Virus record (IMG/VR): IMGVR_UViG_3300037264_002228
Coordinates: 1 to 64,000 of that record
Origin: a virus
Reading direction: 5' to 3' (one strand)
Length of the DNA stretch: 64,000 bases
Positions 1 to 64,000 of this stretch are shown here, piece after piece. The position numbers were made by a program, and so were the translations under genes. Each line of letters opens with the position of its first letter. Position 1 is the first letter of the stretch. The notes beneath the pieces are model-generated. The model did no database searches, had not been told where the DNA came from, and saw only the letters and a list, made by a program, of their open reading frames with translations.

Positions 1-2
1 GC

Positions 3-944
3 GATTCTAGTGCCTCAAGTGCCTCAAGTGCATCAAGTGCGTCTAATTCTAGTGCGTCAAGCGACTCTAGTGCGTCAAGTGCATCTAATTCTAGCGCATC
101 TAGTGCATCAAGTGCATCTAATTCTAGTGCGTCAAGCGACTCTAGTGCATCTGCATCTAATTCTAGCGCATCTAGTGCATCTAGTGCCTCAAGTGCATCA
201 AGTGCATCTAATTCTAGCGCATCTAGTGCCTCAAGTGCATCTAATTCTAGTGCGTCAAGTGCATCAAGTGCATCTAATTCTAGCGCATCTAGTGCCTCAA
301 GTGCATCAAGTGCATCTAATTCTAGCGCATCTAGTGCCTCAAGTGCATCAAGTGCATCTAATTCTAGCGCATCTAGTGCCTCAAGTGCGTCAAGTGCATC
401 TAATTCTAGTGCGTCAAGTGCGTCAAGTGCATCTAATTCTAGTGCGTCAAGTGCCTCAAGTGCCTCAAGTGCATCTAATTCTAGTGCCTCAAGTGCATCA
501 AGTGCATCTAATTCTAGCGCATCTAGTGCCTCAAGTGCGTCAAGTGCATCTAATTCTAGTGCGTCAAGTGCGTCAAGTGCATCTAATTCTAGTGCGTCAA
601 GTGCCTCAAGTGCCTCAAGTGCATCTAATTCTAGTGCGTCAAGTGCATCAAGTGCATCTAATTCTAGTGCGTCAAGTGCCTCAAGTGCCTCAAGTGCATC
701 TAATTCTAGTGCGTCAAGTGCATCAAGTGCATCTAATTCTAGCGCATCTAGTGCCTCAAGTGCGTCAAGTGCATCTAATTCTAGTGCATCTAGTGCATCT
801 AGTGCATCTAATTCTAGCGCATCTAGTGCCTCAAGTGCGTCAAGTGCATCTAATTCTAGTGCATCTAGTGCATCTAGTGCATCTAGTAATAGTAGCTCTA
901 GTAGCAGTCTTTCTAGTGAATCTAGCTCTTCGCAGTTGGGTTAA
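3..944 (+). CDS. Serine/alanine-rich repeat protein, C-terminal part (5' truncated)
   Basis: The gene enters from the left edge, so start and N-terminal domain are not visible. Reading codons from base 3 gives 313 residues with no stop before TAA at 942-944. The product is nearly all Ser and Ala, with regularly spaced Asn and a few Asp, in units such as SNSSASSASSA, ending in an almost pure Ser tail (SSSSQLG). Base differences between units fall at third positions of this frame (AGT/AGC, GCA/GCG/GCC, TCA/TCT), so the residues are kept. In the alternative frame starting at base 10 the same differences change residues (His/Arg/Pro), so that frame is not the gene. A flexible or glycosylated stalk of a virion fibre or adhesin is likely, since glycosyltransferase genes follow. 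The function is inference. Confidence 0.8.
   Translation, partial: DSSASSASSASSASNSSASSDSSASSASNSSASSASSASNSSASSDSSASASNSSASSASSASSASSASNSSASSASSASNSSASSASSASNSSASSASSASSASNSSASSASSASSASNSSASSASSASSASNSSASSASSASNSSASSASSASSASNSSASSASSASNSSASSASSASSASNSSASSASSASNSSASSASSASSASNSSASSASSASNSSASSASSASSASNSSASSASSASNSSASSASSASSASNSSASSASSASNSSASSASSASSASNSSASSASSASSNSSSSSSLSSESSSSQLG
330..637 (+). repeat. 150-bp tandem duplication inside the Ser/Ala repeat gene
   Basis: Bases 330-487 recur at 480-637 without a mismatch by eye, an offset of 150 bp or 50 codons, so the copy keeps the reading frame. The rest of 1-890 consists of shorter degenerate units of 9-45 bp of the same type. Such arrays expand and contract by slippage or recombination, so length may vary between isolates and may be mis-assembled. 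Confidence 0.75.
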
Positions 945-949
945 AGATA
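942..949 (+). promoter_or_regulatory. Candidate late promoter box (TAAAGATA) fused to start codon
   Basis: TAAAGATA followed by TAATATG. The first A of AAAGA (943) is 11 nt before ATG 954, and the next six bases (TATAAT) are the same as at 22994-22999. It overlaps the stop codon of the Ser/Ala gene. One mismatch to AAATA. Confidence 0.45.
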
Positions 950-953
950 TAAT

Positions 954-1628
954 ATGAACGGATTTAAAAGTGTTTTCCAAATTCTTGATGTTGATTTTAA
1001 TGCTAGACGTACTGATTATCATATAATAGAATTAAATAATATTAAAATTGGTAGAGTATATCCTGGATTGCTTGATTATATTGATCAAAACATAATAATT
1101 GAAATAAGTCCAATAAACTTTTTAAAACTTGGGTCGTATGCATTAGAGGGACCTATTGGTCTTGGACATTATTATCCACAATATGATTCTTTTACAATAA
1201 ATACTTATTCAATTACACCACGCATATTATTAAGAACCGATACATTTAGTGATGGATTTTTATTCATATCAAGATTCAGAGATGAGTATAAACGTAGGCA
1301 GGTATTTATTAGAAGCGACTTCAAATCATCTATTATTGAACCAAACATTATAAATTCTATATGGTTACATGAATTATCAAATTTTACGCCAAATGGATTA
1401 ATTGACATTAATCTACTTAATAATAATCGACATGAAGATGGGACACAAGATACACATTCTTTTATAAATGCATATACTTTTCTACACAATATGCATGGTG
1501 AAGTTACTATTTATTATTCTGATAAAGATACATTAGGCAACCCAGCAGGACTTAATGCTGATTATGTTGGTAGTGGGACATCTGGCATAGACCCTAGATT
1601 TAACATTCCTACATTAGATCCACAATAA
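954..1628 (+). CDS. Hypothetical protein, 224 aa
   Basis: I do not recognise a family. The 224-residue product has alternating hydrophobic and polar stretches rich in Ile, Asn and Tyr, with no signal peptide, membrane segment or Cys motif, and a Gly-rich C-terminus (GSGTSGIDP). This would fit a beta-rich virion protein but nothing proves it. It starts 9 nt after the Ser/Ala repeat gene, has no Shine-Dalgarno sequence, and is preceded by a promoter-like box at the fixed spacing seen elsewhere. Its position between the repeat protein and the glycosyltransferase block suggests a role with one of them. Confidence 0.6.
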   Translation: MNGFKSVFQILDVDFNARRTDYHIIELNNIKIGRVYPGLLDYIDQNIIIEISPINFLKLGSYALEGPIGLGHYYPQYDSFTINTYSITPRILLRTDTFSDGFLFISRFRDEYKRRQVFIRSDFKSSIIEPNIINSIWLHELSNFTPNGLIDINLLNNNRHEDGTQDTHSFINAYTFLHNMHGEVTIYYSDKDTLGNPAGLNADYVGSGTSGIDPRFNIPTLDPQ

Positions 1629-1635
1629 ATAAAGT

Positions 1636-2979
1636 GTGAAATTAGCTATTATTGTAATTAGTCAGGCTGCTGATTTACAAAATATTCATCAATTCGTTCC
1701 AAAATTTAAATTAACTACAATAGACAAAATACTTAATGAGTCACAAATAGTAATTCATTTTAATACGCCAAATTGTGATAAGCTATTACAAGATATATCA
1801 ATTTTAAAACTATATGATTTTGAAATTAAAGCTATTATAATACAATATCAAACTAGCATTGATAATTATAAATCAATATTAACACAATTAAAATGTTATG
1901 ATATAGAGAATATTGTTATAGGCAGTGATAATGTTAGTAATTCAGAATTTGTCAAAATATTAGTACAAAAATTGATAATAAACAATTCATCAAAGCAAAC
2001 TGTAATTGAACAGAAACAAACAACAAATAAGTTAATTGCGCCTAGTAATATTAAGAATGACAATAACGACATAAGTAAACAAAAACATGGACGAGAAAAG
2101 CATAAAGGACATTTAATTGGTCGATATTTACAATCACCATCGATGTTGTTTAGTAGAGATAGTCATAACATATGGATGGGAGACATGTATCGTGGGCGTA
2201 GTGCTTTTCTAATTTTAGGTGGTCCAAGTTTTGCACAAGTCGATAAAACAAAACTAAATAATCCAGGAATATTAACAATGGGTGTTAATAATTCTGTTAA
2301 ATCATATAGACCAAATATGTGGGTATCTGTCGATGATCCATCACATTTTATTAAATCAATTTGGTTGGACCCAAAAATAACGAAATTTGTACCATTTTCA
2401 CACACTGAAAAAACAATTTTTGATAATGAGTATTGGAAAGAAACAACTATTAAAGTTGGTGATTGTCCAAATGCTTGGTATTTTAAAAGAAATGAAAATT
2501 TTGTAGCTGAACAATATTTATTTGAAGACACAATAAATTGGGGCAATCATAAAGATTTTGGTGGTGGCAGAAGTGTTATGTTAGCTGCCATTAGAATATT
2601 GTATTATTTAGGCATTAGAACAATTTATTTATTAGGTTGTGATTTTAAAATGGACGAACAGTCCAAATACCATTTTGATCAAGATAGATCAAAATCATCA
2701 ATTAAAGGAAATGCATCAACGTATAAATTGTTAATTGATAGGTTTACTAAATTAAAACCAATATTAGATGAAAATGGATTAGAGGTGTTTAATTGTAATC
2801 AATCTTCTGGTTTAACTGTGTTCCCATTTGTTGATTTTAATGATGCAATTCGTATTGCTAGTTCTGAAATGCCATTAGATATAGAAAATGAACGTACAAA
2901 TGGTTTATATGATCGTCTTGCTAAAATAAAAGAAGCCAAAGAAAAAGAAGCCAAAGAAAAAGAACAGAAAATACAATGA
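1636..2979 (+). CDS. DUF115 / glycosyltransferase-like protein, 447 aa
   Basis: Starts with GTG, 7 nt after the previous stop. Two parts are visible: an N-terminal alpha/beta region (about 1-115), then an Asn/Lys-rich linker, then a second alpha/beta domain from about residue 186. That domain has a glycine loop (FLILGGPSF, about 190-198), the phrase VNNSVKSYRPNMWVSVDD, and LLGCDFKMD near 333-341. This layout resembles the DUF115/MptE-like and CST-type sialyltransferase-like proteins that bind a nucleotide-linked donor. The C-terminus is a charged KEAKEKEAKEKE coil. It opens the block of sugar and methyl transfer genes and overlaps the next gene by 4 nt. Donor and acceptor cannot be told from sequence; family assignment is by pattern only. 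Confidence 0.6.
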   Translation: MKLAIIVISQAADLQNIHQFVPKFKLTTIDKILNESQIVIHFNTPNCDKLLQDISILKLYDFEIKAIIIQYQTSIDNYKSILTQLKCYDIENIVIGSDNVSNSEFVKILVQKLIINNSSKQTVIEQKQTTNKLIAPSNIKNDNNDISKQKHGREKHKGHLIGRYLQSPSMLFSRDSHNIWMGDMYRGRSAFLILGGPSFAQVDKTKLNNPGILTMGVNNSVKSYRPNMWVSVDDPSHFIKSIWLDPKITKFVPFSHTEKTIFDNEYWKETTIKVGDCPNAWYFKRNENFVAEQYLFEDTINWGNHKDFGGGRSVMLAAIRILYYLGIRTIYLLGCDFKMDEQSKYHFDQDRSKSSIKGNASTYKLLIDRFTKLKPILDENGLEVFNCNQSSGLTVFPFVDFNDAIRIASSEMPLDIENERTNGLYDRLAKIKEAKEKEAKEKEQKIQ

Positions 2980-3707
2980 ATTTAAATGATATAACGTTAG
3001 TAATAGCTATAGATAAACACCATTTAAAAGAACTATCTTATACATGGCCTACATGGATGAAATTTAAACCAGAAATTAAACTAATGAAAAAAATTGTAAT
3101 TTATGATAAAACACAAATAAGAATGAAAGATTTATCATTATTTGATGGCCATGATGTTCGTTTTGTGCCATGGGACATGGATGGTGTATGTCAGCGAGAA
3201 AAGATGTTAACTTCCTTTATAGTTGTGCCGCCTGCTGAAGTAACAACCAAATGGTATCTTAAATTAGACGTAGATGCTATAGCTACAGCACCAGGAGAAT
3301 GGATAAAAGATGAATGGTTTGAGCCACAAAATGGTAAAAACCCTGTCTATATTTCACATGGTTGGTCATTTAGTAAACCAGCCAATGTGTTACAAACATT
3401 AGATGAGTGGGGTGATACAATAGAGCCACTTAAATTTCATCAACGCCTTAATATTCCATTTAAATCAACGTCAGATAGAGTAATGTCTAAAAGAATAATT
3501 TCTTGGTGTTTTTTTGGTAATACTGAATGGACTAAATTTATTAGTAAATTATGTGGAAATAAATTGCCAGTAGCTTCTCAAGATACTGTGATGTATTATT
3601 GTGCAACTCGCTTAGGTGAACACACAGTTCGTACTAATATGAAAAAATTAGGTTGGGATCATTTGAGATTACATAATTTGCGAAAATTAAGTGAAAAATT
3701 AAAATGA
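2976..3707 (+). CDS. GT-A-like glycosyltransferase, 243 aa
   Basis: The protein has a GT-A style arrangement: an N-terminal beta strand (DITLVIAID), a mid-protein acidic motif KLDVDAIA (about 95-102) corresponding to the metal- and sugar-nucleotide-binding DxD, and later aromatic-rich segments. The DxD follows a Trp-Tyr strand (TTKWYLKLDVD), as in GT2/GT8-type enzymes. It is linked to both neighbours by ATGA overlaps, so it is probably translated with them. It would move a sugar from a nucleotide donor in the cytoplasm to a virion protein, DNA or another acceptor. The sugar is unknown. Confidence 0.6.
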   Translation: MNLNDITLVIAIDKHHLKELSYTWPTWMKFKPEIKLMKKIVIYDKTQIRMKDLSLFDGHDVRFVPWDMDGVCQREKMLTSFIVVPPAEVTTKWYLKLDVDAIATAPGEWIKDEWFEPQNGKNPVYISHGWSFSKPANVLQTLDEWGDTIEPLKFHQRLNIPFKSTSDRVMSKRIISWCFFGNTEWTKFISKLCGNKLPVASQDTVMYYCATRLGEHTVRTNMKKLGWDHLRLHNLRKLSEKLK

Positions 3708-4516
3708 CAAGTGGTGTAGTTTATTATAATGTTGGTAGGTCTTGTGCTGTTAGGCTGTTAGTGTCTGCGCATAGTTTAGTAAAACATTACACAGGTGACA
3801 TTACTATCTTATCTGATGGTAATGAATCACATTCTTATTGTAAACAGATTGCATCAGCCCTAAATATTAACTATAAAGAAGTATTATTAGATATGGATCG
3901 TGATCAACATAATTACCCATATTTGGTAAAAACACGTATAAATGAAATAGCGCCTTATGACTATAATGTTTTTATTGATGCTGATACATTAATAGTTGGT
4001 AGTATATCTGAACTTTTTAATTCATCTCCATTTACAATAACAAGAATGTGTGAATGGAGCACACAAAAAAGAACAATTGCTAATAGAATTTCTTCGTGGT
4101 CACATTTAAAACCAGAATTAGTTGATAAAGCTATAAAATATGGTAAGGCAATTAACACTGGTGTATATTCTTTTGATAGGAATGCATCAATATTTAATGA
4201 ATGGTATGATTTAACTTTAGCTAACAAACAATCTTTTATACCAGATGAAGTAGCATGTCAATTATTAATTACGGTACATGAACACAAATTATTAGATTGT
4301 AGATTCAACTATTCATGTAAATATGGTCCAAATATTGATGACATTAGAATCATTCATTTTCATGGTAGAAAACATTGTAGGCCAGGATTGCCATATAATG
4401 GTATAAAATGGGTAACTGCATATAATGAAGTAGTAAAACTTAATTTGGCGAATATTAAAACATGGCAACCAGCAGGTGATAAGATGTTATATAAATATTT
4501 GAAATCTAATGAATAA
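3704..4516 (+). CDS. GT8-like glycosyltransferase, 270 aa
   Basis: This protein looks like a glycosyltransferase family 8 (glycogenin/LgtC type) enzyme. It has an N-terminal strand followed by SAHSLVKHYTGDITILSDG, the DxD motif in NVFIDADTLIV (about 89-99), an INTGVYSFDR segment typical of GT8 product-binding loops, and a late His-rich loop HFHGRKH (about 218-224), which in the family helps bind metal and diphosphate. Length is normal for the family. It overlaps the gene before by 4 nt and the gene after by 8 nt. Acceptor and sugar are not deducible. Confidence 0.7.
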   Translation: MTSGVVYYNVGRSCAVRLLVSAHSLVKHYTGDITILSDGNESHSYCKQIASALNINYKEVLLDMDRDQHNYPYLVKTRINEIAPYDYNVFIDADTLIVGSISELFNSSPFTITRMCEWSTQKRTIANRISSWSHLKPELVDKAIKYGKAINTGVYSFDRNASIFNEWYDLTLANKQSFIPDEVACQLLITVHEHKLLDCRFNYSCKYGPNIDDIRIIHFHGRKHCRPGLPYNGIKWVTAYNEVVKLNLANIKTWQPAGDKMLYKYLKSNE

Positions 4517-5141
4517 AGTATCGATTTGTATTACTGTAAAAAATAGGAGTAAAGTATTAGGAAGAACAATACTACTTAATACTGTTAGGTCAATAATAAA
4601 CAACATAACAGATAAAGACAATATTGAATTAATAATAACAGATTGGAATTCTACTGATTGGCCGTTAAAAGAATGGATTTATGATGAAGTTAAACATGTT
4701 CAATTTAAGTTGATAACAATTGATAAGCAAGGTTTTAATAGAGGTATTGGATTAAATACTGCAGCTGAACATGCGACTGGTAATGTGTTGTTTTTTAGTG
4801 AGTCTGATGTGATGATTGATAGGCCAACAATTGATTTGGCTTTAAAAATTGAAGATAAAGCTTTATTTCCTCGTATAAGAAGGACAACACCAACTAGTCA
4901 TTTAATAGTTAGAGAAAGTAGGCGTTGGTTGCGTGGGTTTGGGATTGCTATAGTACGACGCGAGTGGTGGGAAACGGCTGGACATTATAAAAGTTTTTGG
5001 TTTGACTCTACTAACTGGGGTGGCGAAGATAATCAATTCCATGCTGATATTGTATCATTAGGTATACCTATAGAACGACCAAAAATGAATAATTTAATTC
5101 ACCAATGGCATCCAAGGAAAATGTTCAATGAACAAGTTTGA
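4509..5141 (+). CDS. GT2-family glycosyltransferase-like protein, 210 aa
   Basis: The N-terminus VSICITVKNRSKVLGRT is a classic GT2 opening strand and nucleotide loop. An acidic motif FFSESDVMI (about 95-103) takes the DxD position, with Glu-Ser-Asp instead of Asp-x-Asp. A later GGEDNQF (about 171-177) matches the catalytic-base ED motif of GT2 enzymes that bind the acceptor. At 210 residues it is a minimal single-domain enzyme without membrane segments. It overlaps the next gene by 14 nt. Its acceptor may be the Ser-rich protein encoded upstream; that is inference. Confidence 0.65.
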   Translation: MNKVSICITVKNRSKVLGRTILLNTVRSIINNITDKDNIELIITDWNSTDWPLKEWIYDEVKHVQFKLITIDKQGFNRGIGLNTAAEHATGNVLFFSESDVMIDRPTIDLALKIEDKALFPRIRRTTPTSHLIVRESRRWLRGFGIAIVRREWWETAGHYKSFWFDSTNWGGEDNQFHADIVSLGIPIERPKMNNLIHQWHPRKMFNEQV

Positions 5142-5844
5142 AATTTGTGTGCAGCAATATTCTTTTACTAAAAGATGTTGGTGGCAATTAAGTAGTTTGG
5201 CAGAACAAACATTAAAAACCAACTTTACGCTTAGATTGAGTATTCATAATAATGATCCATTTCGTGAATTAAATAATAAATTAATATCAACATTTAGTAA
5301 TTTAATTGATTTAAAAGTAAAAATTTGGACTAATGATACGTTTTTTAGACGTGGTGATGTTCGCAATACTGATTTAGTTGAATCATCACGGCAATGGATA
5401 ATATTTGCCGACGCTGATGTAATATTTGATAAATCATTTTTTGAAAAACTTAATAATATTACATTGATACAAAATAAAATGAGTGTTATTAGACGGTTTA
5501 ATACGTCAATAGATGATGGTTATAAACTTATTAATTCAGAAACATATAATACTTATATAAAACGACCAATAACTAAAATAATGAAATTTCCGTTACAACG
5601 AAGTTCGTCAATTGGTGCTGGATATTTCCAGTTAATTAATGCTGATTTTGTTCGTAATAAAGGATTAAAATATAGTAAAGATACCATAGATAGACCATTA
5701 ATAGAACGTAGAGGCCCAACATATAGATCAGATAGACAACTTAGAGGGATTCTAGGCCTTAATCGTATAGATATTGCGCCCATATATCATATTAATCATT
5801 ATAGATTAAAAAATAAAGAAAGAATAGCGACAGGATGTCAATGA
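5128..5844 (+). CDS. GT2-like glycosyltransferase, 238 aa
   Basis: The product has a GT-A pattern: an opening strand EICVQQYSFTKR, the loop SLAEQTLKTNFTLRLSIHNND, and the acidic motif IIFADADVIFD (about 90-100), the likely metal-binding DxD. The C-terminal half contains GAGYFQLINADFV, resembling the acceptor-side helix of GT2 enzymes. It runs into the methyltransferase gene with a short overlap (ATG 5835 or 5841 against TGA 5842-5844). Together with the neighbouring enzymes this suggests stepwise building of an oligosaccharide rather than one sugar. Confidence 0.6.
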   Translation: MNKFEICVQQYSFTKRCWWQLSSLAEQTLKTNFTLRLSIHNNDPFRELNNKLISTFSNLIDLKVKIWTNDTFFRRGDVRNTDLVESSRQWIIFADADVIFDKSFFEKLNNITLIQNKMSVIRRFNTSIDDGYKLINSETYNTYIKRPITKIMKFPLQRSSSIGAGYFQLINADFVRNKGLKYSKDTIDRPLIERRGPTYRSDRQLRGILGLNRIDIAPIYHINHYRLKNKERIATGCQ

Positions 5845-6404
5845 ACACTTTTACAAAAGACTGGCACGGTAGGCATGCTAAAAATTGGAATAGAATATTG
5901 GGCCAATATAAAAATCAGCCAAATATTCGTTATCTTGAAGTAGGTGTATATGAAGGTAAATCGTCATGTTGGGTGATGGACAATATATTAACACATTATA
6001 CGAGTACAGCTACTGGCATCGATCCATGGGTAAATTCAGATGAACAATTCAGAATAGCTACGTCTAATTTAAGAAAATATGGTAATAGATACACAATCAT
6101 GCGTGGATATTCAACAACAGTATTGCCAACATTAACTAACATAGAAGACATAATATATATTGACGGCGACCACCATGCTGATGCTGTTTATAATGATGCG
6201 ATTTTATGTTGGCCAAAATTAAAAATTGGTGGTATATTAATATTTGATGATTATAATTTGCGTTTGCGCAGACATAACCGTTCAGGCGGTGAAGCAGGTA
6301 TACCAAGACCTGGTATAGATAAATTTTTATCATTAATGAGTAATTGCATTAATATCGAAAAAACAAGAACTCAAGTATTTGTTAAAAAAATTATTAAAAA
6401 TTAA
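5835..6404 (+). CDS. Class I SAM-dependent methyltransferase, 189 aa
   Basis: Rossmann-type methyltransferase of the Methyltransf_24 kind (macrocin-O-methyltransferase-like). Motif I YLEVGVYEGKSS (about 33-44) binds S-adenosylmethionine; YIDGDHHADAVYND (about 107-120) and IGGILIFDDYN (about 129-139) correspond to the metal- and substrate-side motifs of these enzymes. Sugar-modifying O-methyltransferases of this type often lie in glycosylation loci. A second ATG at 5841 gives the 4-nt ATGA overlap usual in this genome and may be the true start. Substrate unknown; methylation of a glycan cap is the natural guess. Confidence 0.75.
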   Translation: MSMNTFTKDWHGRHAKNWNRILGQYKNQPNIRYLEVGVYEGKSSCWVMDNILTHYTSTATGIDPWVNSDEQFRIATSNLRKYGNRYTIMRGYSTTVLPTLTNIEDIIYIDGDHHADAVYNDAILCWPKLKIGGILIFDDYNLRLRRHNRSGGEAGIPRPGIDKFLSLMSNCINIEKTRTQVFVKKIIKN

Positions 6405-6413
6405 GGTTGTAGT

Positions 6414-6992
6414 ATGAATTCGAGATTAACATATAGTAATATTGTACAATCAATTGTTCCTAAAAATTTTAAACGTAAAATTCTAATCGATTGTGGTTTC
6501 CATAAAGGGCTATATACAAAAGCATTTTTACAGAAGAATCATGATTTTATAGTGTATGCATTTGATCCAATTAAGATTGAACCCATATTACCAAATGTTA
6601 ATTTTATTAATAAAGCCGTTTGGATAGAAGATTGTGTTAGAAAAATATATTTAAGTCATAGAGATGATGCTTCATCACTAATTAGTACAGTGGCTGTTGA
6701 TGTTAAAAAATCAATAGATATAGAATGTATTAATTTTAATAAGTGGATTAATGATAATTTTACTAGTGATGATTATATTCATGTAAAACTAGACATTGAA
6801 GGTGCTGAATATCAAGTTTTACATAACATGATTAATGGCGGATCTATAAAATTGATAAGTGAATTAGTATGTGAATGGCATAGTAAAATCTGTTCTAGAC
6901 AATATAGACAAATTATGTATATAACTGATGATTTGTTTATGGAAAAATTAAAAACATTTGATAATATAAAACTTTTAAGTAAATGGATATGA
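6414..6992 (+). CDS. FkbM-family methyltransferase, 192 aa
   Basis: Motif I is LIDCGFHKGLYTKAF (about 24-38), followed by YAFDPIKIE for the ribose-binding acid. The FkbM signature appears as VKLDIEGAEYQVLHNM (about 123-138). FkbM enzymes O-methylate sugars and polyketides. It is the second methyltransferase in the block, which makes glycan decoration more likely than DNA methylation; no DNA methylase DPPY/NPPY motif is seen. Ten bases separate it from the previous gene. The following gene starts inside its last codons. Confidence 0.7.
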   Translation: MNSRLTYSNIVQSIVPKNFKRKILIDCGFHKGLYTKAFLQKNHDFIVYAFDPIKIEPILPNVNFINKAVWIEDCVRKIYLSHRDDASSLISTVAVDVKKSIDIECINFNKWINDNFTSDDYIHVKLDIEGAEYQVLHNMINGGSIKLISELVCEWHSKICSRQYRQIMYITDDLFMEKLKTFDNIKLLSKWI

Positions 6993-7735
6993 AAACATTG
7001 ATATTCCTATGCGGTTATGATGATTTTTATTTCAAACTAGCTAACATGACCGCGCATACAATTCGTTTATCTGGTTATAAACAAGACATAGTTATTTTTA
7101 CTATTGATGATCGTAAATCAGACTATGCAAAATGTATAAACCTGGCGTCACATAAAGAGTCTAATTTAATTATAACACAGAAAGAAGGTGGTTTTTTCCA
7201 TCGTAAATTATGTAAAGAATTTGGACATAAGCAGTATGACAAACAGTATGATTTCTTTGTAATAAAAACACTTCCTGGATCTATAATCAAAAAAGAAGAT
7301 TATGATTTTATATTGTATATGGATTCTGATATGTTGGTCCATTCCTCATTAGATAAAATTTTTACATATAAAACAGTTGTATCTGATTTTAATAGTAAAA
7401 ATGCTTATAAAGACTTAAAAGGATTATCTAAACACTTAACATCGCAAGAAGAAAGTGTTGCACGTAGTTTATCTGGCATTGGTGGTGGTGGATTTGGTGT
7501 CCCGTCTAGTCACTATAGATGGTTTGATGATTATAGAAAAATTTATCTTCAATATATCAATGAAATCCCACATGATCAACCAGCTCTGACTATGACTATG
7601 ATAAGACATTATAATGATTATAAAGTGGAAAAATTACCAAATCGTGCTTATTGGATACATTATTGGGGCTATAGAAAAGCACAAATGATAAAAGATTATG
7701 ATGCAAAATACGCAAATTGTATTTTAAATAAATGA
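6983..7735 (+). CDS. GT8-like glycosyltransferase, 250 aa
   Basis: It opens with KTLIFLCGYDDFYFKLANM and carries the acidic motif FILYMDSDMLVHSSLDKIF (about 109-127), the DxD plus following loop typical of GT8 enzymes. SGIGGGGFGVPSSHYRWFDDY and HDQPALTM later in the protein match the acceptor-side segments, with an asparagine/aspartate-rich loop for the product. A second ATG at 6989 gives a 4-nt overlap with the previous stop and may be the real start. Last enzyme of the modification block; it joins gene 47 by an ATGA overlap, so the block and the recombination genes may share a transcript. Confidence 0.65.
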   Translation: MDMKTLIFLCGYDDFYFKLANMTAHTIRLSGYKQDIVIFTIDDRKSDYAKCINLASHKESNLIITQKEGGFFHRKLCKEFGHKQYDKQYDFFVIKTLPGSIIKKEDYDFILYMDSDMLVHSSLDKIFTYKTVVSDFNSKNAYKDLKGLSKHLTSQEESVARSLSGIGGGGFGVPSSHYRWFDDYRKIYLQYINEIPHDQPALTMTMIRHYNDYKVEKLPNRAYWIHYWGYRKAQMIKDYDAKYANCILNK

Positions 7736-8826
7736 GAGTACTGATCACATCGGATATACACTTTGGTGTTCCAGGAAAATTAGAACATACATTGTGGGCC
7801 TCTAAAGTTATAAGAGAATACGCACATAAGCACGATATTGGTACTATTTTGGTGCTTGGTGATTTATTTCATGATAGAAATAATCTTAATATACAGGTAT
7901 TAACTACGGCATACGATTTTTTCGACGAGACAAGTCGGGACTATTCACAAGAATGGATAGCATTTCCAGGCAACCATGATATGTTTTTAAAAAATTCATG
8001 GAAAGTTAATTCTGTAAGGCCATTGAATCGACTTATTACAATTATTGAAGATATTAAAGCTTTTAGCATAGATGGTAGAAAATTCTGGGTTCTGCCGTTT
8101 GTACATTATGAGTCAGCTTATATGCAAGTAGTACGAGCTATAGAAGCGAAAGCTTCTCCAGAAGATATATTGTTGACTCATATTGGTGTGCATGGTGCAT
8201 CATTAAATGAATGTTTTTTATTGAAGCATTGGAGTCTTGTTAATTTTTCTGATACGATTTTTAAACGAGTGTACTCAGGGCATTTTCATTGTTATCAACA
8301 AGTTGGTGAAAAAACTTGGTATTCTGGAAGCCCAATACCATTTAGATTCGATGAGGGTCTAGTAGAGCATGGATTTTTAGAGTTTGATACTACAACATGT
8401 GAACATAAATTTATAAAGATATTCGAAGCAGGTAAGCAATTATTACCAGACCTGCCACCAGCTCCTGATTTTGTAACTTGTATTGATACATCAATAAATA
8501 ATATTGATTTTACAAATAGTAATGCTAGAATTTGTTTGTCACGTGATTATACCAGCAATGAATTATCAGAATTACGATTGATGTTAACTAACAAAGGTGC
8601 ATTATCAGTGAAATGGATAAAGGCCAAACAACAAGAAGACAAAGAACTACAAACAACAACTACGTCTAATATGGGTGATGGTGCCGCGTTATTTCATAAA
8701 TGGATTGATCATGATAAGCCAGAACATATAGATTTGAATACACTTCAAGAATTAAATAAACAGGTTGTAGAAGAAGGCATGGAGAGGCTGTCCAATACTG
8801 AGGACCATAATGGCGATTCCGCTTAA
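7732..8826 (+). CDS. 47: SbcD/Mre11-like recombination nuclease subunit (T4 gp47)
   Basis: Metallophosphoesterase of the Mre11/SbcD family, which with gp46 processes DNA ends for recombination and recombination-dependent replication. The signature motifs are in order: SDIHFG (7-12), LGDLFHDR (about 42-49), GNHD (about 80-83), LLTHIGVHG (about 143-151) and SGHFHCYQQ (about 182-190), supplying the two-metal ligands. The length, 364 aa, is normal. The C-terminal third is the capping and partner-binding region. It overlaps gene 46 by 17 nt, the typical 47-46 order. Confidence 0.92.
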   Translation: MRVLITSDIHFGVPGKLEHTLWASKVIREYAHKHDIGTILVLGDLFHDRNNLNIQVLTTAYDFFDETSRDYSQEWIAFPGNHDMFLKNSWKVNSVRPLNRLITIIEDIKAFSIDGRKFWVLPFVHYESAYMQVVRAIEAKASPEDILLTHIGVHGASLNECFLLKHWSLVNFSDTIFKRVYSGHFHCYQQVGEKTWYSGSPIPFRFDEGLVEHGFLEFDTTTCEHKFIKIFEAGKQLLPDLPPAPDFVTCIDTSINNIDFTNSNARICLSRDYTSNELSELRLMLTNKGALSVKWIKAKQQEDKELQTTTTSNMGDGAALFHKWIDHDKPEHIDLNTLQELNKQVVEEGMERLSNTEDHNGDSA

Positions 8827-10951
8827 AATAAAAACCATAGAATGGTCAAATTTCATGAGCTATGGTGATTATCAAACATCACTTGAGCTAAATTCTTTAG
8901 GGCCAGTTTTAATTGTAGGCCAAAAGGATGGTCAAAAAGATGAAAGCAACGGTGTAGGCAAAACAACTATCACAACTGCTATAATATGGTGTTTGTTTGG
9001 TAGAACACCTAGACGTGCAGCCCCTGGAGATAAAGTCATAAATTTTTATACAAAGGGCGAATGTTATGTCAAAATAATAACAATTGATGACTGGGTTATA
9101 ACACGCACTAGAAAATTAAATGGCCATGATGATTTATTGGTCCATAAAGATGGCGAAGATGTAACATTGTCAACAACAAAGCATGCTCAACTATTGTTAA
9201 AGAAATTATTTAATCTTGATTACGACATATTCATTTCAAGTATGTTCTTTGGACAAAGAACAGAATCGTTTCTTGAAATGAGTGATATGAAGCGTAAAGC
9301 AGCATTAGAACGATTATTAGGTTTGAATCGTTTAAATGTATGGGGCGATGTAGCAAAAGAAAAACGGATAGTTGCTGAATTAGAACAACAGAAAATAAAA
9401 ACAATAATTGAATCAAAACAATGGGCTGTTAATACTGTTCAGACCCAAATAGATAACGCCACACAATTAGAGCGCACATTTGAGAGTGACAGGTGTAATA
9501 AGATAGAATCTATTAAATCGGAATCTGAAACACTAAGTTCAATAGAATTCGATCACAATAAATTTGAAGAACTAAAAACTGAATTTAATATTTACAATGA
9601 TAATAAAAATAAATTGTTGGATATCAATAAAAGACTCGGACAAGCTCAAGATATGTGTGTCCAACTTAAATCTGATATCGACCAGCAAAGCAAATTAATC
9701 GTGCAATATAAGAATAGATTGATGTTGCTTGGATCTATTGATGTTGATGTTATTGAGACCGCACATAAAAATGCCAATTTGGCTGAACAAAATAAATTGA
9801 CACTACAAGATAAAATTAATAAACTAGCATTAGAAAAACGAAAACTAGAACAAGATCTTCGTCAGCTGATTGATTCAATTAATGGGTGGAACAATAAAGC
9901 TGGTACAAATTGTCCATCGTGTCAACAACCAGTTACAAAAGGCCATACAGACAATATTTGTAAACCATATTTAGATCAGGGCAAGTTATTGAAATCTAAA
10001 ATTAAAACAATTAGTGATGATTTAATTATTATAACTAATGAATTCAATAGAATTAAAATTGAGCGACCAACAACAACTTTGGTCGCAGCTATCAGAGACA
10101 AACAAGAAACTGATATAATAAATGCTAATATTAAAGAATTAAATGATAAAATTGTTATTAAAAAAGAACAATATAATAAATTATGCAAAATGGTGAACGC
10201 ATATGGAGTACAGAATAGTAAATTAGGTCTTATAGTAGATAGTTCAGATATTCAAACTAGATATGATGCTATGCAAATTGAATTTAATGAATTTAATAAC
10301 AGGTTAGTATTGATTGGTCAACTAAACTCACGACTAGTAGAAGAACAATCCAGAGAGAATCCGTATCGTGGCATCATTAATTCATTGTCTATTGAACTTA
10401 ATAATGTTAAAAATGAGCTTAGTACTCATTTGTCGAATGTTGCCCAGTTAGATATTAATATCAAATCTTATGATTATATTAGACATAGCTATCATGATCG
10501 TAATAAGATAAAAATGTTCATTTTGTCTGGATTAATACCATATCTTAATCAGAGAATAGAATACTACTTAAATGCTTTTGAATGTGATTTAATATTGAAG
10601 TTTACATCAACATTGTCTATTGAAACATCTAGGTGGGATTACGATTTCCATTCTGGTGGACAACAAAAAAGAATTGATATTGCAATCATGTTTGCGTTAT
10701 ATGATCTATATATTTCGATGTATGGTCAACAGTGCAATGTTATGGTTCTAGATGAAGTTGATGGTGCATTAGATTCTCATGGTGTTAGAATGTTTGTTGA
10801 CATTATCACTAATGATTTCTCTGGTGATAGGCCAGATAAGCCAGACACTATATTGGTAATAAGCCACAAGAATGATATGGTAGATCAATTTCCTAATCAG
10901 ATTATAGTATCTCAAGACGCACAAGAATACTCCCATATTTTAAAGACATAA
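8810..10951 (+). CDS. 46: SbcC/Rad50-like ATPase (T4 gp46)
   Basis: SMC-type ATPase partner of gp47. The Walker A loop is NGVGKTT (about 47-53), preceded by an insertion rich in Gln, Lys and Asp (VGQKDGQKDESN) that lengthens the usual loop. FFGQRTESFLEM is the Q-loop region. Two long coiled-coil arms flank the zinc hook CPSCQQP (about 368-374). The C-terminal lobe has the signature SGGQQKRIDIA (about 614-624) and Walker B VMVLDEVDGALD (about 643-654), then the His switch VISHKNDM. All key residues are present, so it should be active. Confidence 0.93.
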   Translation: MAIPLKIKTIEWSNFMSYGDYQTSLELNSLGPVLIVGQKDGQKDESNGVGKTTITTAIIWCLFGRTPRRAAPGDKVINFYTKGECYVKIITIDDWVITRTRKLNGHDDLLVHKDGEDVTLSTTKHAQLLLKKLFNLDYDIFISSMFFGQRTESFLEMSDMKRKAALERLLGLNRLNVWGDVAKEKRIVAELEQQKIKTIIESKQWAVNTVQTQIDNATQLERTFESDRCNKIESIKSESETLSSIEFDHNKFEELKTEFNIYNDNKNKLLDINKRLGQAQDMCVQLKSDIDQQSKLIVQYKNRLMLLGSIDVDVIETAHKNANLAEQNKLTLQDKINKLALEKRKLEQDLRQLIDSINGWNNKAGTNCPSCQQPVTKGHTDNICKPYLDQGKLLKSKIKTISDDLIIITNEFNRIKIERPTTTLVAAIRDKQETDIINANIKELNDKIVIKKEQYNKLCKMVNAYGVQNSKLGLIVDSSDIQTRYDAMQIEFNEFNNRLVLIGQLNSRLVEEQSRENPYRGIINSLSIELNNVKNELSTHLSNVAQLDINIKSYDYIRHSYHDRNKIKMFILSGLIPYLNQRIEYYLNAFECDLILKFTSTLSIETSRWDYDFHSGGQQKRIDIAIMFALYDLYISMYGQQCNVMVLDEVDGALDSHGVRMFVDIITNDFSGDRPDKPDTILVISHKNDMVDQFPNQIIVSQDAQEYSHILKT

Positions 10952-10960
10952 TCAAATATA
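10952..10960 (+). promoter_or_regulatory. Candidate late promoter TCAAATATA fused to start codon
   Basis: First A of AAATATA (10954) is 11 nt before ATG 10965. It lies in the 13-nt gap after gene 46 and there is no Shine-Dalgarno sequence. Confidence 0.5.
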
Positions 10961-10964
10961 GTGT

Positions 10965-11489
10965 ATGGCCGCTGACAATAAGGCATTTATAGATAATGTC
11001 AAACGAGTATTCAGTGATGAATATATCAAACGTAATTTAATTAAATATTTCTCTGATAAAGGGTTTGATAATTTTAATCGTACTATATTCCCACCAATGT
11101 TACAAGACTTACCATATGCCGTACCAGAGCTTGTTAATAAGGTCGAAATTGTTCCATACGTAAAAGAAACCAACCCAACTACTGGTCAAGTTACTATGGG
11201 ATGGAATTTGTTCGTATTTGGTATCAACCGTATGGATCTTGGTGATTCATTACATAATAACATGAATGATTTTCAACAAGCCATAAATGGACCAACAAAT
11301 CAACAATATAATGCAATGAAATCTCCTAAAAATATAATCGACTTCATAATGAAAGTACTTAAAACTAGTAAACAGGGCATAGTTCATCCACAAGTCAACC
11401 AAACACTTCAACCGCCTCGCCCAGTCAATAGACCAAAAATGGGCCCATCAGCATCTGGCGGCTATTACGAAAAGAATAGACCAGTTTAA
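10965..11489 (+). CDS. Hypothetical protein, 174 aa
   Basis: Not recognised. The first 100 residues look like a compact mixed alpha/beta domain (KAFIDNVKRVFSDEYIKRNLIKYFSDKGF, then IEIVPYV-type strands). The last 45 are a Pro/Gly/Asn-rich tail (QPPRPVNRPKMGP) that is probably disordered. No Cys, no membrane segment. It has its own candidate promoter, so it may be expressed late and separately from gene 46. It ends convergently against the minus-strand gene 11486-12598, sharing 4 nt. Confidence 0.65.
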   Translation: MAADNKAFIDNVKRVFSDEYIKRNLIKYFSDKGFDNFNRTIFPPMLQDLPYAVPELVNKVEIVPYVKETNPTTGQVTMGWNLFVFGINRMDLGDSLHNNMNDFQQAINGPTNQQYNAMKSPKNIIDFIMKVLKTSKQGIVHPQVNQTLQPPRPVNRPKMGPSASGGYYEKNRPV

Positions 11490-12598
11490 TTTTTGGCTCC
11501 TATATTTAGAGCCAAACAATGTACCTTAATTGTCTCGCGTAGTGCATCTATTTCTTTAATGTCTTTGCCGAGATATTCAGCTAGGTTGGCTCTGTGTAGT
11601 TTATCTGTGCCGAATCGTTCAATATAGTCTAATGGAGTATCGATTATGATATCGAACAGTTTCTGTGCATCTGATGACAAGCGTTGTCTTAGAACGATCA
11701 TATCCTCGTTATAATTAGACATATCTGGTTCGGCATGAATGATTTGAGCTTTGTGCTCACAATGGTCACGATGGCTGCTTTCGGTATCGTCGTTAGTACT
11801 ACCACTATCTAAGCTTGTATACTTCGCATATGTTTTTTCAACAATTTGGAAAGATACGGTACTAGGTATTTCTAGGACAGATACAACATTAATGGCATTC
11901 CAATCTAACTGAATTTGTACGCCATGTGTTTCGAACTCGTGTTTGATGTCAACGACTTTCTGTAATATCTTCAACGGAAGAAGTCCAGTTTCGCACCTAA
12001 TTACGTTATGGTCAATATCAATCATTTCTACTTCAGTTTGATAATTTTTAATACTGTGTAGAATCGATATGATCGCCTTTACAGCAATATCAGAAGCGAG
12101 GCCCTCTTCGGTTCTGGTTTCCTTTATTACTGGTGGCTTGTTTTCGCGCAGAATTTGTCTCAAATAATTAAACATTACTGATTGGAAAAACTTCTTGCGT
12201 TTAATTGGATCATTGGCAATTTGTGGCTTAGGGGACCACTTTAAGACTAGATCATACCCACATACTGTGCACTTATCTATTTTATTTTTTGTGGTAACGA
12301 AGTGTTTTTGGCACGAATTATTAGTGCACTGTCTAGATTCATGGAACAACACCATGATAGCTGCTTTCCAGAACGTAATTTGACAATCCTGTTTGCCAAC
12401 ATCAAGATCTTTATATTCATTACCAATGGTACGCCCAAGAGCCATACAGAATTCCATTTTTTGGCCTTGGATGTTAGGGTCTTCCCAGGCATCCTTCATT
12501 AAAGCATTTACTTCTTTCATTTCGTCCTTTGATAATTGTTTTGCTGTGTCGTTCATCAATGAACCACGTAAAAACAGCCGCGCTAATTGGTTGCTCAT
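11486..12598 (-). CDS. Zinc-ribbon protein, possible sigma-like transcription factor, 370 aa
   Basis: One of only four plausible minus-strand genes in the window, divergent from the gp55-like gene and preceded by a Shine-Dalgarno GTGAGGAT. A Cys4 ribbon is visible (C91, C96, C110, C113). It is followed by DPIKRKKFFQSVMFNYLRQILRENK (about 130-154), which resembles the basic helix of sigma region 2 in phage late sigma factors. The C-terminus (RANLAEYLGKDIKEIDALRETIK) could be a helix-turn-helix like region 4. A sigma or transcription-regulator role is inference from these patterns and from its neighbour. A zinc-binding replication accessory protein is the main alternative. Confidence 0.5.
   Translation of the reverse strand: MSNQLARLFLRGSLMNDTAKQLSKDEMKEVNALMKDAWEDPNIQGQKMEFCMALGRTIGNEYKDLDVGKQDCQITFWKAAIMVLFHESRQCTNNSCQKHFVTTKNKIDKCTVCGYDLVLKWSPKPQIANDPIKRKKFFQSVMFNYLRQILRENKPPVIKETRTEEGLASDIAVKAIISILHSIKNYQTEVEMIDIDHNVIRCETGLLPLKILQKVVDIKHEFETHGVQIQLDWNAINVVSVLEIPSTVSFQIVEKTYAKYTSLDSGSTNDDTESSHRDHCEHKAQIIHAEPDMSNYNEDMIVLRQRLSSDAQKLFDIIIDTPLDYIERFGTDKLHRANLAEYLGKDIKEIDALRETIKVHCLALNIGAKN
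11492..11516. terminator. Inverted repeat at a convergent gene junction
   Basis: TTTGGCTC (11492-11499) and GAGCCAAA (11509-11516) form a perfect 8-bp stem with a 9-nt loop, just beyond the + strand stop and inside the last codons of the minus gene. Position suggests a bidirectional terminator, though neither side has a clear U-run after the stem. Confidence 0.45.
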
Positions 12599-12612
12599 AT
12601 ATCCTCACTTTC

Positions 12613-12623
12613 AAGTATTTAAG
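12613..12623 (-). promoter_or_regulatory. Candidate promoter for the minus-strand zinc-ribbon gene
   Basis: On the minus strand this reads CTTAAATACTT, an AAATA-type box like those before + strand genes, here followed by a leader with the Shine-Dalgarno sequence GTGAGGAT before ATG 12598. The divergent gene 12644 starts 21 nt beyond it. Confidence 0.3.
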
Positions 12624-12643
12624 TTATAACGATTGGAGCTAGA

Positions 12644-13021
12644 ATGAAAAAATCATATGTTGACTCTAAGGCCCTCGAACTTCATTGGACGTCGTGGCTT
12701 GCTGACCAAACCAATAGTAAGTCTTGGACCGAACTTCTTAACGGAATTTACAAAATTTGTTATGGCGTTGCTATTCATTTTCATCCTAAAGATGAAGATG
12801 AACATAACGAGCTTGCGCATGAAGCTTTCATATTGACGGTTGACAAAATTAAGGATGGTAGGTTGAAATTTACTCCAGGAAAAGCCCCAGTTTTCAATTT
12901 GCTGACCACCACTGTTTTTAGGCATTTGTACTCCAAAATGAATAAGGACTCTAGGCGCAAGGTTGTTCTTGCGAATTTCAAACAAAAACTTATTGATGAT
13001 CATGCGTTCGAAACCGAATAG
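12644..13021 (+). CDS. 55: gp55-like late sigma factor, 125 aa
   Basis: Small sigma-70-related protein resembling T4 gp55, which directs host RNA polymerase to late promoters. The N-terminus YVDSKALELHWTSWL parallels the opening of gp55 (YVNNKELLQAIIDW, from memory). Residues about 57-106 (ELAHEAFILTVDKIK, then FNLLTTTVFRHLYSKMNKDSRRK) correspond to sigma region 2, which binds the core enzyme and melts the -10 box. It is shorter than T4 gp55 (185 aa) and the sliding-clamp-binding tail is not evident. A GGAG Shine-Dalgarno precedes the ATG. It fits the many AAATATA boxes in the window. Confidence 0.7.
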   Translation: MKKSYVDSKALELHWTSWLADQTNSKSWTELLNGIYKICYGVAIHFHPKDEDEHNELAHEAFILTVDKIKDGRLKFTPGKAPVFNLLTTTVFRHLYSKMNKDSRRKVVLANFKQKLIDDHAFETE

Positions 13022-13062
13022 CATAACTAATTGGTGTGTCAATGATTTGTAATAACTATAAC

Positions 13063-13070
13063 TAAATATA
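13063..13070 (+). promoter_or_regulatory. Candidate late promoter TAAATATA fused to start codon
   Basis: First A of AAATA (13064) is 11 nt before the GTG start at 13075. It lies in a 53-nt gap that has no other recognisable signal. Confidence 0.5.
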
Positions 13071-13074
13071 CTAA

Positions 13075-14082
13075 GTGAATTATAGATCACAGCCAAAACC
13101 TCAAATTCAACGTGTTAATGTTCGAATGCATCCAGTACCAGTTGTTAAAAAACAGTCCCCACAAATGTCCGTAATTCATAAACCTGTATCAAGACCCACT
13201 TTACCAGTAGTGAAACATACGTCTAATAATGTACAGAAACCAGTAGTAACTACGTCTAAGCCTCAGCCAGCAGTAAGACAAGAAGCCAGACAAAATATTA
13301 AAGTAAAACCGAATATTCAAGTTAATAGATCACCAAATGTAGTAAAACCAAGAAATATTTCTAGACATTCTAGTTCAATGTCAGCGCAGCACCAAAACTT
13401 GTTACAACAATATAAAGAATCTGTTGATAAGTTGCGTTGTGTTGGCAATAACAAAATACTTATTATTGTAGCTTGTGGACCTTCTATATTAAATGTTAAC
13501 ATTGAAGAATTAAAAGATTATAAAAACATCGACATAATGTGTATTAACAAACCAGACAAAAGAGTATGGCCATCACCATATTGGTTGTTCTGTGATCAAA
13601 GTCAATACGCACGTAACCAAGACACATGGGAACAATATAATGGGATTATCATAAATGCTTCATCGGTTCGTGCTCGGCATAGGCGTCAGGTATTAATTAA
13701 AAGCCTGTCTGGTCGCGGATTTTCAAGAGATTTAGCTAAAGGATTTTATATTGGTAGATCATCAACATACTCAGCAATGCAAGTGGCATTATGGATGAAT
13801 TATAGTAAGATATATATATTCGGTGTTGATATGTGTGCTGTTGATGGTAAATTACATTATTATGGTAAGAATCCTGACGTGTCAGATACAAATAGAGTAC
13901 AACGGTTCGATAGAGAAGCAGAAAGTTATATGCACGCAGCCACTAGCGTTTTAAAACAAGAGGATAGAGAGAAATTTGTTTTTTGTTCATCTTACAATAA
14001 ATATAAATTTGTTGATTATTTTCAGCGGTTGGATGAAAAGGAAGCTGTATCAATTATAATAGAGCAGGCAAATAAACTTTAG
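13075..14082 (+). CDS. DUF115-like protein with a proline-rich N-terminal tail, 335 aa
   Basis: The start is GTG. Residues 1-115 are basic, Pro/Gln/Val-rich and probably disordered. From about 125 an alpha/beta domain begins with ILIIVACGPSILNVNIEEL, a glycine loop close to that of the DUF115-like gene at 1636-2979 (GGPS there, CGPS here). GFYIGRSSTYSAMQVALWM and IYIFGVDMC (about 244-252) repeat its later motifs (GGGRSVMLAAIRIL; IYLLGCDF). The two are probably distant paralogues. A nucleotide-sugar-dependent transferase is plausible. It ends with the stop overlapping the AGGAGG of the next gene. Confidence 0.6.
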   Translation: MNYRSQPKPQIQRVNVRMHPVPVVKKQSPQMSVIHKPVSRPTLPVVKHTSNNVQKPVVTTSKPQPAVRQEARQNIKVKPNIQVNRSPNVVKPRNISRHSSSMSAQHQNLLQQYKESVDKLRCVGNNKILIIVACGPSILNVNIEELKDYKNIDIMCINKPDKRVWPSPYWLFCDQSQYARNQDTWEQYNGIIINASSVRARHRRQVLIKSLSGRGFSRDLAKGFYIGRSSTYSAMQVALWMNYSKIYIFGVDMCAVDGKLHYYGKNPDVSDTNRVQRFDREAESYMHAATSVLKQEDREKFVFCSSYNKYKFVDYFQRLDEKEAVSIIIEQANKL

Positions 14083-14090
14083 GAGGAAAT

Positions 14091-14279
14091 ATGGCAGACA
14101 AAGGACATGAAGGCAGCAAACAAAACTTTGGTGATGGCAAGAAGAGCGCCAAGGGTGCTCATGGTGGTGGTACCAAGTATAATGAAATAAAACTAAAATA
14201 TCCAAAGTTTGGGTTAGGTGAAGGATTTAAACAAAAGGATAAGCCTGGGAAGAGTACTCAGGGGAATGATATACCATAA
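14091..14279 (+). CDS. Small Gly/Lys-rich protein, 62 aa
   Basis: Preceded at exact spacing by a full Shine-Dalgarno AGGAGG (14081-14086), one of the strongest in the window, so it is probably well expressed. The product is basic and low in complexity (HEGSKQNFGDGKKSAKGAHGG, then a short ordered-looking KYNEIKLKYPKFGLGEGF). It could be a DNA-binding or packaged internal protein. No family is recognised. Confidence 0.6.
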   Translation: MADKGHEGSKQNFGDGKKSAKGAHGGGTKYNEIKLKYPKFGLGEGFKQKDKPGKSTQGNDIP

Positions 14280-14299
14280 TCATAGCCTGTATATAAGGT

Positions 14300-14848
14300 A
14301 TGATGAAGTTATCAGGTACACGAGTATACCTAGCTGGCGCAGTTGAGCACAATTTCGATAATGCTGTCTCATGGAGAGATAGCATAACGGCCAAACTAAA
14401 GCAGTATAATATAACTGTGTACAATCCTCTTGTTAAACCACAGTGGCTACCACAGAACTGCAAAGTAGATCCCGCCTTATATAAAGCGGTATTGTCTGGT
14501 CAATCGACCGACATGACAAAGGAAGAAGTGTTTCAAGCCACTTCTGATGTACGTCGCTTGTGCTTGAGAATGGTCACTTCTGCTGATTTTGTCATATGTT
14601 ATATGCCTAAGGTCTTTACCTGTGGCACATTTGAAGAAATCTACTTGGCAGCTAGCTTAGAAAAACCAGTCTTGTTTTGCATGCCAGATGGTATGATTTC
14701 TACTTGGCTGTTACCTGTTTTTGCGAACGCTAAAAACATGAATGATGTTTATTTTTATAACTGGGACTCACTTCTTGATCACATTGATAAATTAAACAAT
14801 GGGCAAGCCAGAATCGATGCATATAAATGGTTGTCTTCTAATTATTGA
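14300..14848 (+). CDS. Nucleoside 2-deoxyribosyltransferase-like protein, 182 aa
   Basis: The fold signature is that of the nucleoside 2-deoxyribosyltransferase family: VYLAGAVE (9-16) in the first strand, SWRDSITAKLKQYNITVYNPL (about 24-44), then ADFVICYMP (95-103) and CGTFEEIYLAASLEKPVLF (108-126), where Glu112 or Glu113 is the candidate nucleophile. Members exchange bases between deoxynucleosides or hydrolyse deoxynucleotides; several phages carry versions involved in modified-base metabolism. It lies close to a PurZ-like gene, an exonuclease and ThyX, which fits a nucleotide role. Substrate not predictable. Confidence 0.65.
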   Translation: MMKLSGTRVYLAGAVEHNFDNAVSWRDSITAKLKQYNITVYNPLVKPQWLPQNCKVDPALYKAVLSGQSTDMTKEEVFQATSDVRRLCLRMVTSADFVICYMPKVFTCGTFEEIYLAASLEKPVLFCMPDGMISTWLLPVFANAKNMNDVYFYNWDSLLDHIDKLNNGQARIDAYKWLSSNY

Positions 14849-14860
14849 TAGGAATGAAAT

Positions 14861-15619
14861 ATGTTTACTACAAGATTTGAAATTAATGTCACAGACCGTA
14901 AGCTAAATCCATTAGTAGCTGTCGATTTAGCTATGAAGCATAGTTGTCCAGCGATTGTTACAATACCTGAATTGGTTGCGCCATTTATTGCTGCTAGATC
15001 TATGCGTAAGGCCCTATTCAAGATTATATTGGCTGTTGATCTTCCTGATGGTGATAATTTTGCGATGTTAAAATTGCGCGATCTTGGAAATGATGCCCTG
15101 GCAGCCGATGGATTTGATATTGTGTCGTCTAAAAGGCGTAAGCCGATTGAATCACTCAATGAAGTAAAGTCATTGACTGAATTTATAGTTAGTATGAATC
15201 CATTTGCTGAAATTAGATGGTCGATTGGTGCCATTGATCGTGCTGAATCTGATTATGCCGAACATTTGAAATCACTACATAAATATCCATGTTCAATGAT
15301 ACGCACAGATCATAGATTATTTGTTGGATCTGGTGTTGGTGTTGATAAGCACAAATTAATTGTTAATTCTATTCGTAAATATGTCGCATCACCAATAAAA
15401 TTGTCTGGTAATATTGATCGTGATACCTATCTTGCATTTGAGAATGACAAATCCATAAGATTTGATGTAACAGCAGATCAATTTAATAGCTTACGCAAAT
15501 CAGTGATTGGGCAAGCCAATGAGCAGAAAAAAGAAGAAAGTACACAAAAAGAACCATCAGCACAAACCATCATCGATGACGAAGAAATCATTGGCACGTT
15601 GGGTAAAGATGTCGAATAA
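14861..15619 (+). CDS. Hypothetical protein, possibly barrel-like, 252 aa
   Basis: The family is not recognised. Residues 1-200 alternate short strands and helices (CPAIVTIPELVAPFIAARSM; FKIILAVDLPDG; FDIVSSKRRKPI; AEIRWSIGAID; CSMIRTDHRLF) in a way that suggests a TIM-barrel-like or other alpha/beta enzyme. The last 50 residues are a charged Gln/Glu/Lys tail (KKEESTQKEPS) that is likely flexible. It overlaps the next gene by 11 nt. Position between the deoxyribosyltransferase-like and exonuclease genes suggests nucleic-acid metabolism, but no catalytic motif can be named. Confidence 0.6.
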   Translation: MFTTRFEINVTDRKLNPLVAVDLAMKHSCPAIVTIPELVAPFIAARSMRKALFKIILAVDLPDGDNFAMLKLRDLGNDALAADGFDIVSSKRRKPIESLNEVKSLTEFIVSMNPFAEIRWSIGAIDRAESDYAEHLKSLHKYPCSMIRTDHRLFVGSGVGVDKHKLIVNSIRKYVASPIKLSGNIDRDTYLAFENDKSIRFDVTADQFNSLRKSVIGQANEQKKEESTQKEPSAQTIIDDEEIIGTLGKDVE

Positions 15620-15980
15620 TTTAACCGATGATTTTAGTTGCCCATTTTGTAAAACTAAAAATGCAGCTACATCATCTTCTTGGGATAACGTTGGATATAT
15701 ACCAATTATTTGTATTAATTGTTCGAGTTTGTTTTGGGCTAGGATGCCAGGCAATTCGGAATTGACTATTGTTAATAGAGTACCAGTATTTAAAATGCAA
15801 ATACCTGAATTAGATGAGAATACGTGGATAATAGTTGTAAACAAAGAACATCAAAAACATTTAGAACCAGGCAGGGTAACAAAAAGAGACCATAAACATT
15901 ACCGTGTTGAATTTAATGATGGCGTTCAAATTTGGATGCCACAGCACTGGATAGAGAAAATCCCATGGGAAGTTAAATGA
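15609..15980 (+). CDS. Zinc-ribbon protein, 123 aa
   Basis: I place the start at ATG 15609 (MSNNLTDDFSCPFC) rather than upstream, because upstream codons would overlap the previous gene by over 100 nt and encode a Lys-rich run with no sense. The N-terminus has two CxxC knuckles, CPFCKTK and CINCSS, about 25 residues apart: a classic zinc ribbon. The C-terminal part (KRDHKHYRVEFNDGVQIWMPQHWIEKI) looks like a small SH3/KOW-like beta barrel. It could be a DNA- or RNA-binding regulator. It shares 4 nt with the exonuclease gene. Confidence 0.6.
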   Translation: MSNNLTDDFSCPFCKTKNAATSSSWDNVGYIPIICINCSSLFWARMPGNSELTIVNRVPVFKMQIPELDENTWIIVVNKEHQKHLEPGRVTKRDHKHYRVEFNDGVQIWMPQHWIEKIPWEVK

Positions 15981-16711
15981 TAATATTAGGCGCAGACGTC
16001 GAAACTAACGGATTAGAAGATTCTAGTGAAATAGTTGAGCTAGGTTTGGTAGTAATGAACTCTACTGATTCTGCTATTTTAGCTATGCATTCTGATTTAT
16101 TTAAGACAAAATCTTGGTCAAAAGAAGCAGAAGCAATTCATCATATAAGTAAAGCATCATCAGACTTAGGTGCCGATGCATCGTTTAATCCATGGGGATT
16201 GATTGGTAAGTATAATCCTGAAGTAATTGTCGCCCATAATGCCGAATTCGACAAAGGCAAAATAGTCAAAAGGTGGCCCGAATTTGGTAAATTACCATGG
16301 GTGTGTACTCATCGTGATTTGCCGCACTCCAGATTTGTACCTAAGGTCAGCTCAAATAAACTACAGCATTTAGCAGTAGATTATGATATTCAAGTTCCTA
16401 GGAAACATCGTGCAGTATTTGATGCGCTGTTATGTTGTGAAATAGCTGCGAAACACGACCTAGAAACAGTATTGAAATTGGCGAATGAGGCTAAATATTG
16501 TGTTTTTTCTTGGTTTGAAGGTAAACCAAATTATAGCGATGAGAAATTTATAATACATAAAGATTATTTGAAAAAAGCTGGGTTTACATGGGATGGAGAC
16601 AACTGGGTGAAATCCAATGTTGCAGAATCAGTATTAAAAAAATACGTGGCATTGGCAACGGCAACAAAAGGATGGAAATCAAGGGTTACGCCAATAGATA
16701 AACAGAATTGA
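15977..16711 (+). CDS. DEDDh 3'-5' exonuclease (DnaQ/RNase T-like), 244 aa
   Basis: All DEDDh metal-binding residues are visible: D7 and E9 in GADVETNG, D92 in VAHNAEFDKG, H144 and D149 in PRKHRAVFDALL. The exonuclease domain fills about 170 residues; the remaining 70 form a small extra domain (YCVFSWFEGKPNYSD, then AGFTWDGDNWV) seen in some DnaQ-like proteins. Such enzymes proofread or trim DNA or RNA ends. It lies directly before the PurZ-like gene, 7 nt apart, so both are probably on one transcript. Confidence 0.82.
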   Translation: MIILGADVETNGLEDSSEIVELGLVVMNSTDSAILAMHSDLFKTKSWSKEAEAIHHISKASSDLGADASFNPWGLIGKYNPEVIVAHNAEFDKGKIVKRWPEFGKLPWVCTHRDLPHSRFVPKVSSNKLQHLAVDYDIQVPRKHRAVFDALLCCEIAAKHDLETVLKLANEAKYCVFSWFEGKPNYSDEKFIIHKDYLKKAGFTWDGDNWVKSNVAESVLKKYVALATATKGWKSRVTPIDKQN

Positions 16712-16718
16712 GGACACC

Positions 16719-17966
16719 ATGATTTTTAAGCCTGGTAAAATAACAATTGTTTTAGATGGTGGAGCCGGTAGCAGTGCTAAAGGGTTACGTGGCGCATATA
16801 TATGGAAGCATATGCGCCGTGATGCCACATTTGCTGTAAACACATTTATGAGCAATGCTGCTCACTCAATTACGCACGAAGATGGTAGAGAATATGTGCA
16901 TCAATGTTTGTCTAGTATAACATCAATCGGAAATTATGAGCGACAATATGTCAGTCCTGGGTGTGCATTTTCAGCCAATGAAATGTTAAATGAACTAAAA
17001 ATTTGTGATGTGAGTCATGATAAGCTTGGTATTCATCCAAATACTGTGATTGTAACCCAAAAAGACATAGATTATGAAAAGGGTCTTGTAGACTTCGAAG
17101 GCAACAAAAAACAAGATCGTGGTAGTGCCAACTTGAATATTGGATCTACACTACATGGAGTAGGTGCGGCTAGAGCACGTCGAGTATTGCGTAGACCAGA
17201 TGTTATGTTAGCGAAGGATGTACCAGAATTCAAACCATATCTGTGTAACACAAACGACGAAATAATGACTAGACTTGCAGCTAAACAATCAGGACTTGGA
17301 GAAATAGCTCAGGGATATCAATTAAGCCTTATGAGCGAGTTCTATCCGCGAACAACCAGTCGCAATTGTTCTGTTGCGGCATTCTTGGATGATTCATTAT
17401 TGCCACCGAATATTGTTGGTCCAGTTGTTGTGAACTTTAGAACGTACCCAATCAGAGTGAATAACAATAAATATCTGCGTAAGTCAGATGGTAAAATTTT
17501 AACATGGAATGAGTTTAATAGTACACCTGACACTGATAAAAATGTGATTGTTGGTGATTCTGGTGGGTGCTATGCCGATCAACATGAAATGTCGTGGGAT
17601 GAGATATCTACAATGGCTGGCGAAACGATATTTGAATGCACTAGTTTGACAAAATTACCGAGACGAGTATTTTCATTTAGTAAAATCAATTTAATGAATT
17701 CATTGAAATATAATAACACTGGAGATGATGTTTATATCAGTGTTAATTTTATGAATTATGTTGATAATTCTGTTAAGGGCAAGTCGACAAAAGAAGAAGT
17801 ATTGACACCAAAGGTTATTTCATGGTTGAAGGATAATATTTTAGCAGATGACGTACTACGATTTTTAAATCTATATAATATCAAATTAAATGGATTATTT
17901 ATTGGTACATGGAAAACTATTGATAGCAGCGTATTTTTAACAAAATCAGATTTAGAATCGTTATGA
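16719..17966 (+). CDS. purZ: Adenylosuccinate synthetase-like enzyme, PurZ candidate, 415 aa
   Basis: Homologue of PurA, which couples Asp to IMP with GTP. The landmark loops are in order: the P-loop-like GDEGKG of PurA is GSSAKG (17-22), so the catalytic Asp13 position is Ser; HNAGHT is SNAAHS (45-50), keeping the catalytic His; GTTGRGIGPA is GSTLHGVGAA; EGAQG is EIAQG; and FRTYPIRV matches the strand before the base-binding loop. Phage PurZ enzymes, which join Asp to dGMP to make the 2-aminoadenine precursor, are known to carry Ser or Gly for that Asp. The Shine-Dalgarno is GAGGA. Identification as PurZ rather than a divergent PurA is inference; MazZ, DatZ and the Z-specific polymerase are not in the window. 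Confidence 0.65.
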   Translation: MIFKPGKITIVLDGGAGSSAKGLRGAYIWKHMRRDATFAVNTFMSNAAHSITHEDGREYVHQCLSSITSIGNYERQYVSPGCAFSANEMLNELKICDVSHDKLGIHPNTVIVTQKDIDYEKGLVDFEGNKKQDRGSANLNIGSTLHGVGAARARRVLRRPDVMLAKDVPEFKPYLCNTNDEIMTRLAAKQSGLGEIAQGYQLSLMSEFYPRTTSRNCSVAAFLDDSLLPPNIVGPVVVNFRTYPIRVNNNKYLRKSDGKILTWNEFNSTPDTDKNVIVGDSGGCYADQHEMSWDEISTMAGETIFECTSLTKLPRRVFSFSKINLMNSLKYNNTGDDVYISVNFMNYVDNSVKGKSTKEEVLTPKVISWLKDNILADDVLRFLNLYNIKLNGLFIGTWKTIDSSVFLTKSDLESL

Positions 17967-18376
17967 AACTGTTGATTGGAACTGGTGTATATGTTGATTT
18001 TCCTACCATCAATGGTAATATATACACACGCCAAGCTGTAGAGAAAGCAATTTCCGATCAATATTTACGAGATCGGTTAGCTAATGGAGCTATCACTGGT
18101 GGGATATTAGATCCTAAGACATGTAAACCAATTGATGATGTGATGACACATAAAGTATTGGACATTAAATTATATAAGGAAGAAATAATAGTTGAAATCG
18201 ATGTGTTTGATGATACTAATACTAAATCATTTATTAAATCATTGGAACATCCACAGGCAGCAATTGTAATGGTTAGGCCACAACAATTACGCAATGGTCA
18301 AACTATTACTGAAATAGATGAAATCCGTACTGTGCATTTAAGAGAAAATCCAATTTATAAGAGGAACGATGCTTAA
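17963..18376 (+). CDS. Protease-fold relative of the prohead protease lacking catalytic residues, 137 aa
   Basis: NGNIYTRQAVEKAI (17-30) parallels NGRIYESAILKQAV of the gp21-like protease at 60675, and THKVLDIKLYKEEIIVEIDVFD (about 62-83) parallels its SHVLTKLWMEGDEVLGELEVLE. At the two catalytic positions it differs: the protease has EFDHP with the His, here GILDP, and the protease has GISSRG with the Ser, here VMVRPQ. It is therefore probably an inactive paralogue, perhaps an inhibitor or scaffold of the protease, or a protein with another job on the same fold. It overlaps the genes on both sides by 4 and 8 nt. Confidence 0.55.
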   Translation: MKLLIGTGVYVDFPTINGNIYTRQAVEKAISDQYLRDRLANGAITGGILDPKTCKPIDDVMTHKVLDIKLYKEEIIVEIDVFDDTNTKSFIKSLEHPQAAIVMVRPQQLRNGQTITEIDEIRTVHLRENPIYKRNDA

Positions 18377-18581
18377 TATTCACGAAGCTGTCCAAAAAAT
18401 TAAAAAGGTTGGGTCTTCTAATGTTCGTGTTATACCGATGGACGGACAACCAGCACTAACTGGTCTGCACAAAATTGAAATTAGAGACCAAGGTGTATGG
18501 ATTACTATTGTTGAGGGGGTCCAAAAACGGATGGCTGAAGATATAGTAACCCAAGCTATTAATAAGGTAATCTTAGGTTAG
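18369..18581 (+). CDS. Hypothetical protein, 70 aa
   Basis: Small protein preceded by AAGAGGAACG as Shine-Dalgarno. It has a short helix (IHEAVQKIKKV), two beta segments (NVRVIPMDG; LHKIEIRDQGVWITIV) and a final helix (AEDIVTQAINKVI). It is soluble-looking, without Cys. It ends the gene string that starts at 14300 and is followed by a terminator-like hairpin, so it is probably the last gene of an operon. No family is recognised. Confidence 0.6.
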   Translation: MLNIHEAVQKIKKVGSSNVRVIPMDGQPALTGLHKIEIRDQGVWITIVEGVQKRMAEDIVTQAINKVILG

Positions 18582-18620
18582 TGCATATTCACATATACTA
18601 ATTTCAAGCAAATCTACTAT

Positions 18621-18663
18621 GAGGGTTGAAAAAACTCATGGTGGGTTTCCCTCAGGCCTTTTT
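18621..18663 (+). terminator. Hairpin followed by a T-run, upstream of gene 18695
   Basis: GAGGG (18621-18625) pairs with CCCTC (18649-18653); inside, AAACTC (18632-18637) pairs with GGGTTT (18643-18648) with one G-U pair and a 5-nt loop, leaving a 6-nt bulge. TTTTT follows at 18659-18663. It would end transcription of the operon before it or act as a structured leader. The rest of the 113-nt gap shows only CATATACTAA-like AT-rich sequence. Confidence 0.5.
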
Positions 18664-18678
18664 CACAATAAGTGCCGC

Positions 18679-18687
18679 GAGGAGGTG
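18679..18687 (+). promoter_or_regulatory. Very strong ribosome binding site GAGGAGGTG
   Basis: A near-complete complement of the 16S rRNA tail, 7 nt before ATG 18695. It is the best Shine-Dalgarno sequence in the window and marks gene 18695 for high translation. Confidence 0.75.
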
Positions 18688-18694
18688 TTAAGCA

Positions 18695-19108
18695 ATGGCC
18701 AGTCAACCAGCAAATACTCTGATCAACGTTCGGTACACGGTTCGTTCATACCGTGACGGCGTCCGACACGAGGCAGTTTTGGCTCTGTTAGGTGGTGTCC
18801 TTGGTGGAGGTATGCGTGGTCTTAAGATGTCCGTCCCAGGTGACGAGACTCTTATGACAGAAACGCGTGAGACTCTAGGATCTACTGAGTCTGCTATCTT
18901 GAGTACTTCAATGACAGAAGGTCGTACAACCGGTCTTCCAGTTGTTCGTACTTTCAAGACAGTAACAACTGCTAAGAATGCTGTAGATAACGCAACATTT
19001 GGAGCTAATTTGGCTCAAATGGTACGTATCGGTCGAGATGTGTTCTTCCACAAGATTAACGCAAATCTGACAGATGATCTACACGCTCAGCTGCGTGGTG
19101 TCAACTAA
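18695..19108 (+). CDS. Highly expressed protein of unknown function, 137 aa
   Basis: No family is recognised. The protein is rich in Thr, Gly and Arg with a Gly-rich turn near residue 30 (LLGGVLGGGMRG), a Thr/Ser-rich middle (TETRETLGSTESAILSTSMT) and a helical C-terminus (FGANLAQMVRIGRDVFFHKI). Codon use is clearly less AT-rich than in its neighbours and similar to the sheath and tube genes, and it has the strongest Shine-Dalgarno in the window plus hairpins on both sides. This pattern fits an abundant structural protein expressed from its own unit. A head or tail decoration protein is a guess. Confidence 0.7.
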   Translation: MASQPANTLINVRYTVRSYRDGVRHEAVLALLGGVLGGGMRGLKMSVPGDETLMTETRETLGSTESAILSTSMTEGRTTGLPVVRTFKTVTTAKNAVDNATFGANLAQMVRIGRDVFFHKINANLTDDLHAQLRGVN

Positions 19109-19135
19109 TTTTAAGTAATTAGTCGGAATGGGAAC

Positions 19136-19163
19136 TGGGCCTGGGACGCAAGTCCCAGGCCCA
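19136..19163 (+). terminator. Perfect 12-bp hairpin with GCAA loop after gene 18695
   Basis: TGGGCCTGGGAC (19136-19147), GCAA loop (19148-19151), GTCCCAGGCCCA (19152-19163). GC-rich in an AT-rich genome, with a GNRA-type tetraloop, and no U-run after it. It may terminate, or protect the 3' end of the abundant mRNA from exonucleases. Confidence 0.7.
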
Positions 19164-19189
19164 ATCCATATCCGGACAAAAATAGACTA

Positions 19190-19663
19190 ATGAAAATTAA
19201 ATGTCTATTTGAAGACCATAAACGATTATATTATCGAATTTTGTCGGTTGAAAGTGGTGTTGATGGATACTTCAATAATAATTTGTCGAAAATTCTAGAG
19301 ATACTTAGTGGCCTAAAGATTGATAGAAATGATTATGGTAGTGTCACTACATATTTAGATATTGGAGAAGAACGAAAATTCGACCCAACTCGTGGACCAG
19401 ATTGGGTAGCAAATAGAGCAATTGAATGGTTTGCGTTTAAATTTTTGAATGGCAAACCAGTTATTGAATTCCATCAAGATGTTGAAGAACTTGATGAAAA
19501 TAATAGCATGTTAAGATTAGATAAAGCTGTTGATATTAATACATTTACGAATGTTGATGTATCACCATTAGGTGAATGGGTTGGTGGCAAGGGTGCATCT
19601 AGAGAAATAATATTAAACAACGATGTAGATATTATTGATTATCTTAAAAGAAAAATGGAATAA
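19190..19663 (+). CDS. Hypothetical protein, 157 aa
   Basis: Not recognised. Acidic protein with mixed helices and strands: an N-terminal half with LSKILEILSGLKIDRN, a middle DPTRGPDWVANRAIEWFAFKF and an acidic stretch HQDVEELDENN. It ends in a basic KRKME. There is no Cys or membrane segment. CAAAAATAGACTA directly precedes the ATG with no Shine-Dalgarno, one base off the promoter-to-start spacing seen elsewhere. It separates the hairpin unit from thyX. Confidence 0.6.
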   Translation: MKIKCLFEDHKRLYYRILSVESGVDGYFNNNLSKILEILSGLKIDRNDYGSVTTYLDIGEERKFDPTRGPDWVANRAIEWFAFKFLNGKPVIEFHQDVEELDENNSMLRLDKAVDINTFTNVDVSPLGEWVGGKGASREIILNNDVDIIDYLKRKME

Positions 19664-19698
19664 TCTGGTATCATACGTACCTAAAAATTAGGTGACGA

Positions 19699-20610
19699 AT
19701 GCCAGAATTTGAAAACATCACACGCGTAACAGTGCCAGAATTAGAAGCAATTCTTGGAAAACCTTTTAAAATTTTAAATGACGGTTTTATTAGAGTTGTA
19801 GACTATATGGGCGCAGATGAATCAATAGTTCAAGCTGCCAGAGTTTCTTATGGTAAAGGAACCAAGAAAGTTAGTGAAGATGAAGGATTAATTAGGTTCC
19901 TAATGCGCCATCGACATACTACACCATTTGAAATGTGTGAAATTAAATTACATGTGCGTGTGCCTATGGATCATTGGAGACAATGGATAAGGCATAGGAC
20001 GGCCAATGTTAATGAATATAGCACTAGATATAGTGAAGCCATTGATTCAACTCAAAACACATTGCCTGGAGAATGGCGAATTCAAGGATTAGGTAATAAA
20101 CAAGGTAGCAGTGGCTATATTGATGTTGTTGACGGTGAACAGTTAACTAAAAGTGAAAAAGAATTGCATGAGTATACACGTAAAGTATACGAAGAAAGAT
20201 TGGCTAAGGGTGTTGCTAGAGAGCAGGCCAGAAAAGATTTACCGCTGTCAACATACACTGAAGCGTATTGGAAAGTAGACTTACATAATCTATTACATTT
20301 CTTGGGTTTGAGAATGGACCCACATGCACAATTAGAAATTAGAAAATATGCTAATATTATGGGTGACATACTAAGTAAATGGGTACCACTTACATGGAAG
20401 GCGTATCTTGATTATAGAATGAATGCATTGACATTATCTTCTAGAGATACGGCTATCATAAAGGCACTTAATTTAAGTGATTTTAGTGCTGCCGCTAAAG
20501 AATTAGCAGAAGAATATGGTTGGCTTAAAAATGGCATACCAGCTAAAAACCGTGAGCGTGAGGAATTTGAATATAAATTAGACAAACTAGGAATATCAAT
20601 TCCATGGTAA
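19699..20610 (+). CDS. thyX: Flavin-dependent thymidylate synthase ThyX, 303 aa
   Basis: ThyX methylates dUMP to dTMP using methylenetetrahydrofolate, NADPH and FAD. The signature RHRxxSxNExSxRY is present as RHRTANVNEYSTRY (98-111), with Ala in place of the first Ser, followed by SEAID. RHRHTTPFEM (70-79) binds flavin, and LHNLLHFLGLRMDPHAQLEIR matches the C-terminal substrate-binding helix. A little longer than typical phage ThyX, with an extra C-terminal 40 residues. AGGTGA gives the start. With the RNR it supplies dTTP for replication of an AT-rich genome. Confidence 0.92.
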   Translation: MPEFENITRVTVPELEAILGKPFKILNDGFIRVVDYMGADESIVQAARVSYGKGTKKVSEDEGLIRFLMRHRHTTPFEMCEIKLHVRVPMDHWRQWIRHRTANVNEYSTRYSEAIDSTQNTLPGEWRIQGLGNKQGSSGYIDVVDGEQLTKSEKELHEYTRKVYEERLAKGVAREQARKDLPLSTYTEAYWKVDLHNLLHFLGLRMDPHAQLEIRKYANIMGDILSKWVPLTWKAYLDYRMNALTLSSRDTAIIKALNLSDFSAAAKELAEEYGWLKNGIPAKNREREEFEYKLDKLGISIPW

Positions 20611-20629
20611 ATGACAGCAAAAATATTAT

Positions 20630-21205
20630 ATGCCATTATATTCATCTTCAACACGCCGCCCGAACCTAATGGGGCCGGTGCATGACAAGCAGGTACCGTT
20701 TATAGCTTATGCTAATTACCCATCTTCTGTTGTTGAATCTTTAGGATTCAGACGCAGATTTGAAGTTTTTAGAGATCTTGAAAAAGGATCTATCGTAATT
20801 GAAACTGCATTATTAGATGCAGGATTTAATATCGCTACTCCGGTAGCTTTTACTATTCAAATGGCACAGACACCAGCTAGATACACAATAGTTGGTTTTG
20901 CTAGTGAAGTTGATTTGTTAGGTGGAACAACTGGAGATCCAGTTGTTGATCCTGGTGTTGAACCAAATACACAAATTACACATAGTGGAACTATTGACGG
21001 CGAAAAAACGTCACTTATGACGCCACCACAAGGACACCAAACTTGGGGCGATACTCCAACTGACACAAATCGTAATTATGCATTTACGTTGAAGTCAGCG
21101 TTGGAATCTGCTGTTTCTGGATTAAGAATTTTCTATCTTGACATTAATGGTGTCAAATATGGACAAATTCCAAATCGTAAGGGATTCTTTAGTTTCACGT
21201 CATAA
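20630..21205 (+). CDS. Hypothetical, probably virion-associated protein, 191 aa
   Basis: Not recognised by family. It has a basic, Pro/Arg-rich N-terminus (STRRPNLMGPVHDKQ), a beta-rich core (FEVFRDLEKGSIVIETALLDAGFNIATPVAFTIQM) and a loop with a repeated acidic PVVDPGVEPNTQ, ending in FFSFTS. Beta-rich composition and location next to neck genes fit a virion protein. It starts directly after an AAATATTAT sequence without Shine-Dalgarno, and the following gene begins 9 nt later. Confidence 0.55.
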   Translation: MPLYSSSTRRPNLMGPVHDKQVPFIAYANYPSSVVESLGFRRRFEVFRDLEKGSIVIETALLDAGFNIATPVAFTIQMAQTPARYTIVGFASEVDLLGGTTGDPVVDPGVEPNTQITHSGTIDGEKTSLMTPPQGHQTWGDTPTDTNRNYAFTLKSALESAVSGLRIFYLDINGVKYGQIPNRKGFFSFTS

Positions 21206-21214
21206 GGTCTTTAT

Positions 21215-21538
21215 ATGGCCTATATTCCCGGCGAAGACGAATTAGAAAGTGCCGGTGATGATGATAGACTACTTACGTCAGTTTATTCTGATATAATATC
21301 ATTAGAACCTGGAAAAACATTTCCAAATATCTATGGTTCTACACGATTTGGTAGTCACGGTTATGTAACCGGTTTTACTATAGCTCCAGATATTTCATTT
21401 CTAGAAGTGCATTATCATGAACTTGAATTTAAAATTATACCTGAACATACAGGATCAGGATTACACGACGACGACCAATTTGGTGACACCACTGTTGCTT
21501 TTAGAATCAAAGGATCAAAAGGTTGGCATCTGCCGTAA
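21215..21538 (+). CDS. Hypothetical acidic protein, 107 aa
   Basis: Small protein with a strongly acidic start (GEDELESAGDDDRLL), a Gly/Tyr-rich middle (IYGSTRFGSHGYVTGF) and beta segments with repeated His (EVHYHELEFKII). It shares orientation, spacing and style with the previous gene, so both may contribute to one virion substructure. No known domain. Confidence 0.55.
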   Translation: MAYIPGEDELESAGDDDRLLTSVYSDIISLEPGKTFPNIYGSTRFGSHGYVTGFTIAPDISFLEVHYHELEFKIIPEHTGSGLHDDDQFGDTTVAFRIKGSKGWHLP

Positions 21539-21554
21539 GTGATATTCAATTTTT

Positions 21555-21562
21555 CAAATTTC
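21555..21562 (+). promoter_or_regulatory. Weak promoter-like box CAAATTTC before gene 21567
   Basis: AAATT begins at 21556, 11 nt before ATG 21567: right spacing, but with T for A at the fifth base. It supports separate transcription of the two glycosyltransferase-like genes only weakly. Confidence 0.3.
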
Positions 21563-21566
21563 AAGT

Positions 21567-22355
21567 ATGAAATATGGATTTGTAATTGGAACTTACGGGT
21601 CATTGCCTTCAGTAGATCTCAATATATCTAATATCAAACACTTCTTTGGTAATGTTCCTATATTAATAAATGATGATGCTAGTGGAGTTGATTTTTCTAA
21701 TTTAATTGCGGCTCGTAAATGCTCATTAAATGTTAATGATGTAAATTATGGTCATGTACTAGGTGATCTTTCTGCATTTATTAATGGATTAAAATGGGCA
21801 CGTCATAATAATATCGATGTACTTATAAAAATTTCTCGTAAACTATTGTTTAGATATGATTTAAAACAATACTTAAATAAAATAATTGAATCGCACCATG
21901 ATTTTGAATGCGTGTCTTCTGACTATTATAATTTTGGTTATATGACATCATTGTTTGCAATGCATACTAAACGATTTAGTAATAAACATTTAAAGAGTAT
22001 GAAGATAGCTTTAGATATGATGTGTTTCCCGCCAGAATATGAAAACCATAAGAAGTTGTTAATTTCTAAAAAATTGTATTCTAATCACACACAGAAGATG
22101 AATCAAGAACTTTATTTTAGACATTGTTTAAAAGTTAATCCAATAACCGTTGAATGGTGGCAACATCGAATGTTTGTATGGGGTGGTCTAAAACATTTAA
22201 GCATTCGTACAAATGGTTTTTCTGAATTGCCGCTTACATATCAAAACTTAACACAAGAAGGTAAGTTTATGGTACACCATAAAGCATTAGAAATAAATCA
22301 GGCTTTATGTAAAAAATATGGTCTTTCTTATACGGCAAAAGAATTACTACAATGA
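21567..22355 (+). CDS. Glycosyltransferase-like protein, 262 aa
   Basis: Start strand YGFVIGTYGSLPSVDLNISNI and VPILINDDASGVDF resemble the donor-binding half of GT-A enzymes. A canonical DxD is not obvious: DVLIKISRKLLFR occupies the place where one would be expected, so it may be inactive or use another metal site. The C-terminal half is rich in His, Trp and Tyr (WWQHRMFVWGG), as in acceptor domains. It shares 4 nt with the following glycosyltransferase-like gene. Confidence 0.45.
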   Translation: MKYGFVIGTYGSLPSVDLNISNIKHFFGNVPILINDDASGVDFSNLIAARKCSLNVNDVNYGHVLGDLSAFINGLKWARHNNIDVLIKISRKLLFRYDLKQYLNKIIESHHDFECVSSDYYNFGYMTSLFAMHTKRFSNKHLKSMKIALDMMCFPPEYENHKKLLISKKLYSNHTQKMNQELYFRHCLKVNPITVEWWQHRMFVWGGLKHLSIRTNGFSELPLTYQNLTQEGKFMVHHKALEINQALCKKYGLSYTAKELLQ

Positions 22356-22984
22356 TTAAAAAACCTGTATTAGACCATCAATTATTCTTTTGTGTTGAAA
22401 CTATTTCATCTGGATATCGTCAACTATATTGGTGTTTAGCTAATTTAAGAAAACATTATCCATTAGCTCATGTTTTAGTTATAGTAGAAGGTGAGAATAT
22501 ATCTAATCTTGATATGTTTAAAGTAAATGTGATATATGGTAAAAACTTATGGAATGTCGATATTGGTGGATGCGGTCAATTATGGAATCGTAGATTTAAA
22601 TATTTTCTAAAAAGCAATAAACAATATTTATTTAGGATAGATTCCGACACTAAGATTGAGAAGAGATTAAGCTTCCTTCCTGTTATTGATTGTGTATTTG
22701 GAACTGTTGTTGGATGTAGTGAGCGACGTTTTATACAAGGTGGTTTTGTTGGTTTAACTAGAAATATAGCCGTCAAAATTCTCAAATCTGGTGTTTTGAT
22801 GAATAGAAAATTTAATGACTATAAATATTATGTTAATAAGAAATGGCTAGCATCAGATGATAGGGCATTGAAAGAATTGAATATGATTGGAGTGCCATTC
22901 TATAATCACCCAGAAATAAAATGTGTATGGAGAGGATCTGTACAAAGTGGCAAATATGCTATTACACATCCACATAAAATATAG
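22352..22984 (+). CDS. GT-A-like glycosyltransferase, 210 aa
   Basis: HQLFFCVETISSGYRQLYWCLANLRKHYP is an N-terminal region like that of small GT2/GT8 proteins. FRIDSDTKIEKRLSF (about 91-105) carries the DxD-type motif. GGFVGLTRNIAVKIL and WLASDDRALKEL (about 166-177) are the later substrate loops, the second with an acidic pair in the catalytic-base position. It forms a pair with the previous gene, away from the main cassette at 1.6-7.7 kb, inside structural genes, so its target may be a virion protein. Confidence 0.55.
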   Translation: MIKKPVLDHQLFFCVETISSGYRQLYWCLANLRKHYPLAHVLVIVEGENISNLDMFKVNVIYGKNLWNVDIGGCGQLWNRRFKYFLKSNKQYLFRIDSDTKIEKRLSFLPVIDCVFGTVVGCSERRFIQGGFVGLTRNIAVKILKSGVLMNRKFNDYKYYVNKKWLASDDRALKELNMIGVPFYNHPEIKCVWRGSVQSGKYAITHPHKI

Positions 22985-22987
22985 CTT

Positions 22988-22995
22988 CAAATATA
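22988..22995 (+). promoter_or_regulatory. Candidate late promoter CAAATATA fused to start codon
   Basis: TTCAAATATATAATATG: AAATA begins at 22989, 11 nt before ATG 23000, in a 15-nt gap without Shine-Dalgarno. It would start the neck-to-tail gene string. Confidence 0.55.
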
Positions 22996-22999
22996 TAAT

Positions 23000-23743
23000 A
23001 TGGCAATATTAGGCCCAGCACAACTTCCTCTTGTATTAAAAGTAGATAGCAATCCTCTTAAGTTCCATGCCATAAGTCAGCTAGGTCACCCGGTTGTAAA
23101 TGTTGAACTTATGGAACCACAGATGGAGCAAGTGCTTCGTTCTACTGGTGATTGGATTGCGCAATATTTTCCATTAGAAGAACGTTATGCGTTCTTCATG
23201 ACACAACCACTTCAAGCCGAGTATCCTTTACCAGAGGATGCATATTGGATTAGGCATGTGAGTTGGGATCCAGCAATCTCAAACATTAACAACATTTTCG
23301 GCGCTGAGAGCTTTCTATTTAATATAGGAAATATTTCTGGAATTCAGAACTTGTTAACAGATTACCATTTGTTACAATCTTATCGCAAGTTTAGTCAGCG
23401 TATTCTTAGTAATGAAGGACAATGGGAATTTAAAGTAGAAGCTAACACAATTAGATTATTTCCAGCTCCAAAAGGATCATTTCCAGTTGTTGTTGAATAT
23501 CTTCCAACAATTAATGCATTTAAATCACCACAAGCACGTGAAGTAACATATAGGGCGTTTTTGGCACAAATGAAAATAGCCCTTGGTCATGCTCGTAGAA
23601 AGTTTGGCGGAATTCCTGGGCCAGATGGCAGTACGATCAACTTCGATGGTGGCGATCTTGTAAATGAGGGTCGTGAAGAATATGCCAAAGCAGTAGAAGA
23701 TGCAATATTGCTTGGAGAACCATTGGGACCATACGTTTGGTAA
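23000..23743 (+). CDS. 13: Neck protein, T4 gp13-like, 247 aa
   Basis: Head-completion/neck protein that connects portal and tail. By memory of T4 gp13, LGHPVVNVELMEPQMEQVLRS parallels [20 protein letters not shown]; the centre DYHLLQSYRKFSQRIL and WEFKVEANTIRLFP parallel its LGYLQQMQDML and WFNSATEQLKVM; and the C-terminus GGIPGPDGSTINFDGGDLV, then EDAILLGEPLGPYVW, parallels ALPGGVTVDGQRLI, then LLDPPFGILVG. It is shorter than T4 gp13 (309 aa). It is followed by other connector-region genes, as expected for a neck cluster. Confidence 0.75.
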   Translation: MAILGPAQLPLVLKVDSNPLKFHAISQLGHPVVNVELMEPQMEQVLRSTGDWIAQYFPLEERYAFFMTQPLQAEYPLPEDAYWIRHVSWDPAISNINNIFGAESFLFNIGNISGIQNLLTDYHLLQSYRKFSQRILSNEGQWEFKVEANTIRLFPAPKGSFPVVVEYLPTINAFKSPQAREVTYRAFLAQMKIALGHARRKFGGIPGPDGSTINFDGGDLVNEGREEYAKAVEDAILLGEPLGPYVW

Positions 23744-23744
23744 C

Positions 23745-23751
23745 CAAACAT
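23745..23751 (+). promoter_or_regulatory. Promoter-like box CAAACAT before gene 23757
   Basis: AAACA begins at 23746, exactly 11 nt before ATG 23757, and is followed by TATTAT. One mismatch (C for T) to AAATA. Confidence 0.4.
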
Positions 23752-23756
23752 ATTAT

Positions 23757-24116
23757 ATGATTAATATTGCTAATAAATTGACAGTATTGCCTGGCAATAT
23801 TATATTAATACCCGGCTGTGAACCATTGAGTGAATTATCGTCTTTATCATTGTCGGCTAACATTAATTGCAAATCTTCTGTCATAACGCTAGCAGCTGCG
23901 CTTGAAGCAATACCAGGATCGACAGTTGAAATTCTATCAAACCCAAAATCATTTTTCTTTGTTTTACCAGAAGGACCGCCAACTACGCCTGGATGCAATT
24001 CATGTGATAGTGGTGTTGATTGGTACCAGATATTGCGCGATGCAACTACTCCAACGCAACCTCAGGAACCGGATGTTCCGGGACTATGCGATCCATTTGC
24101 TATGCCGAGGTGTTAA
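23757..24116 (+). CDS. Hypothetical Cys-containing protein, 119 aa
   Basis: I take ATG 23757 as start, just after the neck gene, since an earlier start would lie inside it. The N-terminal half alternates strands (KLTVLPGNIILIPGC; CKSSVITLAAALEAIPGSTVEIL). The C-terminal 45 residues are Pro-rich with five Cys (CNSCDSG, CDPFAMPRC), which could bind metal or form disulfides outside the cell. It sits between neck genes and abuts the next start codon. The family is unknown; a small virion protein is likely. Confidence 0.55.
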   Translation: MINIANKLTVLPGNIILIPGCEPLSELSSLSLSANINCKSSVITLAAALEAIPGSTVEILSNPKSFFFVLPEGPPTTPGCNSCDSGVDWYQILRDATTPTQPQEPDVPGLCDPFAMPRC

Positions 24117-25394
24117 ATGGATACAATGAAATTTCGTCTCAAGTTGCGTCAATATCTAATGGAAGAAGTGCAGCCACAAGAAGTTATTATGATGGCTGGT
24201 TTCCCAGATCAAGGTGATAAAGCTGAATGGGGATCATTTTTAAAAATTGTCGGATTTGACCGTGCCATGAGTTCTGGTGTTACTGGATTCGGTAAAGAAG
24301 GTGATGAGGATGCTGGTGCGTGGAAAGTATCAGGATTACCAGAGGTAAGTGAACTAGGAAAACAAAATCCATCACCATGGTCATTGTTCATGGATTGGAT
24401 GTGGAAATATTTAAAGGACAAGGGTTTTAGTCCAGCACCAGCTTCCGGGTTTGGTGATGTAAAAACACCGTATGGCAAATTAAAACCATATCAAAAACGT
24501 CAGCGTAAATATGGAGTTCCAGCCGAAATTCCGCCAGAGACGGACCCAGCGACGATTCAGAAATTTGCACATGGTTGGCCGTCTAAACAATATGCTGGTA
24601 GTGGCACTATTCCAGGCGGAGGATACGACGTAAAACGCGATGTAACAATTGCCATTAGCCCAATGGGCAATGATATGGATCAAGTTTTTAAAAATTTAGA
24701 CAAAATATTTAAGTCAGCACCAATTCCATCATGGTTTAAGATTAGATCAGATGAAGATAACTACCGTTGGGCCGTATCTGTAGATATTGATGCGGATGAT
24801 GTTCCAGAAGGATGGAAAGAACGAAAATCATCAATTGATGCGTTCAGGCTTGAAAATCGTGAGCGTTGGAATGATGCAATTACAACCTTATCTGGTGGAA
24901 GAACAAACCCATTACAGCTTGCGCCGTTAGTTAGGGCGTTTTTGGTTGTGAAACATGGTTTTCAGCCACCATTGAGCGTTGATGTTTTAAATAAAGAAGA
25001 TTTTGATAAGGCTGTTGGTATAATTAAAAACACTTCTTTAGAAGATATTGTACAATTTGCTAAGGAAACAAATAGACCAATGCCAATAGTTTCACAAGCA
25101 TCTGCTGCAAGAGAATCTATAAAATCTAAATTGACAACTCGTTGGAATCAAATCGTGCAACACTTAGCTGACCAAGGAGCTACTGAATCATATGTAGTAC
25201 AAGTGGCGTTAGCTGATTATATGGCTAAAAAGGGTGGTTTTTCAGAACCATTTGATGCAGATGATCTAACACCACAGCAATTATCCAAAGCAATCACTAT
25301 TGCTGGCCGATTGATGTATAGCGATTTAGATGTGTCATCTGTTGAAGACGATATTGAACGCCTTAAAGAGACAGACCCTACCAAAGGGTTATAA
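24117..25394 (+). CDS. Hypothetical protein, 425 aa
   Basis: Large soluble protein of unknown family. It begins with a short helix (KFRLKLRQYLMEEV), then Gly/Trp-rich segments (ALFMDWMWKYLKDKGF style), a Pro/Lys-rich stretch (PYGKLKPYQKRQRKYGVP), a mid-section with the acidic DIDADDVPEGWKERK and two helical repeats near the end, each with a QxxKAxxI pattern (DFDKAVGIIKNTS; QLSKAITIAGRLM). The repeats suggest duplicated domains. Location between neck genes indicates a head-tail joining or whisker-like component, but there is no direct evidence. Confidence 0.55.
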   Translation: MDTMKFRLKLRQYLMEEVQPQEVIMMAGFPDQGDKAEWGSFLKIVGFDRAMSSGVTGFGKEGDEDAGAWKVSGLPEVSELGKQNPSPWSLFMDWMWKYLKDKGFSPAPASGFGDVKTPYGKLKPYQKRQRKYGVPAEIPPETDPATIQKFAHGWPSKQYAGSGTIPGGGYDVKRDVTIAISPMGNDMDQVFKNLDKIFKSAPIPSWFKIRSDEDNYRWAVSVDIDADDVPEGWKERKSSIDAFRLENRERWNDAITTLSGGRTNPLQLAPLVRAFLVVKHGFQPPLSVDVLNKEDFDKAVGIIKNTSLEDIVQFAKETNRPMPIVSQASAARESIKSKLTTRWNQIVQHLADQGATESYVVQVALADYMAKKGGFSEPFDADDLTPQQLSKAITIAGRLMYSDLDVSSVEDDIERLKETDPTKGL

Positions 25395-25413
25395 TTTTTA
25401 ATCTGCCATAATA

Positions 25414-25421
25414 CAAATATA
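25414..25421 (+). promoter_or_regulatory. Candidate late promoter CAAATATA fused to start codon
   Basis: AAATA begins at 25415, 11 nt before ATG 25426 of a 40-residue gene. It lies in the 31-nt gap after gene 24117. Confidence 0.5.
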
Positions 25422-25425
25422 AATT

Positions 25426-25548
25426 ATGGCCGATAGAAAGCTACAAAAACATTTATGGTATGTGTCTAATGATTATCAACTCATGTGTATGAATTGCAAT
25501 AAAGCTAAAGGATCTTATGGCGAATGCCCACATGAGGTGAATAAATGA
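25426..25548 (+). CDS. Small Cys-motif protein, 40 aa
   Basis: An open frame of 41 codons with the sequence start MADRKLQKHLWYVSND and a CMNCNKAKGSYGECPH element: three Cys and one His spaced as in a short zinc knuckle. It shares ATGA with the next start and has a promoter box at the fixed distance, both of which argue that it is a real gene despite its size. The function is unknown; a small nucleic-acid-binding or assembly protein is possible. Confidence 0.6.
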   Translation: MADRKLQKHLWYVSNDYQLMCMNCNKAKGSYGECPHEVNK

Positions 25549-26156
25549 TTCATAATTTCGGTCAACAGCGTGAACAGTATATTACTATAGATAGTGTTCC
25601 CGATTTCAGGACCGAAGTAGAAAAACAATTAACTCCGTTATCGATCTATAATCACGATAAGCCAGATATTGCATATGCCGAACGGATGGCCGAAGAAGTT
25701 ATTAATGTATCTGGTGCATGGATAACATTATTTCTTAAACAACCAAAGGGAGATTCAGCTGAAATTGAAGTATGGGACGAGGATGCTGATCCATTATATT
25801 CAGCTGGTAAGAAAATAAAAGCATATTTTAAGCCTGAACCTGTTTTAGCTGAATTAACTCGTTGGGGCGTAGATGTTCCTATTAGAATTACTGTTGTGTT
25901 TTCTCGCGCATCTTTAATGAACGATGTAAGTATTGGTCCTAGGCTGTTGTTACCTGGAGATGTAATTGAAGCACCATACAATTTGCCGTCTGTTTTAAAT
26001 ATGGGACCACTGAGGTTTAGGGTTCTCAATTCTTCACAAGACGGATTCTTTCATTATCGTTGGCTATATTTAAAGGCCACGTGTGAACTATTGGTTGGCG
26101 ATTTAGCAAACCAAGTAAGAACAAATAATGTTAAGAACCCAGAGGGCCGTAAATGA
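25545..26156 (+). CDS. Probable connector/neck-region protein, 203 aa
   Basis: I see no clear T4 match. The protein has a helical N-terminus (AYAERMAEEVINVSGAWITLFLKQPKGD) and a beta-rich C-terminal half (DVPIRITVVFSRASLMND; GPRLLLPGDVIEAPYNLPSVLNMGPLRFRVLN). The last phrase, with a release-type LPGDVIE and RFRV strands, looks like a small barrel of a connector or completion protein. Between gp13-like and gp15-like genes T4 has gp14, so a gp14 role is conceivable by position only. Shares 4 nt with both neighbours. Confidence 0.5.
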   Translation: MIHNFGQQREQYITIDSVPDFRTEVEKQLTPLSIYNHDKPDIAYAERMAEEVINVSGAWITLFLKQPKGDSAEIEVWDEDADPLYSAGKKIKAYFKPEPVLAELTRWGVDVPIRITVVFSRASLMNDVSIGPRLLLPGDVIEAPYNLPSVLNMGPLRFRVLNSSQDGFFHYRWLYLKATCELLVGDLANQVRTNNVKNPEGRK

Positions 26157-26566
26157 TAAAATTGAATAACATAAAAGAATTAAAAGAAGAATTAACGCGT
26201 GGTATTAATAGAGCCGCTAAAGCTTCAATAGAAGCTCTAACGGAGCATGCTAGGTCTTCTGTTGTTGAAGATTACACGAAACGCGTACAGCAATTATTTT
26301 ATCCACTTCGCAATCCAACAACGCGAGCTGTATTGGATAGTATGGCACCAAAAGATATTGCCCGAAAAATTAATAAAATAATTGCTGAAGATAAAGGCAC
26401 TATTTATATAGAACCTAAAACTGAAGCAGATAGATCTGGTCGTATGCAAGAACTATATGGCGGTAAGCCATGGCAAAAAATTAGAACCGATATGCAAAAT
26501 TTGGACTACGTTAATAAAGTGTTAAATCTTATGGGCATAAAGGGAATAAAGGCAATGTCGAGGTAA
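26153..26566 (+). CDS. Hypothetical protein, 137 aa
   Basis: Basic, mostly helical protein (ELKEELTRGINRAAKASIEALTEHARSSVVEDYTKR; APKDIARKINKIIAED), with a short beta segment TIYIEPKTE in the middle and a basic end. It resembles the style of small tail-completion (HK97 gp10/minor tail) proteins, which often begin with a long helix, but I cannot establish the family. It lies directly before the gp15-like gene, which starts 3 nt after its stop. Confidence 0.5.
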   Translation: MIKLNNIKELKEELTRGINRAAKASIEALTEHARSSVVEDYTKRVQQLFYPLRNPTTRAVLDSMAPKDIARKINKIIAEDKGTIYIEPKTEADRSGRMQELYGGKPWQKIRTDMQNLDYVNKVLNLMGIKGIKAMSR

Positions 26567-26569
26567 TTT

Positions 26570-27412
26570 GTGGCAGTCTACGACTTTACGTTTAATCAGC
26601 AACAAAACCGGAATCTAGGTCCGGAACGAGACCCCCTAATTACAGTTGCATTACCACAACAACCAGAATTAGAAGAACAAGATTCATTAACAAATAATGA
26701 TGTCAACCTTAATCAACCAGAAGATGTAAAATCTGTATTGGTCAGAGGTTTCTATGCTATGGATGCTGGCATTAAGAAATATTTTGAAGACATTCAGGTA
26801 CCAACCAAAGACGATACACGCAAAATAACAGTTAGAATTGCTGGTGGAGATAAAACATTTTTACAATGGTCACAAGATTTAAGATCTGGGCGTATAGGTC
26901 TCCCAGTAATGTCAATAAATCGAACTGGTTGGAGATTTAATCCAGAGAAGTTTAGTCCTCCATATATTAATATGTCTCGTAGGTTTGTTAATAATGAAGG
27001 ATCTAGAATGGCTTTGACATATAGGCCATGGCCAGCATTAATAGATTATTCATTATCTGTATGGACTGAACGTAAAAGAGATATGGAAAATATAGCATAT
27101 CAAATTCAAACTAGGTTTAACCCATTAGCCGAGTTTAGGATTGAGGACGAATCTGGATTACGTGGGTATGTGCAATTACGTTTTGGTGATGTAACGGATA
27201 ATTCTGATATTGATTTGGGAGCAGAGGAGCAGCCAAAAGTACGGTATGATTTTAGCGTGACTATGGAAGGATGGTTACCATTGCCGGAAAAAATACTTCC
27301 GACGACTCTTGGCAAGGTAATGTCCTTGCATGAGATTAATGGTAAATTTTTGGAGTCAGCTAATTCAAACGGAGCTATTATACAGGACTTTTTTAAAAGC
27401 CCGCTAGGATGA
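26570..27412 (+). CDS. 15: Tail sheath stabiliser / completion protein, T4 gp15-like, 280 aa
   Basis: Ends the tail at its top, joining tube and sheath to the neck. Start is GTG. The family signature is the stretch YRPWPALIDYSLSVWTERKRDMENIAYQIQTRFNP (about 147-181), which parallels YNPSPIKMIYELSIFTRYEDDMFQIVEQILPYF of T4 gp15 as I remember it, and RYDFSVTMEGWLPLP (about 223-237), which parallels IEWSLTFEVNGWMYPP. FYAMDAGIKKYFEDIQVPTKD gives the N-terminal domain. The extra N-terminal 50 residues are acidic and Gln/Asn-rich. Position before sheath and tube is right. Confidence 0.75.
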   Translation: MAVYDFTFNQQQNRNLGPERDPLITVALPQQPELEEQDSLTNNDVNLNQPEDVKSVLVRGFYAMDAGIKKYFEDIQVPTKDDTRKITVRIAGGDKTFLQWSQDLRSGRIGLPVMSINRTGWRFNPEKFSPPYINMSRRFVNNEGSRMALTYRPWPALIDYSLSVWTERKRDMENIAYQIQTRFNPLAEFRIEDESGLRGYVQLRFGDVTDNSDIDLGAEEQPKVRYDFSVTMEGWLPLPEKILPTTLGKVMSLHEINGKFLESANSNGAIIQDFFKSPLG

Positions 27413-27416
27413 CAAT

Positions 27417-27689
27417 ATGGAAAATGATTTCAACAACTCGACCGAAGACATCAAGAAAATTGCTAAGATGCTTGATGAAGACGTTGCTGGTCCATCGGCT
27501 GGTAATAAGGAACTAGCACAATCTATCCTAGATGCAATAGAAGGCAAACGTTCCATTGATCTTCCTGGATTATATGATGAATTGGTATCAATGGGACCAA
27601 ATTATAATGATTTGGCGCAAAGTGTTCTAGACGCAATGCAAGGCAGACGCTCTATTGATCTTCCAGGGTTATATAATGCATTAATATAG
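27417..27689 (+). CDS. Small protein with a duplicated LAQSxLDA...RSIDLPGLY unit, 90 aa
   Basis: An acidic N-terminal helix is followed by two copies of a unit, residues about 33-56 and 66-89, matching LAQSxLDAxxGxRSIDLPGLYxxL with a 33-residue period. The two copies differ at conservative positions. DNA copies also differ, so the duplication is not recent. The unit looks like a short helix plus loop that might bind a partner twice. Nothing else is recognisable. It lies between the tail completion protein and the sheath. Confidence 0.6.
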   Translation: MENDFNNSTEDIKKIAKMLDEDVAGPSAGNKELAQSILDAIEGKRSIDLPGLYDELVSMGPNYNDLAQSVLDAMQGRRSIDLPGLYNALI

Positions 27690-27733
27690 GCTATGCACTT
27701 GAACTTGTAATATGAATAATAAGGAGATCTAAG

Positions 27734-28009
27734 ATGGTTAAGAGACATTTGTCGCAAAGGGAATTGGCGCAAGCCAAGAGCGCACAGGAATCTGCATTTA
27801 TTACTTTGTATAATCGTACAAAGAGTCAAGCAGTGTCGATTCAATTGCGTGCTCCTAAAGGTGTAGATTTCTACATTGGTGAGCAGACAATAATTTTACA
27901 TTGTGGTAAGACTGCTAAATTCCCTATTTCAAGACTTTACAAAGAGCAGATTGTTAATCACACTAAAGCTGGACGTATTTCGATTTTATCTGGTAGTCTT
28001 GATCTATAA
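27734..28009 (+). CDS. Hypothetical protein, 91 aa
   Basis: Preceded by AAGGAGATC, a strong Shine-Dalgarno. It begins with a basic helix (HLSQRELAQAKSAQES) and continues in short strands (VSIQLRAPKGVDFYIGEQTIILHCGKTAKFPI) typical of a small beta-barrel. One Cys. Codon use is less AT-rich, as in the sheath, so it is likely well expressed. It may be a small structural or chaperone protein of the tail. The family is unknown. Confidence 0.6.
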   Translation: MVKRHLSQRELAQAKSAQESAFITLYNRTKSQAVSIQLRAPKGVDFYIGEQTIILHCGKTAKFPISRLYKEQIVNHTKAGRISILSGSLDL

Positions 28010-28019
28010 TTCGACGTCA

Positions 28020-28027
28020 AAAATATT
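28020..28027 (+). promoter_or_regulatory. Candidate promoter AAAATATT in the sheath leader
   Basis: CAAAAATATTCTG lies about 50 nt before the sheath ATG; a leader with a GGCGC repeat (28034 and 28048) and Shine-Dalgarno GGAGGAT follows. Distance and leader differ from the fused type. Confidence 0.35.
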
Positions 28028-28074
28028 CTGAATTGGACGAGGCGCATAAAATTTAAGGCGCTGGAGGATTAAAA

Positions 28075-30906
28075 ATGGCCGTTTTTCTGTCGCCAGGGGT
28101 TTATCCCCGCGAAATAGACCTTAGTGCAATACCAACTAACGTTGGGCCACTAAGACCAGTATTCATAGGCACAGCCAAGAAGGGTCCGGTAAATGTACCA
28201 ACCTTTGTGTCTAACTCTCAACAGTTTATTGACACATTCGGTGAGCCTATTACCGAGTCTCCGCTAGGCTTCGCAGTCCTGAATTACATGGAACAAGGTA
28301 ATCAGGCTTATATACTGCGTGTAGGTGTTGAATGTGAAGAAGGTCAGGTCGATGATTTAGCAGATGTGTGCATTGATACAAGCGGTTTAAAGATAGGCGG
28401 CTGGGGCCGCATTCCATTATTCGCTGGTATCGATTATGGACGCATCTCTCTCCGTGCGCCGAGCGTCGAAGCTCCGTACGAGTTCCATGATGACTCTGTT
28501 TTTAATTTGGATTATAATGACATCGATGTGAGTTCTACTGCAGGCCCAACGACTGCCGCACTAGTATTTACTGTTAGCACATACTTAGATGCTATCGATG
28601 ACCATTTTACTGTTTTAATCACACAAAGCCCAGATCCAATGACTGGATCTACTATTGATGGAGCGAAATTCCAAGTCATCAGAAATAGTGATGGCAAGGT
28701 AACGAATTCTGGTGTAGTAACCGAATTCACTCCAGGAGTTTCTGACCCAATTCAGGTTGGTACTGGCGACGACGATAACGGATTAATTTTCACAATCGTT
28801 GTGACTGGAACTAGCCCAATTGAAGAGAATGACACATTTACATTCCAAGTGGCCCCAGATAATCGCAGTTTTGCATTCTCTGTAGAAGGCGCTGTGGCTA
28901 CTACATTCTCTTTCGGCACTGTGGCGTTTACAGATACTGACACATTTGTCGATGCATTCAACACACTAGTTGGTGCAGGTGAAGATTATGCTGCGCAGAA
29001 TGTAGGTGGAGCACCTCAAATCGTAACTGATACAGCTGGAGACAGACTTCAGTTAACGTTTGGTGAAGCATGGGCACTAGAAGTAGGCTCAGCGCTCTAT
29101 ACATATGATATTCCAAGGAGCTTCTTGATCGGTAATGATACTGGTCCTTTCAATATTACTAGTTCTAACAACCGTGTTAAGATTACTAGTATTGAATCAG
29201 ATTTAACAACAGATTTAGAAATATCTATCCCAAGTGGATTAGGTCAGGATTCTGCAGATATCGCTGCAGCATTGCATCTTGGTGGTATAAAGTTAGGTAG
29301 ACGTTATTTCAACAGCTTCGCATTACAGATTTCTGATACTGATTACATTGTAACAATAGTAGCATCTGATGACGCTATGTTGTCTACACTAAAGATGCAG
29401 GCTAACTATTCTAACTTAAAGACATTGAGATTCTCTGAAGAGTTAGATATTCCATTCCCTTACACAAGGAATTTCAGAGGCTTCTCTGACCCAAGGGTTT
29501 CTCTACCAGCCGGTGGCGAAATTACACCATCTGTTCCTCTCAGTTGTGAAGACGCTCCTGCAAGCGACGAATGTGCCGCAGACAGCGCTTACTATGAGAA
29601 TGTAGTTGGATTCTTGGTCGCCAAGAGCCCTGGAACATGGGTTGACGAACTTCGTGTAAATCTAGAAATCTATAACGAAGTTGGAAACAGGTATTCTATC
29701 AGAATTTACCAAAATGGACTAGAAGTTAGTCGTATCGATGACGTAAGTTTCGATCCGCGTGAGTCAAGATATGCTTCTAATGTTTTGAATTCTGGTAGTA
29801 CTCTTGGTGGTATTAATGGAAACGAATTCGTTGAATTCGAGCCACGTCCAGCATTCTTAAACAACGATCCACTAGATACTATTTCATTTGAGGTTCGTAA
29901 TCCTACGGCATTTAGCAATAGAGATTTCGATGGTCAAGCTAACGGCATTCCAACAGATGCAGTATATAGCTCAGAGCTAGATAGGGCAATCATTGGAAAT
30001 CCTGCAGCATCGACTGGCTTATTTGCTTTCCAGAACCCAGAAGTGTTTGACATTAATCTGTTATGCATTCCTGGAGCGAGCTCTGGTGCCGTAATTGGTC
30101 AAGCCTTACAGCTATGTGAAGGTCGCGGTGACGTATTGTTCATTGTTGATCCTCCATTCGGTTTGAGACCACAGCAAGTTGTTGATTGGCATAACGGCAT
30201 GTTGCTAAGCGACCTGTCGGCAGCCATCAATTCTAGCTATGGTGCTCTATACTGGCCATGGCTGAAGATCTTTAACCAGTTCTCTGGTGAAGAATTGTTC
30301 GTTCCACCAAGCGGATTCGTTTCAGGTGTATTCTCTAAGACCGCACGTGAACGTGAACAATGGTTTGCCCCAGCCGGTCTACAACGTGGTCATTTGCTAA
30401 CGGCTCTTGATGTTGAATTCAATGCAACACAGGGCGAGCGTGACCTACTTTATGGTTCCGGTAATGCAGTTAACCCAATCGTCAAATTCCCACAGGATGG
30501 TATTACGGTCTTCGGTCAGCGTACATTGCAACGTCGTTCAACAGCGCTTGATCGCGTAAACGTAAGAATGTTGTTGATCTTCTTGAAGAAGAATCTAGTC
30601 AGGCTATTGAGATTCTTCCTCTTCGAACCAATAGATCGTCTATTGTATGCCGAAGTGAGATCTGCAATTACGCCATTCCTTGAAGATGTTATGGCACGTA
30701 GAGGCCTACAAGCCTTCAAAGTAATATGCGACGAGTCGAACAATACACCTGAACGTATTGATCGTAACGAATTGCATGTGGCAGTATTGCTGAAGCCTAC
30801 TAGAGCGGCAGAGTTTATCGTTTTGAATCTTGTGATCCTGCGTACGGATCAGAGCTTTGCAGCCGAAGAGGTTCTGGCAGCAGCTGGAGTCGTAACAGGG
30901 GTCTAA
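28075..30906 (+). CDS. 18: Tail sheath protein, T4 gp18-like, 943 aa
   Basis: Forms the contractile sheath. The N-terminus LSPGVYPREIDLSAIPTN is the standard phage sheath opening, followed by RPVFIGTAKKGPVNVPTFV and FIDTFGEP. The C-terminal part has the conserved sheath domain VNVRMLLIFLKKNLVRLLRFFLFEPIDRLLYAEVR and FKVICDESNNTPERIDRNELHVAVLLKPTRAAEFI. T4 gp18 has 659 residues; the excess of about 280 lies mainly between about 140 and 480, made of beta-rich Thr/Asp segments like surface domains. Codons are less AT-rich than average, and GGAGG precedes the start, as expected for an abundant protein. Confidence 0.92.
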   Translation: MAVFLSPGVYPREIDLSAIPTNVGPLRPVFIGTAKKGPVNVPTFVSNSQQFIDTFGEPITESPLGFAVLNYMEQGNQAYILRVGVECEEGQVDDLADVCIDTSGLKIGGWGRIPLFAGIDYGRISLRAPSVEAPYEFHDDSVFNLDYNDIDVSSTAGPTTAALVFTVSTYLDAIDDHFTVLITQSPDPMTGSTIDGAKFQVIRNSDGKVTNSGVVTEFTPGVSDPIQVGTGDDDNGLIFTIVVTGTSPIEENDTFTFQVAPDNRSFAFSVEGAVATTFSFGTVAFTDTDTFVDAFNTLVGAGEDYAAQNVGGAPQIVTDTAGDRLQLTFGEAWALEVGSALYTYDIPRSFLIGNDTGPFNITSSNNRVKITSIESDLTTDLEISIPSGLGQDSADIAAALHLGGIKLGRRYFNSFALQISDTDYIVTIVASDDAMLSTLKMQANYSNLKTLRFSEELDIPFPYTRNFRGFSDPRVSLPAGGEITPSVPLSCEDAPASDECAADSAYYENVVGFLVAKSPGTWVDELRVNLEIYNEVGNRYSIRIYQNGLEVSRIDDVSFDPRESRYASNVLNSGSTLGGINGNEFVEFEPRPAFLNNDPLDTISFEVRNPTAFSNRDFDGQANGIPTDAVYSSELDRAIIGNPAASTGLFAFQNPEVFDINLLCIPGASSGAVIGQALQLCEGRGDVLFIVDPPFGLRPQQVVDWHNGMLLSDLSAAINSSYGALYWPWLKIFNQFSGEELFVPPSGFVSGVFSKTAREREQWFAPAGLQRGHLLTALDVEFNATQGERDLLYGSGNAVNPIVKFPQDGITVFGQRTLQRRSTALDRVNVRMLLIFLKKNLVRLLRFFLFEPIDRLLYAEVRSAITPFLEDVMARRGLQAFKVICDESNNTPERIDRNELHVAVLLKPTRAAEFIVLNLVILRTDQSFAAEEVLAAAGVVTGV

Positions 30907-30929
30907 TTTTTTAATAGGTAGGAGTCAAA

Positions 30930-31463
30930 ATGCCTGGATTTAACATTGGTGGTGGTGGTGGCGGAAACGAGCCAAGTAACGTCACTGAAACTCGCCGTAA
31001 GCATAGATGGCTCTTCGAAGTTGTAGGTCCTATTCAAAGAGAGGCACTTCTGTTCTTACAGAAAGCCTCCAGACCTAACTTCAAGTATGAAGAAGCTATA
31101 ATGCATCATGACCAAGAACAGGCTTACTTTGCTGGTAAGCAGTCTTGGGAACCAATTACATTAACATGGTATGATGCTGAACAGAGCCCAGACGTGTCAG
31201 AACAAATTCACAATTGGGTATTGACAGTAACGACGAGTGGATTAGGTGCAGGTGGCGGTCCAGTGACTGTTGCAACGCCTCAATCTTACAAGAAGGAAGC
31301 TAAGCTGTCAATGACTGATGGTGCAGGAGCGCCAACTGAAACATGGACACTAAAGGGCGTATGGCCAGCTCAGACAAATTGGGGCGATTTAGATTACACA
31401 AATACTGAAATTCAGTTAGTAGAAGTAACAATGCGATTTGATCGCGCTGTTAAAGACCTATAA
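30930..31463 (+). CDS. 19: Tail tube protein, T4 gp19-like, copy 1, 177 aa
   Basis: Tube subunit. It opens with PGFNIGGGGGG, a pattern also seen at the next gene, then RRKHRWLFEVVGP, KASRPNFKYEEAIMHHDQEQAYFAGKQSWEPITLTWYD and a C-terminus EIQLVEVTMRFDRA, the gp19 strand order. The length is close to T4 gp19 (163 aa). A clear Shine-Dalgarno GTAGGAG. GC-richer codons suggest it is the major tube protein. Follows the sheath directly as 18-19 does in T4. Confidence 0.88.
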   Translation: MPGFNIGGGGGGNEPSNVTETRRKHRWLFEVVGPIQREALLFLQKASRPNFKYEEAIMHHDQEQAYFAGKQSWEPITLTWYDAEQSPDVSEQIHNWVLTVTTSGLGAGGGPVTVATPQSYKKEAKLSMTDGAGAPTETWTLKGVWPAQTNWGDLDYTNTEIQLVEVTMRFDRAVKDL

Positions 31464-31487
31464 ACTTCAATTCTCAAAAAATTATCT

Positions 31488-31507
31488 CAACTGTAAATAT
31501 ACAGTTG
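31488..31507. repeat. Palindrome CAACTGTA-AATA-TACAGTTG between the two tube genes
   Basis: Perfect 8-bp stem with an AATA loop. The centre contains AAATATA (31495-31501), so the same bases could be a promoter -10 box within an operator-like palindrome, or an mRNA hairpin after the first tube gene. There is no T-run. Confidence 0.5.
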
Positions 31508-31517
31508 GGAACTATAT

Positions 31518-32048
31518 ATGCCAGGATTTAATATAGGCGGCCAAGAAGGGCCTAGCAATACTACAGAATTGTATCGTACCTATCGATGGTTTATAGAAAC
31601 AATGATGGTAGATGGGCGATCAATGTTAAATCCATATAAATTGTTGTATGTAAAAAGCATCCAACTACCTGGGTTTAATATCGAAGAAGAAATGATCCAG
31701 GGCTCTGCGATTAAGTACAAATTTGCAAAAACAGTAAATTGGGATGATGTTTTAGTTACATTCTATGATACTGAAGGTATTATGGAAGGTTTAAAGAGTT
31801 GGCAAGATTTGGTTTGGACACCAGAACTGGGTGTCCAACCAGCCAGTAAATATAAAGGTGTAACAACGTTTGTATTAACTAATGGCGAAGGAAGCCCAAC
31901 TGGATTTACATTCATCCTTAGAAATTGCTGGCCAAAAAGCATAAAACATGGGTCATTGTCATATGATAGTAGTGAAATAAAGTTGGTAGAGCTTACTTTG
32001 TCATATGATTGGGCAGAATATGGTACTGCAACTCGAGCCACTCGATAA
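31518..32048 (+). CDS. Tail tube protein paralogue, copy 2, 176 aa
   Basis: The start PGFNIGGQEGPSNTTELYRTYRWFIE and the end EIKLVELTLSYDWAEY correspond to copy 1 (EIQLVEVTMRFDRA), and IQLPGFNIEEEMIQGSAIKYKFAKTVNWDDVLVTFYD aligns with its centre. It is a diverged paralogue, with AT-rich codons and no strong Shine-Dalgarno, so it is probably less abundant. It may form a specialised ring such as the tube tip or initiator, or a heterologous portion of the tube. Its own AAATATA box may drive it. Confidence 0.8.
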   Translation: MPGFNIGGQEGPSNTTELYRTYRWFIETMMVDGRSMLNPYKLLYVKSIQLPGFNIEEEMIQGSAIKYKFAKTVNWDDVLVTFYDTEGIMEGLKSWQDLVWTPELGVQPASKYKGVTTFVLTNGEGSPTGFTFILRNCWPKSIKHGSLSYDSSEIKLVELTLSYDWAEYGTATRATR

Positions 32049-32073
32049 TTATTAGACTTCATATATCTCAATA

Positions 32074-32081
32074 ATAAATAT
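32074..32081 (+). promoter_or_regulatory. Candidate late promoter AATAAATA before the gp26-like gene
   Basis: AATAAATA differs from the T4 late box TATAAATA only at the first two bases. It is followed by a 20-nt leader with AGGAGC and ATG 32103. Confidence 0.45.
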
Positions 32082-32102
32082 TTATGTTAGGAGCTTATTT
32101 AT

Positions 32103-32966
32103 ATGACCGAAGACAATAAAGAATTAAAGCCTCAAGACATATTAGACGTAGTTCTAAATATGCCAGAGGACAAGGTAATGCCATGGGAAGATGTGGTATT
32201 ACCTAGTCGTGGATTATATTATGATGGTGCAGTGCCAGATGGGCGCGTAAAAGTTCGTCCAATGGGACTGGCTGCCGATAAAATTCTTGCTACTCAGCGA
32301 CTTGCACAGAGTGGAAAGTCCATTGATTGGCTATTTAGGAAGTGTGTTCAGTTTCCAGATTCAAAATTCGATCCATTGAGTTTACTGGCAGGTGACAGAA
32401 TTTTCTTGCTGTATTATTTGCGAGGCATTACTCACGGAAACATGTATGAATTCGTTGTTAAATGTACGAATGCAGAATGTGAACAATCGAGCACGCATGA
32501 ATACGACTTAAACTTATTGTCATCTACTATTACTAATCCAGAAACTAGTCTTGGTACTGAGCCATTTAAGGTTGTATTACCTCATATGTCTAAAGTTGCT
32601 GGCTCAGATTTTTGGGTAAAAGTTCGTTTCATGCGTGGGTATGATATGCAATCAATGTTGAATCAACGCAAAATGGTTCGTAAAGTTCAAGGTAAGGCTA
32701 TTGAGGCTATAGATGACACTATTGAAGACAATTTAAATATGTTAATAGTAGAAGCTATGGGATCAGAAGATAGAATGAAGATTAAAGGACTTATTAGTCG
32801 TCTACACGCTTCTGATACGGCTGCTATTCGTGAGTTCTTGCGTAAAAACTCGCCTGGTATAGATACTATAACTACTGCTCAATGTCCAAATTGCAGTAAT
32901 GAAATGAAAATGGAGTTGCCTATAACCGAAAGCTTTTTTCGCCCTACGTCCAGCAGAAGCACTTGA
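32103..32966 (+). CDS. 26: gp26-like baseplate hub / tail chaperone protein, 287 aa
   Basis: It resembles the T4 baseplate hub assembly family (Pfam T4_baseplate). VMPWEDVVLPSRGLYYDG and VKVRPMGLAADKILATQRL form the N-terminal part; LLYYLRGITHGNMYEFVVKCTNAEC leads to a zinc-like site completed by CPNCSNEM near residue 262. The last ten residues after codon 279 (RPTSSRST) look random, whereas the +1 frame continues as sensible protein, so the zero-frame stop probably gives the short form of a frameshifted pair. It lies between tube and tape measure, where phages place tail chaperones. Confidence 0.75.
   Translation: MTEDNKELKPQDILDVVLNMPEDKVMPWEDVVLPSRGLYYDGAVPDGRVKVRPMGLAADKILATQRLAQSGKSIDWLFRKCVQFPDSKFDPLSLLAGDRIFLLYYLRGITHGNMYEFVVKCTNAECEQSSTHEYDLNLLSSTITNPETSLGTEPFKVVLPHMSKVAGSDFWVKVRFMRGYDMQSMLNQRKMVRKVQGKAIEAIDDTIEDNLNMLIVEAMGSEDRMKIKGLISRLHASDTAAIREFLRKNSPGIDTITTAQCPNCSNEMKMELPITESFFRPTSSRST
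32931..32966 (+). other. Probable programmed frameshift site in the tail chaperone gene
   Basis: The zero frame reads AGC TTT TTT CGC and stops at TGA 32964-32966. The +1 (or -2) frame is open from 32926 and reads on to 33171. The T6 run at 32934-32939 is the natural slip point. In the +1 frame the codons after it give ALRPAEALEEEWRHL before any ATG, clearly protein-like. A stop (TAA 32923-32925) just upstream limits the switch to about 40 nt. Confidence 0.65.
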
Positions 32967-33171
32967 AGAAGAATGGCGTCATCTAATGGAGCAGTCATTT
33001 TTGCTAAAACATTACGGACATGTTAGTTTGCATGAACAAATGGATATGACTGCTGAAGAACGCCATTGGTGGTTGGAGCGGCTGGACAGTGAGAATAGAA
33101 AGGAACGCGATGCTGCCAATAAGCATACGCCTTCTAAAGCTCCACCAACACCAGGAAAGCCGCCGATATAG
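32938..33171 (+). CDS. Frameshift extension of the gp26-like chaperone
   Basis: Continuous reading from TTC 32938 to TAG 33171, of which the part from ATG 32986 could also start on its own (61 aa), but no Shine-Dalgarno precedes that ATG. Sequence: RPAEALEEEWRHL, HYGHVSLHEQMDMTAEERHWWLERLDSEN, then a Pro-rich tail. This combination of helix, charged WW segment and Pro-rich end is like the C-terminal extension of tail assembly chaperones (lambda gpGT type), which recruits tube protein to the tape measure. That the two forms are made from one message is inference from frame layout. Confidence 0.6.
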   Translation, partial: FALRPAEALEEEWRHLMEQSFLLKHYGHVSLHEQMDMTAEERHWWLERLDSENRKERDAANKHTPSKAPPTPGKPPI

Positions 33172-33175
33172 GAAT

Positions 33176-33183
33176 AAAATATA
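33176..33183 (+). promoter_or_regulatory. Candidate late promoter AAAATATA fused to start codon
   Basis: AAATA begins at 33177, 11 nt before ATG 33188, in a 16-nt gap. Confidence 0.5.
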
Positions 33184-33187
33184 ACAT

Positions 33188-33958
33188 ATGGCCAATCTAC
33201 CTAGGATATCAAGTCATACAGGCGGCATTGTTGATTTAAATGTCACATTTTATCGTAATGGCATACCAACAGACCCATATGCAATACGCCGTGTAGACAT
33301 TTATGAAGGTTCTGAAAAACCTGAGAATTTAGTTGCACAGATACCTATTTCTGATTTGTTATATCCAGATCCATTAGTTAGAACATTGCAAGGTACTGGT
33401 AGCCCACTTCTTGGTGTGTTCACTTTGCCATTTGCGATACCAAGCTCATTTAATGCGCCATCTGTTTATTTGGACGTATGGCGTTTTGTCGGTACGGATC
33501 CAGGCACTGGTGGTGACTTGACTGACGAAACAGCGTGGCAGTCACAATGTAATAAATTCTGGGTATTCCCTGATGGATTCTATCTTGATGATGGTTTGAT
33601 TGTTCCACGGTTTGCATTTGAAGCATTAGATATGACTTTTAGAAAACCAGAAGTCAGATCTTTAGAAGTTGGACTAATGCCATTACCATTGTATGATTAT
33701 GATTTTAATAGAATAGCACCAATCATACCGCAACTGAGAGCAACTATTGAGATTAAAACAGAAAATTGCGAAGTATTAGTTGAAGATGTATGTCGTATTG
33801 GAGTTAGACAAGGCAGTTATCGTACCAACCCATTTGTGATTCAATATCAATTGAACACCGCAAATTTCTTAGTTGGGACTTATGTATATCGTATTACACT
33901 TCATCTCCCAAATGGCGAAACAAGAGTATCAGACGATCTAAGAATGACTGTGTACTAA
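33188..33958 (+). CDS. Hypothetical virion protein, 256 aa
   Basis: Beta-rich protein with two probable Ig-like domains: IVDLNVTFYRNGIPTDPYAIRRVDIYEG (about 14-41) and RATIEIKTENCEVL then GTYVYRITLHLPNGETRVSDDLRMTVY at the end. Middle phrases such as LDVWRFVGTDPGTGGD also look like surface strands. Similar proteins are often structural parts of tails or baseplates in large phages. No T4 counterpart is recognised. Its stop overlaps a minus-strand gene by 4 nt at a strong inverted repeat. Confidence 0.6.
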   Translation: MANLPRISSHTGGIVDLNVTFYRNGIPTDPYAIRRVDIYEGSEKPENLVAQIPISDLLYPDPLVRTLQGTGSPLLGVFTLPFAIPSSFNAPSVYLDVWRFVGTDPGTGGDLTDETAWQSQCNKFWVFPDGFYLDDGLIVPRFAFEALDMTFRKPEVRSLEVGLMPLPLYDYDFNRIAPIIPQLRATIEIKTENCEVLVEDVCRIGVRQGSYRTNPFVIQYQLNTANFLVGTYVYRITLHLPNGETRVSDDLRMTVY

Positions 33959-34003
33959 AATCTGCTATACTCTTCTTTAGATTTTATAACAGATTTTAGT
34001 ACA
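33951..34003. terminator. 14-bp inverted repeat at the convergent junction
   Basis: TGTACTAAAATCTG (33951-33964) and CAGATTTTAGTACA (33990-34003) are exact reverse complements with a 25-nt loop. It includes the stop codon of the + gene and the end of the minus gene. It is AT-rich, with runs of A on one arm and T on the other, so it could terminate in both directions. Confidence 0.65.
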
Positions 34004-34380
34004 TGTAGTTCCTGTATTAGCCAGCATTTCTGAGAACAATATTGGTAATTATTAATACGATTTGTACATTTGGCATGTGTTATTAATTTCTTGGCGTTTA
34101 TGTAATCACCTGACATTAAGAGATTATGGAATTCGCTATCGTCTGATACAACCATAGGTCTGCATAGAGTTGCGTATGGTCCTATAGCAATTATTGGGAA
34201 TTCTTTACATTCTTTAGGTAGACTATAATATTTTGGAACATCAATATCGAAATGCGTATCCCAATCTTTGCCTGGATATGGTCCAACCCACGCTTCTGTA
34301 TAAATATTGAAGTATAGTAAAATACCACCATTGGTCTTGTATATATGATCTACATATTTCGAAGTTTTAATGCGATTCAT
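33955..34380 (-). CDS. Hypothetical minus-strand protein, 141 aa
   Basis: The family is not known. It is acidic to neutral with aromatic beta segments (GGILLYFNIYTEAWVGPYPGKDWDTHFDIDVPKYYSL), a middle SDDSEFHNLLMSGDY, and a C-terminal half with four Cys (CTNRINNYQYCSQKCW). The first ATG is directly preceded on the minus strand by TTAAATACT. It is isolated among + strand tail genes and overlaps the preceding + gene at the stop. Such single reversed genes in T4-like phages are often early or accessory. Confidence 0.6.
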   Translation of the reverse strand: MNRIKTSKYVDHIYKTNGGILLYFNIYTEAWVGPYPGKDWDTHFDIDVPKYYSLPKECKEFPIIAIGPYATLCRPMVVSDDSEFHNLLMSGDYINAKKLITHAKCTNRINNYQYCSQKCWLIQELHVLKSVIKSKEEYSRF

Positions 34381-34401
34381 AGTATTTAATATACTACGAT
34401 T

Positions 34402-35427
34402 ATGTCAGTAATTATTCGTCCAGATCAAATTGAATCATGGATAACTAAACACTTCGATTATAAACGTCGGAAGGGTGGTGCTGAATTATTAATTAATAAT
34501 CCATTTGATGGAGACACCAAATTTAAATTCAACATTAATACAGTAAAAGGTGTTTGTCATGATTGGCGTCCTGGTCATCAACATCATGATGGACCGTTCT
34601 TAAGATTCGTACAAAACTTCAAAAAAATATCGTTTTTTGAAGCCGTTCGTGAGGTGTGCGGACAAGAGGTAGACCTAAGATCAATATTTAAATCTGCGAG
34701 GGCGAAGGAAATACAAGAAGACGAACCGGAAATAGTGCCGGATGCCAGCATGCCATCGTCAGCCAAATCGTTTAGAGATATTAATGAAGACGATAAAATA
34801 GGTAAAATAGCATTAAACTATTTAATATCTAGAGGCATTCATATCGAGACAGCATGTAAACATAATCTTCACTATGGCATAGATAAAGTCTATTTTCCAT
34901 ATTATGAATATGGCGTACAAGTATATTGGCAAGCTAGAACAATAACTAGCAAAAGGTTTGAATTCCCTAGTCTTGAGGTTACTAAATATGGGAAAGAACA
35001 TTATTTGTATGGGTTTGATAATGCAGAACCTGGCCAAAATTTGTTTGTTTGCGAATCAATAATAGATTCTATTACATTAGGTGATGGCGCTGTCGCGACT
35101 GGCGGTGCCAGTATGGGTGGTGGAGATGCTGTTAAGAGCAGACACCAGTGTAAAAAGATTAGAGCAATAGGACCTAGTACTATTATATTATCTCCTGATA
35201 GAGACTTTGAGGGTTTGTCGTCAATACTGAAGAATACTGAACTAATTGAGTCGATATGCGATGCTGAAATCAGATTTGTAGTTCCACCTCCACCATTTAA
35301 AGATTGGAACGAGATGTTACAAAAATCTGATGACAAATTGTACCCACGTAAATATGCTGAATCTAATACACTTCCAGTTTCACGTACATTAACATTTCAT
35401 GTCAATAAATTGTTCGCCACGATCTAG
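34402..35427 (+). CDS. 61: DNA primase, Toprim type (T4 gp61-like), 341 aa
   Basis: Makes RNA primers with the replicative helicase. The N-terminal third (LLINNPFDGDTKFKFNINTVKGVCHDWRPGH, about 30-60) lies where DnaG-type zinc ribbons sit, but the usual four Cys are not present, so metal binding there is doubtful. The Toprim domain is clear: LFVCESIIDSITLGDGAVATGGAS (about 214-237) with the catalytic Glu, and TIILSPDRDFEG (about 257-268) with DxD. It lies away from other replication genes between tail genes, a rearrangement compared with T4. Confidence 0.8.
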   Translation: MSVIIRPDQIESWITKHFDYKRRKGGAELLINNPFDGDTKFKFNINTVKGVCHDWRPGHQHHDGPFLRFVQNFKKISFFEAVREVCGQEVDLRSIFKSARAKEIQEDEPEIVPDASMPSSAKSFRDINEDDKIGKIALNYLISRGIHIETACKHNLHYGIDKVYFPYYEYGVQVYWQARTITSKRFEFPSLEVTKYGKEHYLYGFDNAEPGQNLFVCESIIDSITLGDGAVATGGASMGGGDAVKSRHQCKKIRAIGPSTIILSPDRDFEGLSSILKNTELIESICDAEIRFVVPPPPFKDWNEMLQKSDDKLYPRKYAESNTLPVSRTLTFHVNKLFATI

Positions 35428-35432
35428 CCATC

Positions 35433-35440
35433 CAAATATA
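35433..35440 (+). promoter_or_regulatory. Candidate late promoter CAAATATA before gene 35450
   Basis: TCCAAATATATAATATCACATG: AAATA begins 16 nt before ATG 35450, leaving a predicted leader of only a few bases. Confidence 0.45.
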
Positions 35441-35449
35441 TAATATCAC

Positions 35450-35734
35450 ATGCAATTATCGTGGTTACAATACCAAAAAGGTAACCAAGCTAAGTATTAT
35501 TTAGTCTTGGTATTATTAGACTTAGAAGATAAATATGTTGCATTAATGGCCAAAGACATTAATGACGCTGATATAACTAATATTAGGAAAAATATGGCAT
35601 TATTGGATAATTATTCAATAGAAGAAAAAATTAAGTGGTTTAAACAACATATTTCTACCTATAATAGAGCGTATCGTGAGTTTAAAAAGAAACAAGCGAA
35701 GATTGATAGTATGTTTCCATTAAAGGCGGTCTAA
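35450..35734 (+). CDS. Hypothetical protein, 94 aa
   Basis: Largely helical, basic C-terminal (TYNRAYREFKKKQAKIDSMF), and an N-terminal hydrophobic helix (AKYYLVLVLLDLEDKYVALM) that is probably not membrane-spanning because of charges. It abuts the baseplate hub gene without spacing, so the two are probably translated together. It might be a small hub or tail chaperone; no family is recognised. Confidence 0.55.
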   Translation: MQLSWLQYQKGNQAKYYLVLVLLDLEDKYVALMAKDINDADITNIRKNMALLDNYSIEEKIKWFKQHISTYNRAYREFKKKQAKIDSMFPLKAV

Positions 35735-36961
35735 ATGGGCGAACCTATACGTACACATAAGCCAATAGTTGAAATTTCAATAGATGGTGGCTCAGACATT
35801 GGTGCGAATTTTACAAAATTTGAATGGGCTAGTTTTAATAATGGTGGATATATTATTAAAGCTAAAATTTTTGATCCATATTTTAATATATTAAAGAATT
35901 TAGCTACTAAAGGTTATTTAAAAGATGGTAGACAAAAAGAAACAGAAGTAAAATTTAGAATTAAATGGTCATCTGGTAAAGAAACTCAAAACCGCACAGC
36001 ATTCATGACATCGTTAAGTGCGCATGGTGTTAATGAATCTGGTGAAATTGAATTTATAGCCATAGATCCACCAAGTTTTTACTTAAATGAAGGTACTGCT
36101 GATGGCAAAGCATATAAGGGTAATGTAAGTTCTGTTATCAAACAAGTTATAAATGAGTATGCACCGAATGTGTCTCTTGAAGTAACAGAAACAGATGATA
36201 ACAAAGAGAATATTTGGTATATGATGCGTCAGGATCCAAAGACGTTTATACGATCAATGCTTGATTGGTCTGCTAGCATAACACCTAAGAAAACGCATTG
36301 GATTGTTGCTAGTAATGATAAAAAATTAATTATCAAAGAACAAGATGAGATTAAAGTAGAAGATTTCGGTGTTTATCATTTAAATCGTAATGGTCAAACA
36401 GCTAAGGATGTAAAATTATATGAAGTATTGGCTGACAATTTTATAAGCCCGCTACAAACTAAACTCATTACTTCTGGTATATCGGCCATTTCTGGCGAAT
36501 ATCTTGATAAAATCACTGATGCAGAAGAAAATAAAGTTTTTGTTAAAGATGAAAACACAAGTAGTAAAGTAAATGTGAATGTCCAGCCAACGCAGGGCTT
36601 TAAAAAACCAGACAAGAAATGGGCCACTAGTGTAAAATCTATCCCTGAGCATAGCGCTGGTGACCTTGGTATACCATATAGTAAATATATTGATGGAAGA
36701 GCACGCGGCATATTCATGAACATGCTTAATCTTGTCATGCGCATGCGTTTGCGAGTAATAGGCGACTTTATGTTCGATGATAGCAGTAAAATTGGAGTTG
36801 CAAAATGCAATATTAGCTGGAAAGATATAGAAGGAGAACCATATTTCCTTGGAGGGAATTGGTTAATTTACGGCTTTCATCATATAGTATCTGTACAAGA
36901 TTGGGACACAGACCTTTATTTGGCTCGTCTCGATCATGATGCGTCGGCTAAGAAGGTATAA
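35735..36961 (+). CDS. Baseplate hub protein (T4 gp27 / gpD-like), 408 aa
   Basis: The gp27 family forms the ring that joins tube and spike. The sequence shows the expected barrel phrases: KIFDPYFNILKNLATKGYL, EVKFRIKWSSGKETQN, the middle KGNVSSVIKQVINEYAPNVSLEVTE and IWYMMRQDPKTFIRSMLDWSASI, which resembles the hub motif with a short helix and aromatic residues, and the C-terminal VGDFMFDDSSKIGVAKC-like strand and WLIYGFHHIVSVQDWDTDLYLAR. It lies next to the tape measure and upstream of gp53- and gp5-like genes, the place expected of a hub gene. Its exact T4 partner is by pattern, not by search. Confidence 0.65.
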   Translation: MGEPIRTHKPIVEISIDGGSDIGANFTKFEWASFNNGGYIIKAKIFDPYFNILKNLATKGYLKDGRQKETEVKFRIKWSSGKETQNRTAFMTSLSAHGVNESGEIEFIAIDPPSFYLNEGTADGKAYKGNVSSVIKQVINEYAPNVSLEVTETDDNKENIWYMMRQDPKTFIRSMLDWSASITPKKTHWIVASNDKKLIIKEQDEIKVEDFGVYHLNRNGQTAKDVKLYEVLADNFISPLQTKLITSGISAISGEYLDKITDAEENKVFVKDENTSSKVNVNVQPTQGFKKPDKKWATSVKSIPEHSAGDLGIPYSKYIDGRARGIFMNMLNLVMRMRLRVIGDFMFDDSSKIGVAKCNISWKDIEGEPYFLGGNWLIYGFHHIVSVQDWDTDLYLARLDHDASAKKV

Positions 36962-39900
36962 TGGCAGACATTAATACATACGCTCTTGGGTTAGAATTCC
37001 AAATGCAGACCAAGCCTGCTATGGAAGCTATGGGTCAATTGCTAGATATGGCTGCTAAACTACAAAACAAAATGTCGGCTGCTGCTGCGTCGTTGTCACC
37101 ATCAGATACTGCATTAGAAGAAATAATTGATCTTACTGATCCGTTGGAAGCAATGGGTCTATTAACTGGTCAGCTAGAACGAAAAATGGATGATCTTGCG
37201 AAAGCTGAGCAATTTCTTGCATTGGCTACGTTTGAAAGCGAACAAGCGGCGGCAGCTACAGAAGAAACAGTTTTTAAACTTAAACATGAAATTGATGATG
37301 TAAATGAGGCTGTAAAAAAGTTACATAAAACATGGGAAAAATGGCCGTACTTATTTGAAGAACATGATAAACAAATAAAGAACGCAACAAGAAATTTTGA
37401 TATTAATAAGCGTTCAATCGATAGGCAACATAAATCATTAAAAGAACAAAGTGCAGTATTCTTAAGCGTGCGGAATGCAATACTTGGAGTCACTGAAGAA
37501 ACTAAACAATTAAACAACATTATTACTGCAGGTCTTGGAAAATATGGTGCTCTTGCTGCGGCTCTTGCATTTATTGGAATTGGCTTCAAAGATGTAATGG
37601 AAATGCAAGATACTTATGCTAAAGTTACATTTACTGCAATAGGTGGTCAAACGGCATTAATAGCTAGCACTAACAGACTACGTGCAACAACTGGTGCGTC
37701 TTCAAAAGAAGCAATTAAAGCATTAACGGCGCTTGCTGAGGTTGGGTTTAGAGCAGAACACAATATTTCTGCATTAGCAGATGCTAATTATAAGTTTAGT
37801 AAAGCAACTGGTGTATCAGAGTCAATAACAGCACAATTCCAGCGACAAATTGTCGCGATGGGTGGCAGCGCAAACATGGCTAAAAACAGTTTGGCGGCTA
37901 TGTCTGCGATTATTAGAAACAGCGGATTGACGGCAAAAGAAGCTGAGTCATTAATGAGCGGATTTAGCAAAACGATGTTACGTATGGCATTATTTGGCAA
38001 AACCAAAGAAGATTTTGCAGCAACAACTACTGAATTAGGTAAGCTATCTGGCGCATTTAAAATGGCAGGTGGTAGTGCTGAGTCTGTTAATCAACAATTT
38101 GGTAAAATGCTAGAAGATCCACTTGAAATGGCTATTGCATTAGGAAAATTAGATATTGAGATGGATGAAAATGCAAGCATGCATGAAAAAATGCAGGCTT
38201 ACATGAAGGGCACTTCTGCTATTCTAGCTGAAACAGCTGGGATGACAGATATAGAAAGACAGAAAACACTAGAGGCTAGAGGTGTTAATTTAGATTATGC
38301 TGCTTCGTTTGTGTTGCTTGAACAAGAATTGTTAAAAACCGGCAAAACACAAGAACAATACTTAAAAGGAGTGGCTGCTGCGCCAGATATTAATAAAGAT
38401 TGGCAGACAGCCACAAGTACATTAACTGAACAACTAAAACAAATACTGACACCTATAATGAATATAGCTTCGACTATTGGTTCTGTATTAGTGCCAGCTG
38501 CAACTAAATTGGCTAGTGTGGTGTCATATTTAACTACCACGTTTGGAAAATGGTGGAGCGATTTACAAACGAATTCACCGATTTTAGCTAACATTATATC
38601 AGCTGTAGCTGTTGGTGCTATTGGATTTCTTGCATTTGGTGCAGTAGCAAGCAAATTAATTGGTATGTTTTCACCATTGACAAATGCTATTAAGGCCGTG
38701 TTGAATCCAATAGAACAAGTTAATAAAACGATGGATGTGGCGCAGAAAGCCTCATCATCTGCCGGATTGGGAGTTAAAACATTTTTAACGAATTTGGGTC
38801 AAGGCTTAAAGGCACTAGCAGCACCTGGCGCATTACAAGGTGCTTTAATATTGGGTGTATTGGCAGTTATTGTTGGTGGAACATTGTTGGCATTGGCCAT
38901 TGCGATGAAGGAATTGGGAATTAGCGTCGGAGAACTTGTTGGCGCATCTGTTGGATTATTGATAGCTGCAGGTGCATTTTATGTTATGGCTGCTGCACTT
39001 GCTGTTCTAGGTCCAGTATCTGCGATAGCGGCTCCATTATTATTACCATTAGCTGTTGTATTCTTAGCCATTGGTGCCGCTGTCCTTTTAGCTAGTATTG
39101 GCGTATCATTAATGGCGTTGGCTTTCACGGAATTATTTAAAGCAATACTGCCACAAGCACCAATGTTTGTTATGATTATGGCATCAATGGCTATTTTAAT
39201 GCCCGCCCTAGCAATTGGGTTTGGCTTGTTGGCTGCATCATTAGCTATTTCTGCTCCGATTATTTTGATCGGATTCGGTGCATTATTGGTAGCAGCATTA
39301 ATGGGTTTTATTATAAATCCGGTACTAGAACGATTTGCGAATAGTTTGAGCCTTATTTCGAGCGCAATGTCTGGGCTTGGTGCTGGTGCTGGTGTGTCAT
39401 TGCTAAGTTTAGCTATTGGCATAACGGCTTTCATGGCTTCGTTGATGGGAATTGCTGTTGGTGGTGGTATAGGATCATTGTTCGGTGTTAAGAATCCAGT
39501 ACAACAAGCAGCAGAAATCGGTGCTGCAATGTTTTTAGTTGCAGCACCAGCCGCAATGCTATCAAATGCATTAGGAAAATTATCTGACATTGGCGATATA
39601 TTTAAACCGTTTATTGATAGTGTGCTTGGTCGTAAAAACGAAATAGCAGAGGCAGTATCATTTATATCATCAATAGCAACACAAATTGAACTTGCAAGAA
39701 AAACTATTAATGGAGCCACAGCTGGTGTTGGATTAATAATTCCAGTTAAGTTTGCAGAACCAGTACGTAAACCAATAATTACTGAAGACACTGCACGCAA
39801 GATCCGTGAAGAGCGTAATCAGTCAAATCTTGTTCGTGGTACTGAAGACATGAAAAACGCTATAGATAAAGTAACTAATCGTTTAGATAAGGGTGCAGGC

Positions 39901-40005
39901 ATTGGTGAATTAGTTGAATTGTTAAAAATATGGCTACCTAAGATCGCAAAACCAGAAGACAGTGGTGCTGCTGGTTTGTCTAGTGTAGCTAACCAATGGA
40001 TGTAA
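36961..40005 (+). CDS. Tape measure protein, 1014 aa
   Basis: It sets tail length and is packed in the tube. Typical composition: long helical Ala/Met/Leu/Lys regions, an N-terminal coiled coil (about 1-170), and a hydrophobic block about 600-800 with several stretches able to cross a membrane (LGVLAVIVGGTLLALAIAM; LLPLAVVFLAIGAAVLL; APIILIGFGALLVAALMGFI). Tape measures run about 1.5 angstrom per residue, so 1014 residues imply a tail near 150 nm, versus about 100 nm for T4. The start codon overlaps the previous stop by 1 nt. Confidence 0.85.
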   Translation: MADINTYALGLEFQMQTKPAMEAMGQLLDMAAKLQNKMSAAAASLSPSDTALEEIIDLTDPLEAMGLLTGQLERKMDDLAKAEQFLALATFESEQAAAATEETVFKLKHEIDDVNEAVKKLHKTWEKWPYLFEEHDKQIKNATRNFDINKRSIDRQHKSLKEQSAVFLSVRNAILGVTEETKQLNNIITAGLGKYGALAAALAFIGIGFKDVMEMQDTYAKVTFTAIGGQTALIASTNRLRATTGASSKEAIKALTALAEVGFRAEHNISALADANYKFSKATGVSESITAQFQRQIVAMGGSANMAKNSLAAMSAIIRNSGLTAKEAESLMSGFSKTMLRMALFGKTKEDFAATTTELGKLSGAFKMAGGSAESVNQQFGKMLEDPLEMAIALGKLDIEMDENASMHEKMQAYMKGTSAILAETAGMTDIERQKTLEARGVNLDYAASFVLLEQELLKTGKTQEQYLKGVAAAPDINKDWQTATSTLTEQLKQILTPIMNIASTIGSVLVPAATKLASVVSYLTTTFGKWWSDLQTNSPILANIISAVAVGAIGFLAFGAVASKLIGMFSPLTNAIKAVLNPIEQVNKTMDVAQKASSSAGLGVKTFLTNLGQGLKALAAPGALQGALILGVLAVIVGGTLLALAIAMKELGISVGELVGASVGLLIAAGAFYVMAAALAVLGPVSAIAAPLLLPLAVVFLAIGAAVLLASIGVSLMALAFTELFKAILPQAPMFVMIMASMAILMPALAIGFGLLAASLAISAPIILIGFGALLVAALMGFIINPVLERFANSLSLISSAMSGLGAGAGVSLLSLAIGITAFMASLMGIAVGGGIGSLFGVKNPVQQAAEIGAAMFLVAAPAAMLSNALGKLSDIGDIFKPFIDSVLGRKNEIAEAVSFISSIATQIELARKTINGATAGVGLIIPVKFAEPVRKPIITEDTARKIREERNQSNLVRGTEDMKNAIDKVTNRLDKGAGIGELVELLKIWLPKIAKPEDSGAAGLSSVANQWM

Positions 40006-40011
40006 AATAAT

Positions 40012-40572
40012 ATGTCATTTTCATTGTCTGGTGCTGATAGAAGCATAGTCCGTAATGTTAAGATGAAAATCTTATCAAGTCCTGATATAGTAAGCGGTTT
40101 GCCAATAGGCGAGGATGTAAAATTTCAATTTCCACCTAGAATTACTGATGATAGCAAAATTGCAAACTGGAAGGAAGATGAAAAAGCTACATTTGAGCCT
40201 TTGGTTACATGGATGGGTTCTAGTGCACGCAAAATTTCTATTGAAATAACATATATAGTAACTGGTGAAGAATTTACTACTAAAACTATTGCTGAAATCA
40301 CGCGTCAATTTAAGGCATACTTCTATCGTTCGATTAAAAGTGGTTCAAATGTTCCAATCATAAAACTACGTATGTATGAACATAATCCACAAGAAACAGA
40401 TTTTAGATTAAATGACGTTAGCATATCATATGGTGAAACATTAATTCAAGATGGAGCAGGTATATTTCCATTATTAACAAAAATTAAATTGGGTGCAAGT
40501 TTGATAACTCAAGTAAATAAGAAACAACAGATACCAAATTTAAGAAATACGCCTCCAAAGGAATGGTATTAA
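40012..40572 (+). CDS. Baseplate / tube initiator-like protein, 186 aa
   Basis: Beta-rich protein of the size and style of a tube-fold or LysM-type baseplate protein. Strands: VKMKILSSPDIVSGLPIGEDVKFQFPPRI, KISIEITYIVTGEEFTTKTIAEITRQFKAYFY and IIKLRMYEHNPQETDFRLNDVSISYGETLI. T4 gp48 and gp54 occupy the top of the hub and share the tube fold, so one of these roles is plausible. A chain to the gp53-like gene with 1-nt spacing supports baseplate function. Identity is not established. Confidence 0.55.
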   Translation: MSFSLSGADRSIVRNVKMKILSSPDIVSGLPIGEDVKFQFPPRITDDSKIANWKEDEKATFEPLVTWMGSSARKISIEITYIVTGEEFTTKTIAEITRQFKAYFYRSIKSGSNVPIIKLRMYEHNPQETDFRLNDVSISYGETLIQDGAGIFPLLTKIKLGASLITQVNKKQQIPNLRNTPPKEWY

Positions 40573-40573
40573 T

Positions 40574-40891
40574 ATGTCAATTGCAAAAGATCCGCACTCA
40601 CGATTTTTATTGTCAAATCCGATTATCCATAATGGTGTTGAGGCGTTTGGTATAATGACAAAACACTTTTTCCTTGACCAAAATAATCTTAAAGATGATC
40701 AAATAATATCTGTTGAAATTACGCCAGATCTTGCTGGAAAACCGTGGGCCGTGGCTAATAAATTATATAATTCACCAGTATTGGATTGGGTTATTGTACT
40801 GTTTAATAGACCTATAAATCCTGTTAATTGGCCATATATCGGTACTGTTATTAAAGCACCAATTGAAAGCGTGGTTGTACCGAATGTCTAA
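40574..40891 (+). CDS. 53: Baseplate wedge protein, T4 gp53-like, 105 aa
   Basis: Key pattern PWAVANKLYNSPVLDWVIVLFNRPINPVNWPY (about 57-88) matches the gp53/LysM-like wedge motif in which a compact helix-strand unit contains Trp-Val/Ile and a final NPxxWP. This part of T4 gp53 holds the wedge to the hub. The gene is shorter than T4 gp53 (196 aa), so only the conserved core is present. Its last codons overlap the gp5-like gene (ATG 40884, TAA ending 40891). Confidence 0.7.
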   Translation: MSIAKDPHSRFLLSNPIIHNGVEAFGIMTKHFFLDQNNLKDDQIISVEITPDLAGKPWAVANKLYNSPVLDWVIVLFNRPINPVNWPYIGTVIKAPIESVVVPNV

Positions 40892-43403
40892 TGACAATCT
40901 TAATTTGGTTTTTCAGAAATTTTTTAAAGAACGTACTGAAAATTTATTTGACAGGTTTGATGGTCTATATCGGGCTATTGTAGAAGAAACTAATGATCCA
41001 CTACGCATTGGACGTGTTAGGGTTCGTATACCAGAATTACACAATAAAGATGTAAAAAGAGATGAATTACCATGGGCTGCCCCGGCATTTTCTCTTGGTG
41101 GTAAAGGCTGTGGATGGTGGGGTAGTCCGATTATTGGCGATGTAATTTTTGTTCAATTTGAGAAGAACCATCCATATGCACCTGTTTGGGTTGGCTCTGC
41201 AAGCCCAACTAGAAGAAAATTTTATCCATTACAATCAATACATGGTGTTACACCACTTGCAGTAAATGATAAGGGTGAGCCAGCAGATTCACCATCAGAT
41301 TATCAAAAAGAATATCTTCCTAAAGACGAGCGCCCATTAAGTGTTGGTGTTCGTGATAGATATGGCACATTTTTCATGCTGAATTCTGTTGGGTTCTTTC
41401 CTAAAGAACACGAAGAGCAAGCAGCAGCCGCTGGTACTGATGGTGTTGCAAAATCTGAATTTAAGGCAGCAAAGGAAGCACCAAAAGAAAATGATCCAGA
41501 TACAAAATATGCCGTTTTGCATACAAAGTATGGTCATACCTTTTTAATGACAGATGTTGGGTATGATTGGAAAAAAGAATTTAAAGGCGACCATAATGAA
41601 GATGAAAGTTTCGAAATAGCTAGAGCTAAATATTTACAAAAGCTGTTTAATGAAGATAAACCGAAAGATAGAGATCAGCGCCGTATAGAATTGCGTACAC
41701 GGTATGGTCACAAGCTTGAAATGCGCGACGTAGGTTGGAAGAAGAATCGTCCAGGTGAATTCGACAAACAAGTTGAAGTTGCCAAAGGTGACGAAGATGA
41801 ACGTTGGGTTAAATTGCGCACTAAGGGTGGCCATGTTATTCAATCTATTGATAAAGGTTGCGACCCAGAATCAGACAAATTCGTAAAGCAATTATTAAAA
41901 ACTGATAAAGGTGCCGATTTAGATGGTGAGGATGAAGAAGATTTTAAAGACGATGCGCGTCAAATTAGGTTTGTCACAAGACATGGTGCAAAGTTTGCAT
42001 TAGATGATCGTGGCTCTGATAAAACTGATGCACTTGGTAAAGAAGAACCACGTGGTAATGGATTATTAATTAAGACAAGACGTAAATTTGGTATTGACAT
42101 TAACGATAAAGACCCTGCAAATCGCATGTTGTTTTATACACCTAAATCTAAAGCTTTAGATTTTAATGATCGTTTTGATTATATCATGATGACAACCGAT
42201 ACGTCTGATAAAATCCCAGAAGATTTTAAAGGTTTAAAGAGCAATGAATTTGCTAAAACAGTAGCATTAACACACGATCCAGAAAAGACTTCATATCATA
42301 TTAAACTAGACAAAAAGAATCATTATGTTAGTATGAAGACGCCAGAAGGTCAAGGTATCGAGATGCGCGACGGAGATGCTCCGTGTGCAAGTTTCACTGA
42401 AACAACTGGTCCAGATGATCGTGGTATGTGGATGTCTAGGGACCATAATAGATCTGTTTGGCGTAGTAAGAATAATGATATGTACATCATCTTAGATGAT
42501 GGTAAGCAATTGATACTCATTAAGAATGAAACCGATAAAATACAGATTTATGCCAAAGGAAACGTAGAAGTAATATCGGAAGCTGATATATGTTTAAAAG
42601 CTAAAAAAGATATTTCTCTCAAAGCCGGTGGTCAAATCAATATGGAAGTAGGCAATGGTACACAATTCACCGTCAGACCTGGCCATTGCGGCACAAATGA
42701 TGAACTACGAGCTGGTCGCGTAAATTGTATTACAATGTTTGGATTGCATGAATCTATTGATATTCCTCAGCATCCTGCTGGCCCTGCTCCTACTGGTTCA
42801 GCAACGCAATGTACTGTATGTGATCCTGAAGAAATTATTATTGAACCACGTAAACCTAAACCATTTAATGAAGAGCGTAATTGTGCTCCAAACAAATCAG
42901 AAGCTAAACCATTACCTAAAACTGTATTCCCAGGAGGCTCTGGTGGGTTTGGTGGCGGCGGTGGCGGTGGCGGCGGAGAAGGACCACCACCACCAAGCGA
43001 GTTCGCGCCATCAAGTGAACCAGATGTTACTGTGAATCCAGAACAACAGCCAACGGACCCACTTAGCCCATCTGGTGGTACATTGTTCTATGGTTGCTCA
43101 AATATCTTTAAGACAGAAATTGAAGAGTTTGGAATTACGCTTGATTCATTTGCTAATAATGATAATATACCACCATTAACTAATGCATCTAAGATTGTGC
43201 TATTCTTTGATACATTCCAAGCAGCCGATGCGGCAGAGAAATCAAAGAAAATTCATGGTGGCCGTTCGATAATTTATAGAGTGACTGGTGTTCCTGATCC
43301 TACATTGCTGACATATCTGACAACCGATAGATTAGCAGAGTACAAAGGAAATATACCTCCAGAGGCTTTTGAGTTGTTTGAAGAAGAACCAGATTTAACA
43401 TAA
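40884..43403 (+). CDS. 5: Baseplate spike / hub, T4 gp5/VgrG-like, 839 aa
   Basis: Start at ATG 40884, because the earlier TTG would overlap more. OB fold: GLYRAIVEETNDPLRIGRVRVRIPELH (about 28-54), followed by LPWAAPAFSLGGKGCGWWGSPIIGDVIFVQFE. At least four diverged copies of T[KR]xGHxxxMxDxG follow (about 211-226, 270-285, 310-324, 362-376), the pattern of the VgrG/gp5 needle. Unlike T4 gp5 no lysozyme domain is apparent. A Gly-rich stretch near 700 (GGFGGGGGGGGGEGPPPP) links to a C-terminal domain of about 130 residues (GCSNIFKTEIEEFGI) that I do not recognise. Confidence 0.82.
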   Translation: MSNDNLNLVFQKFFKERTENLFDRFDGLYRAIVEETNDPLRIGRVRVRIPELHNKDVKRDELPWAAPAFSLGGKGCGWWGSPIIGDVIFVQFEKNHPYAPVWVGSASPTRRKFYPLQSIHGVTPLAVNDKGEPADSPSDYQKEYLPKDERPLSVGVRDRYGTFFMLNSVGFFPKEHEEQAAAAGTDGVAKSEFKAAKEAPKENDPDTKYAVLHTKYGHTFLMTDVGYDWKKEFKGDHNEDESFEIARAKYLQKLFNEDKPKDRDQRRIELRTRYGHKLEMRDVGWKKNRPGEFDKQVEVAKGDEDERWVKLRTKGGHVIQSIDKGCDPESDKFVKQLLKTDKGADLDGEDEEDFKDDARQIRFVTRHGAKFALDDRGSDKTDALGKEEPRGNGLLIKTRRKFGIDINDKDPANRMLFYTPKSKALDFNDRFDYIMMTTDTSDKIPEDFKGLKSNEFAKTVALTHDPEKTSYHIKLDKKNHYVSMKTPEGQGIEMRDGDAPCASFTETTGPDDRGMWMSRDHNRSVWRSKNNDMYIILDDGKQLILIKNETDKIQIYAKGNVEVISEADICLKAKKDISLKAGGQINMEVGNGTQFTVRPGHCGTNDELRAGRVNCITMFGLHESIDIPQHPAGPAPTGSATQCTVCDPEEIIIEPRKPKPFNEERNCAPNKSEAKPLPKTVFPGGSGGFGGGGGGGGGEGPPPPSEFAPSSEPDVTVNPEQQPTDPLSPSGGTLFYGCSNIFKTEIEEFGITLDSFANNDNIPPLTNASKIVLFFDTFQAADAAEKSKKIHGGRSIIYRVTGVPDPTLLTYLTTDRLAEYKGNIPPEAFELFEEEPDLT

Positions 43404-43408
43404 ATATA
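43401..43408 (+). promoter_or_regulatory. Candidate late promoter TAAATATA fused to start codon
   Basis: CATAAATATAATTTATG: the closest of the fused boxes to T4 TATAAATA. AAATA begins at 43402, 11 nt before ATG 43413, and overlaps the previous stop codon TAA. Confidence 0.55.
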
Positions 43409-43412
43409 ATTT

Positions 43413-44129
43413 ATGATATTGCGTTTCCCGTCAGGCTTATACCAAGACGCTGGGCAATTACCGGAAGGTGTTGCTGCTGGCAATGTGACTTTCGTTATTT
43501 CTAACGAAGAACCTAAGCGCTCTGACATAGTTGTTGTACAACTACCTGTCTCAGAAGAAATAAAACCAGCACCAGCTTCACTATATAGTGAAGCTGATAG
43601 GCGCGAAGCGTTTGGTGAACTGGTTTATACACTGGTAGAATCTAATCGTACCGAATCTGGATCTAATAAAAAATTGTTTGGTATTGGTGATTTTTTGGAG
43701 TTTGATGACGACGATATTGCGTTGCCTGATTTGCTTGGTGTTCCAAGACAAGTTGATATTCAACACAATACTAATTTAATAGATTATGCCGATGCTGGAT
43801 TAACTGTAGAAGAAATAAGTGAAATTACCATTTCGGCTACCACAAAAAAACGTGAGCTTGAATCAGAAGTTGCACTATTACAATCGCAAGTCGTAAATTT
43901 ACAATCTGCTGCATTAGAAAATCAAAAACGCATAAATGAAACAAGAAAATTGATATCAGCAGTTTCACAAATAGTTGGATCTAATGATTCGATATTAATA
44001 AAATTAAAAACTAGAGAATCTGATTTGGAACTAGAACGAGATACTATTATTAGTTCAATAAATACAACCAATGACCTATTGAAAGATACTTATAATTCAT
44101 TACTTGAAATTTCAGGATTGGTACATTAA
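43413..44129 (+). CDS. Hypothetical baseplate-region protein with coiled coil, 238 aa
   Basis: The N-terminal third is beta-rich with an acidic patch (LEFDDDDIALPDLLG). From about residue 125 a long helix with heptad character begins (TISATTKKRELESEVALLQSQVVNLQSAALENQKRINETRKLISAVSQIV), likely a trimeric or dimeric coiled coil. Its end shares 1 nt with the gp25-like gene. Probably a baseplate or fibre-network part. No T4 counterpart is identified. Confidence 0.6.
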   Translation: MILRFPSGLYQDAGQLPEGVAAGNVTFVISNEEPKRSDIVVVQLPVSEEIKPAPASLYSEADRREAFGELVYTLVESNRTESGSNKKLFGIGDFLEFDDDDIALPDLLGVPRQVDIQHNTNLIDYADAGLTVEEISEITISATTKKRELESEVALLQSQVVNLQSAALENQKRINETRKLISAVSQIVGSNDSILIKLKTRESDLELERDTIISSINTTNDLLKDTYNSLLEISGLVH

Positions 44130-44545
44130 TGGCTAAATCGACATATTTTGGTTTTAATCCGCCGTTTTATCGTGATGGACACGTAATGCCTGTTCAGACG
44201 GATGAGCGTCTGATTAAAAACGATTTACTACAATTGTTGTTGACGTCTCCTGGCGAGAGAGTCTTTAGACCAGATTTTGGTACCGAGTTGCGTAGATCGA
44301 TGTTTGAACCAATAGACGATTTTCAAGTTGATAGTATTAAAAATTCGATAGCGCTTTCGATTGACCAGTTTGAGCCAAGAATAAAAGTGTCTGAAATATT
44401 TATAGAACGTGATGATGACAATAGCCAATTAAATGTTAAAGTATATGCTGCATTAACAATAGATCCTAACAGAATTTTAGAATTGAATTTATCATTACCT
44501 ATTGGACCAAATGCATCACAAGCAGCACCTAAACGTACGGTATAA
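44129..44545 (+). CDS. 25: Baseplate wedge protein, T4 gp25 / P2 gpW-like, 138 aa
   Basis: The gp25 fold is clear: TDERLIKNDLLQLLLTSPGERVFRPDFGTELRRSMFEP (about 26-63) with the usual SPGER...PDFG, and QFEPRIKVSEIFIE (about 84-97) with the conserved EPR core that attaches the wedge to the sheath initiator. The length fits gp25 (132 aa). gp25 starts sheath polymerisation. It is followed 2 nt later by the gp6-like gene, as W/J pairs are in many contractile systems. Confidence 0.9.
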   Translation: MAKSTYFGFNPPFYRDGHVMPVQTDERLIKNDLLQLLLTSPGERVFRPDFGTELRRSMFEPIDDFQVDSIKNSIALSIDQFEPRIKVSEIFIERDDDNSQLNVKVYAALTIDPNRILELNLSLPIGPNASQAAPKRTV

Positions 44546-44547
44546 AT

Positions 44548-46221
44548 ATGACAGAAGAAACAGTATTTAGTTTACCAACAGACCCACAAGAATTTGGTAT
44601 CATATTACCTCCAGCCGATCTACGACGTATTAATTTTAGTGCATTAGACTTTGTAACATTACGTCGTGCATTAGTAGAGTATATTAAAACGTATTTTCCG
44701 AATGATTTTAATGACTTTGTTGCAAGCAACGGCTCAATAATGTTCATGGAGTTGGTATCAGCAGTTGGTAATATTCTATCAGAGCGCAGCGATATTCTTG
44801 TTGATGAATCTTTTTTGCCTACTTCTCAGACTAAAGAGGCAGTAATTAATCATTTGGCGTTGATAAATCAGCAAATTTTGAGAGCTACACCAGCTGTAAT
44901 TGATGTTGAAGTTAGCATCAATAACGCAGCACAAACTCAGATCTCACTACCTGCCGGTTTAAAATTTAATCTTGTTGGTGCTGATGGTCGAGCTTTAATA
45001 TATGAAATATATAGGGCTCCAAATGATTTTACTAGTAATATTATAATTCCACCTAATAAACGTGGTGTTATTGCATTTGGTATTGAAGGATCGTTTGCTG
45101 ATCCTATTATTGTAGAATCTGCTGGTGGACCAGATCAAGAAATCGAAATATTAGATCCCGATGTGTTGGATGATCCAATATTTGTTGATGTGACAACTGG
45201 CATTGATACAACTCGCTATGCGCGTGTTGATAGTATAGAAAGATACAATTCTAATGATGCTGTGTTCCAAGTTGTATTTGGTGATGATCGTGCTAAAATC
45301 GTATTTGGTGATGACATAGCTGGCAAAGCACCGTTGGCTGGACAAACTATTACTGTTCGTTACCGCTCTGGTGGTGGTATACGTGGACGTATAGGCACAA
45401 ATATCATTAATGAGACAAGACCTGTAGTGCCATTAGCTCCAGCTAGCGCACCTGTTGAAGTATTATTTAGAAATCCATCACCAAGTTCAGGTGGTACAGA
45501 TGAAGAAAGTCTTGAATCAGCAAAGGCACGAGCTCCTAAAGACGCAGCAACATTAAATTCAGCTACCACTGGTGAGGATTATGCACAGCTATCTTCGACT
45601 TTTGCTCATCCAGTATTCGGATCTGTATTAAAGGCTGTTGCTGTTCTAAGAACTGGTGTAGAAAATGCTGCTAGCATTGCACAAATGGTTAGGTCGGCGG
45701 CTACAATAGACGATGCTGTTGAGATATTAGATGCCAATTTTATAAATCGGAATATTGTTGAACTATATGTTCTAGCCGAAGGTCCTGATAATATACCAGT
45801 TAAACCAAGTGCAGGTTTAAAGCAAGGATTAGTACAATTCTTTTCAGAGATTGCGGTATTAACCGATGAAGTTAGGGTCCTTGATGGAGAAATTAAACCA
45901 ATTAATTTTAGAGCCAATGTTATTATGAATAGGACGTCCGACGCTGGTACAATCAGAGAAGCTGTAAACAAAGTTGTGAATGATTTCTTTGCTGTCGACA
46001 AGTTTGATATGGGCAAAGCTTTGTATGTAAGCAAACTATATGAAGCTATTCAATCAGTTCCAGGCGTAAAATTTGCTAAAATTTTCGAGCCAGCTGACGA
46101 TGTATTACCTACTAAGCAATTAGCAGTTTCTGGATCTATTGGTGTAGGATTTAATGAGCTGATAACGCTTGGTGAAAAGAATATTCTATTCTTTTTTGAG
46201 CGTGGTGCGGCTGATCGTTAA
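44548..46221 (+). CDS. 6: Baseplate wedge protein, T4 gp6 / P2 gpJ-like, 557 aa
   Basis: gp6 forms the inner ring of wedge fork. Expected features: FVTLRRALVEYIKTYFPNDFNDF (about 36-58), GNILSERSDILVDESFLPTSQTKEAVINHLALINQQ (about 72-107), PAGLKFNLVGADGRALIYEI, the centre FGDDRAKIVFGDDIAGKAPLAGQTITVRYRSGGG (about 246-279) and the C-terminal DEVRVLDGEIKPINFRANVIMNR. Length is a little shorter than T4 gp6 (660 aa). Its 3' end overlaps a short minus-strand gene by 36 nt. Confidence 0.88.
   Translation: MTEETVFSLPTDPQEFGIILPPADLRRINFSALDFVTLRRALVEYIKTYFPNDFNDFVASNGSIMFMELVSAVGNILSERSDILVDESFLPTSQTKEAVINHLALINQQILRATPAVIDVEVSINNAAQTQISLPAGLKFNLVGADGRALIYEIYRAPNDFTSNIIIPPNKRGVIAFGIEGSFADPIIVESAGGPDQEIEILDPDVLDDPIFVDVTTGIDTTRYARVDSIERYNSNDAVFQVVFGDDRAKIVFGDDIAGKAPLAGQTITVRYRSGGGIRGRIGTNIINETRPVVPLAPASAPVEVLFRNPSPSSGGTDEESLESAKARAPKDAATLNSATTGEDYAQLSSTFAHPVFGSVLKAVAVLRTGVENAASIAQMVRSAATIDDAVEILDANFINRNIVELYVLAEGPDNIPVKPSAGLKQGLVQFFSEIAVLTDEVRVLDGEIKPINFRANVIMNRTSDAGTIREAVNKVVNDFFAVDKFDMGKALYVSKLYEAIQSVPGVKFAKIFEPADDVLPTKQLAVSGSIGVGFNELITLGEKNILFFFERGAADR
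46175..46195. terminator. Inverted repeat AAAAGAATA-TTC-TATTCTTTT at a convergent junction
   Basis: Perfect 9-bp stem with a 3-nt loop, followed by two further T. It lies inside the 3' end of gene 6 and includes the stop codon of the minus-strand gene 46186. AT-rich, so weak as a terminator, but placed as at the other two convergent junctions. Confidence 0.4.
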
Positions 46222-46401
46222 TTCGTCTGTAATTAGTGTTATTAAATCTTCAATAGTTGCTTTAATAGTAGTATTAATTGAAATGTAGTTATTATCGTTT
46301 ATTGTAGTGTGTACCATATAGCTGTTTGGTGTGCCTTCTATCTTAAAATCAACCCAAATCTGTTTCAATTGATTCTCTAAACTTCTTATATACACTACCA
46401 A
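46186..46401 (-). CDS. Hypothetical small minus-strand protein, up to 71 aa
   Basis: The start is uncertain: there is no ATG before 46317. TTG 46401, GTG 46395 and TTG 46368 are possible starts, of which 46368 gives the least overlap with the upstream minus-strand gene. The product is a short beta/alpha protein (WVDFKIEGTPNSYMVHTTIND, then IKATIEDLITLITDELTI). It overlaps gene 6 at the 3' end. Location in tandem with the next minus gene supports it, though its size and overlap keep confidence modest. Confidence 0.4.
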   Translation of the reverse strand: MVVYIRSLENQLKQIWVDFKIEGTPNSYMVHTTINDNNYISINTTIKATIEDLITLITDELTISRTTLKKE

Positions 46402-46627
46402 CTAGTTTTGTGATATCATAAAAATGTCCATGGTAAACTATAGCTATTTTGCCATTTTTATCTTCAGCCATTGTTATAGCATTTGTTATTCCTTCTGATA
46501 CTAGAAGTGGGCCCAACACATCATCAATTTTTTCATCTAATGATTTTTGTTGAATTGGTAATTGTTCTGATTCAGTTGGGAGCCGCTTTTCCTCGGAAGG
46601 ATCAAGTTTTTTGTCATTATCATTCAT
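46349..46627 (-). CDS. Hypothetical minus-strand protein, 92 aa
   Basis: Start chosen at ATG 46627 (MNDNDKKLDPSEEKRL), since the upstream in-frame ATG 46669 would overlap the + strand gene and reads as nonsense. The N-terminal 40 residues are charged and Gln/Pro-rich; the rest forms helix and strands (IDDVLGPLLVSEGITNAITMAEDKNGKIAIVYHGHFYDITKLVG). TTTAAATACT lies 15 nt upstream on the minus strand. It is divergent from gene 46669. Function not recognised; a regulator is possible. Confidence 0.5.
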   Translation of the reverse strand: MNDNDKKLDPSEEKRLPTESEQLPIQQKSLDEKIDDVLGPLLVSEGITNAITMAEDKNGKIAIVYHGHFYDITKLVGSVYKKFRESIETDLG

Positions 46628-46668
46628 AATCAACCAGTATTTAAAGTCAGTTAAAAATAAGACGTTCA

Positions 46669-47310
46669 ATGAATAACCAAGACGAAGTTACAACTATTTA
46701 CGAGTGTTATAAGCGTGCGATGGCAAGTGTTGGATATAATATACAATTGCCCGCCGACACAGACCCAGAAAAAACATATGCATTTCGTGCAATAAAGAAA
46801 TTTATACATCAAACTAAACAATGGAATTTAAATACTGATATTACTAGAGCATTGGTACGTGAAGTTGTTTTATACGGTAAACAGAATGGTCTTCTAAGAA
46901 AAGGCACTGCTCTTCTAAACATGAAATCTGTTCTTACTATTTGCCATAATTATTTGGCGAATCAAGTTACTAGAACAAATGCATTGGTTGTTGATATAAC
47001 GAGAACAAAGAAATTTATTGATCACCATATAATTAATGATGATGTCATTGGTACGTTAGTAACTAAAATTAATCGAGATGGCTACTCAAATATTGTGTTG
47101 TGGTATCGGTCTGGTGATATTTCTATTAGTTTTATTTCAATTTCTAGCAATAGTAGAAGGGCATTGAATTTATTATCACCTGATGAACGAGCCAATTTTC
47201 CGTCTGATGAAAAATTAGTCAGCAATAGAATCAAAATTTTGAAAGATAATGAAATTCGATCCAAATTAGTAAATATTTTGGGAAGTGATTTACTAAAAAT
47301 AGGTCCATAA
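46669..47310 (+). CDS. Hypothetical protein, 213 aa
   Basis: Helical, basic protein: IYECYKRAMASVGYNI and a middle RAIKKFIHQTKQWNLNTDITRALVREVVLYGKQNGLLRKGTALLNMKSVLTICHNYLANQ give long amphipathic helices, then beta segments (SNIVLWYRSGDISISFISI) and a final helix. There is no Cys-rich site or catalytic motif. The basic helices suggest nucleic-acid binding. It is adjacent to nrdJ, 11 nt before its start, and may be transcribed with it. Family unknown. Confidence 0.55.
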   Translation: MNNQDEVTTIYECYKRAMASVGYNIQLPADTDPEKTYAFRAIKKFIHQTKQWNLNTDITRALVREVVLYGKQNGLLRKGTALLNMKSVLTICHNYLANQVTRTNALVVDITRTKKFIDHHIINDDVIGTLVTKINRDGYSNIVLWYRSGDISISFISISSNSRRALNLLSPDERANFPSDEKLVSNRIKILKDNEIRSKLVNILGSDLLKIGP

Positions 47311-47321
47311 CGGGTGGGAAA

Positions 47322-49835
47322 ATGACTGGCGATAAGATAACATATACACATGAAGCAGTATTAAAATCATGTCTTGAATATTACGATGGAGACATAATGC
47401 AGTCTTCTATTACACAAAAGAAGTATTTGTTGCGTGATAAAGACGGAACGTTTTATGAATCAAATCCTGACCATATGCATGATAGGTTGGCGCGTGAATT
47501 CGCTCGCATAGAAAAGAAAATGAATCAGACTATTGATGAAAATGCATATTTTGCTAGAGTGCGAGCATTATTAAATCGATTTTCTAAAACAGTGCCACAA
47601 GGTAGCCCAATGGCAGCAATTGGTAATGATTTTCAGATTCAATCTCTGAGCAATTGTATGGTCATTGCTGCGCCGCATGACAGCATGGCAGGCATTTTTA
47701 AATCTGGACTGGAAATTGCCGAATTACAAAAACGCCGTGCTGGTGTTGGTATAGATCTATCGACCTTACGTCCAGTCGGTTCTAAAGTGAACAACGCCGC
47801 CCTTTCGTCATCAGGTGTACCATGCTTTTCTGATTTTTATTCTGATATTACACGTATGATAGGCCAGCGAGGCCGCGTTGGGGCTCTGATGCTGACGTTG
47901 GATATTAGACATCCAGATGTTGAATATTTTACATGCATGAAATCAGATCTTACTAAGGTTACTGGTGCAAATGTCTCTCTAAAATTAACTGATGAATTCA
48001 TGAGCGCCGTTGAAAATGATAAAGAGTTTGTACAACAATGGCCGATTGATGTACCACTTGAACAAGCTAAAGTTGTTAAAAAAACTAAAGCTAGAGATCT
48101 ATGGAATATTATTATTGAACAAGCGTGGAAAACGGCTGAGCCTGGTCTTTTAATGTGGGATAATTACACTAGGATGCTTCCAGCACATCAATATCCAGGA
48201 TTTGAGACACAAAGTACAAATCCATGTTCCGAGATTGCTTTATCACCAAACGATTCTTGCAGGTTGATTTCACAGAATTTATTTGGTTGGGTAAAAGACC
48301 CATTTTTAAAAGATGCACGTTTTGATTTCGATGAATATTTTGAAGACACACGTATTGCACAGAGAATGTCAGATGGTATAGTTGAATTGGAATTAGAATC
48401 AATTCAAAAAATTATTGATGTCTCAGATTCTGATTTCGAACGTGAGCTGTGGAATAAAGTACTGCTTGCTGCATGTAATGGTCGCAGAACTGGTTTAGGC
48501 ACACATGGTTTAGCTGATGTGTTCTTAGCACTCGGAATACGATATGATTCAGATGATGCTATCGATCTTGTTGACAAAATTTACAATACGCATAAGTTAG
48601 CAAGCTATACAGAATCTATCCAAATGGCTAAAGAACGCGGTGCTTTCCCTGCTTGGAATTGGAAATATGATGAACGATCAGAGTTTATACGCGCATTACC
48701 AGAGAAAATGAAACTAGACATAAAGAAATATGGTCGTCGTAATATTTCTAATCTGACTATTGCACCGACTGGTAGTGTGTCAGTTGTATCTGGTACTTCA
48801 TCTGGCATTGAACCTGTGTTTAGATTAGTATATGATCGCAGAGTTAAAATCACACATGTCGACATGTCAATTCCAGTCGATTATGTTGATGCAGTTGGTG
48901 ACAAATGGACCAATTTTAGAGTAGTACATCCAATGGTTAAGCATTATTTTAAAGCTAAAGGCATTAAATGCCCAATTAATAGTGGTCGAGATTTTTCAAT
49001 GACTCTAGAAGATGCCAATGAAATCATTGAAAAACAACTACCAAAATGGTTTGTTACTTCTAATAAAATAAATTACATGCAAGGAATTAAATTGCAAGCT
49101 ATGGCTACAAAACATTTAGACCATGGTGTGTCTAAAACCATTAATTTACCGAAGGGCTCTAAAAAAGATGAGGTTAGTCAAGTTTATTTTAAAGCTTGGA
49201 AAATGGGTTTAAAAGGTGTAACGGTATATGTTGATGGATCTCGTGATGGCGTATTGATCTCTGAAACAAAGAAAGAACCAAGCGATGAGAATAGGCCATC
49301 ATCTATAATTGATAATCATGCGCCTAAGCGTCCAAAATCACTGTCTGCAGAAATTCATCACATAAAAATCAAGGGCAAAGACTGGGCGGTTGTTGTTGGA
49401 TTATTGGGTAACAAACCATATGAAACGTTTGCTGGTAGAGGATTGGTATTACCTAAAACTGATAAAATTGAATCAGCAACAATTACCAAAGTTTCTAATG
49501 GGCGTTATAAACTTTCAATTAAAATAGTTGATAATGGTATAGAAGAATATAATGACTTACGTGAAATTTATGACAACAATGAAGAAAGAGTAATTACACG
49601 GTCAGTATGCCGAGAACTTCGACATGGAATTCCAATTGAATTTATTGCAAAGGATCTTGCCGAACATTCTGGTTCAATTGCAAATTTCTCTGCCGCATTG
49701 GCTAGAGTATTAAAGAAATATGCAAAAAATGCTAATCGCTTAATGAAGAAGTGTCCACAATGTTCTGGTACTGATTTTATTATGCAAGACGGGTGCGCAA
49801 GTTGTGTAACTTGTTATTTTTCTAAATGCAGTTAG
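47322..49835 (+). CDS. nrdJ: Adenosylcobalamin-dependent (class II) ribonucleotide reductase, 837 aa
   Basis: Reduces ribonucleotides to deoxyribonucleotides with a B12 radical. Features: SLSNCMVIAAP (about 108-118) with the first redox Cys, KRRAGVGIDLSTLRPVGSKVNNAA (about 136-159), NPCSEIALSPNDSC (about 300-313) holding the active-site Asn, Cys and Glu, and APTGSVSVVSGTSSGIEPVF (about 484-503). The C-terminal TSCPD-like part ends in CPQCSGTDF, CASC and CYFSKC, the Cys tail that recycles the disulfide. No small subunit is needed or seen. Confidence 0.9.
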   Translation: MTGDKITYTHEAVLKSCLEYYDGDIMQSSITQKKYLLRDKDGTFYESNPDHMHDRLAREFARIEKKMNQTIDENAYFARVRALLNRFSKTVPQGSPMAAIGNDFQIQSLSNCMVIAAPHDSMAGIFKSGLEIAELQKRRAGVGIDLSTLRPVGSKVNNAALSSSGVPCFSDFYSDITRMIGQRGRVGALMLTLDIRHPDVEYFTCMKSDLTKVTGANVSLKLTDEFMSAVENDKEFVQQWPIDVPLEQAKVVKKTKARDLWNIIIEQAWKTAEPGLLMWDNYTRMLPAHQYPGFETQSTNPCSEIALSPNDSCRLISQNLFGWVKDPFLKDARFDFDEYFEDTRIAQRMSDGIVELELESIQKIIDVSDSDFERELWNKVLLAACNGRRTGLGTHGLADVFLALGIRYDSDDAIDLVDKIYNTHKLASYTESIQMAKERGAFPAWNWKYDERSEFIRALPEKMKLDIKKYGRRNISNLTIAPTGSVSVVSGTSSGIEPVFRLVYDRRVKITHVDMSIPVDYVDAVGDKWTNFRVVHPMVKHYFKAKGIKCPINSGRDFSMTLEDANEIIEKQLPKWFVTSNKINYMQGIKLQAMATKHLDHGVSKTINLPKGSKKDEVSQVYFKAWKMGLKGVTVYVDGSRDGVLISETKKEPSDENRPSSIIDNHAPKRPKSLSAEIHHIKIKGKDWAVVVGLLGNKPYETFAGRGLVLPKTDKIESATITKVSNGRYKLSIKIVDNGIEEYNDLREIYDNNEERVITRSVCRELRHGIPIEFIAKDLAEHSGSIANFSAALARVLKKYAKNANRLMKKCPQCSGTDFIMQDGCASCVTCYFSKCS

Positions 49836-49853
49836 TTTAGTATTTAAAAAATT

Positions 49854-51356
49854 GTGTTAGCACGTATTACAGACAATGACTGGGTCTATTTAGATCAAGT
49901 AACAATGGGTGTAGAGCCTAGGTTAGTTGAATATTTTAGTGTAAAACACCCAAGAGCACACTTCATAGATACAATGCAACAAAGTTGGGATGGTGTCTAT
50001 CGCAAATATGACACCAGGAGACAACGTTTAGCAAGACCGTTGTTATCTGAGCTTGTTCAGATGTGTCAAATCAATGATATACCACTCGAAATTAAGGACG
50101 AGCGACCTATATCAGAGCCACCAGATCCCAGTGTTGTTGGTACGGATTGGTTGTCTGGGATTGTGTTAGAACAATATCAAATTGATGCAATTAAAACTAC
50201 AACAAACGAAGAAGTTGGTATATTTAAACTACCAACTGGCGCTGGCAAGGGAGAACTGATTGCTGGAATTGCTAAGTTATTTAATTGCACGACAGTGATT
50301 ATCGCTGAACAACGTGTTGTAATTGAACAACTTAAAAAAAGATTATTATTACGTGACATATTTGATGTTGGTTTATTTTACGGTGGCGAAACGCCAACTG
50401 GACAAAAGATCGTCGTTGGTTCAATACAATCTATGGCGACACCACCAGAATCGTATAAAGTTAAAAACCCACAAGCCTATGCTAAACGTTTTAAACACGC
50501 AAAACAATTCCAGGCAATCGCAAAGAATGCTGAATTATTAATGGTCGATGAAGTTGATAGGGCAGTTAGTAAACACTATAGAAATCTATTTAAATTTCAT
50601 TTCAATGGACGTAGGAAATATGGCTTCACCGCCACGCCATTCGACGCTAAGAAGCCAGTACAAAACTTAATATTAAAAGAACATATGGGATCAATCATTT
50701 ACGAAGTTGATCGTAACTCTGTTGAGGATCTTGGTAGAATCATACCAGCAAAATTTTACATGTTAGCTGTTGGAGAAGATGGTAATAAAAATGATAAAAC
50801 CGCATTTGATATAGCTGAACGTGAACAGCTAATTGACAATGTGGAGTTTCATCAACGTGTTGCTAAAATAGTAAGTGCATTTCCAAATGATTCAACATTA
50901 ATCCTTGTTGATACCCTAAACGTAGAAGATCTTGGTACAGCTTTAGAAAAAGAAATACCTGGCTCAAAATTTATATTCGGCAAAACGCCAAACACAATCA
51001 GGCGTTCATCTCTTGAGGCCTTTGAAAATAAGGAATTAAGATGCCTAATTGGTGGTAAAATTCTTAAACGCGGACTAGATTTAAAGGGTGGTGTTGATAA
51101 TTTAATAATCTGCGGCGGTGGCCAATTGTGGTCAGATTTAGAACAAAAAATTGGTCGCGCACTTCGTGTTAATGAACGAAAATGGTCTAGAGTTTTTAAT
51201 TTTTTGTTTCTTAATAACTATTATTTGTATCGACATGGCCGTGAGCAACTTAAGGCGATAGTTAGCATGAGATATCAGATTAATGTGGTATTCAAAAACG
51301 CTACAGTAGATGGTGCTCAGTTTGTATCGTCTAGATTTCGCAAACCTAAAGTATAA
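49854..51356 (+). CDS. uvsW: SF2 DNA helicase, UvsW-like, 500 aa
   Basis: Helicase for branched DNA, in T4 used for recombination and fork repair. Start is GTG after TATTTAAAAAATT, with no Shine-Dalgarno. Motif I FKLPTGAGKGEL (about 122-133), motif II LLMVDEVDRAVS (about 228-239; DEVD), motif III YGFTATPF (about 258-265) and motif VI DLEQKIGRALRVNERK (about 425-440) are all present. The N-terminal 100 residues form the accessory domain typical of UvsW. Length is close to T4 UvsW (503 aa). Confidence 0.88.
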   Translation: MLARITDNDWVYLDQVTMGVEPRLVEYFSVKHPRAHFIDTMQQSWDGVYRKYDTRRQRLARPLLSELVQMCQINDIPLEIKDERPISEPPDPSVVGTDWLSGIVLEQYQIDAIKTTTNEEVGIFKLPTGAGKGELIAGIAKLFNCTTVIIAEQRVVIEQLKKRLLLRDIFDVGLFYGGETPTGQKIVVGSIQSMATPPESYKVKNPQAYAKRFKHAKQFQAIAKNAELLMVDEVDRAVSKHYRNLFKFHFNGRRKYGFTATPFDAKKPVQNLILKEHMGSIIYEVDRNSVEDLGRIIPAKFYMLAVGEDGNKNDKTAFDIAEREQLIDNVEFHQRVAKIVSAFPNDSTLILVDTLNVEDLGTALEKEIPGSKFIFGKTPNTIRRSSLEAFENKELRCLIGGKILKRGLDLKGGVDNLIICGGGQLWSDLEQKIGRALRVNERKWSRVFNFLFLNNYYLYRHGREQLKAIVSMRYQINVVFKNATVDGAQFVSSRFRKPKV

Positions 51357-51466
51357 TGAATTTGCGGGAAGAAGCTATAAATCGCAAAGACCCATTAATG
51401 CATGCTCTGCTTCTAAGATTTAACACAAATAACTTAAATATATTCATCAAATATTTTCATACGTAA
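51356..51466 (+). CDS. Possible small ORF after uvsW, 36 aa
   Basis: TAATG joins the uvsW stop to an ATG that opens 36 codons (start MNLREEAINRKDPLMHALLLRF). The first 22 residues could form an amphipathic helix; the rest crosses AT-rich promoter-like DNA and is less convincing. Coupled start and plausible codons support it, the small size does not. Confidence 0.3.
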   Translation: MNLREEAINRKDPLMHALLLRFNTNNLNIFIKYFHT

Positions 51467-51470
51467 ATAA
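51435..51470 (+). promoter_or_regulatory. Cluster of three AAATA boxes upstream of the second sigma gene
   Basis: TTAAATATATTC (AAATA at 51436), TCAAATATTTTC (51449) and GTAAATAATATT (51465) follow in 30 nt, then a leader with GATGAGGATAT before ATG 51496. Several boxes before a sigma gene would fit self-regulation. Apart from the small ORF nothing else is seen in this 139-nt gap. Confidence 0.4.
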
Positions 51471-51495
51471 TATTATAGCTTTACGATGAGGATAT

Positions 51496-52305
51496 ATGGC
51501 AAAGAAAGACCAGAAAACTACTAAAATAGATCAAAAGGCACAAAAATCTAAACAAAAAATAGACCCAAAACTTGTAAAGCAGCTAGCACAAACAGCTATT
51601 TTGCCAGAACATGAAGCTAAGTCCAAAGGGTATTATTTTGATAATTATAAAGTAGAGCAATTGCTTACTGTATACGTTAAGGGTGGTTGTGTCGATGTTA
51701 AGCTTCGTGACGAAATAATGTTAAATGCCATGGAGCTTTTAAGACAAATAATTCGTACACATAATTTCCATAACATCTATCCAGGTCACGATCCAGCGAG
51801 CTTTGGTGATTTATTCCAAACTGGTTGGTGTCAAATTGAAAAAACATTATATAAGTTTAATTATGAGCCTGGTCACACTAAAGTGTTTAATCTATGGTCT
51901 CAAGTTGCCAAAACCGTTATATTAGCATATATTAAACGTGAGATGCGGGACAAAAAGAATTATGGATCATATAAAAATCATCAAATAAATCATTATAAAC
52001 CAAATAGTGCAGTTCTAGAACGATTTATAAATGAAGCACGGTCTATGGGTCAGTATGATGAAGATGGTTTGCGTATTGTAGATTGTCTTGAAAAATTATA
52101 CAAAATTGATGAAAAACCGTATGATGGTCTCATTGGAAAGTTAGTCAGGCTTAGTGGGTTGTCACGCCAAAGAATAGTAAGTTTTTTGAAGCAAGTACGT
52201 TTGCGTAGCTTTGAATTTACTGATTCTCCATTAAATCAGGAACGTAGTCAGCTATCAAAGGGCGGGTCGTCAAGAGACGAAGACGGCGAAGAAGACTACA
52301 ACTAA
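51496..52305 (+). CDS. Phage sigma factor with regions 2 and 4, 269 aa
   Basis: The N-terminal 35 residues are Lys/Gln-rich. Region 2 is clear at about 105-150: DLFQTGWCQIEKTLYKFNYEPGH parallels the sigma-70 phrase [22 protein letters not shown], and FNLWSQVAKTVILAYIKREMRD parallels the DNA-melting helix. Residues about 211-240 (GLIGKLVRLSGLSRQRIVSFLKQVRLR) form a helix-turn-helix, probably region 4. The C-terminus is acidic (SRDEDGEEDYN), possibly a clamp or coactivator contact. It is longer than gp55 and distinct from gene 12644. It may serve a different promoter class or growth phase. Confidence 0.72.
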   Translation: MAKKDQKTTKIDQKAQKSKQKIDPKLVKQLAQTAILPEHEAKSKGYYFDNYKVEQLLTVYVKGGCVDVKLRDEIMLNAMELLRQIIRTHNFHNIYPGHDPASFGDLFQTGWCQIEKTLYKFNYEPGHTKVFNLWSQVAKTVILAYIKREMRDKKNYGSYKNHQINHYKPNSAVLERFINEARSMGQYDEDGLRIVDCLEKLYKIDEKPYDGLIGKLVRLSGLSRQRIVSFLKQVRLRSFEFTDSPLNQERSQLSKGGSSRDEDGEEDYN

Positions 52306-52331
52306 ATTGTTAGATATTAACTATCCCCAGT

Positions 52332-52339
52332 CGAATATA
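52332..52339 (+). promoter_or_regulatory. Candidate late promoter CGAATATA fused to start codon
   Basis: GAATA begins at 52333, 11 nt before ATG 52344, followed by TATAGT. One mismatch to AAATA. Confidence 0.45.
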
Positions 52340-52343
52340 TAGT

Positions 52344-53102
52344 ATGGATAGTGTTGACCCATCTGGTGACAAAAAGCCAGAAATGCATGATGATGATAAA
52401 TTTGGAGACGAACCAATAGCTTCAACATCCATTTATGTTGGTGCGCCAGACGGTAAAGTAGTATCAGATGCTAAACTACGTCAAATATTTATGTCTGGCA
52501 TACAAGCATATATAGACAAAGTGACCGAATTAGGTGGTGAGCCAGATTGGGATGGTGTAATTGAATGGTATATTGGTGATCATAATTATTTCCCAAATTT
52601 GGTTGCTGAAGGATTATCACCATTATCTCATGACAATTCAATTCAACGTAAAATTCGTAAACACAAAACACCACGTGCACGGAGGCATATGAAAGGCAGT
52701 GACAGATATCGTAGAACAGACCCGGTCAAAAGGGTTAAAGCTAGACTAAAACGCGATTCAAGGCACCAACCAAAACCAGAAGTAGAAGAAGCATTTTCAT
52801 TTATTGCGAAATATGTTGGCAAACCGATTACAGAATCAGATTTACAGAACATTGGTAATATAGAACTATTTGCAGATTCAATTGATTTATTGTCGGCAAT
52901 GGCATTCGGTGGATGGTCTAAAACTAATGATGGGATATCTAATGGTCGATACGTTTTGGAAAATGAGAATTTAGATATTAATGATGGGCAACTTATCTAT
53001 AATAAGTTGCCATTAAAATTGAATTGGGATTGGTTATATTCTGTAAAGCAATTAGTTGACAAACGAATATCAGACGATAATCGTAAATCGTGGACAGGAT
53101 AA
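52344..53102 (+). CDS. Hypothetical protein, 252 aa
   Basis: Acidic N-terminus (GDKKPEMHDDDKFGDEP), a basic middle segment (RKIRKHKTPRARRHMKGSDRYRRTDPVKRVKARLKRDSRH, about 94-133) that is probably nucleic-acid binding, and a mixed C-terminal domain of about 110 residues (VEEAFSFIAKYVGKPITESDLQNIGNIELF). There is no recognisable family. It lies just upstream of terminase with a 1-nt gap and could take part in packaging or DNA handling, which the basic patch would suit. Confidence 0.55.
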   Translation: MDSVDPSGDKKPEMHDDDKFGDEPIASTSIYVGAPDGKVVSDAKLRQIFMSGIQAYIDKVTELGGEPDWDGVIEWYIGDHNYFPNLVAEGLSPLSHDNSIQRKIRKHKTPRARRHMKGSDRYRRTDPVKRVKARLKRDSRHQPKPEVEEAFSFIAKYVGKPITESDLQNIGNIELFADSIDLLSAMAFGGWSKTNDGISNGRYVLENENLDINDGQLIYNKLPLKLNWDWLYSVKQLVDKRISDDNRKSWTG

Positions 53103-53103
53103 T

Positions 53104-53613
53104 ATGGACATAGAAGAGACGCCAGAACAAGAAAATAATGACCTACATGACTTACTAGCAGAATCTGAAGTTCCGACATATATTGAAGTAGAAAAACCAG
53201 AAACAAAGTCTGAAGTAGTATCTGGTCCTAAAGTTGAGATTAAGCAAGATAAACCAATTCCAGACGATGAAGTACAGAAAATATTTAAAAAATTCTTAGA
53301 TATTAGTAATACAATATTACTTAATTATAATGCTGACCGCGAACAAATTGAAAAGACAATTCAATATCTTGATACAATGACACAAATGGGACCAAAGAGC
53401 GGTAGAGTGTACATTGAAATGTTAGTTGCCGCTCTTAGAACAAAAGCCGAAACAAACACAAATGCTGTGAAATTACTTGATGCAATGGCAAAATTCTTAT
53501 CTGCTGGCAAAGGCACGCAGATATTCGTGCAGCAGAATCAAGCATCAGCACCATCTGATTTGGTTAAACTGCTTGAAACTCCCGAATACCCAGACGAGAA
53601 GCGGGTAATGTAA
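53104..53613 (+). CDS. 16: Small terminase subunit, T4 gp16-like, 169 aa
   Basis: Start taken at ATG 53104 (MDIEETPEQE), since earlier codons lie within the previous gene. Acidic N-terminus, then a helical core (DDEVQKIFKKFLDISNTILLNYNADREQIEKTIQYLDTM; RVYIEMLVAALRTKAETNTNAVKLLDAMAKFLSA) typical of the helical oligomerisation domain of gp16, and a C-terminus LLETPEYPDEKRVM. The ring regulates the packaging motor. Position directly before the large subunit, 2 nt apart, is the main evidence; sequence similarity to T4 is weak by eye. Confidence 0.72.
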   Translation: MDIEETPEQENNDLHDLLAESEVPTYIEVEKPETKSEVVSGPKVEIKQDKPIPDDEVQKIFKKFLDISNTILLNYNADREQIEKTIQYLDTMTQMGPKSGRVYIEMLVAALRTKAETNTNAVKLLDAMAKFLSAGKGTQIFVQQNQASAPSDLVKLLETPEYPDEKRVM

Positions 53614-53615
53614 CA

Positions 53616-55457
53616 ATGGCAATAGATCCAGTTACCGCCAAGTTAATTAAGCGTTGTCAGAAGAGTCCGGCTTTCTTCCTAGATAATTTCGCTAAGATTC
53701 AGCATCCTAAGTTGGGTGTTATCCCATTTAAGTTATTTAAATATCAACAGAAGTGTCTATCTGATTTCTTAAGCAATAGATTCACAATCTTTAAGAAAGT
53801 TAGGCAGTGTGGGATTTCTACGATTTCTGGTGGTTTCGCATTGTGGTATGCAATGTTCTTTAATAATAAGAACATTCTAATTGTTTCAAAACGTGATGAT
53901 GACGCGATGGATTTTTTACGTCGCAATGTTAAGGTCATCCATGACAATTTACCAGATTGGATGAAAGACCTGTGGCCACGTGTTGTTGATAATGAACATG
54001 AAATTTTATTTCCAAATGGATCTCGAATAAAGAGTTTAACATCGTCTAAAGAAACATTGCGTTCACAGGCTGCATCATTGAACATTATTGACGAGGCGGC
54101 ATTCATTCCAGATATGGATGATATGTGGGCAGCAGGTTTACCATCAATCCAACACGGTGGTACTGTAATAGTAATTTCTACAGTTAAAGGTGTTGGTAAC
54201 TGGTATTGGCAAACATGGACTGACGCAGAAGCCAATCAGAACGATTTCCACCCAATTGTTATTGATTGGTGGGATATGGATTGGAAACTTGAATTTGGTG
54301 ATGAGTTGTCTGGTAGGACTATTTCAATTGATCCTACTCGTGGCAAACGTGAATGTCTTACAAAGGAAGACAAAGACAAATATGGCCCATATTGGTCACC
54401 TTGGTTAGAAGAACAATACCGTAATTTGACACAAAAAGGTGATTCTACTAAATTTAGACAAGAAATATTGTGTGCATTCGTCGGCACAGGTGATAGTGTT
54501 TTGAACCGTGAGGCCCTACAGGCAATTACTGAATCTGTCGATAAAAATTACAAGACTATTGATAAAGTTGATTATGTAAACCCATATTCAGAAAATAGGG
54601 ACGTTTTAGAGTTTCAAGATAGACTATGGATATGGAACACACCTGAGGCTGGCCATATTTATACAATGGGTGTTGATACATCATCTGGTGACGCTAGCGA
54701 TTATTCCACCATCGAAGTCTTTGATATAAACGAACAAGAACAAGTTGCAGAATTGCAAATCAAGGTGCTCCCAAGAGTATTTGCAAAGATGGTTGATTAT
54801 GTTGGTCGTTGGTATAATAATGCTTTTGCGGTAGTTGAACGCTCTGGCATCGGTGTTGCAATTTGTCAAGAACTTTCTGAAAATTTAGGATATCAAAATC
54901 TATACCGTAAAGCTAAGAAAAATGCATACAATAAAGACATAAAATATGGTGATGTTGGTTTTGCAACTACAACAACATCTAAACCATTACTAAATAAATC
55001 ATTAACTGACAATATCGGTCAAGATGGTTGGACAATCAAATCAATGCGTTTACAGAGAGAGTTCTTAATATATGTTCATTTAAAAGGTGGCCGCACTGGG
55101 GCTGAGCCAGGCAAAGGCAATAATGACGATTTAGTAATCGCAGCCAGTTTGTGTTTTATTGGTGCCAATCAGGCGGCAACAAATGATGTTACTCCATTAA
55201 TACCTTTAAGGAACATGGACTTAGGACCAACTTTGCGCGATCCGGGTGGGTCAGTCCATACATTGCAAAATATTGCAAATACAAATAACATTATGTTACC
55301 AGTACAGATTATTGATAATTCTTCACAACCACTATCAATTATGCAAGAACTATCCAAATTTACATCACAACTTGGTTCAATGCCTATGGATAGAACCACA
55401 GTAAATCCAATAAATCCTCAAAAACATGCAATTAGATGGTATAAGAACAAGAAATAA
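53616..55457 (+). CDS. 17: Large terminase subunit, T4 gp17-like, 613 aa
   Basis: ATPase-nuclease that packages DNA. The Walker A is of the deviant viral kind: FKKVRQCGISTISGG (about 59-73), with Lys before rather than after the Gly, as in many terminases, whereas T4 has RQLGKTT. Walker B SLNIIDEAAF (about 152-161) and the coupling motif VISTVKG (about 187-193) follow. The nuclease domain has MGVDTSSGDASDYSTIEVFD (about 350-369) with the first catalytic Asp, and later FAVVERSG. Length equals T4 gp17 (610 aa). Confidence 0.93.
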   Translation: MAIDPVTAKLIKRCQKSPAFFLDNFAKIQHPKLGVIPFKLFKYQQKCLSDFLSNRFTIFKKVRQCGISTISGGFALWYAMFFNNKNILIVSKRDDDAMDFLRRNVKVIHDNLPDWMKDLWPRVVDNEHEILFPNGSRIKSLTSSKETLRSQAASLNIIDEAAFIPDMDDMWAAGLPSIQHGGTVIVISTVKGVGNWYWQTWTDAEANQNDFHPIVIDWWDMDWKLEFGDELSGRTISIDPTRGKRECLTKEDKDKYGPYWSPWLEEQYRNLTQKGDSTKFRQEILCAFVGTGDSVLNREALQAITESVDKNYKTIDKVDYVNPYSENRDVLEFQDRLWIWNTPEAGHIYTMGVDTSSGDASDYSTIEVFDINEQEQVAELQIKVLPRVFAKMVDYVGRWYNNAFAVVERSGIGVAICQELSENLGYQNLYRKAKKNAYNKDIKYGDVGFATTTTSKPLLNKSLTDNIGQDGWTIKSMRLQREFLIYVHLKGGRTGAEPGKGNNDDLVIAASLCFIGANQAATNDVTPLIPLRNMDLGPTLRDPGGSVHTLQNIANTNNIMLPVQIIDNSSQPLSIMQELSKFTSQLGSMPMDRTTVNPINPQKHAIRWYKNKK

Positions 55458-55495
55458 TGTAAAACATTGTCGGATGGAAGATATATAAAGAAGAT

Positions 55496-57355
55496 ATGAG
55501 TTGGCAACTATTCGATAGAGTCGCTGCGTTTTTTAAAGCGACTAATATATACCGTAGTGAAAATCTGTTTCAGGACCAGTCGTCACTAGCTAGAATTTCA
55601 GCGGCTGGTGAATTTTTAAATTTTTCTACACAACATCAACTATTAGAGCAGACAAATCTGCAAATCAATAGGTTAGAAAGATATAAAGATTTTGACCAAG
55701 AAGACCAAGTCGGTGAAATATCGGCGGCACTTGATATGTATGCCGATGAAGCAAGTTTGATAGATCCTGAAGTACATCATTGCTTAATGGTCAAATCAAG
55801 ATCATTACGTGTTAAAGAAGAATTAGAAGATTTTTTCTATAATACAATAATGATCGACAATATTCTAAGACCAATGGTTCGTTATTTGTGCAAGTATGGC
55901 GATTTCCCAGCTGAAATAGTACCAACTCAAAATAGAAATGGTATATCGTCAATACGTCATATGAATGTATACAATTTTACAAGAGTAGAAACTAAATATG
56001 GTGATTTGGTTGGTTTCTTCTACCAAGATGAATTTAGTACGCAACCAGTATTCTTTCATCCATGGCAAGTAATGCATTTAAGGCTTACTAGTTATGAAAA
56101 CATTTATCACCCATATGGTAGATCTATCTTAGACCCGACACGTAAACATTTCAAACAATTGCGTCTAATGGAAGATGCGGCGTTGATATATCGTCTAACA
56201 CGTGCCCCAGAAAAGAGAGTATTCAAAATCCCAGTTGGTAATATCCCAGCAAAGGAAGTCCCACAATTTATACAGCTTATTGCTAGGGAATTTAAGAAGA
56301 AGAAGATTTTTGATACAGCCAGCGGCGATGTTAGTGAACGTTGGTCGCCACTAATCCAAGAAGACGACTTTTGGTTACCTAAGCGCCCAGATGGGTCTGG
56401 CCCAGAAATCGAAACACTTCCTGGTGCTGAGAATCTTGATCAAATAGCGGACATAGAATACTTCAAAAAGAAAATGGTTTCAGCATTGAAAATACCATTC
56501 TCTAGAGTTGGTATTGGTGAGCCGTCTGAGGGCGATGGTGAACCATTATCGAAAGTTGCCCCTGAATTCGCAAAAGCAGTTCAGTGGATACAACGAGAAA
56601 TAGCTATTGGTCTCAAGAAAGTAGCTATCACACATCTAGCATTGCGTGGATTTTCTGCAGAAGATATTAGAAATTTCGATCTATACATGACGGCATCAAG
56701 TGCTATTGATGAATTATATCGCATTGAAACATGGGCATCAAGAGCAGATGTTATAGATGCATTAAAGGGAACAGGATTATTCCCAGGACGTTGGTTATTG
56801 CGTCGTTTTACCAATATGACAGATGACGAAATAGATCAAATGGAAGAAGAATTTAAGAAACGTGGTGATATTAGTTTCGAGGGTGGTGGTGAAGGCGGTG
56901 GAGGTGGAGGCGGCGGCCTCGGCGGTGGTGGATTAGACGTAGATATTACGGCACCATCATCTCCTAGTACTCCAGATCTTGGTGGACCAGATGAAGGTGC
57001 TGGTGCTCCAGAAGCTGGTGCTCCTGAAGGTGGCGTTCCTGCCGGGGCTGGTGAAGCATTAGAGGCATTACCTATAGAAGGATATGATTACGCAAAAGAA
57101 AAGAAAGTAATCCTAGAATTACGTCAATCGAATAATAAAGCCAAGATATTAAAATTTAATAATGGTTTTACATATTTGTTAAATCATGGTGAACTTGATA
57201 ATTTACCAAGTGCAGATAATAATATATTGGTTGAACGAATAATTACTGATCAGATGGCTAATGAGGCTATTACTGAGGCCAAGACATTAATGACTCATAA
57301 TACCTCATCTAAAATAATATCTGAGGACATAACACCAGACGATTTACCGAATTAA
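55496..57355 (+). CDS. 20: Portal protein, T4 gp20-like, 619 aa
   Basis: Dodecameric ring at the head vertex. Family phrases: DQEDQVGEISAALDMYADEASLIDPE (about 61-86), VRYLCKYGDFPAEIVPTQN (about 127-145), HPWQVMHLRLTS, YGRSILDPTRKHFKQLRLMEDAALIYRLTRAPEKRVFKIPVGN (about 205-247) and EYFKKKMVSALKIPFSRVG (about 321-339). The C-terminal 140 residues are unlike T4: a Gly-rich stretch (about 463-520) and a further charged domain. GATATATAAAG precedes the ATG. Order 17-20 here lacks the sheath and tube genes that separate them in T4. Confidence 0.92.
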   Translation: MSWQLFDRVAAFFKATNIYRSENLFQDQSSLARISAAGEFLNFSTQHQLLEQTNLQINRLERYKDFDQEDQVGEISAALDMYADEASLIDPEVHHCLMVKSRSLRVKEELEDFFYNTIMIDNILRPMVRYLCKYGDFPAEIVPTQNRNGISSIRHMNVYNFTRVETKYGDLVGFFYQDEFSTQPVFFHPWQVMHLRLTSYENIYHPYGRSILDPTRKHFKQLRLMEDAALIYRLTRAPEKRVFKIPVGNIPAKEVPQFIQLIAREFKKKKIFDTASGDVSERWSPLIQEDDFWLPKRPDGSGPEIETLPGAENLDQIADIEYFKKKMVSALKIPFSRVGIGEPSEGDGEPLSKVAPEFAKAVQWIQREIAIGLKKVAITHLALRGFSAEDIRNFDLYMTASSAIDELYRIETWASRADVIDALKGTGLFPGRWLLRRFTNMTDDEIDQMEEEFKKRGDISFEGGGEGGGGGGGGLGGGGLDVDITAPSSPSTPDLGGPDEGAGAPEAGAPEGGVPAGAGEALEALPIEGYDYAKEKKVILELRQSNNKAKILKFNNGFTYLLNHGELDNLPSADNNILVERIITDQMANEAITEAKTLMTHNTSSKIISEDITPDDLPN

Positions 57356-57385
57356 TTAATTGAAACTAAACTGACATATCTCATT

Positions 57386-57393
57386 CAAATATA
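57386..57393 (+). promoter_or_regulatory. Candidate late promoter CAAATATA before the scaffold-region gene
   Basis: TTCAAATATATTCCTG lies about 39 nt before ATG 57426, with a leader that includes AGAGGAGCT as ribosome site. This leadered form goes with a gene using GC-richer codons. Confidence 0.45.
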
Positions 57394-57425
57394 TTCCTGA
57401 AACAGTTACTAGAGGAGCTTTAGAC

Positions 57426-60400
57426 ATGAGCAATGAACAGAAACATGTTCCTGCGTCCTTAAACATGGATGCTAGGAATTTTCTGCATGCTATTAACAAC
57501 TCGGCCCAGAGCAAAGTTGTTTTCTTTGAAAGCGTTGTGAAACGCTTGGGCCAAGAAGCGAAAAAGAATTTTCGGTTAGTTGCACTGCAGCCAGCTAGCT
57601 TGATGTTCGAGGATGCCAACACACATGATTATTATGTTGGTGACATCAAGAAAGATGGTGTCCGCTATACAATTGACAATATTAAGAAAATTAATGTTGT
57701 TGAAGAAAAGAAAGCTGATCTATTCGAAAAGAATTGCAGCGATCTTGTTAGCGCGATATCTGAACAAGACTTTAAGAGTGCTGAAAAAACATTTAATAGA
57801 ATTGAGCTTCAGCGCTTCCGTAGTCGTGTAATCCCAGAGAGTGGATACGTGATGACACGTGACGGTGAAGTCCGTAAGGTTAATCTAAATAATGGCACAG
57901 TAAAAGAAAGTAATATCCCGCTCATTGTCAAAGCGTTCGCTGATGCAGTAACTGACTCAGTTGAACTTTCAGAAGGTCAAGTTGTTAGTGGTACATTTAC
58001 AGAAACTGGTGAACAATTTGTTATTCCTATTGATGAATTAGCTCGCCGTCGTGTTGTGGCTCGCAAGATGCGCCAAGTCGCAGAAAGCGCGCACCACTCA
58101 CCATCTTTCCAGAAATTAGTTGCTAATGTTGCGGCTTTGGTATCTGAACAAAAAGTTGCCGCTGCTGTTGAAATGGCCGCTAAGTTCTTGAAAGAAGAGC
58201 AAGAATTCTGCCTATTAGGCGCTAATGGTGTTTATAAATTAGTTGAATCAGCTCTTGCAACTCAAATGGAATTTAATTCATTCCTAGTAAACGACGTTGC
58301 AATGTTGATGCATAAAACAAATCTAAAGGTTAATCGAGACTCAATAGTTGAATGCTGGTCTAAGACAGCTCAAAAGGCTCAGAATGCTGAGCTTTTAACG
58401 AAAGCAAAGAATCTATCAGAATCTGAGAGCTTTGCTTCTGATTATGAGGTATTCTTGGAATCAGTATTCAATGAAACTGGTGATATTGATTCAAACCGCG
58501 CAAAAGCTTATTTGACATCTTTACGTGTTATTCGTGGTGTTCTAAAACACATGGAAGGCCAGGAACAACTAGTACAAGATATGGACCGTATGGTTGGTGC
58601 ATTAGAGACTGACCAACCTGCTACAGACGTGATTCAACAAGCCGAAGAACTATTGGCTAGCTTGAGTGACGAAATTGTCGGAAGAGTTGATAATCTCAGC
58701 AATTTCGACCGTATGCCAGGGGTTGAGGAAGAGCCAATGCCTGGTGATGGAATGGAAGGCGAAGAAGGCGAAGAGCCACCAGTTCCTCTGCCTGAATTGG
58801 GTGATGAAACTGCTGGCCCTGAAGTACCTGGAATGTCTGCTGATGAATTTGGTAACGCTATGGGCGCTCCAATGGAACCAGCAATGGCTGGCATGGAATC
58901 AAAGAAGAAAGTATCAAAACCTCTATCTGAGGGTGAATTCACTCCAGTAGAGAGAATGAGCGTTCTTGAATTACAAGAAGAGCTATTAAGCTGGAAGACA
59001 GATGGTCATATCTTCCTTAAAGAAGATGGATTTGAAGATTGCTATGGTCAACTAAATCGTTATATTGACCGTTGCATGTCACTCGGTCAACCAGCTGATC
59101 CAGTCCGTGAAGCGTTTGAACAAATCCGTGATGTCGTTATCGATTCTGGTAATGACGTCGACTTAGACATGCCACATGATCCATATGCTAAGGCTGTGAA
59201 TCTGAAGGAAGGCGCTAAGATTAAGGATTACATGCCAGTCTTTGAAGATCTTGGTGGACTAGCTGGTCCAGCAAAGGGTGTAAAACATGGTAGTGATGCC
59301 TCTGGCATGAATGAGCTACAAGATGGTGAAGGCCTCTCTAAGAAGGAAACTAAGAAAGTCGATGGCACTGATGCTAGTGGCGCGCCAAGCGCAACTGGCG
59401 CTGAGAGTCAAGAAGTTGGTCTCGGTATGTCGAAAGACCATCAGAGCAAGACCAAAGGTCTTGCGTCCAAAGACTTGAAGAAAGTTAGTGGCCAAGATGC
59501 TTCTAATACGCCAAATCCAGGTGGCGCTGTAAAGGGCGACCCAGATATGGCAAAGGATTTGCTTGATAAATCAAAGAGCATCGCTGAAGGATCATTTATT
59601 GACAAAATAGCAGCTACTCTTGGTGAAGAAGAGTTTAAATTAGGTACAACTCATAAGAGTGGCGCTGGTTATACTAAGGGTCATGATCTTAAGATGGATG
59701 AGCTGCAAGGTAGCGATGGCGTTGATGGTGATGACTTGAAGAAAGTCGATGGCACTAGCGCCGCTGGTACTCCTTCCGCTAAGGGCGCAGAGGGTGGTGA
59801 CACCGATATGGCCAAAGACTTCCAGGACAAGACAGATGGTTTAGCTGAATCTGAAGAAGGTGGCGAAGTTGTCTCTGAGGTACCAGAGAATGAAGAGGCA
59901 GCTACAGAGGATCAGCACAAAGGCCCACGTCAGCACAAATGGGGCCGCAAAAAGGCAGCTCTTGCTCCACGCGAAGTGAAGAAAGAGAGTGTCGAAGGAA
60001 TAGCGAACTCATTAAGTGAAGATGTTGCTATCTTTAAGACCGATGATCGTCTTGATGACGTAATCATGAAGGTATTGGAGCACATGAAGGGCGATGAACC
60101 AATGGGTGTTGATGCTGGCATGATGCCACCAGCACCAGTTGGCGATATGCCTCCAGGCGATATGCCTCCAGGCGATATGGGTATGCCTCCAGGCGATGGT
60201 ATGCCTGCAGGTGATATGGGTATGCCTCCAGGCGACATGATGGGCGGTGACGAAGAGGCCGTTGGCCATACGTTCGATGCTGAAAATATGGCCGCAGGAA
60301 TTCCACCAGAGGGCGCTCCAGGCCATGATGAAATGGAATCACCAGAAGAAAAAGCAGCCGAATCTGAAGCAGGTGGTCCACCTTCATTCGTAAAGGACGA

Positions 60401-60665
60401 AAAGAAGGATGAGAAGAAGGGTCCACCACCTCCTAAGAAGGAAAAGAAGGACGACGACAAGGAAGAGAAAGGCGAAAAAAAGGAAAAGAAGGACGACAAG
60501 GACGACAAGAAAGAGAAGAAAGAGTCTTTCGACGCCGCTCTTAATAACAAATTAGGAACATTGACCGAAGAAGGTTATTGTGTTGATTGCGATCAGAAGG
60601 GCGACAAATGTAAGTGCCCTCCGATGTGCAAGAAATGTGGTCAAGACAAATGTGAGTGCAAATAA
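57426..60665 (+). CDS. Very large acidic head-scaffold-region protein, 1079 aa
   Basis: Lies between portal and prohead protease, the place of T4 scaffold-core genes 67 and 68. Residues 1-420 are helical and look folded (AKNRFRLVALQPASLMFEDANTHDYYVG-type segments; AARKMRQVAES; VAAAVEMAAKFLKEEQEF). Then come acidic, Gly/Pro-rich stretches, three imperfect repeats around KKVDGTxASGTPSAxGAE (about 643, 684 and 770), a Met/Pro/Gly array with GDMPPGDMGMPPGDG (about 907-938), a Lys/Asp/Glu run and an eight-Cys tail (GYCVDCDQKGDKCKC, CKKCGQDKCECK). Abundant codons and a strong Shine-Dalgarno suggest high expression. A scaffold or internal core role is likely, but unproven. Confidence 0.65.
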   Translation: MSNEQKHVPASLNMDARNFLHAINNSAQSKVVFFESVVKRLGQEAKKNFRLVALQPASLMFEDANTHDYYVGDIKKDGVRYTIDNIKKINVVEEKKADLFEKNCSDLVSAISEQDFKSAEKTFNRIELQRFRSRVIPESGYVMTRDGEVRKVNLNNGTVKESNIPLIVKAFADAVTDSVELSEGQVVSGTFTETGEQFVIPIDELARRRVVARKMRQVAESAHHSPSFQKLVANVAALVSEQKVAAAVEMAAKFLKEEQEFCLLGANGVYKLVESALATQMEFNSFLVNDVAMLMHKTNLKVNRDSIVECWSKTAQKAQNAELLTKAKNLSESESFASDYEVFLESVFNETGDIDSNRAKAYLTSLRVIRGVLKHMEGQEQLVQDMDRMVGALETDQPATDVIQQAEELLASLSDEIVGRVDNLSNFDRMPGVEEEPMPGDGMEGEEGEEPPVPLPELGDETAGPEVPGMSADEFGNAMGAPMEPAMAGMESKKKVSKPLSEGEFTPVERMSVLELQEELLSWKTDGHIFLKEDGFEDCYGQLNRYIDRCMSLGQPADPVREAFEQIRDVVIDSGNDVDLDMPHDPYAKAVNLKEGAKIKDYMPVFEDLGGLAGPAKGVKHGSDASGMNELQDGEGLSKKETKKVDGTDASGAPSATGAESQEVGLGMSKDHQSKTKGLASKDLKKVSGQDASNTPNPGGAVKGDPDMAKDLLDKSKSIAEGSFIDKIAATLGEEEFKLGTTHKSGAGYTKGHDLKMDELQGSDGVDGDDLKKVDGTSAAGTPSAKGAEGGDTDMAKDFQDKTDGLAESEEGGEVVSEVPENEEAATEDQHKGPRQHKWGRKKAALAPREVKKESVEGIANSLSEDVAIFKTDDRLDDVIMKVLEHMKGDEPMGVDAGMMPPAPVGDMPPGDMPPGDMGMPPGDGMPAGDMGMPPGDMMGGDEEAVGHTFDAENMAAGIPPEGAPGHDEMESPEEKAAESEAGGPPSFVKDEKKDEKKGPPPPKKEKKDDDKEEKGEKKEKKDDKDDKKEKKESFDAALNNKLGTLTEEGYCVDCDQKGDKCKCPPMCKKCGQDKCECK

Positions 60666-60674
60666 GGTAAATCG

Positions 60675-61355
60675 ATGATAATTTCAAGATCTTCTGTTGC
60701 ACAAACTGGCCAATTAGGCAATTATCAATTGCTGCGTGAATCAATACCATTACTAATAGTTAAATCTGAAAGCGTAATGGTTGAGGACGCAAATGGCCAG
60801 AAGCGTCCAACTCTGCGTTTGGCTGGTCGTTTTCAATACGGCAATAAGCCAAACTCAAATGGCCGTATCTATGAATCTGCTATTTTAAAACAAGCAGTAT
60901 CTGAGATTCAAGAAGACCTTAAAGCACGTAGAATTTTAGGCGAATTCGATCATCCACCAGATGCTAAGATTCATTTGGATCGTATTAGTCACGTTCTAAC
61001 TAAGCTGTGGATGGAAGGTGATGAAGTTCTTGGCGAACTAGAAGTTCTAGAAAAAACACCATGTGGAGCTATTCTAAAAGGTTTAGTTGAGAGTGGTGTT
61101 AGTATTGGTATTAGTTCTCGTGGCGTTGGCGATATGGAAGCTGCAATGGTTGAAGGCCAAGAATATTATAAAGTTATGCCTGGATTTACATTTGTAACGT
61201 TTGACGTTGTTGCAGAACCAAGCGTCCATGGTAGTTATCTTAATGTTATGGAATCTCGTAATAGACTCATGAAAGACAAGCAGATTTCTGAGTCGTTTAA
61301 AACTAAAGAACGCAATGTTCTTAAAGAGATTCATAATTATTTCAATAAGATTTAA
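60675..61355 (+). CDS. 21: Prohead core protease, T4 gp21-like, 226 aa
   Basis: Serine protease that matures the head by cutting scaffold and capsid proteins. The fold markers: LAGRFQYGNKPNSNGRIYESAIL (about 49-71), LGEFDHPPD with catalytic His93, and SIGISSRGVG with the nucleophile Ser147 or Ser148. VTFDVVAEPSVHGSYLNVME supplies the remaining strand. Length matches T4 gp21 (212 aa). Starts 9 nt after the scaffold-like gene, which is its probable substrate. A second, non-catalytic relative lies at 17963. Confidence 0.9.
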   Translation: MIISRSSVAQTGQLGNYQLLRESIPLLIVKSESVMVEDANGQKRPTLRLAGRFQYGNKPNSNGRIYESAILKQAVSEIQEDLKARRILGEFDHPPDAKIHLDRISHVLTKLWMEGDEVLGELEVLEKTPCGAILKGLVESGVSIGISSRGVGDMEAAMVEGQEYYKVMPGFTFVTFDVVAEPSVHGSYLNVMESRNRLMKDKQISESFKTKERNVLKEIHNYFNKI

Positions 61356-61378
61356 ATAATCAGATTGATCTCTATTTG

Positions 61379-61386
61379 CAAATATA
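61379..61386 (+). promoter_or_regulatory. Candidate late promoter CAAATATA after the protease gene
   Basis: GCAAATATATTATAAC is followed by a leader with TTGAGGAATAT before ATG 61425. It lies in a 69-nt gap with nothing else recognisable. Confidence 0.45.
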
Positions 61387-61424
61387 TTATAACTTTCGTA
61401 GTTTGAGAGTACCTTGAGGAATAT

Positions 61425-62291
61425 ATGAGTTATCCAGATCCTTATCCAGATTATGATGATCAACATAAAGACAAATTTTTAGAAATAGAACCAGATACTG
61501 ATGATGTTCAAGTTCCACCACAACCTAAACCAGAAGGTCTTCATGATGAAGATGAATTTACAAATGATCAGCAGGACCCGGAATTCAACACGTGGGGGAA
61601 ACGTGTATATAATTGGGTTTTAGAAAAATGGAATTCTGGTGAATTTAATGAGGACAATAAAGACAGTATTACTGTTGATCAAGCAAAAACCATGTTTAGT
61701 AGAGATACCGGGATCGATCTAATAAAACAACCTAATGCTCATTATGCTGAGGCGGTATTTTGGTCAAACGATGACATGTTTAATACTGATGTAGAATCAT
61801 ATTTTAATGAATCTAAAAAGTCTAATCCATGGGCTATTTGCACCAACTCCGTTGGTCGTGAAAACAAAAAGAAATATGAGAGATGCATTATGTCAGTAAA
61901 GAAAAAGACTAATTACAAAGAATCTGTTGATCCAGTTCAGCAAATTGCTGAAATGTTAACAGATGACCCAGATGTAATGGTTGGTGATTTTGATGATGAA
62001 CAATCAAATGATGTTGGTACACTAACTGCAGAGCCGCCAATTGCTGAGCCAGTTGCTGAGCCAGCACAAGATTTGGATGTTAACGAGTTTGATGCTGCTT
62101 TAGATAGGATCTTAGCAGACATGGGAGGCCCAACTGGTGGGCCGACCACAAAACCGGTTGAACCAGAAACAATGCCTGATGTAGATCCTGGCGCTCCTGG
62201 CGCTCCTACTGAACCATCTGAGCCAGACCCTTTTACACCAACAAGACCAGCAGTTATGCCAGAACCAAAAGCGAGAACAAACAGGTATTAA
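61425..62291 (+). CDS. Hypothetical acidic/proline-rich head-region protein, 288 aa
   Basis: An acidic, Pro-rich N-terminus (PDPYPDYDDQ) precedes a folded part of about 60-130 (FNTWGKRVYNWVLEKWNSGEFN). The conspicuous motif PWAICTNSVGR, then KKKYERCIMSVKK (about 137-160) recurs in many phage proteins as two Cys in a short basic helix hairpin. The C-terminal third is acidic and Pro-rich (EPPIAEPVAEPAQ; VDPGAPGAPTEPSEPDP), probably disordered. Position after the protease suggests an internal or core protein. The family is not named. Confidence 0.6.
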   Translation: MSYPDPYPDYDDQHKDKFLEIEPDTDDVQVPPQPKPEGLHDEDEFTNDQQDPEFNTWGKRVYNWVLEKWNSGEFNEDNKDSITVDQAKTMFSRDTGIDLIKQPNAHYAEAVFWSNDDMFNTDVESYFNESKKSNPWAICTNSVGRENKKKYERCIMSVKKKTNYKESVDPVQQIAEMLTDDPDVMVGDFDDEQSNDVGTLTAEPPIAEPVAEPAQDLDVNEFDAALDRILADMGGPTGGPTTKPVEPETMPDVDPGAPGAPTEPSEPDPFTPTRPAVMPEPKARTNRY

Positions 62292-63329
62292 ATGAATATC
62301 ATTGAATTGGCATTTTTTAATGACGATGAACTACTTCTTGAAATGCATCCATCAATACAAAATGCATTTGAGAAGGGTACTCATCCATTAGCAAAACATC
62401 CAGTGTTTAGTAAACATGGTCAAAAAATGTCTAATGACCAATATATTCATTTAATGGCACAATATAAATCAAGGTCTGGTAAAGAACAGTTTGATCCAAA
62501 TGACGTCATGACTACGTATAGGGCCATTACGTCTATAGAAAGAATGCATCAGAACGAATTAAAACAACTGGCAATTAAAATAGTGTGCCAAGTATGGAAA
62601 GTCGATCCATCATTATTTGCTGAGCCAGAATTAACACAAAATATTAGTATTGGTGGTGATGATGAAGACGCAGAAGAGGAAGTTGAAGAAGAATTGACAC
62701 CAGAACAACTAGAAGAAGTAGAAAAGCGCATTACAATGAACATGTTGACCCATGGTAGTTCTATTCATATGATGACTACTATGTATCATTTGGCAAAAGA
62801 TGCATTAGAAAAGATGGATTCAAGACTTATAAAACTATATGATGTATTTAGTACTGGTGCTAATTTAAGTTCTTGGTATATGAATATAGAGAACATGCTA
62901 CAATTAATGGGTGTAATGACAGGTGGCACTGAAGAGGTTGAGTGGGAAGGCGACAAGCCAAAAATCAAAGCAAAAGCTATGATGTTTCCAATCTTATTGC
63001 ACGAAATGTCTAAGGGTGTGATGGAAGTATTAACGATGCATCAGTTATCATCGTTAGAACCAGACACTCTTAAGAAAGTATATAAGCACGCTGACAAATA
63101 TGAACACGAATTTTTCCATTTCTTTGTTGGGCCAGCTGTGTGGAGAAAATTCATTAGAGTAGTACCTAAAGATAAACTGGCGCGTGTTATTGCTGCTTTA
63201 TCTAATCCAAAATTAAAATCTAAAGATGTAACTGCATTTATTAATGCCACAATTGAAGATTCTGAGTTGGCTGTTCAGATGATTAATGATTTGGTGCGTG
63301 ATCCAAAAGGCACAGTTGAAAATCTATGA
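62292..63329 (+). CDS. Hypothetical head-region protein, 345 aa
   Basis: Begins directly after the previous stop. Mostly helical, with an acidic run in the middle (GGDDEDAEEEVEEELTPEQLEEVEKR, about 121-146), Met-rich helices (MLTHGSSIHMMTTMYHLAKDALEKM; MFPILLHEMSKGVMEVLTMHQL) and a C-terminal helical bundle. No catalytic motif is visible. It may be an internal head or capsid-assembly protein by position; the AT-rich codons argue against the major capsid protein. It shares ATGA with the next gene. Confidence 0.6.
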   Translation: MNIIELAFFNDDELLLEMHPSIQNAFEKGTHPLAKHPVFSKHGQKMSNDQYIHLMAQYKSRSGKEQFDPNDVMTTYRAITSIERMHQNELKQLAIKIVCQVWKVDPSLFAEPELTQNISIGGDDEDAEEEVEEELTPEQLEEVEKRITMNMLTHGSSIHMMTTMYHLAKDALEKMDSRLIKLYDVFSTGANLSSWYMNIENMLQLMGVMTGGTEEVEWEGDKPKIKAKAMMFPILLHEMSKGVMEVLTMHQLSSLEPDTLKKVYKHADKYEHEFFHFFVGPAVWRKFIRVVPKDKLARVIAALSNPKLKSKDVTAFINATIEDSELAVQMINDLVRDPKGTVENL

Positions 63330-64000
63330 AATTAGTTTGTTTATTAGAAGATATAACAGCTAAACTTGAGAATCTTAAAAAGATTTTACTTGGTAAGAAA
63401 TCTATATGGCTACAACGTAAATTAAAAAGACCTGTTGATGCATCTATACATGAGCCTGTTGCAGGAGCATCGTCAATTACGCCAGAACTACAACAAGCAG
63501 CTGCTGAAGAAATTAAAAACTCTGCACAATGGGATCCAACAACTAGACGTGAATTAGATGGCATATTCATACAGTTTATCGTAAGAAATATTGCCAACAA
63601 TAGCATAAAACTGCCTGAAGATGGCCCACCATTGAAAGAAACATTAGACACATTTGTTAAAGCATCTAAAAAGGGTAGTTGGATAGACAAAAAAGATATC
63701 ATGCAATTTACTGATTGGCGTGAATTGCAGCGTTCAACGATGGAATGGACAAAGAAAAACCAAGAAGGTAGTAGACCATCATCTGAAACCGAATGGGTTA
63801 AAAGAGCCAAAGCAGGATCTGAGAAAATAACAGAATTTGATATTACAACCACAGGCGGTAATGTGCCTGGTAATAAACATTATGTTGTGATTCAATTAAA
63901 CACACCAATTGCAGTAACGGTGTATGGTAGGGGCACACAATGGTGTACATCTTGCTCATTATATAAGACGATAAGGCCACATGAGCTAGAACAAAATCTT
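63326..64000 (+). CDS. Hypothetical protein, N-terminal part (runs off the right edge)
   Basis: Open for all 225 codons from ATG 63326, which overlaps the previous TGA, to the window end. A helical N-terminus (LLEDITAKLENLKKILLGKKSIWLQRKLKRP) is followed by a middle domain and, near the end, YGRGTQWCTSCSLYKTIRP (about 192-210). The phrase GTQWCTS recalls the GSKWCTA-type motif I remember from PcfJ-like and other phage proteins of unknown role. It continues the head-region operon. The rest of the gene and its function are not visible. Confidence 0.65.
   Translation, partial: MKLVCLLEDITAKLENLKKILLGKKSIWLQRKLKRPVDASIHEPVAGASSITPELQQAAAEEIKNSAQWDPTTRRELDGIFIQFIVRNIANNSIKLPEDGPPLKETLDTFVKASKKGSWIDKKDIMQFTDWRELQRSTMEWTKKNQEGSRPSSETEWVKRAKAGSEKITEFDITTTGGNVPGNKHYVVIQLNTPIAVTVYGRGTQWCTSCSLYKTIRPHELEQNL

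Follow-up and report, generated by a model that had tools for sequence, protein, structure and literature searches.

In Gram-positive bacteria, long Ser-rich repeat (SRR) proteins are encoded beside several soluble glycosyltransferases, and cytoplasmic O-glycosylation is proposed (PMC6973325, PMC5207161). Maf flagellin glycosyltransferases, which carry the DUF115/MptE-like domain PF01973, O-glycosylate Ser/Thr, and some of them accept CMP-Neu5Ac and CMP-Kdo (PMC11339370). Among phages, glycosyltransferases encoded by mycobacteriophages modify virion proteins, namely, capsid and tail-tube subunits, at their C termini (Freeman 2023, as cited in PMC12619734). Jumbo cyanophages of the P-SSM2 type, which are large T4-like phages, possess clusters of glycosyltransferases, sugar enzymes, and O-methyltransferases that are interpreted as modifying the host surface, with no link to a Ser-rich gene stated in the accessible portion of that paper (PMC7824862).

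The locus described here lies at the start of the window, a stretch of 64,000 nucleotides (positions 1 to 64,000) of IMG/VR virus record IMGVR_UViG_3300037264_002228, a linear contig of 98,443 bases. The source appears to be a large, uncultured T4-like phage, since its terminase matches those of T4-like phages and gp47/gp46 and the sheath are common to its relatives. A Ser-rich gene is followed by nine further genes in a single packed array (954-7735), with intergenic gaps of -14 to +9 bp, and the array continues into gp47/gp46 homologues. The features are as follows.

3..944, plus strand: 3' part of the Ser-rich repeat gene (complete homologue at L004:1846-3801)
954..1628, plus strand: conserved protein of unknown function, 224 aa, which separates the Ser-rich gene from DUF115 in each of the three clade members
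1636..2979, plus strand: DUF115/MptE-Maf-like protein of the A8 family, proposed initiating Ser O-glycosyltransferase (PF01973, 1e-5, below cut-off; phrog_4603, 2.8e-10)
2976..3707, plus strand: GTa, putative glycosyltransferase, DVD motif, core (conserved in L004, L005, and L029-L034)
3704..4516, plus strand: GTb, GT8/glycogenin-like glycosyltransferase, DAD motif, core (Glyco_transf_8, 0.017; profile match to glycogenin, 8e-4)
4509..5141, plus strand: GT2-family glycosyltransferase, ESD at the motif, accessory (PF00535, 9.9e-10, over cut-off; DAD in the L004 orthologue)
5128..5844, plus strand: GTd, GT2/GT8-like glycosyltransferase, DAD motif, accessory (PF00535, 0.0013; PF01501, 0.0019)
5835..6404, plus strand: Methyltransf_24 family methyltransferase, accessory (PF13578, 9e-21)
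6414..6992, plus strand: FkbM-family methyltransferase, accessory (PF05050, 5.6e-6; TIGR01444, 4e-10; both over cut-off)
6983..7735, plus strand: GTe, putative glycosyltransferase, DSD motif, accessory (80% identical in L004)
7732..10951, plus strand: gp47 and gp46 (recombination nuclease) homologues, end of the packed array and synteny anchor shared with relatives
13075..14082, plus strand: second DUF115-like protein, possible further glycosyltransferase (phrog_4603, 1.6e-8), kept in each of the eight relatives examined, whether or not they have the cassette

The contig begins inside the Ser-rich ORF, whose 5' end therefore lies beyond it; a location of the missing 5' half at the opposite contig end was checked and rejected. 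Its 313-aa product (S, 64%; A, 26%; N, 7%) consists of N(SSA)nS units, mostly of 11 or 14 residues, in agreement with the first-pass annotation of a Ser/Ala repeat protein of at least 313 residues. A second plus-strand frame over the repeat is also open. Among similar repeat copies, 6127 of 6573 differences (93%) fall at third positions of the Ser/Ala/Asn frame, which indicates that this is the coding frame and that its residues are kept by selection, and which rules out a chance repeat or an alternative reading frame. In two relatives, L004 and L005, the Ser-rich tail likewise shows a third-position bias (69% and 79%, respectively). A search with the repeat pattern found a single contig, that of L004.

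The array was described at first pass as one unknown gene followed by eight tightly linked genes, and this composition was confirmed, with one gene of unknown function, one MptE/Maf-like DUF115 gene, five likely glycosyltransferase genes, and two methyltransferase genes, both of the latter supported by family matches. The five enzymes said to carry DxD-type motifs are all present as glycosyltransferase-like genes, but the GT2 enzyme has ESD at this position and family matches were obtained for only three of the five. GTa had no family match and GTe had no credible one in family and PDB profile searches, so that these two are labelled glycosyltransferases because of their size, their context, and the DxD-type motif that they conserve. 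The protein encoded at 954-1628 shares 52% identity with L004:3804-4484 and 40% with L005:677-1297 and has a local, weak similarity to one protein of phage G006, while Pfam and PHROG searches returned no match. None of the cassette proteins has a clear membrane segment.

The DUF115 protein scored 25.8 bits against PF01973, under Pfam's cut-off of 34.6 bits, and no phage record searched reached this curated cut-off. The PHROG family that it matches is annotated as alpha-2,3-sialyltransferase. Its predicted structure (pLDDT, 56) matched only generic Rossmann folds in PDB and is too weak to assign a GT42/Cst-II-like or other fold; a PDB profile search gave nothing credible. Single-sequence searches with the window DUF115 gave no match, and its relatives were found by profile searches. 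The locus resembles Maf systems in its DUF115/MptE-like domain but differs in a family match below cut-off, in a proposed acceptor that is a repetitive Ser tract rather than flagellin, and in the presence of two partner glycosyltransferases. Compared with Gram-positive SRR systems, the locus is in a phage, its Ser-rich protein would have a fibre-like head, a DUF115/Maf-like core takes the place of GtfA/GtfB, and methyltransferases are present. Neither a GtfA/GtfB pair nor accessory Sec genes (SecA2/SecY2) occur among the Pfam, PHROG, and NCBIfam matches of the array, and the phage locus is therefore not classed as a member of the SRR systems. No homology to the SRR pathway was detected. The likeness to bacterial SRR adhesins noted at first pass thus survives as an analogy, and the phage system is best read as analogous to, not homologous with, those systems.

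In all three clade members, the Ser-rich gene is contiguous with the genes for the 224-aa protein, DUF115, GTa, and GTb, and this contiguity was kept despite a change of the repeat unit from NSSASSA to SLSSQSPQSAS. L005, the member whose Ser-rich gene has the divergent repeat, retains only these four genes of the array, which are, judging from gene content, the minimal core. FkbM is kept in L004, from which the Methyltransf_24 gene is absent, and both methyltransferases are absent from L005; the methyl capping suggested at first pass would therefore be optional. The Methyltransf_24 gene as a query retrieved only unrelated contigs. The L004 homologue of the Ser-rich protein is complete, with a head of about 430 aa followed by the same Ser-rich tail as in the window. 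This head is common to variable proteins of three other phages, and it occurs with variable C termini, including collagen-like stretches, in G001, G003, G006, and G007. In G006, the genes that come after it are a GT2 gene, a member of the HPAT family (PF23452, 4.9e-33), and a sugar gene of the epimerase family. The head model is poor (pLDDT, 43; no fold match at E <= 0.001), and tail-fibre identity is thus not called. Searches of phage collections with the first 20 kb, the 224-aa protein, and the L004 head gave no match.

Based on gene neighborhoods, Ser-rich genes are again paired with these enzymes in related phages and in Planctomycetes. Of the 35 eligible non-redundant loci (90% clusters) with an A8-type DUF115 gene, 23 have a Ser-rich gene directly downstream of it, whereas no other kilobase exceeds 4 of 48; these loci are mostly from Phycisphaerales, one close-knit group, and only 3 of 14 remain at 70% clustering. 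In two other lineages, L171 and L098, the Ser-rich gene is directly upstream of DUF115, and in L171 the pair adjoins a tape-measure-like gene. The enzyme core adjoins Ser-rich genes in bacterial contigs too, and 39 of the 152 loci have a GT32-like gene no more than 6 kb away.

These observations suggest, with a probability of roughly 0.6, that the locus encodes a putative Ser-rich virion appendage together with the enzymes that glycosylate it in the cytoplasm. The head of the protein would attach to the particle, and the C-terminal N(SSA)n tail would form an extended scaffold. GTb, GTa, and the DUF115/Maf-like protein may together place sugars on Ser hydroxyls in the infected cell's cytoplasm, after which GT2, GTd, and GTe would lengthen the sugar chains and FkbM and Methyltransf_24 would methylate them. 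The coated tail may stiffen, shield, or tune the binding of the appendage. Phage-encoded glycosylation as first proposed is thus supported in part, by the conserved core, the shared head, and the linkage in other lineages, while the assignment of its target to a stalk or fibre goes further than the head model allows. More tentatively, A8-type DUF115 may mark an unrecognised mobile system glycosylating Ser-rich proteins in T4-like phages, other tailed phages, and Planctomycetota/PVC bacteria (perhaps also giant viruses), in which DUF115 would initiate on Ser and partner glycosyltransferases (GTa, GTb, and GT32) would vary by lineage. The donor here may be CMP-Kdo because the phage has KdsA and KdsD-like genes. 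KdsA as a general component of the system was rejected, as it is absent from every relative searched.

Surface-antigen systems usually require membrane or lipid-carrier enzymes. The absence of clear membrane segments from the cassette proteins, together with the linkage of DUF115 to Ser-rich genes in other lineages, makes it improbable that the cassette alters host LPS or capsule against superinfection beside an incidental Ser-rich neighbor, although KdsA, a KpsF/KdsD-like isomerase, and an RmlB-like enzyme, all compatible with LPS chemistry, are also encoded on the contig and although the sugar clusters of jumbo cyanophages have been read in this way (PMC7824862).

The linkage is not obligatory. 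G004 and G007 have Ser-rich proteins but not this module. Conversely, no Ser-rich gene was seen near the module in L029-L034 or in G011, G013, and G014 (fragments or only locally read), and the last three are in part what the first pass had named as refuting its reading. A long distance separates the module from the Ser-rich proteins in G009, G010, and G012. A direct ORF scan showed that genomes with and without the module are not separated by the mere presence of Ser-rich proteins, and only local linkage was therefore used as evidence. The Ser-rich linkers without the module and the distant modules would fit enzymes that glycosylate another structural protein, e.g., of the capsid, sheath, or baseplate, with the Ser-rich tail as an unmodified spacer, as would the glycosylated mycobacteriophage capsid and tail-tube proteins (cited in PMC12619734). 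However, the Planctomycete pairs and the contiguity seen in every one of the three clade members make this unlikely, and the second DUF115, which G003-G008 retain, could act on the Ser-rich proteins of those phages. Unlike the mycobacteriophage targets as described there, the proposed target here is a Ser-rich appendage distinct from capsid and tail tube, served by a multi-enzyme array of its own. Glycosylation of modified DNA bases, a frequent role of phage glycosyltransferases (PMC12619734), is very improbable, because the core also adjoins Ser-rich genes in bacteria and a thymidylate-synthase-family (base hydroxymethylase) match was found in none of G000-G002, which are incomplete records, versus 9 of 14 control genomes.

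If glycosylation of the Ser-rich appendage is correct, the minimal set of L005 (Ser-rich tail, 224-aa protein, DUF115, GTa, and GTb) is small enough for reconstitution in Escherichia coli, and A8-type DUF115 would serve as a marker gene for finding such systems in metagenomes and bacterial genomes. Some large phages would then carry operons dedicated to the O-glycosylation of a virion appendage protein, possibly with methylated glycans, and the appendage would be a third target of phage sugar genes beside the host surface and DNA, to which these genes are usually assigned.

The open reading frame at positions 3 to 944 encodes a protein of 64% Ser, 26% Ala and 7% Asn arranged in N(SSA)nS units. 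The gene is truncated by the first base of the contig, which is linear and 98,443 bases long in IMG/VR (the window covers positions 1 to 64,000), and the repeat was absent from the opposite contig end that was examined. Since two forward frames are open in this region, the coding frame was tested by the codon position of differences among similar repeat copies. In the Ser/Ala/Asn frame, 93% of the differences between similar copies in the window are at third positions, and a weaker third-position bias was found in the Ser-rich tails of the two nearest relatives (69% and 79%). The Ser/Ala repeat protein reported in the first-pass annotation is thus borne out. The genes that follow it are tightly packed, with spacings of -14 to +9 bp. 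The earlier reading of eight linked genes of glycosyltransferase and methyltransferase types holds for the packed array and for GT2, Methyltransf_24 and FkbM, which exceeded family cut-offs; the DUF115 protein, GTb and GTd have weaker family support, and GTa and GTe, which matched no family in the searches, are putative assignments from a conserved DxD-type motif and context.

The phage is T4-like, but its terminase matches those of T4-like phages at only about 25 to 32% identity, and the first 20 kb had no near DNA match among 50,697 phage records. Elsewhere, the contig carries 12 clustered tRNA genes (L003:12391-15446) and a 589-amino-acid protein (L002:9124-10893) whose translation resembles an acyl-CoA dehydrogenase, which would be unusual in a phage. 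A second DUF115-like protein (window 13075-14082) was found in each of the eight relatives checked, even where the cassette is lacking. Two more putative small glycosyltransferase genes, one with a DSD motif, lie beside structural genes (window 21567-22984); neither matched a family, and record G001 of the clade contains a 63% homologue of the first.

The gp47 gene just downstream of the cassette was used as the synteny anchor and yielded eight relatives. Two of them, L004 and L005 (gp47 identities of 75% and 69%), carry both the Ser-rich gene and the cassette, the co-occurrence for which the first-pass annotation had proposed a search. In the six more distant relatives (gp47 about 45% identical), the cassette genes are absent from the stretches compared and the DUF115 type of the cassette (A8-type) was found nowhere in their records. 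Between its Ser-rich gene and gp47, L005 has only the unknown gene, DUF115, GTa and GTb; GT2, GTd, FkbM and GTe are additional in both the window and L004, and Methyltransf_24 in the window alone. The cassette therefore consists of a core that stays constant and a set of extensions that varies.

The complete Ser-rich gene of L004 encodes 651 amino acids, with a head of about 437 residues containing collagen-like stretches and a Ser-rich tail terminating in N(SSA)n units as in the window. The L005 gene, also truncated, has another repeat, SLSSQSPQSAS (58% Ser). The head recurs in G006 (485 amino acids, without the Ser tail), G003 (1,019) and G007 (577 and 1,452). The G007 proteins contain poly-Ser linkers and repeated WSE-type C-terminal blocks, and in the longer one (L054:2105-6463) very long poly-Ser and SSSSSK/R stretches join folded-looking blocks. 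Conservation of the N terminus with exchange of the C-terminal parts would suit a virion appendage, a candidate role for which the predicted structure of the head was of too poor quality to be informative. Directly upstream of the L004 gene is an actin-like gene (L004:551-1828; Pfam Volactin, 2.5e-56), and similar genes are near head genes in G003 and G007. Downstream of the collagen-like head gene in G006 lie a GT2 gene, an HPAT-family gene encoded on the opposite strand (L009:3971-4882; PF23452, 4.9e-33), a protein weakly similar to the window's unknown (954-1628) and an epimerase-family sugar gene. HPAT enzymes are known as peptide O-glycosyltransferases of plants; none of the other records searched contains an HPAT-family gene.

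No clear membrane segment was found in any cassette protein, which would fit cytoplasmic protein glycosylation rather than a lipid-linked surface glycan. The cassette may instead modify the host surface, the published interpretation of cyanophage sugar clusters (PMC7824862), but the lack of a clear membrane segment argues against this. The enzymes may also glycosylate another virion protein. Of these readings, DNA modification is the least probable: the three clade records, which are incomplete, yielded no thymidylate-synthase-family gene.

DUF115 is the proposed initiator of glycosylation, and GTb and GTa would act next, an order suggested by their being the conserved core. Maf enzymes, which carry PF01973 (the DUF115/MptE-like domain), O-glycosylate flagellin at Ser/Thr, and CMP-Kdo is a substrate for some of them (PMC11339370). 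The same contig encodes the following sugar genes, the first two beyond the window:

L002:12412-13188, KdsA (Kdo-8-phosphate synthase), NCBIfam equivalog over cut-off
L003:8439-9383, KpsF/KdsD-like sugar-phosphate isomerase with CBS domains
L003:15463-16461, RmlB-like dTDP-glucose dehydratase/epimerase-family gene

The first two make CMP-Kdo a possible donor in this phage; KdsA was absent from 12 relatives searched.

DUF115, GTb and GTa also co-occur in six other loci (L029 to L034) from records that by gene content look like phages (G009 to G012) and giant viruses (G013 and G014). G009, G010 and G012 encode proteins with long Ser-rich stretches apart from the module, one of which, in G012, has baseplate and virion-structural family matches. 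A wider search retrieved 152 further DUF115 loci, mostly from Phycisphaerales or similar viral contigs, with a GT32-like gene within 6 kb in 39. In Phycisphaerales-type loci, the gene directly 3' of DUF115 is Ser-rich and weakly matches a Hint domain; L182:9806-13744 and some similar loci have the set DUF115, Ser-rich/Hint-like protein and GT32 in several copies per genome. At 90% clustering, a Ser-rich gene is directly downstream of DUF115 in 23 of 35 eligible loci, whereas no other kilobase had one in more than 4 of 48. The group is close-knit, and clustering at 70% leaves 3 of 14, which makes other lineages important. In L171, a Victivallaceae metagenome-assembled genome, an array that encodes Ser-rich proteins and has a tape-measure match precedes DUF115; L098 has DUF115 directly after Ser-rich ORFs; and in L097, L172 and L173, the Ser-rich gene is farther away. 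When the clade is counted with the lineages that match DUF115 strongly, a Ser-rich gene lies in the examined stretch of 7 of 11, versus 3 of 33 control pieces of phage genomes without A8-type DUF115 (Fisher P = 8e-4); adding the four L029 to L034 lineages gives 7/15 (P = 0.006), and adding five weak matches as well gives 7/20 (P = 0.03), all indicative only because the grouping was picked after the pattern was seen.

Maf-like glycosyltransferases, serine-rich-repeat-like tracts and phage virion glycosylation are already known kinds, and a search of 5.39 million open-access papers for such a phage system turned up a single, unrelated paper. Their combination in an operon for a putative phage appendage appears to be new, as does the pairing of DUF115 with Ser-rich proteins across phages and Planctomycetota.
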